From positions 3,201,001-3,265,000 of the forward strand of contig JAVHKY010000030.1 of assembly GCA_035079385.1 (NCBI GenBank): 64,000 nucleotides of DNA, read 5' to 3'. Positions 1-64,000 of the stretch are shown in pieces (the first letter of the stretch is position 1; each line of letters begins with the position of its first letter). Made by a program: the position numbers and the translations under genes. Source of the stretch: Aspidiotus rigidus (Eukaryota > Arthropoda > Insecta > Hemiptera > Diaspididae). The notes beneath the pieces are model-generated. The model ran no database searches and was not told the origin of the DNA. It was given only the letters and a program-made list of their open reading frames with translations.

Positions 1-3000
1 TTTCGGCATATTTTTCGCTCAAATTCTCTAAAATTGAAGAATCCAATGCCTCACCGGCTAAAATTACGCATCTTAATGTATTAGACTGCAAAGTATCATC
101 TTTTCCTTGCATAAAAATCTTGAATGCTGAAGGCGTTTGACAGAGAATATTGACGTTAGAGTTGCAGACCCACTTATAGAGATTAAGTGCTGAACGACTG
201 ATGTCATGAGGTAGAATTAATAATTGACCACCAACATGTAAAGCTCCCCACATTTCCCATACAGAAACATCAAAAGAAAATGAGTGGAAAAGACACCACT
301 TATCTTGTTTGCTGAACTTGAATATTCCTTGAGTTGTGTCAAAAAGTCGTGTTAGATTTCGATGCTCAATCATTACTCCTTTTGGTCTACCTGTTGAACC
401 AGATGTGTAGATGATATAAGCAAGATGATTCCGATTTGAATGTGCAGTAAACGTTTGTGGATTTTGAGTGGATAATTTTCCCGGCAAGGGTTTATCTAAA
501 TTTATGGTAGGTATTTTAGTAACACCTAGCGCAGCTTGACCAATTTCATCAACCAACAGCCAAGCTGGTTCTGCATCTTCGAGTACATTGTTAAGTCGTT
601 CACAAGGATATGTCGGGTCGAGTGGTATGTACGCTCCACCAGCTTTAAATACGCCTAGAATTGCTACAATCATATTAAAGCTACGCGTCAAACAAAGAAC
701 TATTCTTGTATCCGGTTTTACACCTTGTTTTATCAGATGATGGGCCAGCCTATTTGCCGCTGTATTGAGCTCAGCATAGCTTAGAGCTTCCGATCCAAAT
801 TCGAGAGCGATAGCGTTGCTATCTTTCTCTGCTTGAGCTTCAACTAGTTGGTGAATACAACAACTGCGTAATGAGTAATTAATAGGTGACTCGTTCCAGG
901 TTTCTAGAAGTAATTTTTGCTCCGATTTTGGTACTACACATAACGATCGCAGGGGTCTACTAGAGTTATGTATCAATGTATCATTCAATGATGATAGAGC
1001 TTCATGCATGTAAGCGCACACACGATTTGCCAAAATTGGGGCCACGACTTGGGCAGTTAATTTCAATCCGCTTCTATAGTCATCTACTGAAATGGTTAAT
1101 GGGAAACTGGTCCATCCTTTAGTAGCTGATATATTTACTCCCGGAAAGGATACTTGGTTCACTATTTCTCTGTGTCTATAATTAAACAACGCATTGAAAA
1201 GTGGTCGAGGAGCTTTGACACCGCTGCAGTGTTGCGCGAGTGCTAATGGCGTGTGCTTGTATTGTAACAAAGCCTGAAGCCGAGAATGTGTATCTTGTAT
1301 TGCACGTTCAACACTGGTCTGATTAACATCCAGAAGTAGCGGCAATGTATTTATCCACAACCCTAAACTACTACAATTTTTTTCTTTTCCTAATGAACGA
1401 CAAGACAAGACGGTTCCAAATATAACTTTCTCACGTCCACAAGAGGATGCCAAACACTGTGCAAATGCCAAATGACACAAACTAGCAAGACTCACACCCA
1501 AACGTTTTGCCTGCTCACGTAAACTAGTATTCAGTTCCTGAGGTAACAAACACTCTGTTTCACTCATGTTTGTCTCATCACCTGGAGCGTTATCCAAATT
1601 AAAAGGTAAGGTTGGCTCATCTACACTGGCCAACATCTTCGTGAAGAATGTTGTGTACTCGTCAAAACCAACTCTCAGACGTGCTTCAGCCACAAGGTTG
1701 CGAAAAGGAGTGGGATTCTTCAGAACATTTTTAGATTTTGTCATTATTTCTTTCACTTCGATGTGCAATATATCTATCGAACTTTGATCAAAAATCAAAT
1801 GGTGTAGAAACTGTAGAGCTACCCACCCCCCATTGTTATCCGACGCTATAACCAAACGATATAGAGGAGGTTGAGTGAGATCTAACTGACATTGTCTCGA
1901 GTCAAATTTCAATTTTAGAGGTTTTAAAATATCTCCCCCAGTTTTATCAAGTGTGACCTTATTCAGGACGGACGGCACCTTTCGCAAAACTATCTGTGCA
2001 GGTTCGTTAAGATCCTCCCAAATGAAAGCCGTACGTAGAATATCGTGTCGCTCAATCACTTTCTGAAAAGCAGCTACATAATTATGAACTGCGTCTTCGT
2101 CATCAAAGTGTACTTGAGTCATGAGTACGTAAGGATCTCCATTTCTTTCAATTATGTGGTGGTATAAAAGTCCTTGCTGCATTGGCGTCAAACCATAAAT
2201 ATCTTGGATATTGGAAATCCCTCCTGGCGTCTGCGATACGATCGCCTCGATATTATTCGGTGAAAGTTCAATTAGTGGTAGCATGTCTGGGGAAATAATT
2301 GCGCTACCTTGCTCAATTAAATTTGGTGGGACGTGAAAGAATTCAGCAGAGAGTTCAGGCGAGGATATGGTAGCGAGAGTAGGTGCTGTAAACACTTCAT
2401 GCAAAGTGGTGGTTACCTCAGCTTCGCGCAATCGTGATACCATCTGAGAAATTAGGAGTGAATCTCCTCCAAGTTCGACGAAATTGTTTTCCAGGGTGAT
2501 GTTGTCTACGCCTAGCAGAGCCATCCCAATTTCGCTGATTTTTTCTTCTCTTTCATCTTTTGATTTTTCCCATGTACGATGGACTGAAGAAGATTCAGGT
2601 TGTGAGCACGGGTTGGATTCACTGCTAATTGCTGGATGAGTGATGGTTTTTGAGTTCCAAGTTTCTGCTGTCGATAACATTTTTTGCCAAGGCCTAGAAT
2701 TCAACACATGTGTCATTTATCAAGTTTAGTTAGGTTTGCATACTTGAGCAAAGTGAACATATCATACCCTGGTAATTCTTGCATTCTGCAGCTCATTACT
2801 TTAGTAACATAAAAGTGCAACATTTTTATATTTTCAGCTACAATTTGGGTATCGGTGCCATTGTGTTCATTTTTTAAAAGTTGATTGTTACATTGTATAA
2901 TTGCGTTTATGTTTTTGGTTAGACCATCGCGAAAAGTCTGCATTTTCAATAATGAGATATATTTAATTTCCTTGCTTTTTTATTCTTCACGATTTTATAG

Positions 3001-4563
3001 GTATACACACCTGATTTTCCGCTTGTTCTTCTGTAAGGGACGGAACTGATAATACCGTGATAATCATCCATTCTGGTCTCACAATGTTCGAATCTATTCC
3101 TAGAACAATACATTCTTCGTCTCGAATATGTTTGAATATCTCATAGACATGTTCAGCATTGAACGATAAATTTTTTGGTGAGTCTTGATGGTTTTCATTT
3201 TTCCACTCAGCCTCAATTTCCCATCCTTTGTAAGTATATTTTGGTTGGTAACGACCGCACCCAACATGATCCGATTTTTCCTATTATATAAAAAAAAAAA
3301 GGTAATTGGTGGTGTTTAGATTGTTTTTAAAAATAATCATCCAATTCTACCTCATGTATTGAATTTGAATCATGGCAGTTTGAGCTCGTACATGTTTGGT
3401 CCCTCTCTTTGCAGATGTCAACAGTTTTGCACACATCTAAAATCAGATTTAGACGTTCACGAGGTCGATGTTTAGTTTTGAGCAAGATCTCTTGAATATT
3501 GGGATGATTCTACACAAAACGAGATGATTTATAGTTTTGAAATTGATCAACTTCTCATAGACACATAATACTTAGATCATTACATAAAGAATGACTGTAG
3601 TAAAACTTACAGGATTGACGAGCAATCTCGAACAGTAGAAGCATACACATTCGAGTACGGCAAGTGTTTCTGTGATCAAACCAACGTGGAAGACGGGTTT
3701 AGCGAGTTCAATGTACCCGCAGTGTCTGGAGGGCTTAGACATTTTACCGCCATTTTGTAATGACGGAAGATCCTCCAAAATTTGAGTAAATTGAGTCAAT
3801 GATGGACGACGCTGAAAGTGCAGACAAAAATTGATTTAATATTTGAATAGCAGGGAAGTATGAAGTCATACGAGGCAAAAGAGTCGTCCCTTCTTCACGT
3901 TATTCAAAATACCGAATTCTCGTTCATTTAAACATATAAGGAAAAATTTTGGCCAACGTCATTTTTTTGCCACACCGTCCATATTACCTCCTTCCTTTAC
4001 TTTTTGTATCAGACAAAGGGTACTAGAATATGCAGTGAGATGACGGATACTGACTCAGTCTTGCTTTTTAGTCATTCCTCGACTCACTCTTCACACACCT
4101 GAGTTCTCTACTACATCTCATTTTTTGAGACGTGTCACTGAAGAACCCGTGTCGTTTATATATTTCACTGTGAATTTGAAAAACCCGTGAAACTACGAGA
4201 TGATGTGTCGGTAATTGTGAGAAATTTTCTCATCAATACATCTTTCTCAATATCCAAGTCTGAAGCTGAGGAGTTTTCATATTTTGCCGAAATAACTCTT
4301 ATTAGGTAATTTGGATCAAATTCTTCTGTATATTTATCCTTTGAACCATAATGATGATAGGCACTCATATAACTAAAGGTCGGAGTTTTCAAGCTCGACG
4401 AGATCATAGATGTTGCTCGAGAATTCGATTTTTCAAGTTTTTATTAAAAAATGTAAAAAATAAGCTAGTTCATATTGGAATCTCGTGTAAAATTACTTAC
4501 GATCTTCGCAGGAGATGGTAGATTGAATGGCCACAAAACCTGCTCAACACCTCCTGATTGCAT
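1..4563 (-). CDS. RPB1-like / nonribosomal peptide synthetase chimera (3' end off window)
   Basis: Six exons read on the minus strand: 4563-4501, 3811-3611, 3509-3351, 3280-3011, 2937-2768 and 2693 to beyond 1, about 1186 residues visible. Every junction is GT-AG and keeps frame. Residues 1-288 follow the N-terminal clamp region of RNA polymerase II largest subunit, with matches such as [24 protein letters not shown] and VAENIKML. From about residue 294 the protein is a bacterial-style NRPS. It has a thiolation domain (LGGDSLL, pantetheine Ser366), a condensation domain (about 425-850, HHLIFDQ with H585, H586, D590) and an adenylation domain from about 905 with core motif [12 protein letters not shown] at 1050. 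The A domain is cut by the window edge. NRPS modules activate an amino acid as adenylate, tether it to the carrier and condense it into a peptide. The NRPS exon is intronless for 2.69 kb, unlike the neighbouring genes. I infer horizontal transfer from bacteria followed by fusion to host exons. It could instead be two genes sharing a transcript. Confidence 0.72.
2713..4563 (-). other. RPB1-derived 5' exons of the chimera, with alternative truncated end
   Basis: Start chosen at the ATG at 4563-4561 because the next residues, through LPSPAKIRRPSL, align with RPB1 ILSPDEIRRMSV. The copy is strongly diverged. The first zinc-binding cluster of RPB1 (CxxC...CxxH before IDLAKPVFH) has lost its cysteines. 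The second set ([17 protein letters not shown]) is kept. No stop or frameshift lies in the five exons. If the last intron (2767-2694) is not removed, the frame ends at TGA 2715-2713. The A of a new ATG opening the NRPS frame lies just before it (overlap ATGA). If it is spliced, GG|G joins as glycine and the frame runs into the NRPS. RPB1 itself is about 1,900 residues, so this cannot be a working polymerase subunit. Intron 1 is 689 nt; the others are 70-101 nt. Confidence 0.75.
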
Positions 4564-5766
4564 TTTTGAAGTTTTCGTATGAATACACAACCATTTGTGG
4601 TATAAGATTAGTTTTATTACCGTATAGAAATTAGGGAATATGGATGCATTTAAGGTAATTGCAAATATTTCTAAAAAACAAAAAATCCCTATTATTTACT
4701 GAATAAGTTTTTTCAGTTGCCCGCTAGACAGACCTCCAGTTTTTTACAAATGAAAACAGCTGTAGTCACCTATTTGTAAAAATACGATAATATATCTCTA
4801 AACCGGCGCTCATTTGTGATTTGGAAACCTTGTTTAAAAAAAATAGGTACGAAAAAAGAAAATACTTAATGATGATGATAATGATTGTCATCCAAATTAG
4901 CGATTAATATTGTAATTGAATGTTTGCTCCATCGTTACATTTCAATTATAGTCGCAAACGAAGGACATAATTAATCAAAAGCTGTGCTAATATGCCGACT
5001 CGTGCAAGTGAAAATGGAAAAAATTTAAAATTCGTCCCGTGCACACTTTTGTACGACTGGTACCGCCTGACTGATCTTAATTCATCGAACTGACGCACAT
5101 TTTTAATTTTCATTTATTTAGTGCACCTATTCAATTTAAAGAGCGTGCCTTACATTTTAAGCGGTATGAGTCGTAAATGATACAAGCTATGATGGCTTCT
5201 AGCCTCAAGCTCGAACTATAATTTCCGAAGCTTAGGCTCGTAGGTTTTAAATTAAGATTCATTGTTTAAACAATATAAACTTTTCCGCACTTTCATAGCC
5301 GAGTTTCTTGAGAGATTAGCTGTAATTGAGTCATGAACTGCGAATACGCGTAACCGGTCTTATTTTTTATTTTGGAACCATCTGCAAATACTTTCTTGAT
5401 TATAAATCCATCACCCATTATTGTCAGAGAGTATCCGCTCCGAGGAGAGAGAAGAAAAAGGAGAGAAAGAAAGCTTGGAGGTGGTGTCCGCTTGATCATG
5501 ATGAGTAATTTCATTACAGAAGTAGTGGGAATGAAGCACTAGTTTCCAAAACCTAATACCTAATATTTTTTCACAAAGGTATGAACGCTGTACGTTTGCT
5601 AAGTAGCTGATTTTTAGCTGGGAACCTGCTATCTGTTTTCTTGATTGGGTATTTATTAGAACATCATGTTCCAGTTCCTTCTATTTTACCAATAGATTTT
5701 TTTTTCGGGTGACGTCACAACATTGATAACAGTGAACGACGATACGCAAATGTACTCGTAAATGTA
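4564..5766. other. AT-rich intergenic stretch, no gene seen
   Basis: This lies upstream of the chimera start. Short reading frames on both strands lack family signals and splice context. Promoter elements of the chimera should be here, but I could not single out a TATA box or initiator. Confidence 0.5.
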
Positions 5767-5774
5767 TCCGATAG

Positions 5775-6138
5775 CAGGGCTGCCTAGCCAATCGTATTAG
5801 CTAAAAACCTAGCTTTAAGCTAGCCCTTCAAATTGACTGGCTTCGGCTATCAGCTAACGGCTTACTGAACCCTATTGGCTAGCTAACAGCTAGCTAATTT
5901 TGGCCCAAAACAGAATGGCTAATGGCTAAGAGCTAAAAGCTAACGGCTGAAAGTCGGAGAAGGAATCACGCCAGAAAGGACGGTTGAGGTGTACGGAAGA
6001 GAAAATATTAGCCGTTATACAATTCTAATTTGAATGGCTAACGGCTAAACTAATGGTTCTACATTAGCTAGTTACCGGCCAGCTAATTTTGGATGAAAAT
6101 TGCTCGGCTAATGGCTTCGGCTTAGTTGAGCAGCCCTG
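5775..6138. mobile_element. hAT-like MITE with 8-bp target site duplication
   Basis: The termini are CAGGGCTGC and its exact complement GCAGCCCTG. They are flanked on both sides by the identical 8-mer TCCGATAG (5767-5774 and 6139-6146). CAGGG ends with an 8-bp duplication are the hallmark of hAT transposons. The 364-bp interior has no coding capacity and consists of many degenerate copies of AGCTAACGGCTAA-like words in both orientations, so it can fold extensively. It is non-autonomous. Confidence 0.9.
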
Positions 6139-6249
6139 TCCGATAGTCATTCGATGTTACAATGATCGGGCCAGTTATCGTAGCGACTCCCATAAGGATA
6201 TTTAGAGGATGTTACAATCACATATTCATAATCAAAAATTACAAAATAA

Positions 6250-6780
6250 ATAAAGAACAGTTTCTCGGTTCCATTTCCTTCATCGCTGGAAACTACCACA
6301 ATCTTAGCATGTTTCCCCGCTTCGATCATACGCGGGGCCGAAGTCAATCTCTCACCGCGGGCATACAACAGATAACGAGTTCCTTGTTTCGTTCCCTAGA
6401 ACAACAAGAATTTAAGCAAGTTTGCTTGGCCTCATTCAACACGGAGTAGAAATCGATCTCTAACCGTTAGCTTACGGAATACCAGAACGAATATAGCACT
6501 AACGATTATCCTAAGAGCTATCAATATTATGGAAATTGGGTTCTGCATGTCTTGTAGCTCCCCTTCCCCCAAGGACTAAAAGTGAAAGGGGTGTCCAGAA
6601 TGGAAAAACTTGAGCGCATAATACAGTAAAAACGCAGCACACGCAATTCAGACTGTTTTCAGGCCAAGAATTGAATAGGACGGGGTCATTAATGTCTACA
6701 GCTCCCCCCCCCCAAAGGTTCGAGATACGTAGCACAAAAGATCCCATTAATACTTGCCCCAAGAATCGAGATTGAGAGGG
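6250..6780 (+). repeat. Dispersed satellite fragment with shared 3' flank
   Basis: It contains one to two degenerate units of the ~120-bp satellite that is tandemly arrayed at 42.1-43.3 kb and 57.5-58.4 kb, with marker words such as TCTCACCGCG and ATCATACGCGGGGC. The segment that follows (about 6487-6780: ATAGCACTAACGAT, TTCTGCATGT, GCAATTCAG) matches 58490-58700 in the same order. The satellite and its flank therefore move as one unit. Confidence 0.7.
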
Positions 6781-8401
6781 CTGGGGACATGGACCTGTTT
6801 CTTTCGTATACTCAAAGTACTTATCAGTGAAACGTTCTCATTCGAAAATGAATTTATTTTCCAAACTTTCTCCTTTTTCCCTTTCCGTTTTGACGTGTTT
6901 TTCATCGCTTTCACTAAGATCAGGCTGTTTGAGCCCTTGCAATTGCTTTCGTTTTACAAATAAATTCTTTCATCTTTTTCGTTTTATATTTCTTGGTCTA
7001 GGAGTCTCCTACTAATATTGAAGGGAAAAAAGTTTGTATTTAATACAAAATTCATTGCTACCGGCAGCTGCCAAAATGACAATCGGAATAGGAACTAGTA
7101 AATTTGAACAACTGGAATAACCATGGCCGGTAGTTATAGACGGCTACCATTGAATCAATCCACAGAAGTTGATTACCCCAGTTGACTAAAATAAATTTAA
7201 TTTTACCATGCTTGGAAGTAGACAGATGCACTTCATTGTTATGTAATCATTACGTATTTGTACTTGACTTAATAATTACAAAAAAATAGGAAGTGTACAT
7301 CCCTCTTCCTTTTTATTTACAACAACCTCGATATTACACCATCATGCTACCGAATAAGTGGTTAGAGAGAACGGTGGTAGAAAGAAGAATCGGATGGATT
7401 AAAAGAAGTGAAGGGACCTCGTGATCGTTCCCACAATTTTTTCTGACGGTATCGAAGAATTTGGTGAACTCTTTGTATAGTTTATAAAAAGTTTGAAGCA
7501 GTGAACAATAATAGAAATATGGCAGAGAAATCTTTTTCATTAGTTTGCCAAGAACACTGATGAGGGCAACTGGATGGACAGTAAGATATGTATGAGAAGA
7601 ATGGAATCAAAGTGGTATCAGGATAAAATGTATGTAGTTTATCCCGTTAAGTATGGATCAAGTTATGGATTAGTATATTATTGTTAAAGATGGGGAGGAA
7701 ATGATGTAACGAGATTGGGTGAAAGTTTTTGATTATGTATGCGGATGTTGTCCAAACTGGGGAGGCGTTGTTGAAATTTTTTCAATTGTTGTTCTGAGTT
7801 TGATTATGGTGTAGTCAGTGAGAGATTAATTTTGACTCTCGATTGAGATTAGCCGTTGAGGAAGCTGTCACCATAATTTGTATTTCATTTCCTGAGACCA
7901 TCATAAGATAAGGACGGGAGCGATTTTTTCTTCTCTCTGTAATGGAGTCGTACGCGGAAATGAGGAGCTTACACGGTTTTCTAGAGAAGAACTCTGTGGA
8001 TGGTGTCAAGAAATTCGGTATCTTAACACCAACGATCTAAATTAAAAAAAAAAACAGGGGCCGACCGGGAAAATTTTATATTGTTCTGTCGTCATCACAA
8101 AGGTTTCTCGAGTAGTAGCTATGTCGTTGCCATAATGGCGATATCATTCATTCCACTGTCCTATAGTAGGGCCTCGACGTAGTTTTCTTTGGTGCTTGAT
8201 CCAATTCCAAGAATGCGAAGCTGGTTAGTTTATCAGACCGTTGCCGGAATATTGTACGTGGTCGTATTTGAAAGTCTGGATCTTCTTAATCATTGGCAAA
8301 AAAAGAAAAAAAATACTCGAGGGATTCATCAATACGAATATGAACATAATCAGTTAGACTTAGAGATTTTTCTGTTTCTGTGCTACACGCGTTGGTTCTT
8401 A
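6781..8401. other. Intergenic stretch downstream of the P450, no gene recognised
   Basis: Several frames of 60-70 codons exist on both strands, but none has a family signature or paired splice sites. It holds the 3' untranslated region of the minus-strand P450 ending at 8402. Confidence 0.5.
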
Positions 8402-11400
8402 TTAAATTTCTTCGATGGATAACCAAACCTCGTTCGCTGGCTGATGGTATTGGGATCGTTTCTTTAAAACAATTGGTACTTTTGTTTTTCCATGGCGAGA
8501 AAATTTGAAACGCGAAATCATGGCTACTAAACAGACTTTAATTTGTAGTTTTGCAAAAGCTGTACCTGGTAAAAAATAAAATAAAAATCGATTATTTGTA
8601 AATGGTATGCAAAATGTTCCTCTATTCTTTGAAGATTAAAAACACAATCATCATAGTTGTACCTATCATTAAAGACTTACTCACCTATACACATTCTGGG
8701 TCCACTGCCGAACGGTTGGTACGCTTTTGGATTTATTTGTGGCAAATTCGACTTTGAGAATCGTTCAGGATCAAATTTTGAAGGATTTGGGAAATGATTT
8801 TCATCTTTATGTAAAGCTGAAATCGAGTATAAAATTAGTTCGCCAGGCTTTATTTTCAGCGATGAACCAGGTACTTGATACGCTTCATTGCATAATCTAA
8901 CGTTGAAGTTGCTAGGTCCGTGTATTCTTAAGAGTTCTAACAAACAGAAAAAATACCTTAAATTTATACACGATGGCTCACATGAAAGCATACTGCTGAA
9001 ATAGATCCAGCAGGTCGAATGAAGAGAAATTCTCCCATAGACCGTCTCCTTTTTTTATCAACTTATTTTTCTGATTTTATTTAAGAAAGAAATGTCTCTT
9101 TTATACTACCTCCTTTTCGAGTATTCCTCTTTAGAAGTATTTTTTGAAGAGCAATCCAATGATACATTGTAGAAGTCAAACTGGAATAATTTTGCCAATT
9201 TCTCAAAATAGTATAAGCTGGACTTCTAATTAGATTTACCTATTTACCTGATAGGAACATTTCCAGATAATCGATGTTTATTATGGTATTGTAATCCATG
9301 TATCCGCCATTAGCTTCACGAGCTTTTTCTATTTCTCGTCTTAATTTTTCTTGAATTTCGGGATGCATAGTCAATTCGTACAGGGCAAAAGTGAGCGAGC
9401 TCGATGCGGGATCGTGACCGGCAAAATAAAATATGAACATATTCGAAGCTATGTGATTTTCAGTAAACAAGTCTGTAAGAAATAACGAGCAAGAAAAAAA
9501 TGAGTTTCACATTTGTATTCACGGAGAACCAGTTCTATAAGGGGGATTATTTCGAAAAATTTGCCGGATGTCCAACCAGAACAAAAATAGTCCAAGTACA
9601 ACATTATTGAAGAAATGGTTCAAGTCCCCCTCTTGTCATATATAGCTTGGATTGGACTTGGAAAAATATCGATTCTCGAGCCATATATGATAGGAAAGGA
9701 ACTTGGAAAAATTCAATTTGATAGGAGAGGCACCAAGTCCTACATTATTGGTAAAAATTGTTCAAGTCCCCTTCCTATCATATTATAGCACAGACTGGAA
9801 TTAAAAAAATTTCGACTCTCGGGCCATTTTTATACATGGTTGACAAATTATTATTAGCATATGTATAAGAGATGACCGTCTTTTTTTGAGCAAGCTAGCC
9901 TTGAGAGAAGTAAATTATCCTCAAAATATTATTCCTTCCCTCCCCCTGCAGCTCAATGTGCAAAGCTCTTGTATTATGGTGCTTTATATAATTATAAGGT
10001 ATACAGAATTGTACAAAATGAATGCGAGGGTGCTTCATTGCAAGTGTTATTCAGTACTGTTCATTTTCTTCAAGTTGGTTATTGATTTGTGTCATATGTC
10101 TGTGGACTGGATGGGATGTCAACCAACAATTTGTAACAAATTTAGTGACCCCGTCTACAGAAACCAGGCTTAGCGTTGAATATCGATCAGGAGAAAAGGA
10201 TCTTTTACAAAGGAAAGAAGATTCCTTTTCTTCTGATTGTAATTGAACACTAAGCCGGATTTCTGTAGACGGGTTCGCAATTTTTGAACGCAATAAGGAA
10301 GACTTAGAAACATTTTAACCTCAACTCAAGGTTTAGTTGGAAGATATAAAAAAATCTGGATCTGTTTTTTTTTTTTACATCCAACCGCATAACACAGTAA
10401 AACAAATTTTTATGGAGCCTATATAAATATCAATAGTGAGACTTGGTAAAATTTTTATTTCTCTACTTTGATTCAAGGTTATGGGAAAGGGGCTTATAAG
10501 AAGTTCAACTTTTAGCTATATAGATGTCAATATTGAGACTGGGTAGGGAACTTGATAGTGTAAGAACTGGATAGTGATATACTACGTATCATAGTGTACA
10601 ATAGACATAGACAAATGAACGGACCATAGACATAAAAGAGTCTAATTTACAATGTTACACATATCATATATTCTGTGCAATGTATGTTGGGCATGACCAT
10701 ATGACCTAGAGCAGAGGGGACCCCAAAAAACATATGATCTAATTTTTTTCATACAGTGGAGAAATTACTGTCTTTTTTTGTTTAACTACTCTGTCTCCCT
10801 CACCTTTACTATAATACTGCATTTAATGATATGTTCCCGTTATATCCATAAATAATCAAGTTCAAAGCGGAACCCTGCCATGAAACATTAAGCTATCCTA
10901 AATTGTAAGCGCAAACCTATTTGGACTTGTCAGAGCAGTGGCGCGCTAGCGTCGCCACCTCGCATGCATCCTACAGTTGATAAGAACAACCAATAGGTTT
11001 GCAATAACCCGTTTCCTGTGTTCTTCCAAATGTCATCGCGGACTCCGGCGAACGACCGAAGGACTGACTTTTGTGCGTCGCATCGCTTGGCGACCTTTGA
11101 CTATATAGTACTTTGTATGGACTGCGCTAATGCGTGTTAACGCTCGTTGAAAAGTGGTAACAATATCTCTTTCAGTCACTTTGGCGGCAACGTTAATCAA
11201 ATGGCAGCTCTCAGTCACGTTGGCGGGGCGACGTGTTTTTAAACGGGCGAGATCTCACTAACACTTTTTCAAGGGCTTCGCGCAGTCCATACAAAGCATA
11301 TCTATAGTCAAAGTTGGCGACTCGCGAGTTTATTCTATGTGACCGAGATGGGGTAACGCGTCTGTTTAGCGAGTAAGAGTGATGCCGCGGGACTTTAAAA

Positions 11401-14400
11401 TATTTTCGTACTTCTTGGACTTGTAAAATTTTTATTTTCAATTCTTAGACTTTGAAATAATCTCATACTTCTTGGACTTGGAATTATTTTCCAATTGTTG
11501 GACTTGGAAATATTTTCCACTGTTGGATTTTGAAATATCTTCAACTGTTGAACTTGGAATTATTTTCAATTTGTAGAACTTTGAAATATTTTCCAATTGT
11601 TAGACTTTGAAATATTTTCATACTTCTTGGACTTGTAAAATTCTTCATTTTTTGATTGTCTCCCACAGTTGAAAATATTTCTAAATCCAAGAATTGAAAA
11701 TGAAAAATTTTACAAGTCCAAGAAGTCCGAAAATTTTTCGAAGTCCCGCGGTATCACTCTTACTCGCCTCTTACTCCGACTATGGCAGTAAACCGACGCG
11801 TTACCCCATCCCGGTTACATAAAAAATAAACTCGCAAGTCGGTCGTTCGGTCGTTTGCGGGAGTCCGCGGTGATATTTGGAAGAATGGAAACGGGTTATG
11901 GCAATAGAATTCACCATGTATCCTACAGTTGATAGGAACAACCAATAGCATTACCTACAAATAACGTCCACTAGATGTCGCCACTGTCAGATCACAATAG
12001 TCGGCATAACTTGGAGTTTCCAGTTTCCACGGTTGGTAGCCCTGTGTATAAAGGTGGTCATGGTTCAATTTGTATATCTCCAAACAGTTTTTCAATTCTG
12101 GTTTCCAATTTAAGTATGAGCTTTAGAAAAAATTGTTTATTTCAAAAAATGTTCTTTCGAAAATTCTCTACAACTTTGATTCTCACACTGTTCTTGATTA
12201 AAAGTCAAATCAGTTCAGAAAATGCGTTTGAACTAACGCATATATTATTTGGTTCATAAGAAAAAAATCCATGATCATCTTTGTAACTAGCGCTATCTAG
12301 TGTAGGTTACTTCGCCTATTATAAGTAAGCGAATAAGAATAAACATACTGAGTAAACTACAGATGTGACCAAGGATGAGAAAAAGGATCTTGGTGGGTAA
12401 AAAAATTGATTTTTCCAGATTACACCATGTGAAAGAGCGTGAGAAATTATGTAAAGAGCTATCATAAATAGGAAAATTGATTTTTTGCCCACTAAGGTCC
12501 CTTTTCTCATCCTTGGTCACGGCTTACATAGGCACGTGGCAGCGTGTCCCAAACAATTCGCGGAACCGTTCGAGTCCGCACGAACTAGGTTAAGATCGTG
12601 TCAAGAGTCGCGATCGCGTCGCAAGGTGCGCTATAATCGTAACATTCTGTCTTTGAAGAACTGTACTTGAATTTTTTTGCTATTTGTACATGTATGGTCC
12701 CTGCGTTATTTTAGTGTAATTTTTAGTAATTCTCAGTATGATGGGTAATCTTATCTTGAAATGCCATTTTGATCGTAGTATGAAGGGTTTTACAATGTAA
12801 AATATCTCAGCTATAATGGGTTTGCTCAATAAGTAGTCGTAAACAGAGCCATGATTTTGCTTTTTTCAACTGTCGCTGTAATCATCTTTCCCAGTTTTAA
12901 CAGCTATATTTCAACCAAAGTGCCTAGAAAAATATTCCTGATGTAATAAGGATTTATTACAGGGAAAATAACCCCAGTCAGAATTGTACGTGAAAGGTAG
13001 AAAAACGAGTATTTCTTTTCAGGACTTACGTGAAGTTTTGTGATTATCTTCGTCTCTAATATCTAGCATTAATTGGAGAAAATCTCCTCGATGTTCCGAC
13101 TCTTTTTGACGCAACTTTTCGGCGTCGTGTAACAAATTGAAGAAAAAATCCTCCATCTCTTTGGTTGTTGCTTTCAAGCCAAACCATTTCAACAATCCCG
13201 GGTTCAAGGCCAACAGAGTTTTTCTCATAATGCTCTTTACTCCGTTATCGCTCATCATTTTCCCGACTTTACGGTATAGAGAATCAGATTCCTCCAAGGT
13301 GTTAAATTCCAAACCAAACGCGCATTTGCCAATAACATCCAAAGCAAATCTAGCTATGACCTCCTTCACGTCCACAGCTTTGCCAGCTTTGCAGCGAGGT
13401 CTAAAAATGAAAATCGAACAAAGAATAAAAATACGAAAATTTGGTTTCTTGATTGTGTATCTACAGATTTATCTGAATATTTGCATTTATTTCATGTGGA
13501 TGAAACAAGAAGTTCACTAAAAATTCATTCCCACCAGTAGGCTAGTCTTAATGATTGTCGCGGTTTTCTTGAGAGAATTATTGACACCTTTAATATCTCT
13601 ATTGAACTTTCTTCCTAATTTGTATCCTTTTAAAAAACTTTGTGGTCTATCACCAGAGGAACTGGATCCCCTTGAAGAAACAGACGCGTGCGAGTTTACC
13701 CATGAATACCTGGGAATTGGGATAGTGATTTCGACTTATTATCAGGAACTTGAATAACGTTTGAGGTCTACCACTGAGGAGGCTTAAGATGTGGAGTCTC
13801 TTTTCTCATGATAAGTTCCTTGTGCCGCGAGTTTGTTACTTTCAATTATTTCTTACTGTAAACTCGCACATATTATTCGTTTTCTGTAAGAACTTACTTC
13901 GAATGAATTGTATCACTTATTCGAAAATTCGTGACGTCGGCGAGTACGAAAAATTATCCTCTGTGGTGAAGAAAAGGTCATAGGTTGTTACATTACTGAC
14001 TAATTTGGTCCAGCGAAACTAAATCGCTTTGAATTCATCACATGGAGACCCTTCCTATTACCCTACAAATTTTCTCCTCAATTCTTTGACGAGGTGAGTT
14101 ATTGTCGATTTTTGTGAAACTCGTTAGCCGACCTTCTCATGGCATTCCGGTTCCTACAAACAGGCTTACAAATTCCTAACTGTTTAGATCGTATCTTTTT
14201 TTTGCACAACCCTGCCTCTCATTGGCTTTATTGATGCCTCTTACCCTGGTTGTGAGACGCAATTTAGCAGTTTTCTACGCACCTGTGTACTTGAGACGCC
14301 GGAACTTCTTTTGAGGGGAGGGAGAGGGAAGAAAAAAATTTTAGCGATGGGCGGAAGTATCTTAAGATCTTGAAAAAATTTTGCGATGAGCTGTTCGACT

Positions 14401-16319
14401 TCGTGAAAACGTTAAAATTTATAAAAATTTCCACTATTGATGTTGTTGTCTCTTCTTTCAGTTAATTGAGCTCGCAGTTGTCTAAATCATTGCTTCATAT
14501 TGAATAAATATCTCGTGTATCAACAATAGCGTTTTTTAATTTGGGTCAAGGAAATGATACCAGAGAAAGAAGAAAAGTATTTGTAGAATATATAGTGATA
14601 GAATTTTTCCGCGTTCAATTAGGCTTGCGTCGGACAAATATTTTGAAATATACCGATTTACAAAACCGCTCGGTGATTACTCACCTGTATACTACTAGTG
14701 TTTGAGGTATTAAGCCTACAGATTCGAGAAAGCCCAATACAATGTTAATTTTTTCCATCAGAAACTCATCGAAAGCAATCGCAATAGCTGACATTCATAA
14801 GGAAAATAATGTACATCCTTATGTCTAGTAGTTAGTAATTAACTTTTACTTCTCAACAGTCGTAAATAGCCTTAGGCAGCCCCCTCGAAAGGGATTGTAA
14901 ATATCTTAGGATTACATATTTTATACGGAAAAAATGACGGCTTCCTTAACGAAGTTAAACGAGGAACGCAGGGAACCTGTTTTATGTTTCGAATGAGATT
15001 TGGTATTATCATATGGCTCGAGAGTCGAAATTTTTCCAAGTCCCTCTCCTATCATATATGGCTCGAGAGTCGAAATTTTTCTAAGTCCCCCTCCTATCAT
15101 ATATAGCTCGAGAGTCGAAATTTTTCTAAGTCCCCCTCCTATCATATATAGCTCGAGAGTCGAAATTTTTCTAAGTCCCCCTCCTATCATATATAGCTCG
15201 AGAGTCGAAATTTTTTCCAAGTCCCCCTCCTATCATATATAGCTCGAGAGTCGAAATTTTTTCTAAGTCCCCCTCCTATCATATATGGCTCGAGAGTCGA
15301 AATTTTTCTAAGTTTTTCGCTGGACGGCGGACGGCGGACGGCGCACGGCAGATTTCTCAAATAGCCCCCCATAAAACAGGTTCCCTGTTAATAATCTGTT
15401 AACACGCAGTCATCACCCGTCTCAGAATCGGCCACATCAGACTCACACATACCCATCTCATCTCTCATCTTATGCCTCTCTCATGTCCTCATTGCGAATC
15501 TGACCCCCCCCCCTATCCGTTCAACACATCTTATGCTGCCCCAACTTGATCCAACTCCGCAATTTCTTACCCATCCCTCACAACCATACAGAGGCACTAT
15601 CAGATGACTTCCCCTCCATCCCCAAAATATTCAACTTTCTACAAGAACCAAACTTCCTCTCACGCATCTAAACTCAATTTCACCGAGCTCATAGCCCCGA
15701 AGGCAGACTGCCAGCAGCTTGTAAATTAAAAACAGAAAAAGTGTACTTCAATCAGAATAGTGCATTAAATGACTGACCAGGTGTGATCTGGATCATCAAA
15801 AACAATAGCATCACGATTTTTTCAAATCTATCAACCTCACCTGAAGTGCTGTTCCACCATCATATCTGCGCACTCCTCAATTAGGGGAAACATCTTTTTT
15901 AGCTTGCTGGACGAGAAGGTAGATGATAATTTGTTTCTTACAATTTTCCATTCTTGTCCTTCTAGCGTGGCAACGCCGTACTTAAGTCGGGTTTCAACAG
16001 CGGTGAATTTTTGTCGATCGTGAAAATAGCTGAAATCTTTTATTGTTATTTGATGGATCAATTCGGGATCGCGTATGAATAAAATCGGCTTCATCATGTC
16101 ATAAATGCCAACATAATGTTCCTGTGGTTTACACCTTTTATAAATATCTTCGTATATTTCCTCTTGCAGACGACGCCCCAAGAGTAGGTCGAATGACGCC
16201 CCGAAGATTAGATTTGTGGGGACAGTAGTGACTCCGCGCTCGACCCAATAATTATTGCATTTTTTCACGTACAAACAGAACGCAATTACAGCGCATAGTA
16301 GTAAAAGAATAAAAAGCAT
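8402..16319 (-). CDS. Cytochrome P450, CYP6-like (clan 3), complete
   Basis: Five exons: 16319-15841, 13400-13030, 9472-9248, 8936-8685 and 8565-8402, giving 496 aa, the usual P450 length. All junctions are GT-AG and phases agree. It is a haem-thiolate monooxygenase anchored in the endoplasmic reticulum; CYP6 enzymes typically oxidise plant compounds and insecticides. It has an N-terminal membrane anchor (MLFILLLLCAVIAF), helix C WKIVR (W124, R128), I-helix AGHDPASS (301-308), K-helix ELLR (359-362, split by an intron), FDPERF, and haem loop PFGSGPRMCIG with ligand Cys441. An upstream in-frame TTG codon (16331) exists; I chose the ATG at 16319 because it opens directly into the anchor. Oddity: the threonine normally found in AGxxT is Pro305. 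Introns 1 (2.4 kb) and 2 (3.6 kb) are packed with repeats. CYP6 is assigned by sequence style; another clan 3 family is possible. Confidence 0.9.
9600..9840. repeat. Composite minisatellite fragment in P450 intron 2
   Basis: Degenerate copies of the 45-bp unit seen clearly at 15.0-15.3 kb (words such as ATATATGATAGGA, CTCGAGCCATATATGA, AAAATTTCGACTCT), in mixed orientation. Confidence 0.6.
10131..10282. mobile_element. Short hairpin MITE-like element
   Basis: The ends are inverted copies: CCCGTCTACAGAAACC...GGCTTAG on the left and CTAAGCC...TTTCTGTAGACGGG on the right, about 28 bp each with a few mismatches. The palindrome gives mirrored open frames on both strands that are not genes. No convincing target duplication was seen. 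Confidence 0.6.
10890..11990. repeat. Nested inverted-repeat element in P450 intron 2
   Basis: The outer arms pair about 11005-11075 with 11840-11905 (AACCCGTTTCC, TTCTTCCAAAT, GCGGACTCC, GAACGACCGAA and complements). The inner arms pair 11335-11400 with 11745-11820 (GATGGGGTAACGCGTC, GAGTAAGAGTGAT, GCGGGACTT). The core, 11400-11740, is a run of degenerate repeats around TTGGACTTTGAAATATTTTC. The flanks share ATCCTACAGTTGATA and ACAACCAATAG as direct copies near 10968 and 11920. No coding capacity. Probably a foldback-type element. Confidence 0.7.
12365..12520. mobile_element. 156-bp hairpin MITE
   Basis: About 50-bp terminal inverted repeats begin GTGACCAAGGATGAGAAAA and end with the complement TTTTCTCATCCTTGGTCAC. 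They continue imperfectly to the AAAATTGATTTTT words on each side. A ~55-bp loop separates them. It lies in P450 intron 2 and is non-coding. Confidence 0.8.
14930..15386. mobile_element. Composite MITE with 45-bp minisatellite core
   Basis: It is bounded by CAGGGAACCTGTTTTATG (about 14967) and CATAAAACAGGTTCCCTG (about 15370), an 18-bp inverted pair. The left end is preceded by GGCTTCCTTAACGAAG, which also recurs at 31.33 kb. The core (about 15005-15310) is seven copies of a 45-bp unit containing CTCGAGAGTCGAAATTTTT and CCCCCTCCTATCATATAT. Because 45 is divisible by three, the array produces false open frames on both strands. It lies in P450 intron 1. Confidence 0.8.
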
Positions 16320-17954
16320 CGCGACAATCAATATTCCAACTTTAAGCGGAACAAAAATAGACTGCGTTGATCACAGTCGGAATGTTGGATAGACTCAATA
16401 TAGAATATAATGCATGCAAGTATGATTATTTATTTTAGGTTGTACCATTTGATACAAATGAATCCAAACACAGTTGATTAAATAGCATCAAAAAAGTTCT
16501 ACATAATTTTGCAGTATACAACTACACAATGTTACTTGTAACAAAGATACTTATAGAAGAGAATCTGGCGAGCATCGGTAGAGTTGAACAGAGGCGTAGT
16601 TCTACTTTTTCTTTTCTCTCTCACCTCTCTACTCGCAGTTTTCTAAGGAAATGAATAATTGGTGTAAGGAAAAAATGCAGGATACACGTAACTACTGTGT
16701 CTATTGAAAGAAGTTAGCGTACATCATAATAATGTTTTGCAAGGGTCACACATGATTAGTGTGCACGTTATTCAAATATCTAAGTAAGTAAAAAATATTG
16801 ACGTTTGAAGTATCATAACGAGGACGAATTTGGAAGAAAGGCGTCCCTTTAATGTTTCTTCTATTGAACGCATAGCCTTATGTCGACCACTGAAAAGGAA
16901 ACAAATTTTTTGAGCTATGAAAGGGGAGAAACTTTGAAAAATTTCAACCATCTAGTTTTAAATGTGCACAAGAGGGAAATTAACTAGTAGTCCAGGAAAA
17001 ATGGAATTCAGGACAAAGGTCTCCCTGCTGAAATTTGTTCCTTGTGTTCGTTTGTACATGGTGAAAGTTCATCGCCCCTAAATCCATGAAAGGCATGAAC
17101 GTGTGTAAAATTTTGGTTTTTCACATTTTTATGCTTCCTAGCGAAAAATATAACGATACAAAAACTGTCCCTCATGAAATTTCTGGTAATTTGATACCGT
17201 ATTTGACCCCTAAACGTTGAACGCTTTAGACTGAAAGACGTGGCAACTTGTGGACAATCCTGTTTTTCGGTTCATATGTACAAGTAAAGACACAAAATAT
17301 TCTGTTTTTTTTTTTTTTTTTTCTCGAGAAATATGCTCCCTAGTGAAAATTATAGGTCACAAAAGTTGCTCCTCATAAAATTTCCTGTAATTTGAAACTA
17401 TATTTGACCCCTCAAAGTTGAACGCTTCAAGCTGTAGGGGCTGATGACTTATAAAAAATTATTTACCTTCTCTTTCTGTGGATTTTACCGAGCAACATAC
17501 GAACAAACTAGCTATTAATTAGTCTTTTGAGATGAGCCCAACCTACAAAAATGCTGAAATTGGAATTTGTTGAAATTGAGTTCTTGTGGCACTCCATAAT
17601 AATAAAGGTAAAACCTTCTGTCCTGATTTTTAAATCTCATGATAATGAAGATGAAGAATTGAAGACACAGCTTTTTTCCATTAATTCTCCTTTCTCCAGT
17701 ATTTTGTGCAAGCCTTATGTTTCCTTCTATTACACATGTGAAAAAATTATAAACTTTTGAAATGAATGTGAACTAGCAAAACTGTTTCTAGGAGTATTTT
17801 TCACGCTGAACACAATGCCATTGACCGTTTTTTTACTATCTCCTCTAGCTTTCTTACAAATTGTAAAAATTACTTGACACTGACACTTTTGGAATACTGT
17901 ATTGTATCATTACAAACCCAAAACGAAGTATACAGTAGTGTTGCTCATATTTTC
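16320..17954. other. Upstream region of the P450; one direct repeat, no gene
   Basis: The 5' flank of the P450. A degenerate direct repeat of about 95 bp is present near 17140-17232 and 17342-17432 (shared words TTTGACCCCT and GTTGAACGCTT). A 20-T run lies near 17303. No gene or clear TATA box was found. Confidence 0.5.
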
Positions 17955-19310
17955 CTTTAGAACACAAAATATTTTTCTTTAATTAGCTCTCATGGTTACA
18001 GTAGTGATCTACTCATTTTTGTGAGAGTCATTTCCTGATCAAATAAAGGGGAAATCAGTTGTGCGCGCATGCGCAGGGGCAAATTATCCTCATATTCCAT
18101 TTAGGATTCCGACAGCCTACGAAGGATACATTAGACATCCATATGTTCGAATATCTATGCGCTAATCCCGCGTGGTCATTCAGTGGCAGGCCGCAGCGTC
18201 AGCTATAGCCCAGCTAAAATAACCGCACGGGATTGGTTGTGTTCTCCAGGCCGACTTATGGCAGGCCATGAGTGGGAAGCCCAAAAAAAAGGCCGTTTTC
18301 AATTTCTCGCTTTTTCCGATAAGGACCTCGAGAGCTCCTTATTTCCAACAGAATGTAAACCTTGAGTACGAGCGCTTCAACTCTCGTGGGTCGTTCACCA
18401 ATGATTCATGTTTACTTCCTCTAACGTTTCTAGGGAGCTCGAGAGCAGATAAAATGGACTTCCATTTTGTTTGTAACTTACTTTTTAGCTGATGGCTTTT
18501 CTACTTACTTCATAGACCGATTCCCCGTGACGTCCACACCTTTAATTTCTGGTGTATGCTTGTTCTCTGCTGCCGGCTTTGGGGCAGCCAATTTACATTC
18601 CCATAAGAATACACAGGAAACATTTCGATCATTCACTAATATTCAAAAACAAGAAGTAACTCAGCAATCGAAGCTACATTTTTGAATTCTACAGAACTTC
18701 TAGATTTTGAATAGAGATCTCTAATACATAGGAAACGGCTTGTTTTTGAATAGTTGTAGGTGATCGAATCGTTCCCTGTTTATTCTTATGGAAATCGATA
18801 TCATGGTTGGCCCAATAATCGTAATATCGATTACAAATATGGGTACTTTGACTCACCATCACTCACTGTTATCAACACTCTGACGTCATTGTGGAATCGG
18901 TCTATTTTTGGTAAACAAACACTCGACGGCGCGGCTAGTGGCTCGGTGTCAATTATGATAGAAAAATCACATGGAGCCGCTAGCCACGCCGTCGAGTTTT
19001 TGTTTACTAAAAATACAGTCAGTAGAGAATCCGTCAGCTAAAAAGTAAGTTATAACCAAAGTGGATGTCCATTTTACCCGCTCTCGAGCTCCTTAACGTT
19101 TCTTGCCTGTTTGTGTTCGTAGAATTGCCATTTTGACATCCTCTGTTCATTTCGGGTCAATGACGTCATACCTTAGTATTGCGTGAATCAGTGTGACCAG
19201 GATGAACCTCATGAATTTCCCCTTTCAAATATCTGCATTTGATAATGAAATGACTCTCAGAAAAATAAGTAGATCGCTGTAACCATGAGAGCTAATCGAA
19301 GGAAAGAGAA
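17955..19310. mobile_element. Long inverted-repeat (foldback-like) element with central hairpin
   Basis: The outer arms pair 17960-18065 with 19205-19305 (TTAGCTCTCATGGTTACAG, GTGAGAGTCATTTC and complements). The next arms pair 18435-18520 with 19025-19095 (GAGCTCGAGAGC, AAAATGGAC, CTTACTTTTTAGCTGA). The centre, 18907-19010, is a strong hairpin: AAACAAACACTCGACGGCG against CGCCGTCGAGTTTTTGTTT. No transposase was seen. It lies between the P450 and the transporter. Confidence 0.7.
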
Positions 19311-20918
19311 TATAAGAATTTTTAATCCAAAAGTGTGAGCGTAGAGAAGGAAGAAGCGATGCAAGAAACATACAACATTCGCTTTTCTAATATGTATAGA
19401 GAAAAATGGAAAACAGGTGGTTAATAGCACAGGTCCACGATGTCCATATGCAGTCTCCTAGACCTTCGGCAGATGGTGTGAGTATGGAGAGGAACTGTGC
19501 CGTAGAAAAAGACAGAAGAACAACAAAAATCATACCTGCGACCGGTCACCCCACGAGGTTTTTCTTCCAAACGATCTCGGCCCCTCTTACCTTCGGCAGA
19601 AGGAGTTGCCATGGATAAATTATGCGCACACTGTCATCGTAGCCGACCAAATTCGGTTATTGCAATTGATGGCCTAAACAATAGTAGTACGAATACGGAA
19701 ACTTCCTTCAAGAGTGAAAAAGTCGAGAGTACGACATAGGTTCGAGATTGTCTTTTGTAATTAGTACGGTCAGAGTTATTCAAATTTCGAACAAGGCGAG
19801 CTCAAGCGGAGCGTTTCTATCGATAAAACAAAAAGAAAACTCGCAGACTATACTTCGTCAGCTGCTCGGATTGCATTCGTTAACATCCTGTTCTATGAGA
19901 ATTTTTTTGTTCTCACTTTTTCTAAATAAAGATTAAAATTTGTACCTAAGCTCTAAATTCCATATTTATCAGTTTCCCCTCATCAGATATAGCTCAATAT
20001 TCGAATTTTTTCCAAATTCCTTTCCTATCATAGCTTGAAAGTCGAAATTTTTACCAAGTCTCCTCTCATCGCCTACAGCTTCGAGGTTATTTTCCAAGTT
20101 CCTTTTCCATCATAATAGCTTGAAAGTCGAATTTTTTTCAAGTTCCGGTCCTATCTCATGCCACCTGTAGCTCTGACGTCGAAATTTTTCTATGCCTCAC
20201 GCTTTTCCGGACGGCGCCCTTCATATTTTTTCAATCCCCCCCCCCACCCCTTCATAAAACAGGTTCCCCGTTGAAAACGAATGAAAAATTTGAATTTCCA
20301 CCGGACGAAAAGACCAACATTCAGGACAGCTTATTAAGAAGGACAAGTTTGAATTCACCTAACGCCGACCTTGCACGCGTTCCTTTGGGAACAACCCCCG
20401 AGACCTGATCACCCTATAACAAACACTTTTACGTCCATTCTTGTGGTATAAAAAATTGTCTTCAGACATTTCTGCTGAAGTAAAGTTTGAAAATCTGCTT
20501 CAGTGTTTTGTATTAAAAAATGAGTAACACATTTGAGAGAAAAGTACATTTCATACGCCGGTAAAAATTATTCAGAATCAAGAGAATTGAAATCGTTTAC
20601 TACCCGGCTTTATAAACAACATTTTGAGCACAAGTATTTTTGTAATCAAGAATGAGTCGAGTTTGAGGTATTTTTGAAACATTTTCTCTTCCTTCATTCG
20701 CTGTGGTGACGATCATCATCCTTATCGACTGGGTATAAGATTTGCAGTTCAGAACCCAGCATTTTTCGTATCACAGTCATTTCTTCTTTCTTTACTATAA
20801 TTGTTCATAATAATTGACGGCCATGCTCTTTTGTTTCGGCAGACTTCTTATCACCTGAAACGAAAAGAAATGTCATTAGACTAATATTCCGATTTTTAAT
20901 TACCGTCAGAATTGTTAT
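19311..20918. other. Intergenic; composite repeat remnant at 19970-20275
   Basis: 19970-20275 holds degenerate GAAAGTCGAAATTTTT minisatellite units. It ends in CATAAAACAGGTTCCCCG, the border word of the composite MITE family. The remainder holds the transporter 3' untranslated region and no recognisable gene. Confidence 0.55.
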
Positions 20919-23900
20919 TCAAATCCGCGTACTGATGCCATAATTTTTCACTATGGGTGCACGAGGAGTATTCCACTTCTGCAATGTTGAAGAACCGAAA
21001 AGAATATATATTAGGTTTGTTCCGAACATGATTCCGCTCGTAAAGAGAAATACTGATTTCCATTCCGAGTGCGAGGTCTAGGAAATAAGAAAAAAAGAAT
21101 CTATCATTCAACTAAGCGTGTTTGGAAAATAAATTGATTGAAATACAAAAAAAGCTAACCGCGTCTTGAACCATCCAGCCAACAGTCAAGGGCGCAATAA
21201 GAGAGGCGAGATTTGAGATAGAATTCGTCATACCCATCATGGTACCGCAAAAATTGGGTGACAAATCGAGATGATTGGTCATGAACCCGAGGTAGATAGC
21301 AGAGTTTAATGTGATTGTAATAATTAGAATACCAATTACTTCCATTACTTCCTCCGTCTTCCACCAAGCGAGAACCAAAAAACCAAGGCTACAACCCCAC
21401 ATCCCTGCGAATAAGAGAAATACCGAATTACAAAAGATCCATTTGCCAATTTCCAGTCTTTCGGTGGATTCATTCAATCCTGAGCAATTCATTAATATTA
21501 TGCTTGTAAACAACTTATGAAGAAGCGAATCAACTCACCTGTGGTTGTAAAAATCTTACGGAGGACAGTTTTCGACATCGAATAATTGTTACTGACGTGA
21601 ACTGAGATCCACGAGTACACGAATATCGACGACCATGCGCACAAGTACGGTAGAGAGGATAAGAGACCATTCTGCGATTGAAAAACAAACATTAAAAAGT
21701 TTTGGAGTGACGTGGAAGAAGAGGAACGGAAGAGAGTTACGATTTGCGAGGCCAAGATTTTCATCTCTCCAGGTGTGACCTTGGTCTACGTTAAGAATTT
21801 TACAAGACTAGATACGTTCAGAGCGGTAGGATTGTGAGACGACGAAAAACGTGCAAGTTTTTGCTCCTTTCCAGTAGTTTGATTCTGAAACTTCTCGCGT
21901 ACGAGACGGTCGCCGAGTCACTGAGGAATGCAAAAACTGAAGACCGTTTTTCGTATACTATACTGAGGGACCTCAATATTCTGAAGGCCTAGGGGTGGAG
22001 TCCTTCTAGTGACGTCTTGGAGCAACTAATTCGTGCCATCTGCTGAGTATTTATACTTGACCGAGGGATATCTAGTTCATTCGGTGACGTCGAAAGGTGG
22101 GCAATTCGTGACGTCATCAGAGGTACTGTTAGAATACTTCATCTGTGAGTACCAAGTCTTTCTAACGCTTTACAGAAGAGGACCTCCAAAACATTTGACC
22201 TTAGGAAGGTGTGACGTCATCGTAGGACTTAATCGATTTGAACTCTTTCCTTTTTTTCGTTTAGGCATTGGTAATTCGGTTCGAAGCGTACCTTTTTGAT
22301 ATTCACACCAAGTACGGAATTCATATAATTCGGTAATTGTGTCAACAATAACCAATAACCCAAATTATGTCCCGCGTGTACAATCAAAATAGCCCATAGA
22401 GGTTTCGACAACAATATTTTTGTCCACGGAGTTTTCGGTTTCTGAAAAGAACAAAATTAGAACTTCAGTATGACTTTAATTGATGATTAAAATGAGAACT
22501 CGTGTTTGAAGGAAACTAGCACTCAGTTTTTCATGGTACTAAAACCGCGCAATAGAAGATCAGTCATTGTGCGAGGGGTAAGGATTTCGATCCGTGGATT
22601 TTGAAGAGTGGAGTCAAAGTGATTGGGTTTTTGGATGGCAGGGAAATTATTTGGAGTGCAGAGTGGGAGAGAGAATGTGACACAAAAAACTGCATGTTAT
22701 TCTACACCTCCTTCTTGATCTTCAATCAATATTTTTGTTAAGATACGCCTATTGGTACGACACCTCATTATTAAGTTAGAGAATACGGGCGTAAAACCTT
22801 TATCAACTGGTCTTCGTTCTTGAATCCTGTATCGATGTAAAGCTTTTCGTCTTCTGTGATGCTGCGACAACTGTCTGGAGAACTTGCTCCTATCCATAAC
22901 CATAATAGAACCCACACCAACCCGATACCACCGGTGACGTAAAATATGGATGGCCATCCAGCGCTACTTGACGCCAAAATACCTGATACCGGCAACGCTA
23001 TAACTGTACCCATTTTTCCACCTGCGCAGAGTTCAATATAAATAAATTAGGGTCAAGAAATGTTTCGAGAATCTGTTTCATGGGTAAAAGAACATCGGTA
23101 ACCTTGAGATTCAGAGAAAAACTTCGGTGTTCATGAACGAAAGTTAATTGAAGGATGCAGACGAAAATTTTCCAAGTCACTTATTCAGCCTACCTGCAGA
23201 ATTTTTCCATGTCTCCCCCCTCCTCTCATTCTAATGCAGTACGTGTTTTTCAAGTCTCATTTCTATGAAGGCTCAGAATTCTTCTGGTTCCTCCCCGACA
23301 GGAGCTCAAATTTTCTTCGATTTACTCACCTGTAGTGGTTCAGAGCTCAGAATTTTCTCAAATTGCTCTTCTTCTTTCTTGTATCCACCCCAGGGTAATT
23401 AAATCCCTTTCCTTCCCTTATAAATAACAAAAATATCCCGTTTTCTCATTTTTTCTTTCGATGGTAAAATTTTTTCAACTTTTCTTCGTAAATATATATT
23501 GAATGGTTGAAATTTATACAAGTCCTCCTTTCCCTCTTTATGAACTTTGCTCAAAGGTCTAAATTCTTTCAAGTTCACCTCTTCACATGTATGGTTCGAT
23601 GTTCGACATTTTTTCAAATCCATGAAGTAGGTCAGAGCACCTCCCTCGAAATTATTTTTTACCGGAATGACTGGGGGAAAATTTTTTAAAAGGATTCCTC
23701 ATGAAACAAGTCTTCCAAAGATGTTCAAGATAAAACCGTATCTTTTATTCATTCTCGTTAAGATTTCTTGGATTCCTCCATTAAATCTTAGTTCATTGTT
23801 TCTCAACCGATGTGCCGCGACATTTTGATCAAAAACTTGAATTAACATGATTTGAATTTTTTCGATTTACTCGAAAAAATAATCATAAGCACTATCTGAT

Positions 23901-26900
23901 CGATATGATCCAGATTTTGAATAATGTCAATATTCGATAATTTCTCGAAGTTAGGTCTAGACCTGCTCTGAATTTCATACAGATCAAAAACATTCTGCGA
24001 CCTGGCAAAAAATACAGATCGTATCTCATGTTTTTTCCCAAATTTTGGAGTTAGGAGAGCCCAGGGCCTACTTCAATAAATGCAAGAAACATCTAGACCA
24101 TTTTGCGTATAATGTCGGTGGTAGAAGTCAAAATTTTTTCGAGTCCCAGTAGACGGTCAAAACTGCCGTTTCCAGGAACTGCAGTCAGTATAAGAAAACA
24201 TGGCTGTGGCTTCATATGGTCAGTTTGTATGGCCATGAATCCTGAAATTAAGGGGAGGAAATCAGTAGAGACATGAACATGTCAAAATACAGAAAAAGGG
24301 TATAGCCCATTAAGAGGGGTAATCTGCCTTCGTTGGCAGATCCCATTGAAACCTATACTGTCTGATATACCTCCCCGACTAACTTCTCCCCCAAAAGTTT
24401 CAGCCCCCCATCTCAATTTTTTGTCGTTCTGAAGCCAGAATTATGATATTGCCTTGGACTTTTCTACACAAACGTATTTTGCAGTGAGATATCTATAGTT
24501 TATGGTGTGTTTAGATGATCATCGCGACTACCAACCAGAATTTTTTCAGAATTTTCTCGCCACATCAAGTCCTGTTCTCGGCATAATAAAAAATTCAAAC
24601 GTCAGTTTCATAATGAAGATATTTCGATGGCGATTCGAAATTACTGTGAAAAGCTACCCATTCCCAAAAATTAAAAAAAAAAGTTCAAGAAAATCGGAGG
24701 GGGGGGGGAAGATAGGTAAATGATGAAAAAACCGAATGAAAACGTGAACACAAAGTCAAGGCTAGCCACAGCAGTCTGGTAAGCGCGTCGCACCGCGCCG
24801 CCACTGAGTAACGTTCGCTTCCGGGCTACGCGCGCATTCCATTTCCGCGACTCGATAATTAGTTCTCAGTTTTGTACTTCTACTAGTTGATCACTCCTTG
24901 CAAAAATGTAAATTGTTTTATAGCTGGAAGGAGCTACAGTGTTGAAGGAAAAAATAAATACAACGTTTGAGGAAGCTGGGGAGGGGGACACAGTGTTCAA
25001 AAAAAGAAGAAAATGTAATAATAATTAGTTTTCGACAAAATAAAAATTGAATCTAGTCCTAGGGAGAATCTCAATTTCTTTAGTCTTCTATTCCTCATCC
25101 TCGGTATCGCTATTAATGACGGGCTCTACATTTTCGTGGTCATACAACCTGGTCAAGACATGGGCCCTCTCCCTCTTTCTCTCTCTTTTTACATATATTC
25201 CGCATTGACTGTCAATCGTATTTTTTTTTTTTCTTATGTCCCTCTAAACATTAAACCGTCTATCGCTGTACCCCGTTTGTCTTCCACGTTTTTTGTTTCG
25301 CAACAGCTACTTCTTCCCTTCTTTCATTTGACTACACGTGTCAGCATTTCATACAACGTATGACTTTTTAAAATTAATTTTTTTGCATCGAACGTGGGCG
25401 GAAAAATGAGTATTATCGAGTCACGGAATGGAATACGTACGTAGCCTGGAAGCGACCGCTACTCAGTCGCGGCGCGGTGCGACGCACTTACCAGACTGCT
25501 GCGGCTAACGTCGACTTTGTATTCACGTTTTCATTCAGTTTTTTCATCATTTACCTATCTTCCCCCCCTACGATTTTCTTGAACTTCTTTTTTAAATTGT
25601 TGGGAACATCTTTTCACAGTAATTTCCAATCGCTATCGAAATATCTTCATTATGAAACTCACGTTTGAATTTTTAATAATGCCGAGAACAGGACTTAATT
25701 TGGCGAGAAACTGAAAAAATTCTGGTTGGTAGTCGCGATGATCATCTAAACACACCATACACTATAGATATCTCACTGCAACATACGTTTGTGTAGAAAA
25801 TTCCAAAACAATATAACAATTCTGGCTTCAGAACGACAAAAAATTGAGATGGGGGACTGAAACTTCTGGGAGAGAAGTTAGTCGGGGAGGTATATCAGAA
25901 AGTATAGGTTTTAATGGGATCTGTCGACGAAGGCAGACTCCCCCTCTTAATGGGCCATACCCTTTTGGTTACAATTTGGAGTTTTGGAAATGCTGTGCCG
26001 CGATGTAAGAAAGGTTGAGAAACACCGTCTCAGCTAATAGTCCAGACCCTTCACCGCCAACTAAACATGAATTATTACCACTAATGGCGATTGCTAGCGC
26101 ACGAGAACGCTCAACAGGAGAAAACCACTTCGATAGTAAGACCGTTACAGCAGGTATGAATGAACCCTGAAAACAAGATTTCAAGCTTTAGGTAAGTCAC
26201 TCGCTTCTGAAAATAAGAAATTTTGTACTTCACACCCACTTGAACGGCTCCTTGTAGTACACGAAGTATCACCACTGGTACGTAGCCATATGGCGCGAAA
26301 AATGGTATGGCTATGTTCAACAATGAAGCGGCGCTCATTGCCACAGCTAGAATTACTTTGGCGCCGTATTTTTCCGCCAATTTTCCTACGAAAACCTGTA
26401 TCAGTGGGTAACCCCAGAAGAAACTGCTGAGTATTTGAGCTTTCTCCGCCTCGGTCCATTTGTACTCCTGAGGGAATACATGAGTAAGGTCGAAGGTATA
26501 ACTAAGGCTGGTTTGAGATATTATTTTACAGATTAAGTGATGTTACCGGAAAGTCAGGGTTAGCTTTCGTCTTATCGGTCATAACAACGACACCAACAGA
26601 AATGTTCACACGGAATATGTAAACCACAATGACAGCTGTAGTTGCCATGAACGCTTGCGCATGACGTACACCTAACGTACTTCCTGTAACAATAGAGCTT
26701 GTATTAGACTAAGTAATAATTTTCTTTTATTGCTTTGCAGACAAATACAATTTCACTGTGACAAATCTTAGAAACTAATTAGTGAAAATTAAACGAATAT
26801 TACGCGTTTACGCGCGTATCCATTCATGAGTTGCAAAGTTATTGAGTTCGAGAACATGTTTTTTCTCTGTTTCGTAAAACAAAATTTCGGTACCCGCATT

Positions 26901-28758
26901 TGGGGGTGCGAATGGGAGTAGAGCAAAAACGTGTCTGAAATCTCATGATCTGACTAAAAAATCTTCTCCATTATTTCTGTGCCTGTTCTTCTTTGAAAGC
27001 TTTTTTCGAAGTTTCGGCTACATCCAATACTTCAGAAGTGCTTGAAAACTAACTTAATTTGTCCCGGTCCTTTTCCGATTGCAATTTTCGAGATCGAAAT
27101 TCATTCGAATCTCTGTTTCAAGTTATCAAGTGTTTCTATAGTAATTTTGTATCTACGATTGGAAATTATACCAACTCAAAGAAGTGACTAGGAATTTGGG
27201 AATGGGTGTCATTCTGAGTTCTACGGGGGCGCTAGGATCAAAAGAAAAAGTTGTAACTGCGATCATAGGAGAAAGAACAAAATAAAATTTTTAGCTCTGT
27301 GGACCTCAGTTTGAGGTATGAGACTTTGAAGAATTTAAAGTCCCGAGAGTAACAAGAAAATTTTGCGGGATAATGTCGTATTAGCCAGGCTTCATCTCAG
27401 CTCGAGGGTAGGGATTTTGAAGAATTTAAAATCCCGAGAATAACAAGACAATATCTTGAAGATGGAGCCTTAATGATTTTTCAGCGAGGCTTCATATAAC
27501 TGTATTATGGTCGGAGGGGATTTTCGTGGGAGGCGTTTTAAACAAACACATTTTTCAGTTGTGAAATCTACCCCCCCTCCCCCCCCACCCAACCTGGTCT
27601 ACGCAACTGGCAAGATAGTACAAGAGAATTCAAAAGGATAGAAGGATAGAAAGACTTTTTACCAGAGTTTTTCAAATCGTGAGCTCAAGAGTTTTGGTGA
27701 AACGTGTGACGATCTGATCAGCTTTCATACTGAGCCGAGGACTCTAGTTAAATACGTCAGAACGCGAGGCGGAGGATGCTTTATCCATGATCCTGAAGCT
27801 GTTTGAGTGTAACCAAGAGCTTGCATAATACGTGGTTATAGATCCCATATTTACGGCACTATACACTATCTTTTCAAACTGCAGTTATTTTTGTCAAGAA
27901 TTGAAAGTCAGAGGTTTCAACTGAATCGAAATGTGAAAATAAACTCCGAGATAGAGGAATTTTAGGGAACCAAGATCAGTGAATGATTGTTTTTGATTGG
28001 TAAAATAACCCTGTCGTGAAATTCATTTCGAGTATTTTGATGCTATACCTTCTGAGTTCAACTTTTGTCAACTTTTCTGACTCACTAATTCAATTTACTT
28101 ATGAACGATCAAATAATTCGTGAATTGAACAATTCGACTTAATCGGGGCTAATCTTCCTTCAGCGTAAAACCCTAAGGTGCCCTGGGTTCAACAAAAACA
28201 CATTCAAAGGCATTCCAAAAGAATGCGTGAAAATGGGTTCGCCAACAGGACAGACGTCAAGAAAGACGCTGAATACTCTCACAATATTATTCTAAATGTG
28301 TTGCATGGTCTCATTCTAAATAAATACAATTTCCAACACTCAGAATTTTGAGAATTTTGAAGTCCCTCCGTAGATCTACTCCTCTATTTCAGAAACTGGT
28401 TTTTGAGGTCTCTGATAACATTTTATTATTATACATCGACATCCGGACCATTTGTCCCTCGCACAAAATAAGTTTCGTTGCTAGAAGGGGGGGGGACAAA
28501 AGATGCCCGGAAACAAGAAAAATTATCTCCCAACATGGTTTGTGGCTCAGTTAACTGGTTCACTGGCCAATTATGCGATAAGATGTAACCTCATTATTCC
28601 GGAAAATATGACCTTTCGACTGTAGACTTTTTCTAATTACTGAAAGGTTCGTATATTTTAAATTTAACACGCTTCGAGAAACGTAATAATAAAAATAAGA
28701 GGCAATTGTCACGATCTTTAAATTTTAAACACTTACCTCGATTTTCAGTTTTACTCAT
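20919..28758 (-). CDS. SLC17-family anion/phosphate cotransporter-like MFS protein, complete
   Basis: Nine coding exons: 28758-28737, 26683-26547, 26467-26240, 26166-26079, 23021-22798, 22441-22292, 21671-21539, 21479-21160 and 21077-20919. All are GT-AG with matching phases, giving 486 aa. SLC17 proteins are 12-helix major facilitator carriers moving organic anions or inorganic phosphate across plasma, vesicle or lysosomal membranes. Family signatures in order are LGVRHAQAF, YIFRVNISV (TM1), SSFFWGYPLIQ, RVLQGAVQGSFIP, LSKWFSPVERSR, the glycine-rich SGGKMGTVIALPVSG, GWPSIFYVTGG, HNLGYWLLLTQLPNYM, PNFCGTMMGMTNSISN and LFGSSTLQKWN. The first coding exon is only 22 nt (MSKTENR plus one base), chosen because it supplies an ATG and the phase the next exon needs. 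The donor after exon 5 (AAG|GTTTTA) is weak. The intron after exon 4 is 3.06 kb and holds a long inverted-repeat element. Sialin-like versus Na/Pi-like cannot be settled by eye. Confidence 0.9.
24294..25970. mobile_element. 1.68-kb element with ~570-bp inverted arms, in transporter intron
   Basis: The left arm, about 24294-24865, is complementary to the right arm, about 25403-25970, with scattered mismatches and small gaps. Shared words include AAAAGGGTAT, CCCATTAAGAGGGG, GAGGTATATCAGA, GATGATCATC and GCCGAGAACAGG. The inner ends of both arms carry GTAAGCGCGTCG...CGTTCGCTTCC-like words, reminiscent of tRNA A and B boxes. The ~540-bp centre shows no coding capacity. No target duplication was identified. 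It is most simply a foldback element or two inverted SINE-like copies. Confidence 0.75.
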
Positions 28759-30173
28759 TTCTGTTTTTTAGGCGAACACAATCGAAAACTGCGCGAATGA
28801 CGAAGTTCGATCACGAATCACTGGAATGGTTATTGACGGTATTGAATTGCTGTCGCTAATTCATCTCGCGCGAAAAGTTCTGTCGAAGAAGATTTGAAAT
28901 TTCGTTTTCGCGCCCGAAGTGCACGCTGTTCAACCTTTCTACTCGAATGACGAACACGAAGTAAGTGTAGTTGAAAGATGAGTAAATTTTGAAACTGAGA
29001 TGATCAGCTTAGCTGTAGAAGCAAGCTGCGTTCGTATGAGTAGGCTGGCGACTCGACCTGACATCTCTCTTTCTCCCGAGAAGATAAGGAAAGGACCATC
29101 GACGCAAATTATTTACCCGGGTGAAATCTGGAAAATATATTATTTGAAAGGTAGTCGGTACACTAATTCGGCGTGACCCGACAATCATTGTAGAGATGTT
29201 TGCACAGCGGTAAACTTACTGTGCGTTCGTGAAATTAAAGCGAGAAAAAAGAATGGGCTCGTATTGCATCAACCTTGCATTATTTCTTCCTGGAATTTGC
29301 GCGTACGTTCTACATTTTACACCCGACAAGGGTGGGCCGTTTTAGGAATTTTTGAGCTTCCGGTATGAAATGCCTCTCTTAGCTGTGCGGCTTCATCAAA
29401 AACTACGATTACAACGTTTTTGAACAAATAATTGTTTCTCTGTTCAGAATCGTTGCACTAAAAAATAATATTTTGTATGAGGATCTGGGAAGAAAGCGCT
29501 TCGTGGGTGTCATGGGACGGGCACCCTTTTTTTCCAGATATGTCCTCGTGAGTGCTTCACCTTAGTATTATTATTATTATTATTATTTTTTTTTATACTC
29601 GTAAAGGAGAAGAACCGTTTTATCAGACAAATAGGCTCCGTTCGTATGGTACCAATTTTACTGAAATTTTAAATGTTGTTTCCTATTAGTACACAATCGT
29701 CGATAGAGGCTCCAAAAAAAAAAAAAAACTTCGCCTATTAAAACCGTGACGAGATGTTTCTGGCTGTATCTTTTCATCGCGACATCTGTAGGTGTAAGTT
29801 CTTGACGAAATCGAGCAAAATTGCTTAGAAATACGGATTGTGTATCGATGAATGTCCATAATTAATTTCGAGCAATTTACGGTAAATTTTTCATCCGTCG
29901 TTGTCAATTTATAATCCACCGCTTGGAAATGTTATATGGAAACAGTTTGACACTGTGTTATTAGTTAACCCTATCACTGTGTCCGGTATTGTTTTCTGGA
30001 TCGAAAAATTTTGCGGGTCACTTGATTCATTCACGATCATTTTATTAGCATCCGTATACAAATTACAGGTCGCTAACGTCTACCCAATAAACACAAAGTA
30101 CATGAATACGTGTATTCAATTATTTTATTTTACTAATCTTCTTCAGTCCAGCATCGTCAGTCGACGCCGTCCA
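28759..30173. other. 5' flank of the transporter; no gene seen
   Basis: This should contain the transporter 5' untranslated region and promoter. It includes a short TTA microsatellite (about 29575-29594). Open frames present have no family signal. Confidence 0.5.
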
Positions 30174-31560
30174 CTAGGGGTCTTCCCAACGATTTTCCCT
30201 AGGGGGGGCCGCGATCCGGAATGTCGCATCTTTCTCCATTTTAGATTTCAGAAACTTCTCCTTTCCTTCTGCAATCCATGGTAATAATATTCTCTGCCGC
30301 AGGCTGATTCGCTGTAGTACCTTTTCGTTCCAATTGATCCGATGCATTCTCAGATAGCACCATACTTCGAATGCCTGGACCCTATTCTGCATTTTTATTT
30401 TAGACAGAGACCATGCTTCAGAGGCGTACCGCATTATCGACCAAACTTAGCACTTCAAGGTTAGGCAGCTTTGGCGCACTCCCCTCTCTATGAAGCATGT
30501 ATTCTCTGTTGGATTCGAATTGTCCCCAATATAGATTGCCTATTATTTGGTTATCTTCCTTGTCGATGTTGAATCTTGAGAAGCTGTTTATAACTTTTTC
30601 GTGCTTGACTCGATCAAAAGTTTTCTCATAGTCCACATAACATACGTACAGGGTTCTAATCACCGCTATTGCTCGCTGGATGAGCCATTTTGAATAGCGC
30701 GGGGGCGTCTCTCGTTCCTTTATGAGATACAAATCCAAATTCTGTCTCATCCAGGTGCTCATCAATTTTTTTTCCATTCGGCGATTGATGATTGAGAGCA
30801 CCAATTTTAAGATATGGCTCATTAGGCTTATTAACGGGGAACCTGTTTTATGGGGGGGCTTTTTGAGAAATTTGCCGTGCGCCGTCCAGCAAAAAACTTG
30901 GAAAAATTTCGACTCTCGAGCCATTTATGATAGGAGAGGGACTTGGAAAAAATTTCGACTCCTGAGCTACATAATTTATGATAGGAGAGACTTGAAAGAA
31001 AAATTTCAACTCGAGCCATATGATAGGAGAGGATGATAGGACTTAGAAGAAATTTTATTTCTGGAGCTATGTATGATAGGACGGGGACTCGGAAAAAATT
31101 TCGACTCTCGAGCCATATATGATAGGAATTTTTCTAAGTCCCCCTCCTATCATATATAGCTCGAGATTCGAGAAAAATTTAGACTCTCAAACTATATTAT
31201 ACTAGGCTTATAGTAGGTCGAAGCTTTCTTTTATACTACCTTTATCTAGGTCTAGGCTTCCTTGGATTCTCAATACCAAATCTCATATGACTCATAAAAC
31301 AGGTTCCTTGCGTTCCTCGTTTAGCTTCGTTAAGGAAGCCGTCGTTTTTTTCCTAAATTCTGAGCATTTCCTCGCATTGCTCTTCTTCGAAATGGGGATG
31401 AAGATCAATAGCTGGAAGTCCTCTGGCATTTCGCCCATCGCTTTATTTCTTTTGGCTGTACAGATTGCCTTTCTCCAATTCTTATTGACTGTGCAGCAAC
31501 TTTCCTTTATCTTTGATCACCATTATTCTTGATCGTCTTATTTTCTGCTGCTTCATTAGC
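30174..31560 (-). mobile_element. Non-LTR retrotransposon (RTE/CR1-like) relic, interrupted
   Basis: The minus strand encodes, in order, MPEDFQLLIFIPISKKSNA (31560-31355), then ISLMSHILKLVLSIINRRME, YVCYVDYEKTFDRVKHEKV and RFNIDKEDNQIIGNLYWGQ (30830-30430), then the C-terminal SEAWSLSKIKMQNR and FEVWCYLRMHRINW segment (30434-30174). These are reverse transcriptase motifs and the usual C-terminal tail of insect endonuclease-reverse transcriptase LINEs. Frameshifts separate the pieces. A repeat element (about 30835-31350) is inserted between CSEF and ISLMSH. It is inactive. The same family occurs at 61.4-62.5 kb. Confidence 0.8.
30835..31350. mobile_element. Composite MITE-like insertion inside the LINE relic
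   Basis: The left border is GGGGAACCTGTTTTATGGGG; on the right lie CATAAAACAGGTTCC and then GTTAAGGAAGCCGTCG. The core contains several 45-bp minisatellite units in both orientations (ATTTCGACTCTCGAGCC, CTCCTATCATATATAGCTCG). It splits the reverse transcriptase frame, so it arrived after the LINE. Confidence 0.75.
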
Positions 31561-32439
31561 CATTTGATTTCTCGGTCCTTCTTCTTCTAGCTTTTCAATA
31601 TTGCCACACCGTTTTTCGTACTACATAGCCTTTGTTTGTCTGCATTTCTTACTTATTTCTCTATTCAGTTTCCGGTACTCGCTGCCGTGGAATATAATTT
31701 TAATCAAGGGTATAAAAAAAGAACGAGAGTGCCCAGAAAAAGAATTTGAAAATTATTTACTTGCAGTTTTATTGAAACTTTATTATTATTGTTACTATTA
31801 TATTTACGAGCTATATATCGACACTAAAGGTTATCACACACTGTTGAGAGTTTGAGAAAATTGAGGTGGGATTTTGGAAAGGATCAAAGACTAAAGTGGA
31901 GAGTGAAAGTAAGTGAAACGCAGATAGATAGTTAAGAGAGTCACAAAAAGCAGGTGGAAGACGTGTAGAAGCAGAGTGAGAGAGACGGATATTTTCAAGA
32001 GCGGGTGACGAGAAAAGGTGACGAACAGATATATCATTAAGAATCAGAGTGTGGTACATATAGACACGTGACAGTTATATTAAAGTCGCAGAAACAAAAA
32101 TAATCGAACAGTATAGGTTTCATAAACAGAATAAAATTTATGAATAGACAACCCAGAATGAGAAATTTGAGCAGAAATAGAATTTAGACACGGGTAATAA
32201 AACACGCAATCGGTTTCAACCGTACGGGGACGGCCATCATGAGGCAACTGAACGAATAAAGCGAAGACAGACAGCATCAATCATCTTCATCACAAATTTA
32301 CATGTTGCGAGTGGAACAGCGGCATCAGTCATTGTTAAACTCGTAGATGTAGCAAGTAAGGAGGGTGACGAATGTTGCAGTTAAATCATTTAACAAGTTT
32401 TGTAGGCCGAAACAGTTTCAGTTTCCTCAGGACGGTTCA
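31561..32439. other. No gene recognised
   Basis: 31561-31800 may extend the LINE relic upstream but is too decayed to read. The rest is unassigned AT-rich sequence. Confidence 0.4.
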
Positions 32440-32451
32440 TAGAGCTACCCT

Positions 32452-32710
32452 CTGAGGATATTTCAGATCACTTTCCCGGTTACTTTGCTGAAGTCGTGGT
32501 TATTTTCTAAGCAGTGTTTGGCCATAGCAGAATCAGATATCTTCTCCGAATTGAACGTCGTACCCGTTTGACCAGTGTATAATGCATCACATTCAACACA
32601 AGATAAACTATATATATGTCTGGTTTCTGGTCTAAAGGAATATTATCTTTGATGCAAATAAGACGATTTAATGTGGTGACTGACCCCCAACCCAAAGACA
32701 TGTACATGTC
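32452..32710 (-). pseudogene. Penelope-like GIY-YIG endonuclease fragment
   Basis: The minus strand reads YSLSCVECDALYTGQTGTTF followed by SAMAKHCLENNHDF, the zinc-finger-linked GIY-YIG pattern of Penelope-like elements (Y-SL-C-x2-C-x3-YTGQT, then an AxHxxxxxH tail). Just upstream, one frame away, is LGWGSVTTLNRLICIKDNIP. At least one frameshift and a stop after GKVI. The associated reverse transcriptase is not visible here. Confidence 0.65.
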
Positions 32711-32734
32711 AAAAATTTACGTGCGCTGAGTTGA

Positions 32735-33670
32735 ACGAGGGGTGGCACGTAACCTGTTTCATGGGGCACTTGGAATCTGAAAAACGTAGATTGTGACGTC
32801 ACAAGGCTGGCGTACGATGTCATCAAATTGTGACGCCACAGGCCCAGATTTCAAAGCTATAATAGGAGGGGAACTTTAAAAAAACTGATTTATGACATCA
32901 TCAGATTATGACGTCATAAGAGTGACCTATGAAGTCATCAAACTGTGATGTCACAGGCCTCTTAAGCTATATTTATGGTAGGAGACAAAAATTTCCTGGC
33001 GTAGCCAAATGAATAAACATCATATTTCGTGCCCCCCTGCTTATATTTTAGCAGTCATCTTGAAATATTCTAATCTAGGCTTCTACTGGGTCAAGCGCTC
33101 GTGAGATATTACCTCACTTTTGCCCCTACTTTCATTGAACTACACGCTTTTTGTGACACTTCTGAGAAAGCCTATATAGAGCAATTGTTTACATTTGTGG
33201 GAAAAATATTTTGAGCTATTTTTGTGGGGCAAAAGTCGGATATGATACATTTTGGGCTATCACACAAAAGGCGATAGCCCAAAATATTTTATATCAGACT
33301 TTAAACCAAAAAAAGGGGCGAACGAGCATAAGTCTAGTATGAAGGTCTACAGTATAATAAAGGTAGTATACAAGGAGAGACCAATTGGACTCACGGATGT
33401 ACGGACGCAAATTTTGGAATTGGGGTGGGAGGGGGGGGGGCAGATCAGCGCTAAGCCTAGTACAATAGAGCTGATACAAACTACTAATACAGACCTCCTA
33501 AGCCTGTAGTATAAAAATAGCCTAAACCTAGTATAAAGGAGGCTTGGACCTAGTCAGTAAAAAATATCAAATAGTAGAGAGACCAGATGGATGTACGGAC
33601 GTGCGGACGCAAATTTCGGAATTAGGGTGGGGGGGTCAGGTCAGCGCTAATACATGAAACATTTCAAAAA
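32735..33670. repeat. Mosaic of composite repeats with TGACGTCA and TAGGCCTA words
   Basis: It starts with the family border GTAACCTGTTTCATGGGGC. 32785-32960 then alternates TGACGTCAC, TGACATCATCAGATTATGACGTCAT and similar words. 33480-33560 holds degenerate TAGTATAAAGGAGGCTTGG-type units. Two copies of GGATGTACGGACG...CGCAAATTT(C/T)GGAATT lie near 33395 and 33590. The palindromic TTTTGGGCTATC/GATAGCCCAAAA pair lies at 33248-33285. Confidence 0.55.
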
Positions 33671-34187
33671 ACTCATCTATGACGTCATCAACGTATGAGG
33701 GTTCCGTTTAAAGAACGGGCATTTCTGCTTGTTTCTTTTAGAAGACAAGTCACGCTTGTAGGCGTTTTCAAAGATTTTCAAAAAAGGTACCAAAAATATG
33801 GAACTGAACCAATTCACAGAGATGATGATGATGATGACGACAAATTGAAAAGTATTGATTTTGGAGCAGATGTGTATTGAGAGGAAATGGTAGATAGTCT
33901 GGTCACTCCTGTGCGAATGAGGAGTAGGGAATGAGTCACTACTCTTGAACTGAGAAACACAAGTTGTTGACACTAATATCGAGCTGTAGTAGGAATTTCC
34001 TTTAGTGCTTTGGTATTGGACTTCGTGTGTCATTTCTCATACATGAATAATATCTCACCTCATTAATTATATTCCTAAATCTTATTGAAAAATACCATCT
34101 TCAAAAATGTGTAGGCCCACAAGATATTTTTGCTTTTATTTCGAAATTCGGCATCCTGTCGCTTTCGAACAGTAATTAAATATAGCT

Positions 34188-36031
34188 TCATTTCTTATCC
34201 CATTTTACATCAGATCCATTACCAACATCCTTGCTGTTAAATCGTCGGTATTTATTGACGACCATTTCGTCATTGTTGAAATCATAATCGTTTTTGGTTT
34301 GATACCCATAATATTGTCCTCGTTTGTTGCTAGAACCGGTATCGTACTGGCGAAGGGGGACCTCGTCGTAAGAAGGTCGGTCAACTAGATTGAAACCGGT
34401 ACTTCCGACGTGCGTTTGGTCGTATCTCTCCTGATGAGTGAAAAAATCATCTTTGTTGTCTCCGGCATCACTTCTCCAATCATCAAACTTCAGAAGATTT
34501 TCTTGGTGAGATTCTCGATCACTTTTCAAGTTGTGAAAATTGAGAAGACTTTCGTGGTGAGATTCTCGATCACTTCTCAAATCATCGAACTTGAGAAGAT
34601 TATCGTGGTGAGATTCTCGATCACTTTTCAAGTTGTCAAAATTGAGAAGACTTTCGTGGTGAGATTCTCGATCACTTCTCAAATCATCGAACTTGAGAAG
34701 ATTATCGTGGTGAGATTCTCGATCACTTTTCCAATCATCGAACTTGAGAACATTTTCGTTAGATGACCCTCGATCACTTCCATCAAACACAAGTGTTAGT
34801 TTTTCTTCTTTGACTTGAGAGTCTTTTCTATTGAAGCTCTTATTTCTAGCAGTGTTGTTCACTCCCAGTCCGAAAAGATCAGCATCAATATTTCCAACAT
34901 TCATTGACTCTAGATCAATTTTGTCATATTTAGGATTTCCCGAACTGTCTTGAGAGCTATCAACACTATCAAACTTGGGTTTATTTTCTGGAATGTGGGT
35001 AGAGGAACCTGAGTTTTGCTGATGGGCAGTCGATCCTATATTGTCCTCATTTGTGGTCGTCCGAGTGGTTGTTTGAATAAGATTTTTGTTTGTATGATCA
35101 TCTCCATCTCCTTGATTATCGTGAGAGTTATTACCATTGTCGTATGATGGTTTATCATCTGGGGGATTGGAAGAGAAGCTCGTTGTTTGTTGATGCGCTG
35201 CCGATCTCTTGCTGTCGTTGTGCGAGGAAACATTTAAATTTTGAGTGAGACCATCTCTTCGGGAAGAATCAGTCAAATTACCTGATGCTTGCCTATCCAC
35301 GTTCGACCTCTGCACTGAAAAATTGTTACTTCCAGCTTTTTTGTCGTTTTCTTGAGGCAACTCGTCGCCATCATCATAATCATCCCATTTTGGTTGACTC
35401 ACTGGTTTCTCAAGAGAGGAAGATCTCGTTTCTTGCTGATTGCTCTTAGACTCACTTTGACCGAACCAACCCAGCAATCCGCTTTTCTTCGGTTTCACAA
35501 TCGTTACAATTATAGTCCTGGTATTTGATTTGGAACTTTTATCGCGTAAGTATATTGTTGGAATAGTCGGACACTCGCAAGCTTTCACGAACAGTGATTT
35601 GCAAAGAGATTTGGTGAGCTTGTAAGTTGTGGCTACAGAGACGTCTTCGTTGGCTTTAAATTCAAAACCTTGAGCTCGATACTCCTTTTTTACAGCTTTC
35701 ACAGCGTCTTTACACACCGTTTCCAATCGTAAGAAGGTCATGCTACAAACTTCACTTGTAGTACTTATTGTTTTACGAGGCTCTAGAATACAAAAATACG
35801 TCCTTTAGTGACTCTTTTGAGGTTAGCATGGTTGTATAGTCGAGGTCGATGGTTCGATAAAGACGAAAGAAAAGTGTCTGAAATTTGAAAATTTAGTACT
35901 CGCGCTTTATCATTACCTTTAACCATTTTTTTTGCCTTTTCTACTTCATAGTTGAGTTGAGGTGCACAAGTGACGATCATGCTAATTAATGTTCTTGATA
36001 CAAAAAATATTGAAACAAATTTCCAGTCCAT
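34188..36031 (-). CDS. Secreted 569-aa acidic protein with 17-residue tandem repeats, unknown function
   Basis: Two exons, 36031-35917 and 35782-34188, joined by a 134-nt GT-AG intron in phase 1. The start is the ATG at 36031, which opens a signal-like hydrophobic N-terminus (VSIFFVSRTLISMIV then TCAPQ). Roughly the first 140 residues form a small cysteine-containing domain (CAPQ, EVCSM, TVCKD, SLCK, KACECP). A low-complexity Ser/Asn/Asp/Gln-rich middle follows, then six tandem copies of a 17-residue unit (consensus SDRESHHDNLLKFDDLR) and a Tyr/Asp-rich tail. I do not recognise the family. The architecture fits an extracellular matrix, cuticle-associated or salivary protein, which is inference. 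The next gene upstream is far away, so it is a single transcription unit. An ATG at 35741 would give a shorter protein lacking the signal. Confidence 0.8.
34473..34778 (-). repeat. Six 51-bp coding repeats
   Basis: Six head-to-tail 51-bp units encode SDR(E/G)S...LL(K/N)F(D/H)(D/N)(L/W)(K/R). Units 2 and 4, and 3 and 5, are more alike than neighbours. This implies a 102-bp dimer was duplicated, probably recently because the third positions agree closely. The antisense strand is also open. Confidence 0.85.
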
Positions 36032-36640
36032 GCCAAGGAGATGAACTCTAAAAGAAAAGAATAAATTTTGGACGAGTTCATAAATACCAAGGACATGAGG
36101 CAGAGAGTATATGCGATGTGGGAGACATCAATTTCAAACAGATGCTCAAATATTGCTTTGTATGTTATGTATTCAATGATACGCAGACTTTCTTAGCATA
36201 TGACTCTTGTTGTAATGATTTTCAGTTGTAGTAATACTGTTTTATGATTTATTCCATAAACACGTGAATGAGATTGGGGGCAATGTTGTATGTGACAAGA
36301 CAGATGGAAGTGGGACACTTGACGATTTCTAAATGCACTTACGGAATGGAGATGCATCTACAGTGATTTTTTGAAGTCTTTTTCGAACGACGTGACGGTG
36401 CAGCTACGATGTCTCTTTCTAGAGACTATTTTAGCCCAGAAATGCGTATGAGCAATCGGAAGAAAGGTGAAAAGTCTTGAAGCAGGAACTCTACCTAGGA
36501 ATGGCATCTTACTTTTGACTTTTTTTTTTATTTCACTTTTTCTCCGCCAAATTCAGAAGGAGCTAAAAGCATCCAACAAAAAAATAAAGAGAGGAAAAAC
36601 GAATACAGGTACGTAAAATTATTATTTTTCAAGCAATGAC
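36032..36640. other. Upstream of the repeat-protein gene; nothing recognised
   Basis: Likely holds the 5' untranslated region and promoter of the gene starting at 36031. No TATA box stood out. Confidence 0.45.
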
Positions 36641-36719
36641 CGGGTATGGCTAGCCCCACATACCGCCTCAGCCGTTACTTCGCCGGTTGGTTTGTACATA
36701 GCACGAGTTTTTCCTCTAG

Positions 36720-38935
36720 GTATGTAAGAATCGGGTGATTGTTTACGTATTAACGTATTCCGCTTTGCCGATCTTAACTCAAAATAGAGAAATTAGCTGA
36801 GACTCGGCTATCATTTTAAATTCTCTTATAAGAACTTGAACTACCTACTTTATCTGAGAGTGCCGGCGTGTAAGAATATGCAAGTATATTCTTACATCTC
36901 CCCCTCTTAAGAGGGCCCGCCACCAGAGAAAAATGTCACGGTAATCGTTTACCGGTTTTCTGTTTTGACTTTCTTTCCAGCATTCCGTCTTGCCCAACCA
37001 TCCAACTCTGGATCGGCGTTATGGTCAGTGGATTTCTAAGAATCGGGTGATCGTTTGCGTATTAACGCATTCCGTTTTGCCGATCTTAACTCAAAATAGA
37101 GAAATCAACTGACACTCGGCTATCATTTTAAATTTCCTTGTAAGAACTTGAACTACCTACTTTATCTGAAGGTGCCAGCGTGCAAGAATATGCAAGCATA
37201 TTCTTACATACTGTTAAAAAATCATATGACCTGGTGGATAAACTGACCGATGCTCAGTCTCCTCTTCCGCACTCTTCTAAACTGTTCTCCTTCGACATCT
37301 GGGGTATGTATACTAACATACCAGTGGAGGAGTCCATTGGATAGCCCAATATCTGGAGTGAGGTTGGTGTGTCCTCCAATACCGTTTCTGAGTTCAAAGG
37401 GTTGGTCTCCGTTGGTCTGCTGACTAATATTTGTCAGTTTCGTGGCATCATATATCAGTTTCCGGGCAGTCTTCCTATGGGCGGGTTCCTCTCCCCTCTT
37501 GTGTCTGAGGTGGTTATTGAAAGGATGGTGGGTTTCCTCTTTGATACTGTTTCCAAGCAGTTTTTCTCCTTCACCGTGGACATCCATCAGTGGTTTTTGG
37601 TTTCTGGATGGGGGATGAGGACTCTCTTCGAGCCTTTCGTCAAATTTTGAATACATATCACGCGAAACTGAATTTCATCTTGGAGTTGGGTGGGTTATCC
37701 CTGAACTTCAAAATCGCTCTCCTTCCTACGTCCACAGGTGATATGGATTTTGAGTTTGATGTCTTCCCTAAGCCAGCGTACACAGGGCAAAGTATACACG
37801 GGAACTCCCTTCACCACGCTTCACACAAAAGCGCTGCGTATATTGCTCATAGGTTAGCTAGCCTCCGTCTGTCCCTTCCAACCTCTAGAAAGAAATTAAT
37901 ACGATCACGCATATTACGCTTTCTAATAATATTGATATTAACGTTCGGAAAATTGTACGCAGGGAGGACTACTTCCTTACCTCATCTTGCTAACACCAGG
38001 GTTCGTGCCCGTTATCTGGATCACTTGTCCCATAAAATTCAAAGACTTCTTAAGAATCGTGGGTAAAAGACTGCTGTGGGAAATGAGAAGGGGAATAGCT
38101 AGAGTGGCGTGCTAAAAACTCAATCTGAGGAAAATATCTAGACGTACAGAAGATATAAGTATATTTATTTAAATAATAGATGGATTGATAGATTGTAATT
38201 TCCGAAGGCATCTAAATGGATGTCTTGTTCACTTGCGACGACTCATCGGGAACCTAACGGACAGAGAATAAGACATCCATCCGTCAGTCTCGCAAACGAG
38301 AGTAAGTTAATTAGAAATAAAAAAAGATTAGGAGGGTCGTGGACCGTACAAGTCCTCAACGGGTCGAACCAGAATATTAAGAAGAATCGAATTGTCTAAA
38401 ATTAAGTACTTACATCGATTGGAACCATCAGGAATTGCTGAGTCGGCGTCTGCTGATCCGACATCGTATCGCAATAGTTCATTATCGTTTATACGTAACT
38501 CGTAACCGAAATTCGTAGGCAGCGAAAAAGGATTAATGTGCGAGTTTGATGGGAGATATTGAAAATGGGTTGATTTTTCATTGCTATGGATTTCGTTTTT
38601 TGTTTATGCAGATTTTCGACAACTGCTTTTTACAGTCCGTATACTCTGCGGTATCTTTCTAACCCTGAGGATCCCACCTTCCCCCAGCAAAAAACGGGGA
38701 CTTATAAGATCAATTGCGGCGATTGAAATGCTGTGTATATCGGCCAGGGTTCTTGCGGATCGTATTGGCGAGCATGAATCCGCCATTCGCAACAACACAA
38801 CTCAAAAATCTGCCTTTGCCCGGCATATTCTCGCCATGGGCCATTCCTCCTCAAAAATGAGGGTCTCTCTCCTCCACACCTCACCGAAGGCAGGGTCCAA
38901 AACAGATTAGAGGAAATTGAGATCATAGAGCACAA
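36720..38935 (+). mobile_element. Penelope-like retroelement relic
   Basis: Two direct repeats of about 175 bp (36722-36897 and 37033-37208) each start near AAGAATCGGGTGAT and end in a palindrome, AGAATATGCAAGTATATTCT or a variant. They precede a reverse transcriptase relic (37215-38062) that reads FSFDIWGMYTNIPVEESI, LPMGGFLSPLVSEVV, and (after a frameshift near 37620) FDVFPKPAYTGQSIHGNS. A GIY-YIG endonuclease relic follows (38680-38905: GTYKINCGD, VYIGQ, then one frame on RIGEHESAIRNN and ARHILAMGHS). RT followed by GIY-YIG and direct repeats upstream is the Penelope-like layout. Stops at 37343 and inside the endonuclease make it inactive. Confidence 0.8.
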
Positions 38936-38959
38936 AAATATATAGTCTGCGAATTACTA

Positions 38960-39340
38960 AACGCGGAGCATGTTTTTAGCGGGGAAACAGCTATCCCTTC
39001 AGTTGGGGGTACTTTCAGAAAATTGTCGTCCGCGAGCGCGAGCGAGATTGATGACGTCACGGAGAGGGGAGGGGGACGTGGAAAAATTCCTACCTCCGAG
39101 CTATACATGATAGGAGGAAGACTTAGAAAAATTTCGACCCTCTAGCCATGTATGATAGGAAGGGGACTTGGAAAAATTCCTAGCTCCGAGCTATATATGA
39201 CAGGAGGGGGACTTGGAAAGACGACGGCTTCTTTGAAATTGCAGCGCGTTCAAGTTGTCACGTCATGATTTTCGGGATTTGGAAAAACTTCAGGCTCTAG
39301 GGGAGTCGGGACAGCGGGTTCTCCGCTGCCCTTGCAGTCC
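38960..39340. repeat. Composite minisatellite fragment
   Basis: Contains GATGACGTCACGG (about 39049) and three or four degenerate 45-bp units in the orientation ACTTGGAAAAATTCC...GAGCTATATATGA (about 39070-39220). Same family as the copies at 15.0, 31.0 and 49.1 kb. Confidence 0.65.
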
Positions 39341-42055
39341 TGCAATGGCATCTAATATTTCTCTTCTCGGTTTAATTCCAATCTGATGATGGTGTGTTCC
39401 ACGCCAAAACCGGTCGTCGCTTCAAAAATATTAATTTTCCGTGCCTGTATTCATTTTTCCTGTCTTTCTTTTTTTCGCTACATCTGGCTCGTAATGTCCG
39501 TCTTCTCGGTGGAAAATTTCTTTAATTTCAAAAACATCCAAGGTGAATGTGTCTCCATTCTATACTGGAACACATTACCCTTTCTTGACGCATTTTATGT
39601 CTGTTTTGAGCTCCCTAAATGTCTGGATTTGCGTTTGTGGACGTGGAAAAATTTTCACCTCTTATACTTGTGCACAAGAAGCAGACCCAGGCCCACAAGT
39701 GAGGTAACCTTTGAATGATCTTGATCTGAATGACTTGACCTCAGAAGAACCAAATAACTTTGACTAAATTTGGGGACTTGGATAACTTTGACCTTAGGAT
39801 CTAGGTGTTTGGTCATCAAAATGGAAAAGGCAGTTCCAGCCCCTACTAAGCCGAATCACCTTCGTTATTGCTTAACAGAGGTAGTGGACGGTACTAGTGT
39901 ATGAACACACTGTCTTATACAGGCTAATATATCTATTGTTTGTTGTCAGACGTGAAGGTGCTATGATGGCTCTTGCTGTTCTAGTTTTAATACAGTATTT
40001 GCAGATATACTTACTATGGTAGCAGTACTATAGAATTTACCTTACCCTCTTCTCCAGAATGTCTCAAGGCAAATCAAAGATTGCCAGTGTAGGTGAAATT
40101 GTGATCATGTATTTGAGACACCTCCTATTGTGGCATTTGCTCCAATCTCTTCCTGCTGTATGCACAGCTATATTGCGTAGACCATCCTTATGCATAAGTT
40201 GTCGCCAAGCAATTTACGGGAGGTAATTCACCTTGACAAATGCGCACACGTTGCTGTGTAGGCGCATAACTAGCCCCTCCTTCATGTTGCTTGGTAGCAA
40301 GCAAGTGGTAATTGTTGAAAAGTCCTACCAGAAATTTTTCATGCGCTAGATTAATATACCTAGGAAACTGAGAATAATCCGTATTATAACCAGAAAGATA
40401 AGGTGTATATTTCTTTCCTAGCACTCGATCTACACCACGAGTGAGCGCCTTCTACCTTCACTTGAATATAGGTAGCTGAAAAAATCCGATGAATGAAAGC
40501 AATTAGGATACTGGGCTATGTAATCACATTATTTCCCTCAAATTACACGCTAATTCAAGTTGTCCACGTGTTTTATCTCGAACTGATATGTTTGAGAAAA
40601 TAATATATTTTCCTATTACCTATTTGAGGGGTGGGAGGAGTGGTTCAGTTTAAAGCTAGTGTTGGGAAACTGCGAACGTGTGAGAGAAATGTTGAAGAGA
40701 GAAAGTATGATCACAAAATAGGATAGGACTACTTCTTTCATCGTAAGTCCGCCGTGTAAAGAAGACGACTAAATGGTCGTCAGTTTGATTTATACGACTG
40801 TTCATATTCTCGTGTAATTATTAAACTTTGTTTTAAACGGCGATAATGTAAGTGACAATGTTTTAATGAAGATCATTGTAGGCATATTTAACGCTGTATT
40901 AGATACGGCCCACACTGACCACGTGAAAAATGATGAATTTTTCTCTACCTATATTATGCATTCAACCAATCAACGATGAAGGAAAATATTATTTTACGAA
41001 TATTAAAATTATTGTTATTGACTACCTCGAAAGGAAGATTTATACTCTTTCTTAAATTATTTCGTTTATATTTCCGTTAAATACAAGTACATTGACACAT
41101 AATTTTTTCTTATATTGTTTTACTTACACATATATACCTAGTTCAGTGCGAATTAACTGTGTCTATATTCAGAAAATCATCTCGATGAGAAGAGCCGAGT
41201 CTGTTTGAATTCATTATGTTGGTGAATTATTGCTGTGAATGAATATGAACGTTGAAACTTGACTCACTCTACTTGACGACTTGGTCATTTTCCAACAATT
41301 CAAATATTTGACAAAGAAGATGGATTTGCATGCTGAGGAGTCATCCATCATTGAACTCGGGAGCACTTGAAAGACTTACCTTGATGTCGAGAACCTTCGC
41401 ACATGATACAAACAGCGCAAATGCAACTTTTTTGAACACTTTCGGGATCGTGTTGTTCCGTCATAGTGTCTGGGAGAAAACTAAACGCGTGGAACCCTCT
41501 CCTACCTATTGCCTACCACTCAAAAATTCTGAAAAAATTAAACGGTTGTTTTTTGAAGTCGCGAATAAGATACACCAAGTTTGGTAGATGTACCTTGCCG
41601 GGGATCGTCGACTATTCTTATTCTGCTACAGCCTTTGCCGTTCTCTTTATCAATGAATAGAAGTATCAAACCACTCCGTAGAGTCCCGTATCAGCAGTTT
41701 CGAATATCTAGAAATCAGTAAACGGACAAGTGCGTCTTTTCCTCTTGTCTGTGGACCTCTTTTTATTAAATTGTCCTGCAGATATTCAGGTTTGTGCTTT
41801 CTTGCTTCGTAATCATACACTATTTGAAAAAAGATGTTAAATTACTTACCTAGGTATCTAATCTTAAGAGGTTGGAATTATCGTGCGTACAAAAGTAAAT
41901 CTGCCACCTTGCGCCGTCTGGCAAAAACTGACCTACCCTAATAAAGGAGTTGAGGCTAGCTATATATGACAGGAGACGGACTTGAGAAAATTTCAACTTT
42001 CGACCTGCGCGCTGTGAATGATAGAGGCGTGTTTGATCGGGCCGGACAAACTTAC
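39341..42055. other. Mostly unassigned; one coding-like frame at 40188-40450
   Basis: No gene was recognised. A minus-strand frame at 40188-40450 encodes about 87 codons with protein-like composition (KKYTPYLSGYNTDYSQ, HEKFLVGLFNNYHLL, VRICQGELPPVNCLATTYA). It has no identified family and no clear partner exons, so it is at best a fragment. The rest is AT-rich sequence with only short open frames. Confidence 0.3.
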
Positions 42056-42059
42056 TGCA

Positions 42060-42590
42060 ATTTCCATTGTTTCATATGATGGAGGGAATGGTACCTAGAA
42101 GCCCGTCTGTTGCTGTAGACTCGCGGCGAGAGGTCTACTACGATTCCGCTGCGATCAAGCAGAAATTTTCGTTGTTTCAAGCGATTGAGGAAAAATTCCT
42201 GAGAAGCTCAGTTTTCGCTGTGGAATTGCTGTGAGAGATCGGCTACAGCTCCGTGCTCAATCGGGGCGGGCAACTTCCGGTTCTCGTTATTTTAGGTGAT
42301 GCGGAGGGAATACCTAGAAGCTCGTTTTCTGTTGTAGACTCGTGGAAAGAGGTCGACTGTGGGCCCCTCCATGACCAAAGCGAGCAAATGTGCGGAAATT
42401 CTCGTTGTTTCAGACGAGAAAAGAGAAGCTCGTCCTCTGTTGTGGTCTCGCGGCGAGAGATTGATGAGTGTTCCCAGTTCAATTGGACCGGGAAAGTGCG
42501 CGGAAACTCTCGTTACATACTAGCTCGTCTTCCGCGACATACTTACGGTGAGAAATTTGCTCCAGCCCCGGTCAAGATCAACGAGGTAAG
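42060..42590 (-). repeat. Satellite array, block 1 (about four ~120-135-bp units)
   Basis: Units carry GCGAGAGATTGATGAG-, CTCGTTGTTTCAG- and GAAGCTCGTCCTCTGTTGT-like words in order. In this block the unit reads as the complement of block 2 (GTGAGAGATCGGCTACAG here against GTAGCCGATCTCTCA there). Confidence 0.75.
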
Positions 42591-42887
42591 AGTCCAAACA
42601 TTATGATTTTATGATTGTGATAATTCATCTAGAAATTCTTTCATTGAGAATTGACGGTCAAAAATCTATTTCGCCCCTGGTTCATCTCAAAGAGAGAGAA
42701 TGTATAGCAATCAAGGTGATCAAAGTGAATTTTCCGACGTCTTAGTACATTCAAATTCTTTTGCTTAAGCCTTAGAACAAGGAGATTTGCCGTCTGTTTC
42801 TCCTTGATTTGAACAAAGAGCGAAGCTGGTTTCTTGCCCTGAGTTCGCAACGGAAGAAGAAACTTTGTAAATTTACAGAATTTCAGT

Positions 42888-43330
42888 AGGTCGTAGTCGA
42901 TCTCTCACCGCAGGCGCTTGTAAGAGAAAATGAGTACTCCTGTGACATTCCTTTCATCGTCTAAAACAACGAGAATTGCCGCACATTTGCCCGCTTCGAT
43001 CATAGCGGGGTCCTAGCCGATCTCTCACCGCGAACACGCAACCGAAAACGAGCTCCTCGGTGTCACTCCCTCCATCGCCTTAAACAACGAGAGTTTTCGC
43101 GAACTTGCCCAGTCTGATTGAACACAGGACTGTAGCCGATCTCTCATCGCGAGTTCTTAACAGGAGACAATTTTGGTACCTAACTTTGTCACCATTGCTA
43201 AAAACAACGAGAGTTTCATACATTTGCCCCCATCAATCAAACTCGGGGCTCTCACCGATCTTTCACCGCGATCACAGCACGGAAAACGATCTCTTCGGTT
43301 ACAATCCTTCCATCGTTAATAACAAGGGCA
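42888..43330 (+). repeat. Satellite array, block 2, opposite orientation
   Basis: Four units start CGATCTCTCACCGC at about 42898, 43018, 43137 and 43256, a spacing of 119-121 bp. Each unit continues with AACAACGAGAGTTT- and CATTTGCCC-like words. Together with block 1 it forms a large inverted repeat around a ~300-bp spacer. Confidence 0.8.
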
Positions 43331-43334
43331 ATTC

Positions 43335-43620
43335 CTTACAATTTGAAATTTTTTCAAGACCCCCTAGCACGAGGACTTGGAAAAATTTCGAGTTTGCAGT
43401 TATTTAGGGTTTCTGGACTGGGAAATATTTGGACCATCAAACTATATGAGGTTGCAGGATTTTCTAAGTTCTGCTCTGAGCTCTCCTATAGTAATATAGA
43501 GCTTAGAGGGGCTCTCTCCTGTCATATAATTTTTCGAAGTCTCTCTACTGTCATATATTATGGCTTGAAAGTCGAAATTTCTCCAAGCTTCAACTCCTGA
43601 CTCTAGTAACCTTTGTGTTT
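43335..43620. repeat. Composite minisatellite remnant
   Basis: Degenerate 45-bp-type words (GACTTGGAAAAATTTCGAG, TGTCATATATTATGGCTTG, GAAAGTCGAAATTTCTCC) directly follow the satellite block. Confidence 0.55.
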
Positions 43621-46400
43621 TTGTGAATTTTCTCCTTTTGTGGGGGGTCAGTTTTTCTCAGACGACGCACGGTTGGACAAAATGACCCTCAAAAGACCAG
43701 TTTTCCTGGGAAGGGGAGGTATTTAACTTCCGTGGGTTCCAAAATATAGAATGTAATAATTGGACATGACGGGTGAACTTTGATCAGAATTTCGAAGACC
43801 AGGGACGAGGATTACATTTCTTTAGGTTCCTAAATATTGATGTATGCAACGGGGAAATGATGGCTGAACAAAATCCAATCTTTCCTGGGCGAAATTGAAT
43901 AAAATGAAAAAAATTATCACATTGGTTCGAACACGAAATTCAAAAATGAGGAGGCGCTGCATTCCTCCAGTCCCTCAAATCTTAAATTTGTGTAGCGGGA
44001 AAACGGCGCGCACGTGAACAGAATTTAAAATTCGTTGAATGAAATTGAACAAAGTGTGAACAAATTTATGTCAGGGGTCTGAGGACATGTACCTTCGTGT
44101 CGAGTCGAAATGGGCAATTGTAGGGAAATTCTTGTTACGTGCCTGTATCAATTTATTCCTAACTAGAATGGTTCGTAACTGTAAAAATTACATGCTTCTC
44201 ATAACGAGAATTGCTGTCAATATGCCCTCCTCTAGATGAACCGCGTGGGTGAAACTGATTTTTTTACACTAGTTTACAATAGAGGAGAATTTTCTGGTGG
44301 ATCCTCATTTTCTTGCCTATGCTGAAGTCGTAACCACCTAAACTACACTACGGAACCGCTGTCCAATGTATAATTTTTTGCGCCGCTGTAAAATTTTATT
44401 CATTCAATTTCTTGGGAAAAAGTTCACTTTAAGGATCTGAAAAAATTTAAGATCTGTTATCGAAAGCTAGTTATGGCAACTCGATAATCAAGAGAAAGCG
44501 GTAGCCTCAACTCTGTATAGTGAGTCTAAAGTCCTCGATTTAAGAGACTTTACCTGTTTTAGATTCTTGGGAAAATTTGAGTTCTGCTATCGAAGAATTA
44601 AGAAATATTTCACCATTAAGAAGAGAAACAGAGCTGGGTTCGTGACGTTACAAAAGGGTCGAGACCGCATTCAAGGAACACTGTGACTGGATTTTGGAAT
44701 AGCAAGAGGCGCGCGCAGGATTTAGACGAGACCAAAAACATGATTTTTATTTTTCATTCGTTAGAGGTTTTTCTTGGAAGTAATTGAAAGTTCTTGTTTC
44801 TTGATGATGGTCTTCTTGCCGTGAATAGTCTTGAACTGCTAAAGAAAGATCATTCGCAACACTAATTTATTGTTACCAAGGTAAATAAGTTAGGATTAAA
44901 GTTTTACCTGTATCAATCAAATATCATCGTCTTCGTTGAAAAATTGGCCGCAAAATAAAATCCAGAGTACATGCGAGTTTTAACGAGTGTAGAATTGAAC
45001 CTTTTTCTGGGAAGATACAGATAAGATACACGTTTTTTTCTGATTAGAAACGAAGAGTGCGCGCCATTTAAAAATAATTGCTAGGTATACCTACCTACCT
45101 TACGAATAAACGATCAAACAATTAACAGTTGACAACGTCATCAGACCATATGTCTAAAACGAACGAAAAGAGTAAAGATAAAAATAAATTTCAACATGAT
45201 TATTGTCTGCATGCAATAAGTACCCATGATGTAACTAAATAATTAGTCAGAAAAAGCTGTGAGTAGCTTACGATTCCTTGGATCAGTTCTAGCTACTTAT
45301 CGCGGATAAATTCTCCTTATATAGGCCATAAAAATATGAATTGGATTTCGTAAAAGACTAGTTAATCTAAAAATTTCACCCCAAGTCAACTTTGAATAAA
45401 TTAAGTTTATTTGTTTTTAACGAACATCAAAAGTTTTTTTTTTTTTTTTCCTAAACGGTACCTATAATATTATTATAGCCTCTTATTCAATCTGTAATAT
45501 GAAAATTATTTCACAAGTTACGAACTTGATTATATTTTGGATTTGGAACGCTTATTTTATTAATTTTATTCGTGGGTATGTTATATTATTTTTTTCAATA
45601 TTCTTCGTCCACTATGAATTAAAATTGCAAAATACTCTTTTTAAAAATCATACGACGATATTCAACTATAATAATTCGTGACTTCGGTTCTGTTTTCGAA
45701 ATCTAAGTACCTACAAAATGTGAATAGAAATTTAGCAAAACGCTTTTCAGACCACTTGTAATTAGATTATTATTTTTTTTTCCCTTTTTATCCGGGATTT
45801 TTTTTGTTCAGCATGGTAATTCTCTCTCAAGATTCCTTCAATATCTGACCTCCATTTAATATTCTCCTCTTATTCGTTATTAATATCAGCCTTGTTTTGA
45901 CTAAGTTTCGATTAAAATGATTTTTCTGTATAATTTAACGATAGATCGAATAGGCCTAATTAGTTTTAATTCATTTCATATTTTTCATTTATTTTTAGTG
46001 TACAAATACTAAATTAAAACAATAACATGCCATCTCTTATTTTTCTGTGTTTTAAATTTCAATGTTTCAGATACCCTACTTGTGTTTCATTGGATCCGAT
46101 CTCCAGGTTAGTTGAAGGTCTTATATTATTAGTTATTAATAAAAATTCGTATCTTTTTTGAAGTTTCAAGATACGTAAACGCTTCGATAGTTTTATTTGA
46201 TGAGTATTTTTTTTTGTCTCAAATGATTGAAAAAATCTTTGCAACCGTATACTCAGTACTTCATACTGTATATCTTCGTTTCGACCTAATTCTACATCAC
46301 CCATGTTTTAGAGTCCCTCTGGATCGATCAGATTCTGACATGTAAGTCAAATCCTTTTACTTTTCCAACGAGATAGGTGAGTAAAGATTTCAAAGTATTA
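43621..46400. other. No gene recognised
   Basis: Two loosely similar ~120-bp segments (about 43720-43790 and 43800-43870, each with TTAGGTTCC- or GGGTTCC-AAATAT words and TGAAC ends) suggest an old tandem repeat. A minus-strand frame at 46304-46059 starts with ATG (MGDVELGRNEDIQYE...) but has no identified family. Confidence 0.35.
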
Positions 46401-46440
46401 TTTTAAATGTTTTGCATGCAGCCCATCTGCATTATGTTCG

Positions 46441-47709
46441 ATGAAAACTTTCTTCAACAAGACGTGCAAAGAACTCCAAGCAAGAGCCACATGTGCCCCG
46501 TTCGTGAAAAAATGGAAACATTCAAAAAGCAAGAATACATCCTACATTTCGAAGTCACTATCGATACCATCTCCGTGCCCCTCTTCATTGCCTACTCTTC
46601 CACTGCCTCCTATTCAATTTATTCCTCGACGAGGTCCACCACTTCTTCGAGAGTTTCGTTGCACCCATCGCAGATGTCCTCAAATGTAAGAAATAAGTAG
46701 AGCTTAAAATTATACCTACTTCGTGAAACCAATTTTTATTGAGATACTGATACTACAAAATTTTTTCACAGGAATTACAAACCTTTGGGAAAATCGGTAA
46801 GTCACTATTCTTCAATTTTATATTTCGCGAACTCCCTTTTTTTTCCCTTTCTTTCTTTTTGTAATCTCATTTTGAAATTAATTTTTGTCTGGTGTCATTC
46901 GAAAATCGTTATTTGTTCACTTATATTATAGAACATCATTTATCCTCGTGTTCACCACACCATTCATTGTGTTTTTCCGACGAATTATCGCAGTTCTTTC
47001 ACCTTATGAAATTTGAGAACCTTACAACAGTAGTATGATGTAACTTGTACTTACCTACGAAAATAACGTTTTTTCAATATCTTGTAAAATACTTCATAGC
47101 TCGAAATTAATTGTGTTGAGATAAGGTACCTATTTGGATCGTATCGTTCGCAGAACTTTTCTAAGCCTTTTCGAGACGTCCCTCCGCAACTTTATTTCGA
47201 AAATTATCACTTCAAAACCTCACTTCTTCGTAGAGTTCACTTGAACAAATTTTTCAAGTGTAATTCGCAGACATGTTTCTTATTTGTTCTACACGTACAC
47301 CACCGCGCAGTTTTCCACGTTTTCAATTTTAGAGCTTATTGTCTAACGTCTCATTGTTTACGATTTTTTTTCTCGTCTTGTAGAATTGCTTGAAAAAACT
47401 CACCTTCTGATTTTTTATCCGAATCATTCTGAAGTTTGAGGCTGGATGAACGGACCCCGAACTTCGGATAATCTTTAAAAACTAAAAGATAAATTGATTT
47501 TAGTTACAAATACCTACTTTCCATAAAAAATTAAAACACCATCGAATAAGAATAGCAAATACCTACTCAGAATAATAGAACAACGTTTCGAATTGATTTT
47601 TCAGCGTTTAGGTCAAGAACACTTGATGGACAGCGGGTTGAAGACGTTATCAACTGCTTCCACGAATGAGAATGCGAAGATATCTGAACCTGCAGCACGG
47701 TGTAATTAA
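46441..47709. other. Exon-like segments, gene structure unresolved
   Basis: Plus-strand segments carry good splice signals: an open stretch ending AAAT|GTAAGA at 46684, a 25-nt micro-exon 46772-46796 (TTTTTTCACAG|GAATT...AATCG|GTAAGT), and a terminal segment 47605-47709 after TTTTTCAG reading RLGQEHLMDSGLKTLSTAST to a TAA. Frames across the first two are ambiguous: two of three stay open. Competing minus-strand segments also look coding: 47493-47415 (FKDYPKFGVRSSSLKLQND, bounded by TTTTAG and GTGAGT) and 46680-46620 (EDICDGCNETLEEVVDLVEE). At least one real gene probably lies here. Confidence 0.3.
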
Positions 47710-48462
47710 GATAGCTTTCTCTCCCCTCTCTTTTCTTTGTTATGTTTCTGTCGCAATTCTATATTTCCTTCTTCCTAATTTATGTGTATATTCTTGTGAT
47801 TTTTGTTATCAACATCTAAATTTTTAAAAATTTCCTTCCTCGACTATTTTATTTTACGTCAAGATCATTTGCACTAGGCTTATTTATAGTAAATCTATAA
47901 ATAAATCTTCAATTAAAATGTAAATTTGTAGACCTACTTCGTAAAGAAATTTGAGAACTTTTTGTAGTGCACCCCCTGATTTTGGCAATAATTCCCTAAT
48001 TTCCGTGAAGTTTTCGATCACTTATTATTTTTGTCTTCCAAAATTATTTGTATCAACAGTTGAAATGGTAATCAAATGCGAGTCTTGTGTTGAAGTATGA
48101 TAGACTGGGCTCTGCTAAATATTGATGAATGATGACTATAAATCTGACTGCTATACCTTCATTATAGTTGAAGCTGAGCAAAGATGATTTTTACGTGTTG
48201 GTTTTTCGATGTGGATTTGTCTTTTGTGAGAGAGGTACCCGCCAAAATTTTTTGTAGATGTCACAGGGTAGAATTTGCAAATTTCTTGTATAAGAAAGAA
48301 ACACTGACGCAAAAAAAAATTGTATATTTTTCATATACAGTGAGCGATGTGAGGCTTCTCGACAAGACTCTCGTTATCAAACACAAAAACTAACCAATCA
48401 AATGATGATGACGTAAGAGGAAGAGAAGATGGAAATATTACAAGTACCAGAACGATGTAGCA

Positions 48463-48720
48463 TTAGTAGGGAGATTCGTCAAATGTTTTCATAGTGATCC
48501 CATCTTCGATGACCGAGCGGTCGATAAGGTCGCACATGTGGTGATGTTTCATCTTTTCCATTTCGATACTTTCCAATGCCAGCCGACGACGTGAGTTGTT
48601 CTCATTATGGAGAATTATTTCGTCCCCGCCTTGGCGTAATTCTTCTAGCACGTGCCTGGCGAAAGCTGATTCAATGAGATTGTTATTTTCGAACGCGATG
48701 ACACTATCGTTGATTCTCTC
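48463..48720 (-). CDS. Unassigned coding-like fragment
   Basis: Open minus-strand frame of about 85 codons (ERINDSVIAFENNNLIESAF, then HVLEELRQGGDEIILHNENN, LESIEMEKMKHHHMCDLIDR) ending at TAA 48463. It has amphipathic, helix-rich composition and no ATG at its start, so it may be a last exon. No convincing acceptor upstream and no family recognised. Confidence 0.3.
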   Translation of the reverse strand, partial: ERINDSVIAFENNNLIESAFARHVLEELRQGGDEIILHNENNSRRRLALESIEMEKMKHHHMCDLIDRSVIEDGITMKTFDESPY

Positions 48721-48999
48721 GTGGAAAGATCACCCATAGCCCCCCCTAGTCAGTACACTCCACTCTTTATAAGGAGATTGGGAAAGAGCCTTCCAAGTTT
48801 AGAAAAGGGGTAAAACACAGGTATTTTATCAGCTGTCCGTAGATTTTCAACGATTTTAAAGGGGAGGGGAGGTAAGGAACTTTTCTTCTTATTTGTTCGG
48901 GGGAGGGGAAGGAATATGGTAGTCCTCCGAAGAGCAATCTGAATTTCTTCCTTCTGGACAAGGCCATCGACATCAATATCAATTTTGTTAACGTGGGGG

Positions 49000-49205
49000 C
49001 AGGAAACCTGTTTTATGGGGGATCTATGACGTCATCAGATTGTAACGTCACAGACCCGTACTTTAGAGCTACATGTGATTGGAGGGAGACTTGTAAAAAT
49101 GTCGACTTCCAAGCTATATATGATAGGAGATCGACCTCTAAACGATCTTGCGGTTGCCGGCCGGACGGCGGATGACGGACCCGATAAAACAGGTTTCCTG
49201 TCAAA
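49000..49205. mobile_element. Short composite MITE
   Basis: Inverted borders AGGAAACCTGTTTTAT (about 49000) and ATAAAACAGGTTTCCT (about 49184). Between them lie ATGACGTCATCAGATTGTAACGTCAC and one or two minisatellite units (CAAGCTATATATGATAGGAG). It abuts the LINE relic on its right. Confidence 0.75.
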
Positions 49206-50430
49206 AGTAGTAGACCTATATAAGGAAGAATTGCTTCGACTAACTGTAGCAATCTCTCTCGACATCAAGTTGCCTTCGATCACATAAAGTGGAACGGCAT
49301 CCTTGAGGAACTTGCTGCAAGTGGTGCACGTCAATACCTTGTTCGCTCTATCTCATCCTATCTCAGCGGCAGAACGGTACACTGCGATAGTGAGCATATA
49401 CCACTAGAAAGAGGGTGCCCATAGGGCTTGGTCTTGCTCCCCATGTTGTGGAATGTACTACAGAACGTGACCATAATTCGAATTATCAAGAAATTATCGA
49501 AAAATATCTGCGTATGCGCAGATGATACCAGCTGAAACAAAGGAGGAACTCGAAGAAAAATCAAAACACTGTATTTTGTTCGTACTGGGGTCTATTGCTA
49601 ATTATAAATAAAACGGTGATCCTATTGAGAAACCGACTGCCACTCTAACGAAGAGGTCAAATGAAGAATTACAGTTCAAATTCTCACCTTCACCAGAGTA
49701 CTGTAATGAAACACTTAGGAATTACGATCGACCACAAACTCCCATTCAAAGAGCATCTAAAATACATCAAAGAAAAGATGTGTAAAAGAATCCCACTCAT
49801 ACAAGTTCTGGCAGGATATTCATATGGTTAGCATTTTAATATACTATCGCCAAATACTGCTCCTCCAAATGGTACCATGAACTAAATCTTGAAACATACA
49901 AGAGTATTCTCCTATAAGAATACGAAGAATATGTGACGTCAATTGTCTTGGCAGCCGGTCCACCACTGCACCTCCAGGTAATTGAGCATTCTGTTAAACG
50001 GCTCTTTGCAAAGGATCAGCCTATTCCATACTGGGTCCATCTACCAAGGATCGATAGTGACACTGACGGAGGACAACTAATCAACTGCCAACCAATCTCA
50101 CCAGCAGAAGTAAATAAAGCCTTCAAAACAGCCACACTACAGCAGTGGAACAAATGTAGCTGGATTTACAGCCTAAAAAATGACCGCAGAAAATCTTCCC
50201 TAGGATTCAACATTGGTTGGACATCAAACACACACCAAATTTTTGAACTTCTCAAGCCATCTCGAATCACGGGTGCTTCAAATATTACATAAAAACGAGA
50301 AGCCGCAGTACCACAGACGTCTATTCCTGCTGTTTTAGTACAGAAACCGCCCAACACGTCTTCACTGACTGCCCACGATTTATCCAAACCAGGCCCTTGG
50401 ACTAGATCACCATCGAGAAGTATCACCTAA
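49206..50430 (+). pseudogene. R1/Jockey-like non-LTR retrotransposon reverse transcriptase relic
   Basis: The plus strand reads, across frameshifts, AISLDIK then AFDHIKWNGILEELAASGAR, SISSYLSGRTV, PLERGCP then LLPMLWNVLQN, and ICVCADDTS (the YADD catalytic box with Y replaced). Downstream come KHLGITIDHKLPFKEHLKYI-type sequence, a 119-codon frame (49933-50292), and a terminal zinc-knuckle-like TAQHVFTDCPRF. In-frame stops (after GCP) show it is dead. Same class as insect R1/Jockey elements. Confidence 0.75.
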
Positions 50431-52850
50431 GAAGCAACTGTATCAAAGCTATGGAAAATTGAAAATTCGCTCTTCAGAATAAAAATGAGCCAATCAACAA
50501 GTAGTTCAACCGACTAATTATGATTGACTGCTTATCGCAGGGCCACCCTTCGAGTGCAAAAGTTATCTTGACCAGTCTCTGAGAACCCTCGCGGTGGTAT
50601 TCATCCAAACCTAAATTACAACTCGTCCTTCTCCTAAGAGGCCACTGTTAGGCCAACTTCCCAGGACAAAAGACACTTGTAAAAACCCCTGTCGGGAGCG
50701 GATTCATATTACGCGTATAATATACTGGCGCCAGCGAGCAATTTTCCTCTGGCGAACCCCGAAATAAAAAAGAAGGTTCGTAGGGCTGACGTCACGGGTT
50801 GATGACGTTACAGAATGAGTAAAATTTCAGTATGAATCACCCATTAATCAGATACGTGATAGTATCAATATGCAATGCTGGATAGTGAACGATTATAAAG
50901 AGTAAGGAAGACAGAATGAACTACAGACATATCCATGATCTTATGGCCTTCCCAAGAGAGAAATTTTTTCTGTTGAAAAGAGTCAAAGGGCGTTTTGATA
51001 AATTTTGAAACTATTGGTCCCGTTCCTGATTATTTATTGATTTGGATATTGAAGTGCTGGCCAGCACAGCCTGGTCGGCCAATTACGGAAAGACAGAAAA
51101 AAAAGTAATGATAATAATATAAATAATAAGATGAATAGGAGTGGTCGTAATGGCAGTGATAAATTACGAAAAACACCTCCCTCCCTTCCTCTACAGCGGC
51201 AATGTTACTAAGTCGTGTCGAGGATCCTACGAAGGCAAGTTAGCGAGAAAAAATGGTCGTCAGAGTGCCTTGGAGCTGTTTCACCATTCTATGGGCATTA
51301 GAAGCAATCACTGGCTTTAAATAATCTTCTTGGATCTTATGAGTAATAGATTTTAAAAATTCAGATACCAGTTGAAGTGTTTGACATTTCTAAAAACTAG
51401 AACAATTTCTCGATAAACCAAGCCTTCCCTGGGGTGTGCAAGAATAAGAATTCTTTTGACGACATTACAGGATTGGTGAACTGAGGATCTCGAATAGCAA
51501 GTAAGGATGAGAGAGAAATGGACAGTATAAGGAATTTGCGGGGAGGAGAGAAGTGACTGAGAAAGAAGTCGAGGCAGGTGAATAAGGCGGTATAAATTTT
51601 GTGGTGATTAGTATGAAAACAAAGTTTCTCATACGGGAGGATGAAATGACTCCCTGAATGGAAACTGCATATTATCCGGTTCTGGATCCCGATTTGGATC
51701 TGTGGGAATTTCAGTAAGACCGAGACGGATGTCAGAGATGAAGGTTAACCTATGTAGAGAGAATACGAGCAGATGAAGAAACAGTAAGTAATAATCTAGG
51801 TTTGAAATGGATTCATACTACTTCGGGGTTTTACTACGCTCATTTTGTTAAAATGCAGAGTTGAAGGTTGATCTAGTTTTCAAAGATTACATTGAAACCT
51901 TTGATCCCCTACCCCTCCCCTGAAGTTGGCATTGCGATCTACAGCCGAAAAAAATCACTCTATGTATGTCATAATTTTTTCAAAATTCAAAAAATAAAAT
52001 CGACTAAAAAAAAACTCCTCTAATACTATCTCAAAACAGAGCAATTTTACAATCTTCAAGACTGAGTACAAGGATGCAATAGCAAAAAGCCGTCATCTGT
52101 TTGAGATGATAATTAATATCTTTCAGGAATCCATTGCCTCGTAGCTGAGCTTGGTATAAGAGGTTGAGGTTTTTCGAGTGCGATTACCTCAGGAAAGTCT
52201 TTGATAACAAACTGCCAGAATATACTTCTCACTGTTGATCAGTGATATATTGAATATCTTGAGAGGAGGGGGAAATGCCATTGACACGGTTTGAATATTT
52301 TATCAGCTTTATTAGCGTTTCTTGTCAGTAATTGTCGCGAGAATAGTAATAAATATGAAACGTCATTGTCCAATTTTACGAGTAATATTTTTGGCACGCG
52401 TAAAATACACACTCGTAAAAAATATTACTTATAATAATACTTTAAACAATCGATTTAAATATGTAGATAAATTTGCAATATACCAAATGTTTTTGATATG
52501 TTGGGAAGTCGTTAAGTGGAGACGCGCGAGTCATATCGGTTCATGATAATGAGAATTTCCATCGAGAACAAAAGGGTAAGATCTTGAAATACACGAATTT
52601 CTTATCATTTCAATCCAAACTTTAGATTTTCTACACAAATAAGGAAATCCGTTTCGATTTCTCCGCTCAAAACTAATGTTCTGATGATATGGCTCAGGGG
52701 TCATAGGTACATATTATCACGTGTCCATGCTCTATAGGAAGTTGGAAACCGATCTATTCTCAAGTTCATGAACGAATAATTATGTTTATTTTTTTTTCCT
52801 TGATGATTGATATTTTACGCAAAAGTTTATGCCAACAGACAATGGTAGAA
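50431..52850. other. No gene recognised
   Basis: AT-rich sequence with short, signal-free frames. No repeat family of this window was recognised in it. Confidence 0.45.
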
Positions 52851-52856
52851 TTTTGC

Positions 52857-52864
52857 TATAAAAG
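52857..52864 (+). promoter_or_regulatory. TATA box of the small secreted-protein gene
   Basis: TATAAAAG lies 108 bp before the start codon, so transcription would begin about 30 bp on, near CTTAAGCATCATTTTTG. It is the clearest core promoter in the window. Confidence 0.6.
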
Positions 52865-52971
52865 AGCTGAATCTGTCTTCCTTAAGCATCATTTTTGTAC
52901 TAGCCAAACACGAATTACCTAGTGTTTGTTGATTAAGTTGTATTGTTCTTGCATTTCCGATTTTGTTCAAC

Positions 52972-53672
52972 ATGAATGCTCAAAATTCATTCTTCACTTC
53001 GGCAACTTACGTCCTATTTATCGTCAATTCCTTCGTCATTCCTGAAACTTTGGCTGCAGGATTACTGAACGGTGCGACTGGAGACAATGGCTTACTAAGC
53101 GGAGTGACCGGAGACAATGGCTTATTAAACGGAGTGACCGGTGACAATGGATTATTGGGCGGTTTGACCAGTAATGGTGGACTGTTGAGTGGTGTACTCG
53201 GCCCCAACGGATTAGTCAATAACTTACTTGGCGGTGGAACTCAAACAGCATCCAGCTGTACCAGCTCAGCGACTAATATGACCAGTCAAGAATTGAACTG
53301 CCCATTAATTTCTGTGAGCGTAATAATCTCTTCAATGCAGAAAAGTAAGTAATTACGGTACTCTTAGAAACCACCCAAACAAACTTTTGATTCTTAATTT
53401 CTATTTATTGACAATCATCTACATTATTGTTTACAGAATGCAGTAATACCAAAAGCGCCAAAACATGTATGCAGTCGATTTGCGATAGCCCCCAATGCAA
53501 ACTAAATTGTCAGCCGGCTTTGTTGCAGCTTTGTATTCAGCTCATCCTAGACTTACAACTTTTGGGAAATATTACTACACAAGTAAGTTCAAATAGGCCT
53601 ACGTCTAGTGATCCTACCATGAGTGATTTGTTAGGCGTCTTAGCGGCGCTCAAAGTTGGATTAACGTTATAA
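52972..53672 (+). CDS. Small secreted protein, Gly/Leu repeat plus Cys-rich tail, 202 aa
   Basis: Two exons, 52972-53344 and 53437-53672, GT-AG, phase 1. The start is the ATG at 52972; an upstream in-frame TTG was rejected. Residues 1-29 form a signal peptide (FFTSATYVLFIVNSFVIP, likely cut after LAA). A repeat follows, GLLNGATGDN / GLLSGVTGDN / GLLNGVTGDN / GLLGGLTSNG / GLLSGVLGPN / GLVNNLLGGG, six units of ten residues. The C-terminal part carries paired cysteines (CSNTKSAKTCMQSICDSPQC, then KLNCQPALLQLC). I recognise no enzyme or named domain. The layout fits a secreted structural, silk-like or salivary protein, which is inference only. The TATA box upstream and absence of nearby genes on the same strand suggest an independent, possibly strongly expressed unit. 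Confidence 0.85.
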
Positions 53673-56215
53673 TTCAAGATTTGGATATGATATGTGAACA
53701 ATCCTAACAACGATTTTTAAACCTTGAAAATGTTTTATATTTATTTATCGGAGAGAAAATTAGAGTTCTTGTAGATAGGGTATGATCGGCATAATTTCCT
53801 TTTTCCAGTAATAGAGAAAACTTGCATACTGGGGAAATTTTGGAAAGATATCCAAGTTCGTTACCTATCTAAGTATTTTTTAGCCAATGATGTACTTCCT
53901 AAATTATATCTTTGCACCACTCCAAGTTCTTTCTTCAAATAGATAAGGATCATGTTTCACGTCTACTAGTAAGTGAACTCATTATATTTTAGGGGTTTTG
54001 TGATAAAATCATGGCCCAGCAAGCCTACAAAGGGCGAAGGAGTGGACCGTCCTTGAACTAATATAGGGTTGTCTAGCTCACGAGTGGATATCAATATTTA
54101 ATGACGTCATAACCATTCACGACGGCTGCCTGTGACGACATCAGCACAACTTGGGCTCCCTCTCTCTCTTCCTTACTCTCTTCTACTCTCAGGATCACTC
54201 ACTTCGCTCGTAAGCCTCCCGTAGGTTTCCATTATATTAGGCCTACAAATAATACTGCTCGAGTCTTTCTTATAGCAGGCCTCCGGATCACGGCTGATGA
54301 TGTCATACTTGCAGATTCCAGAATAGGGGTACTACTCTTTAGGCGCCATTATTTTAGGTTATACACTATACCAAACTATACTAGGTCTACTATTAGCTTT
54401 CATGAAACCAGGCCAGACCTTGTAGTATATATATGCAGTAGACTGCATGGAACTAGACGGAGGGATACTCGGGGAGGAGGATTGGCCAAGTAACTAGTCT
54501 AGGCCTCCTAGTATGAAGCTAGTATCTATTAGTCTAATACATGTAGTAAAATGCATGGAACAAGAAGGAGAGAAATTTGGGGAGAGGCGCCAATGCGCGG
54601 AACTACCAGATTTCCGGAATTATGCTTAGGGTTCTGGGAGTGGTGTGAACTCGCAAAATGAAGAGCTCATTTCAAAAGGGCATCCTTCCCAGAAGAAATA
54701 CATTGAGCGGACGCCCTTATTTGACCGAAAGGTCCTCAATTTGGGAATTGGAGGCCAAGATTCAGGAAACTTTACAAAAGACATCTTTTTTAACGGTAAG
54801 CCTTTTTTATCGAGGGGTTTTCGGAAAAAATGTCCACGGTCCGGCTTCCCAACGTCGTTCAAAGGTCTACCTTCTATCATCTATAACTCTCAGGTCGAAA
54901 TTTTTCCAAGTTCCTTTCCTATCATAGTTTGAAGACGAAAATTTTTTTAAGCCCCTCCTATCATGATAGCTTGAGAGTCGACATTTTTATAAGTGCCCGT
55001 CCTATCACATGTAGCTCTAAAATCCGGATCTACGACGTAATGATTTGATGACGTCATTGAGCAGCCTTGTGACGTCACAATCTAATAACGTCATAGATTC
55101 CCCATAAAACAGGTTCCCTGTCACCCCTTGTTTAACTCCGTCGAAGAACCCACGTTATTTGGGGGGAGGGGGCAACTTACGGGGGTGGAGTGAATTCGCA
55201 AATTTCGGCATTAGGAGCTAGGATTCAGGAAAGTTTGGGACATACGTTACAAGTTAGTAAAAACCTAACCAACAAATTTTTTGGCTTCCTTACTACCGCT
55301 GCTAATACTAATATTTTATCCTGATTTTGTGTACATATAAACGCTGTTTAGTGGAAACACCGAGGATGGATCCTGTTTGCAGTTTGACTGACGAATGACG
55401 ACCATAAACTTAGACTTTGCGCGAGTCTTTTTGGAGCTCCGTTATTTCTTGTCGGGCGCAAATTGAAATTCGCGCCTATCATGAATAATGTAGTTGTTAT
55501 TCGTATGAAGAAGAAAATTTCGTTTATTGTCGACGAATTGGGATTTAAACTTAGCGTTTCAAAGGTTGGCATCCTGCGTGTTATTGATTACTGATTGAGT
55601 GATCATGATGATTTCACCGTTAGACTACGGCAAAATTTAAACTTTTTTTAATAAACTAGAACTTCATTTTAAAAGAAAACTTATTCTAAATTTTATTGCA
55701 CTGTCGTTAAAAAATCGAATTATAATAATCAATTTAACTACGCAGAACTATTTTCCATCATTTTTTGACGTTCTGAAACTGACAGTATTAATGTATGGAA
55801 AAATTATTCATAAAATACACAACACGTGTTGGGCATTTTATGAATAATTTTTTCATTAAAATTTTTCACTCATTACGTGGTCGTAATTTATTTCTACATT
55901 ATTACTATGTCTCGTAGTTTCGAAGAAACCCACCAACTTATTGACAGTATTTCCGTGTGAAACTATCCAGGATCATTGACTCAATTTCACCCGCGCAGAT
56001 AATTTTGCAGTGCCATCTAGTGCAAGTTTAAACCCCAACATTATGATGTAAAATAGGAGAACAAAATCTGGAGTGCTACCTGTTAAAATCAACTGCACAC
56101 GAGTCTCTCGTAGAGGATTTCAAAGAAAAACTTGGATGCGATCTCGACTCCAAGTACTCGTATGAGGTAAATAATCCCACGATACAGGTTAATCAATCGT
56201 AAGTCTCGAGCAAGT
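53673..56215. other. Intergenic; repeat mosaics at 54060-54580 and 54620-55170
   Basis: 54060-54580 is a mosaic of TGACGTCAT-type and TAGGCCTA/CTATACTAGG-type words. 54620-55170 contains GAACTCGCAAA (54648; a GAATTCGCAAA variant at 55192) and minisatellite words (CTCAGGTCGAAATTTTTCC). It also holds the TGATGACGTCATTG...TGTGACGTCACAATC motif near 55040-55080 and the border CATAAAACAGGTTCCCTG near 55107. No gene. Confidence 0.55.
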
Positions 56216-59200
56216 ATGATTCGTTTTTGGTACTTGATTGTTCTACTTTGTCATACCAACAAAATTCCTGCCGTACATTCGAATGCAACCGCGGATGAAA
56301 AGGTGCAATCGGAGGATGTTTACGAATCCACTCACGGTAAAATAATTTTCTCGGCCGTGGTAAGAATATTTTTTATTGGAATTTTTTTTCAATATTTTCG
56401 GTCCGAATTATAGCTTTTGCGATTTCATACATAATGTTATTTTCTTTATCGTTTAGGTCATTCGTCACGGCGATCGTTACCCGGCGTATGGAAATTTTTC
56501 CGCAAGTTCTTACGAGGTAAGAATATTATCATAATTTTTTTCTCGAATTTTCGGTTGAAATTATAGCTTTGGACTTTATACATTACGTGTTCTGTATCTT
56601 TTAGATACTTCGTCACGACGATCGTTACTTGTTTGGAGATCCACCCGCCAGCCCCAAAACAATTCAAGAAATGTTGGGACAGTTAACAAAGGCATGTAAA
56701 ATTACTCATTTATAATATTTTGAAATTATGATATAGATGATTTACTTTTCATGTGTATTATGGATTGTACATCATGTTTAGTGACACCCGACAGGGGTGT
56801 AGACAGGAGTTGATTGCAGACTGTTATCGAAAATATTTCATGATTTATTCGGGTAACAAAGTCATTCGTTTTGCAGCAGCTCTCGTCAATTGCATTAGAA
56901 AACAAAATAAATGAAAAATATCAACTGCAGGCCCGCTATGAGAAATTTACTTTGGATGATTGTTTTAAAATTGACTTGAGTAGCCAGACCCCCCCCCATC
57001 TGGATTCTTATTGTGGGAGTGGATTCACTTGTGCTACGACTGTGCTGGATTGTGCCATAGAGTTTTTCGTGTGCTGGTCTCCTTCCTCTCCCAATGGATT
57101 TTCGGGATAAGTATTGCCGGCATCGCTTTTGCTACACTTGTGCTAGTTTACGCTGCGCTGTAGAGTTTTTCATTTGAGCAGGTCCTCCGCTTTTCTAAAC
57201 ATATAAAAGGGCTGTAAACATGCGCTAGGCCCTGTCATATTAAATTTTAGGTTTGAAAGTAGGCTGTATTGTTTGTGCTACGTTTTTGCTAGATTATATC
57301 TCGATATTTTCCGTAGAGGAAACCGCATGCAGAACCTAAGTTTGATAATTGATAGTTTGTAGGACAGAAATTGATGAAATCGTAAGTGCTATGTATTTGT
57401 TCTCGTATCCTCTTCATATTGCAATCGTTGTCTCTTGAGGTAAGATTGACGTGGAACCGGAGAAGTGGTCTCCTATTTTGAAATCGCGGCGTGGAAACCA
57501 CTACACCCCCTAGTATGATCAAAGCGGACGAACGTGCGGAAATTTTCCGTGTTTCAGGCCATGGAAGCGATCTTACCGACAAATTGGCCACCTATTGTTA
57601 ACTTGCGGTGAGAGATCGACTGGTTTGATCATACACGGGGCTGTAGTCGATCTCTCACTGCGATAACAACATTTCTCCCATTGTTTGGAACAATATGAAT
57701 TGAAGCTTCGATCGTAAGCAAGGTCAAAATCAAACTCTCACCGCGAGTTCAAAACAAAAGATCACTTCCTCGGTCCCATTCCCTTCGTCGGCACGTTTGC
57801 CAGCTTTTATCATACGCAGGGCCTTTACCAATCTCTTACCGCGAATCCACAACAGAGAGCGATATTGTAGGTGATACACGTTCCAGTGTTTGAAATGAAG
57901 AGCAGGACTCGAACATTTGCCTGGTGCGTTCGCACACGGAGCTTGTTTGGCCCTTTTGTCACGAATCCTCAACAGAGAGCGAGCTTCCCGTTCTCTTTAG
58001 CGGCCGAAACAAAGATAGTTTCTGCACATTTACCCACATCAATCGAACAAGGGCTATTCTGTGATCTCTCACCGCAAGCTCATGACAGAAGACGATCTTC
58101 TAGGTAACACTTCTTCCACTGCTTGAAACAAGTAGCAACTTTCATGCATTTGAACGCAATTAATAAGAGACGGAATATTTTTCAATCTCTCACCGCGAGA
58201 CAACAACAGGAAACGAGTTTCTCAGTAACTTTCCTTTTAGCGTCCGATACGACGCAAATTTCAGCCTGTTGCCTCACTTTTATGATACGTGAGGCCGAAA
58301 TGGGACTCGCACCGCGTGCGGTCAACAGATAAGGAGCTCCTTGGTGTCACTGCCTAGGTATATCGTCTTGAACAACAAGAATTTTAGGAAGGTTGTCTGG
58401 CCCCATTGAACACTGAGTCACAATTGATCTCTGACTGTGAGCTCCCAATCTTACCCCAGAAGACAACAATTGAAGGACAACTATATCAGAACAAATATAG
58501 CACTAACGATTCCATCCATTTTTATCCTACAAACTGCCAATTGTCGAAATAGGATTCTGCATGTTTTCTGACTTTTACTCCAAAAGAGGCTAGAGAGGAA
58601 GGCATGTACACAATGGAAAAACTCGAGAGCATAATGCAGCTACGTAAAACGTAGCACAAGCAATTCAGTCTGTTTCCATGCCAAAAATTGGATAGGACAC
58701 TGGGCCTGGCTCGTATTTACAGCCTTCTCATGAGGTTGATGAGAAACAAGACCAGCAGAAACTGAAAACACTACGTCGCATTCCATCATAAATGAAGCAC
58801 AAACGATTCCATCAATACTTGTCCCAAAAATCCCCTAAGCGTCCAAATTAAGTCTTGTATATCTACAGTCGATCCCAACAGTTGGAAGGGAAGGAGACCA
58901 TCACAAACGAGAAACTCAGCCCCATGAAGGATAATATTTTTGAGTCATCGGCAGTACGCAATACCTACGAGATATAGGGAAACCTACGCAGAGTAGGTGA
59001 ATATCCATAGTTGAGGGGAGAATGCGTATTCGCATGCTGTAGGTTGAAATAATTATATTTGAAGAGTACTACGATTATGAATATTGCAAAGGGGATGTGA
59101 AACCTTAAAATTTCTTTGAATGAAATACAAATCGAACACTTGTTGATGATTTCATAGTAATTTATTTAATGAATAATATTTCCAGAAAGGAAAAAAAAGA

Positions 59201-62200
59201 TCCTATCAACTAGGTCGTTGGTTACGTGAACATTACAGCCACTTAATCAATGATCGACCGTACGACCCTTCGGTCCTCACCATGCTTAGTTCACATACCG
59301 ACCGAACCATCATGACTGGTCAGTTGGTTTTAGCTGGCCTATATCCTCCAGTTTACGAGAATGAAGTGTGGAACAAAGATATCCACTGGCAACCGATTCC
59401 TGTGTACTCGCTTCCAGACAATGATCGAGTAAGAATTGAATATTTCTCTGATAAAAAACTCGCAGCCCAATTAGTGAGCCGCTCGGAGTTGCCTTCATAA
59501 TACCTTGTTAATTGAGGCAAACAGGGAACCTGTTTTATGGGCGTCTCTATTGTGTATTCTCATTCCTAAATAGCTTCAGCCTCTATTATACTGTGTCTAA
59601 TATACTATACTTCTAGGCCTGCAATACGTGTTTCAAACATTAGCCTTCATTATAGTAAGCCTATACCATACTAGGCCTATTATAACTAGCCTAAGAAATT
59701 TTAAATTTTAGCCTACATCATACTCGGTCTAATATACTATACTAGGCCTATATTATTTGTGAAGTATAATACTCTATTTTTTTAGATGATTCGCGGTCGA
59801 GAACCCTGCCCTCGATATAATGTGGAAATGGAACACGTGAAGAATTCTCCCGAATTTCTAAAATTTTATGAATTACACAAAGAAACGTTTGATTATATGA
59901 AAGAGAACTTTGTGAGATCGCTACCACTTGAAGGTCTTGATCCAAAAATCGATAGTCTCTTGATGGCTTGTGGTGTGTACGACGTTCTGGAAAATGGGGT
60001 AAAATAATGTGATGATACGTTAACGAACCATGTACTTATTTAAAGAATTGAACACGGGAGCATCTGTACCAATACTTAAAAGCATAGAATAACGGTTGCG
60101 AGAACTCGGTGTGAAGTCCATTCTTCTCACTGACCTTGAGTGTGGAACATTTTTTTTTTTTCAATCTATATTCTTTACGAAGGTAGGGCTATAGTTTTAA
60201 AAAGTCCCTCGAATAGGCCAGCTATTTCTCTTCGTAATTTTTTCAAGTCCGCCACATGAGATCTTATCGCACCATTTTCTTACTTTCCATTTTTCAATTA
60301 TCTAGTTCTAATTTAAGACACCTTTTCAAAGATCGAAACTCTAATTTTCATCTATTAATAAAAATAGTGTTTCATTCCTTTGCTTCTAATTTTTTACAGA
60401 AAGACATAGGTTTGGTACCTCCAGAGTGGACTAAAAAAATTGACAATGAAACTCTTGCAATTCAAATTACGGGCATGTTGTATAAATTGCTTAGTTTCAA
60501 TCACGAAATGAAACGTCTTAAAGGAGGTTAGTAACGTATAAACATTTACTCAAGAAAACATTTTTATTGAGAGTCAATGGCATCAATTACGTATAGAAAC
60601 GTAACTGAAGAAACCGCAGTTACCATCACAGATCCCTATTTAATTCGGAATACATTGGAGAAAATATTATTATTGTGATGAAACGGATCCAAAGTCTAAC
60701 TTCGCAATCCTTTCCCCCGCGTTCTCGTCTCATCACCTTTGATGCAGTGCATGTTTAGATAGGATATGCTGCTGTGGAGAGAAAACCTATCGATTTCATC
60801 TGGCCTATAAGATCAAAAATATCACCTCCTCCATTACCCACGTTATATGGACAAATACTTAACGTCTAGAATGGTAATAACGACCCTCTTCAGGAACTTT
60901 ACAATAAACTGGACCATATCCATCCATTTGTGTAATTTACAATCGAAGTTGATAATGAATACCTAAATCACCGGCATCCGACTATTTGTCTTGTAGCAGG
61001 ATCGTCCAACCTCACCTTGGAATTTGCGATCCTCAGGAAGAGTACCTTAATTTTAATCCGTATTTGTAATCCATTTTTTCACCCTAGAGCCTATAGGATG
61101 GCTACCTTAAAATCTGCCATTCCACCTCTGAGCCTTCCCTGTCTATCTAACTCAGCAAATTCCGGTGCAGTGTAAATAAACGCAATTAAGTCATCCAATT
61201 ATAAGGTGATTATCCTTTCTTCATTGTCATATGTATGACTGCAAATCGCTTATCAACTAATGTACATTGCTGCATTGCACAGATGTAAATTAACAAATTA
61301 TTCACAAATTATCGTTCCCTCTAGCATTGCTAGTCGATGTCTCCCTCTAGGAAGACCTTTCCTGCTATTTTCCCTTGCATACTTAGCTCATCTTTTTCCG
61401 TTTTTGCTTCCAGAAATTTCCTCGTCGCTTCTGTAATTATCATTAGCAGGGTCTTGTGTTGTAGGTCCATTCGCTGAAGTACCTCTTCATTCATAACTTT
61501 TTCAGTCTACTTGATGCGCAGGAGTCTACGATAGCACCACATCTCGGTTAAGTGAATCCTAGTCTGTATCCTTTTTGATACCTATCGTCCATGTCTCCGA
61601 TGCGTATACCAAACTATCGACCAGACATAGCACATAAGGATTCTTCGACACGAAGGCCATTATTTATTTTTTGATCAAACGCCTACTCATAGTCTATATA
61701 AAATACAAGGTTTTACACGTTGAAATAATTGTTGTTTGCATGATCATACTCCGTATTGAAGAGTCCGTTAGCATCTAGTGTTTCCCTATGAGACCTAAAA
61801 CAAAAATGTGTTTTCTGTAATTGCTTGTCTATCTTTTGCTAAATTCTACAATTGATGATTGGTAGCAATACTTTTAGCGTATAGCTCAGCATGAGGCTGA
61901 TCGTTTCAAATTCTGAGCATTTTCGAGCTCGATGAATAAATGTTGACAGCTGTAGGTCCTCCGGCAATTCACCGTTCCGAAGCATATTGTTTAGCATTTG
62001 CAGCAATACTTCTTTATATATACTTGGCTGGGACATACATTTCAAGGTCTCTACTAGGATTCCATCCGCCCCGCAGCTTTCTTCCTCTTAGCTAAGCAGA
62101 TAACTGCTTCCAATTCACTCATGATAAAGGCTGGTGCTGTATTTGATGAGTTTATAACAGGCACCGCGTCCGATCTCGCGTTATCTTTGTGTAGTCCTTT

Positions 62201-62587
62201 GACATACTCTAACCACGCTTGCTCTACGTCCTCGTGACTACACATCAGCTTTCCGTCATCACCCTCGATCACCATTATTCTCGCTCGTTTTTTCATCTGT
62301 TTTTTGATATCTCTGTGCATTTCACGGGTTTTCTCTCTTCTTCTAATTTTTCGATAGGCCTACCACGAAATCGTTCTTTTGACCAAGTGAATTTTGCATT
62401 CTTACGTACATCTTATTTATCTGTTTGTTCTCGGTATTCGTCGCTGCACCTGTCCTTAATTTGTCTTCTGTAATTCGTTGTAGATTTAAGATCTCCTGTA
62501 TTCATTAAAAAAATTAAAATTTTTCAATGTGAGCATCTTATTTGAAAAAACAGCCTATCCCAGAGAAATTGCAATTGATTAGCTGTA

Positions 62588-62655
<68 letters not shown>

Positions 62656-63156
62656 TTTTTTTTTTGTATGTTTTTCGCCATCGAATATTTTGTGTTGTTC
62701 TTTAACAGGACCTCTCCTCGGCCATATCATTGACGAATTGAAGAAAAAGCGGGACAATGCTGAATCAAAAAAACTATTCCAATTTTACTCTGGCCATGAT
62801 CTTACTATCGTTACACTTTTGAATATGCTCGGAGTATGGAAGGAAGATTTTATACCTGGATTTTGTTCAACCATCCATTTCGAATTGAGAAAACTTGAGG
62901 AGCATTATATCGTAACGGTGAGTGAAAAAACAACTGATTGGTAACTATTACCCTTCAGATTCCACGTGAGCTGGCCAAAGATAATTTTGTAGTTGTACAC
63001 CAAGGTAGACCTGGAACTTCATTCTACAGGTTGGAAAATGGTTCAACATATTTTAGCGAGGAGACTGGAATTGAGACCGGGGCAGAGAATTCTAGCGATA
63101 CTCTTGAATACCTTCAGAGATCAAATTTTTTAGTGGTTTCTCTTGTTCTTGATTGA
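56216..63156 (+). CDS. Histidine acid phosphatase (lysosomal/prostatic type), secreted
   Basis: Eight exons: 56216-56359, 56457-56516, 56605-56691, 59186-59428, 59786-59998, 60400-60526, 62709-62917 and 62959-63156. With all exons the product is 426 aa; without exon 2 it is 406 aa. These enzymes hydrolyse phosphomonoesters through a phospho-histidine intermediate in lysosomes or secretions. Evidence: a signal peptide (MIRFWYLIVLLC), the catalytic motif RHGDRYP in exon 2, GQLTKKGKKRSYQLGRWLR, SSHTDRTIMTG (second arginine site), EPCPRYN, and SGHD with H321-D322 as the proton donor pair. Exon 3 begins with a second, altered motif copy (RHDDRYL) and supplies GQLT. The intron after exon 3 must use a GC donor (AAG|GCATGT), since the nearby GT would make a stop. 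Introns 3 and 6 hold a satellite array and a LINE relic. A possible poly-A signal, AATAAA, lies at 63332. Confidence 0.87.
57480..58870 (+). repeat. Satellite array with 3' flank, in phosphatase intron 3
   Basis: About eight degenerate units carry CTCTCACCGCGAG-, CAACAG- and CATTTGCC-like words at irregular ~95-125-bp spacing (57640-58440). A non-satellite flank (58490-58870) matches 6487-6780. Same family as 42.1-43.3 kb. Confidence 0.75.
59515..59765. repeat. Composite repeat end with TAGGCCTA units
   Basis: Begins with the family border CAGGGAACCTGTTTTATGGG, then degenerate palindromic units around ACTAGGCCTATTAT and TAATATACTATACT. It lies in the phosphatase intron just upstream of exon 5. 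Confidence 0.6.
61430..62480 (-). pseudogene. RTE/CR1-like LINE relic in phosphatase intron 6
   Basis: The minus strand reads KKRARIMVIEGDDGKLM, VEQAWLEYVKGLHKDNARSD, SELEAVICLAKRKKAAG, then (frame change) NGELPEDLQLSTFIHRARKC and ISLMLSYTLKVLLPIINCRI, matching the LINE at 30.2-31.6 kb. The 3' part (61640-61430) is broken by stops. It lies antisense to the host gene. Confidence 0.75.
62590..62666. repeat. TTA microsatellite with poly-T
   Basis: About 21 TTA units followed by a T run, 43 bp before phosphatase exon 7. It creates meaningless poly-Ile and poly-Asn open frames. Confidence 0.95.
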
Positions 63157-64000
63157 CAGTATATTAGAGCAACTTAGATACTATAAGGGAAGCTATTTCT
63201 AGTTCCCTTTAATGCGAGGGATGATATAGAGATTTGAGGATGATGAAGGAATTTGAAATAATTTTATGCAATGAGTTTGAAAAAATACGTGTTCGAAAGA
63301 GAGATTAAGAAATCCATCATGTTCCCGAAGCAATAAAGAAAGAAGTGGCTGTTTTGAAATACAGTAGGTACAACTTCTATTCAACGAAGTGTTCACAAGA
63401 CAAAGGAAAAGTTTTCTAATTGGAAACTATTCGTTACATGAAATCACTTTCGCCCGGGTTTACTTGATACAATTTGTATTACAGTATAGGCCGCATCACC
63501 TATTTTCTGGTTATGCATCTCTGTACCCAAGCATGTGTACATTATGACCTTGGACTCGACAAAATTTCAAGCTTCGCAATTCTCTACTCTTATATTTCAT
63601 CTCTTATCCCATTTTCTGTATTTTAATTCGTGTATCAGGCTTTAGAGTCTTGGAAGAAAAAGGATACTCTGGATCGAACTAGTTGAGCTGGGGGAAAGGG
63701 TACTACGACATCAAAATTCGAAAAACCTCACCTATTTCAATACTTTTCCTCCTTTCTTCTTCTTCGAGGAAATCTTTCCCAGATCATGGAGTATCTATGA
63801 AAGAAGAAGAGAAGGACTTACCAAATAAGTGAGGGGTTTGTGAGGCTATCCATCCACTAGTCTTTTACGAAGGTAAAAATGTTTTCAAATCTCTTAAGAG
63901 CGGTAGGTCAAAGGGTTATTCTGCATTTTCTCTATCAAAAACGGCGATTCCTAAACATTCTTCTGAAACACTCTTTCCTCAAAAGCCTCGAGCACTCGGA
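63157..64000. other. 3' flank of the phosphatase gene; nothing further seen
   Basis: Contains AATAAA at about 63332-63337, 176 bp after the stop codon, as the likely polyadenylation signal. No other gene was recognised up to the window edge. Confidence 0.5.

Follow-up and report, generated by a model that had tools for sequence, protein, structure and literature searches.

A family of genes joining an RPB1 fragment to a nonribosomal peptide synthetase in the genome of Aspidiotus rigidus

The window analysed here is a 64,000-nucleotide stretch of the Aspidiotus rigidus genome (441 Mb in 102 contigs), corresponding to C30:3201001-3265000 on a contig of 9.5 Mb. At one edge of it lies the 5' portion of a gene whose first exons resemble those of RPB1 (RNA polymerase II) and whose last exon enters the reading frame of a nonribosomal peptide synthetase (NRPS; Table 1). 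The window also contains P450 exons; beyond the NRPS lies a carboxypeptidase-like gene, so named from a reading of its sequence.

Table 1. Exons and domains of the fusion gene within the window (window positions)
Feature	Position	Strand	Description
Exon 1	4501..4563	-	21 codons from ATG; donor GTAAGT, phase 0, at the position of RPB1 intron 1
Exon 2	3611..3811	-	RPB1 exons 2 and 3 merged; contains CVCFYC
Exon 3	3351..3509	-	RPB1 exon 4
Exon 4	3011..3280	-	RPB1 exon 5; contains GCGRYQP; PF04997 on this exon alone, E 2e-15
Exon 5	2768..2937	-	RPB1 exon 6; ends ELPG, phase 2
Junction intron	2694..2767	-	74 nt, phase 2, GTATGA...TTCTAG, at the RPB1 GLPR|AMQKS position
Exon 6	1..2693	-	A few codons like RPB1 exon 7 (PWQKM), then NRPS; continues beyond the window
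Phosphopantetheine (T) domain	2363..2521	-	PF00550, GGDS
Condensation (C) domain	908..2206	-	PF00668
Adenylation (A) domain, N-terminal part	8..841	-	PF00501; remainder outside the window

Exon 6 as a whole is intronless over 20,644 nt and runs to a TGA stop at C30:3183050, ending in a thioesterase (TE). In the spliced model, the RPB1 and NRPS parts share one open reading frame, giving a predicted product of 7,169 aa with the architecture T-(C-A-T)x6-TE. The N-terminus matches the clamp profile PF04997 (RNA_pol_Rpb1_1, RNA polymerase domain 1) with 154 bits over residues 44-287, the phosphopantetheine domain following directly, and its best solved relatives are RPB1 chains of Pol II (E 4.2e-66). 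The initial annotation had described five RPB1-like exons ending GG|GTATGA at 2768, and then a 74-nt intron whose TTCTAG|G acceptor restores a glycine codon and enters the NRPS frame; both descriptions were reproduced, with the exons on the minus strand at those positions. Exon 1 of this copy is only weakly RPB1-like on its own, but the position of its intron and the first exons of its paralogues back the assignment. Exon 2 has lost the canonical phase-1 intron together with part of the first zinc loop.

The fusion had been presented as a single locus, a view that has to be widened: at least five genes of this build, each on its own contig, make up a family in the genome, designated C30 (the window), C33, C13, C35 and C4. 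A PF04997 profile search of the genome returned 22 matches, which sort into two RPB1 genes (C37 and C5), RPA1- and RPC1-like genes (assigned by reading their sequences), a fragment on C72 and the five fusion loci. The C72 fragment is a decayed piece of RPB1 with internal stops. The match of the C13 fusion to this profile reaches 166 bits. The corresponding search for condensation domains (PF00668) scored 20 candidates, and its counts are lower bounds; all of the matches (19/19, at least) sit in the five fusion genes, behind the RPB1 5' part, and among these at least 19 matches no condensation-domain gene lacking an RPB1 part was found.

The introns tie these genes to the host's own RPB1. Across its first seven exons the canonical gene (C37) has intron phases 0,1,0,0,0,2, and the exon limits of the C5 gene agree. 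With splice sites set by eye under the constraints of GT-AG and frame, 28/28 modelled fusion introns fall at host RPB1 positions and phases: all six in C13, C35 and C4, the last five in C33 (whose exon 1 was not found in the DNA covered and is not counted) and five in the window copy, which is without intron 2. The exon-3 donor of C13 and C33 (GTTTGA) is weak. The junction intron is the host's GLPR|AMQKS intron in equal phase, which bears out the proposal that the NRPS was fused in frame to the 5' part of a duplicated RPB1. In C13, C35 and C4, exon 1 begins MANSK...SPEEI, to be compared with MADSK...PPDEI in RPB1.

It had further been claimed that sequence derived from RPB1 continues past the junction. 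This is clear in two paralogues (LPR|PMQK and LAR|PMQK), and partial in the window copy, where the initial observation was made (PWQKM); C35 and C4 show no evident continuation. The residues after the last intron, RPMQKL in C33 and C13 and GPWQKM in C30, resemble the RAMQKS of RPB1, and EKGSKL in C35 and C4 hardly does so. In the copies, these residues are followed by the W-N-x-T linker of the NRPS C-A junction. Since RPB1-like residues extend beyond the last intron, the DNA join itself lies a few codons into RPB1 exon 7.

In a tree of the RPB1 part (34 rows, using 27 of the best 120 listed RPB1 matches and omitting exon 1 for C33, C35 and C4), the five fusions form one clade (support 100) whose partners are the host's own two RPB1 genes (97) rather than those of other insects, a placement that needs caution with fusion branches as long as these. 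Identity in the RPB1 part is 41-44% between fusion clades and 45-50% to RPB1, with synonymous sites saturated or nearly so. The long branches and near-saturated synonymous sites point to an old fusion and old first duplications, with C13/C33 and C35/C4 as the younger pairs. The grouping with host RPB1 indicates one old fusion, from which the family then arose by at least four duplications.

The NRPS parts differ in length and completeness. The window gene shows the repeated condensation, adenylation and carrier domains of a multimodular NRPS, with six C and six A domains by profile and seven T domains (six by motif, the first by Pfam). C35 reads (A-T-C)x4-A-T-TE; C13 and C33 read A-T-C-A-T-C, ending in a condensation domain without a thioesterase; and in C4, which has five A domains, one of the four C domains contains a frame change and another a stop. 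The window copy is without the first A domain, which the other four copies place right after the RPB1 part, so that its NRPS opens with a T domain and this T domain has no partner in cis. The condensation motif HHxxxD is found in 6/6 C domains of C30, 2/2 of C13, 1/2 of C33 (the other being HHxxxE) and, by this pattern, 2/4 of C35. In C30 it is followed by Q or H, not by the G that is usual at this position. The thioesterase motif GYSSGG is present in C30 and C35 and absent from C13 and C33.

Domain trees were built with FastTree and midpoint-rooted, on a sample limited to the top matches (54 of 355 match proteins selected, from which 42 C and 47 A domains passed a filter on length). From C4, the trees omit one A domain and the two C domains that are broken. 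The A domains of the fusions (19/20 entered) form one clade with support 0.986, and the C domains (16/18 entered) likewise form one clade, so the modules would have multiplied within this lineage. The sister of both clades consists of NRPS domains from gall midges and record P0030 (joint node 0.989 for C and 1.0 for A), and the fusion domains stand apart from the bacteria and fungi sampled. The NRPS part is intronless and of bacterial-type domains, with other insects as its nearest clade and bacteria and fungi after them in this midpoint-rooted top-match sample. The NRPS may have reached A. rigidus and the gall midges from one related source, or may have moved between insects; its nearest sampled relatives being gall-midge NRPSs, it may already have been an insect gene at the time of the fusion. 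Direct entry of a bacterial NRPS into the RPB1 locus, with takeover of its promoter, as the initial annotation proposed, would be a further possibility.

Selection was assessed in the two younger pairs. By the NG86 method, the RPB1 part has a dN/dS of 0.43 (bootstrap 0.27-0.75; 284 codons) and 0.36 (0.22-0.60; 278 codons), and in neither pair did any of 1,000 bootstraps reach 1; the dN/dS of the NRPS part, taken over its first 6,000 nt only, is 0.27 and 0.24. No indel occurs in ten exon comparisons, and 7/9 aligned introns carry between 1 and 15 indels, a tenth differing five-fold in length. The absence of exon indels is weak evidence by itself, since the short introns show roughly the similarity of the exons (0.88-0.96), three (72, 75 and 84 nt) even being equal in length. 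In a neutral simulation of 318 RPB1 codons at 0.5 substitutions per site, 0/500 frames stayed open. What we take to be the second clamp zinc site has its four cysteines complete in C30, C13, C33 and C35 and is broken in C4; the presumed first site is incomplete in all five copies. C4 is thus broken in its zinc site and, as noted above, in its NRPS part as well. From dN/dS, the lack of exon indels and the open frames, it follows that the RPB1 part is under purifying selection and retained as protein, at a higher dN/dS than the NRPS part. At the level of sequence, then, the gene structure, a single origin from host RPB1, duplication and selection on both parts are established.

These data bear directly on other ways of reading the locus. 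The RPB1 exons might be a 5' leader only, supplying a promoter and a spliced leader to a protein whose translation starts at a methionine of the NRPS exon. Expression capture is plausible as a first benefit, and exon 6 of the window copy has an ATG shortly after the join, but we consider this account improbable: both close pairs have a dN/dS clearly below 1 in the RPB1 part, all five copies have preserved frames and phases although their synonymous divergence is saturated or nearly so, and three copies retain an RPB1-type start, MANSK. It is distinctly less credible that two neighbouring units are involved, an RPB1 pseudogene fragment and, downstream of it and by chance in the same frame, an independent NRPS gene. 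One decayed RPB1 fragment, C72, does occur in the genome, but the same arrangement and phase recur at five loci, where the frame stays open across the junction and selection is evident. The initial annotation had argued against chance proximity from one junction, and the argument now gains from the four other loci, which share exon order and phases and, with different introns, lead into NRPS frames.

Bacterial contamination or an assembly artefact deserves mention because contaminants often account for the NRPS sequences of animal assemblies, 199/772 clusters having passed a check according to the survey text consulted (PMC10531068). Against this stand the size of the five fusion contigs (3.5-22.7 Mb), the divergence of the copies and introns at host RPB1 positions; the position and phase of the junction intron uphold the earlier dismissal of contamination. 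The animal neighbours on C30, the intronless frame that runs through to the thioesterase and a host-like base composition (GC 0.397 in the NRPS part vs 0.387 in its surroundings) make contamination or a chance join unlikely, and we regard an artefact as scarcely believable. Very probably, then, A. rigidus carries a family of at least five host RPB1-NRPS chimeras, each encoding one protein with an RPB1 clamp-core fragment ahead of the assembly line.

The following course of events would account for such a family of chimeras. An ancestral copy of host RPB1 would have supplied everything from the start codon through exons 1-6 to the exon 7 acceptor, and a join in the genome inside exon 7 would have linked it, at a C-A linker, to the beginning of a multimodular NRPS that had no introns. 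The fused gene would then have been duplicated at least four times, with modules both multiplied and lost. We infer that the host transcribes the gene, that the six RPB1 introns (five in the window copy) are spliced out, and that a single protein results, in which a clamp-core fragment of ~290 residues precedes the assembly line; the assembly line would make a nonribosomal peptide, which a terminal thioesterase would release in the copies that have one. Initially, the RPB1 part probably served as a ready-made cassette for expression and start, and capture of a housekeeping 5' end would explain how an intronless foreign gene came to be expressed. It would now be kept as a folded N-terminal domain, the later constraint suggesting that the fragment matters for the protein, most simply in this form. 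What the RPB1 part does in an NRPS protein is a matter of conjecture. Possibly, although we would not call it probable, the clamp core is a working N-terminal domain that aids folding, the docking of partners or placement within the cell, and the repertoire of condensation-domain NRPSs found in A. rigidus radiated from one chimera. A bolder conjecture, supported by no test here, has the clamp still in contact with the transcription machinery, so that peptide synthesis would be tied to the nucleus.

Chimeras of host and horizontally acquired sequence (HGT-chimeras) are a described class, for which the text consulted reports 104 origins in 319 arthropod genomes, with oskar and a damselfly anoctamin-ABC chimera among the examples and, for many, duplication of the host or acquired gene together with purifying selection (Kapoor et al., PNAS 2026, PMC13389597). 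The genes described here are like these in combining, within one frame, a metazoan interval and one that may have been acquired horizontally, the ancient metazoan interval being the RPB1 part that the 34-row tree places with host RPB1 at support 97; they are unlike them in comprising five paralogues, with a putatively acquired part of up to about 6,900 aa. The main text of that paper names no RNA polymerase or NRPS chimera, and a matching cluster may stand in its supplements. Among the publications listed on NRPSs in connection with insects, Hemiptera, gall midges and fusions, there was no report of an RPB1-NRPS fusion. Among the best 120 of 346 listed matches in a protein search, all were RPB1-type and none had an NRPS domain; among the best 120 in a search with 7,933 matches of 7,986 scored, none combined PF04997 with an NRPS domain.

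Compared with RPB1 itself, the fusion genes are alike over residues about 1-320 (the clamp core), in intron positions and, in three copies, in the start; they differ in that the later and catalytic domains are absent, exon 7 being where the frame turns into that of the NRPS. Other animal NRPSs (nematode, springtail ACVS, rotifer, Plectus) share the multimodular form within animal genomes, and the survey that covers them mentions neither RNA polymerase nor Hemiptera or Diptera in its main text (PMC10531068). The fusion genes do not fit the Ebony/ACSF4 type of animal NRPS, a single module with no condensation domain, since they carry condensation domains. The gall-midge NRPS-like genes (LOC116350245 and others in Contarinia nasturtii, LOC129565992 in Sitodiplosis mosellana) are the nearest sampled relatives in both A and C domains, in one joint clade, but no RPB1 part occurs among the matches listed, where many models are partial. 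A strong match, P0241, was considered as a fusion relative and ruled out on reading; a stretch of its A domain is duplicated, and an RPB1 part is missing.

The family offers a testable case of the route by which a very large biosynthetic gene of bacterial type turns into an animal gene: it is attached to the 5' part of a housekeeping gene, whose introns are retained. The case also suggests that an unrelated enzyme can long carry a piece of RNA polymerase II, and that insects may make nonribosomal peptides from nuclear gene families that go without mention in the main text of the survey (PMC10531068).

The canonical RPB1 of the host, over its first 390 residues, is closest to one further record (89%), with Macrosteles at 88%, Clastoptera at 87%, a lacewing at 86% and ants at 85%. 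This nearness to Hemiptera, although small in margin, speaks against a gall midge as the host, which the NRPS matches had suggested. Over about 1,559 residues the same further record and Hemiptera again lead, and in the RPB1 tree the host and that record stand apart (98) without joining the Hemiptera.

In the fusion gene that begins in the window, the peptide synthetase (NRPS) part lies in one uninterrupted coding exon. At 20,644 nt, this exon is very long by the standards of animal genes. Among the protein matches listed are many NRPS-like genes of two gall midges, Contarinia nasturtii and Sitodiplosis mosellana (for example P0001, P0005, P0011, P0020, P0022, P0248, P0250, P0251, P0253, P0255 and P0259), annotated merely as 'uncharacterized'; a literature search combining gall midges with nonribosomal peptides returned only work that, judged by title, was unrelated.

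The host genome (G000) carries two RPB1 genes on separate contigs, C37 (stretch L019) and C5 (stretch L020), the former matching approximately 1,559 residues of RPB1 in protein comparison. For each of the first seven exons, the encoded protein sequences of the two genes are 91-100% identical. The DNA aligns over 5,954 bases at 90% and 1,181 bases at 83%, and intron 3 differs in length.

Two further loci show damage. In the fusion copy on contig C4, a frame change and a stop disrupt two condensation domains, and the RPB1 part has lost a cysteine that we take to be a zinc ligand of the clamp; this copy is either a decaying gene or an assembly error. On contig C72 (stretch L018), RPB1 exon fragments are decayed and contain stops, and a genome search with profile PF00668 found no condensation domain there. 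This fragment is perhaps a dead member of the RPB1-NRPS fusion family. A reverse-transcriptase-like frame, read from the sequence, lies close to it.

Within the window, a frame of repeated SDRESHHDNLLKFDDL-like units had no Pfam match at E 0.001, and frames that match cytochrome P450 lie close to the fusion gene.

Coordinates of the features discussed
Feature	Location	Strand
NRPS exon of the fusion gene	C30:3183050-3203693 (window 1-2693 and beyond)	minus
Damaged fusion copy	C4:19351900-19356500	
Stretch L018, with the decayed RPB1 fragments	C72:8039500-8049499	
538-aa open frame, repeated units	window 34188-35804	minus
Three open frames matching cytochrome P450 (Pfam)	window 8677-16370	minus
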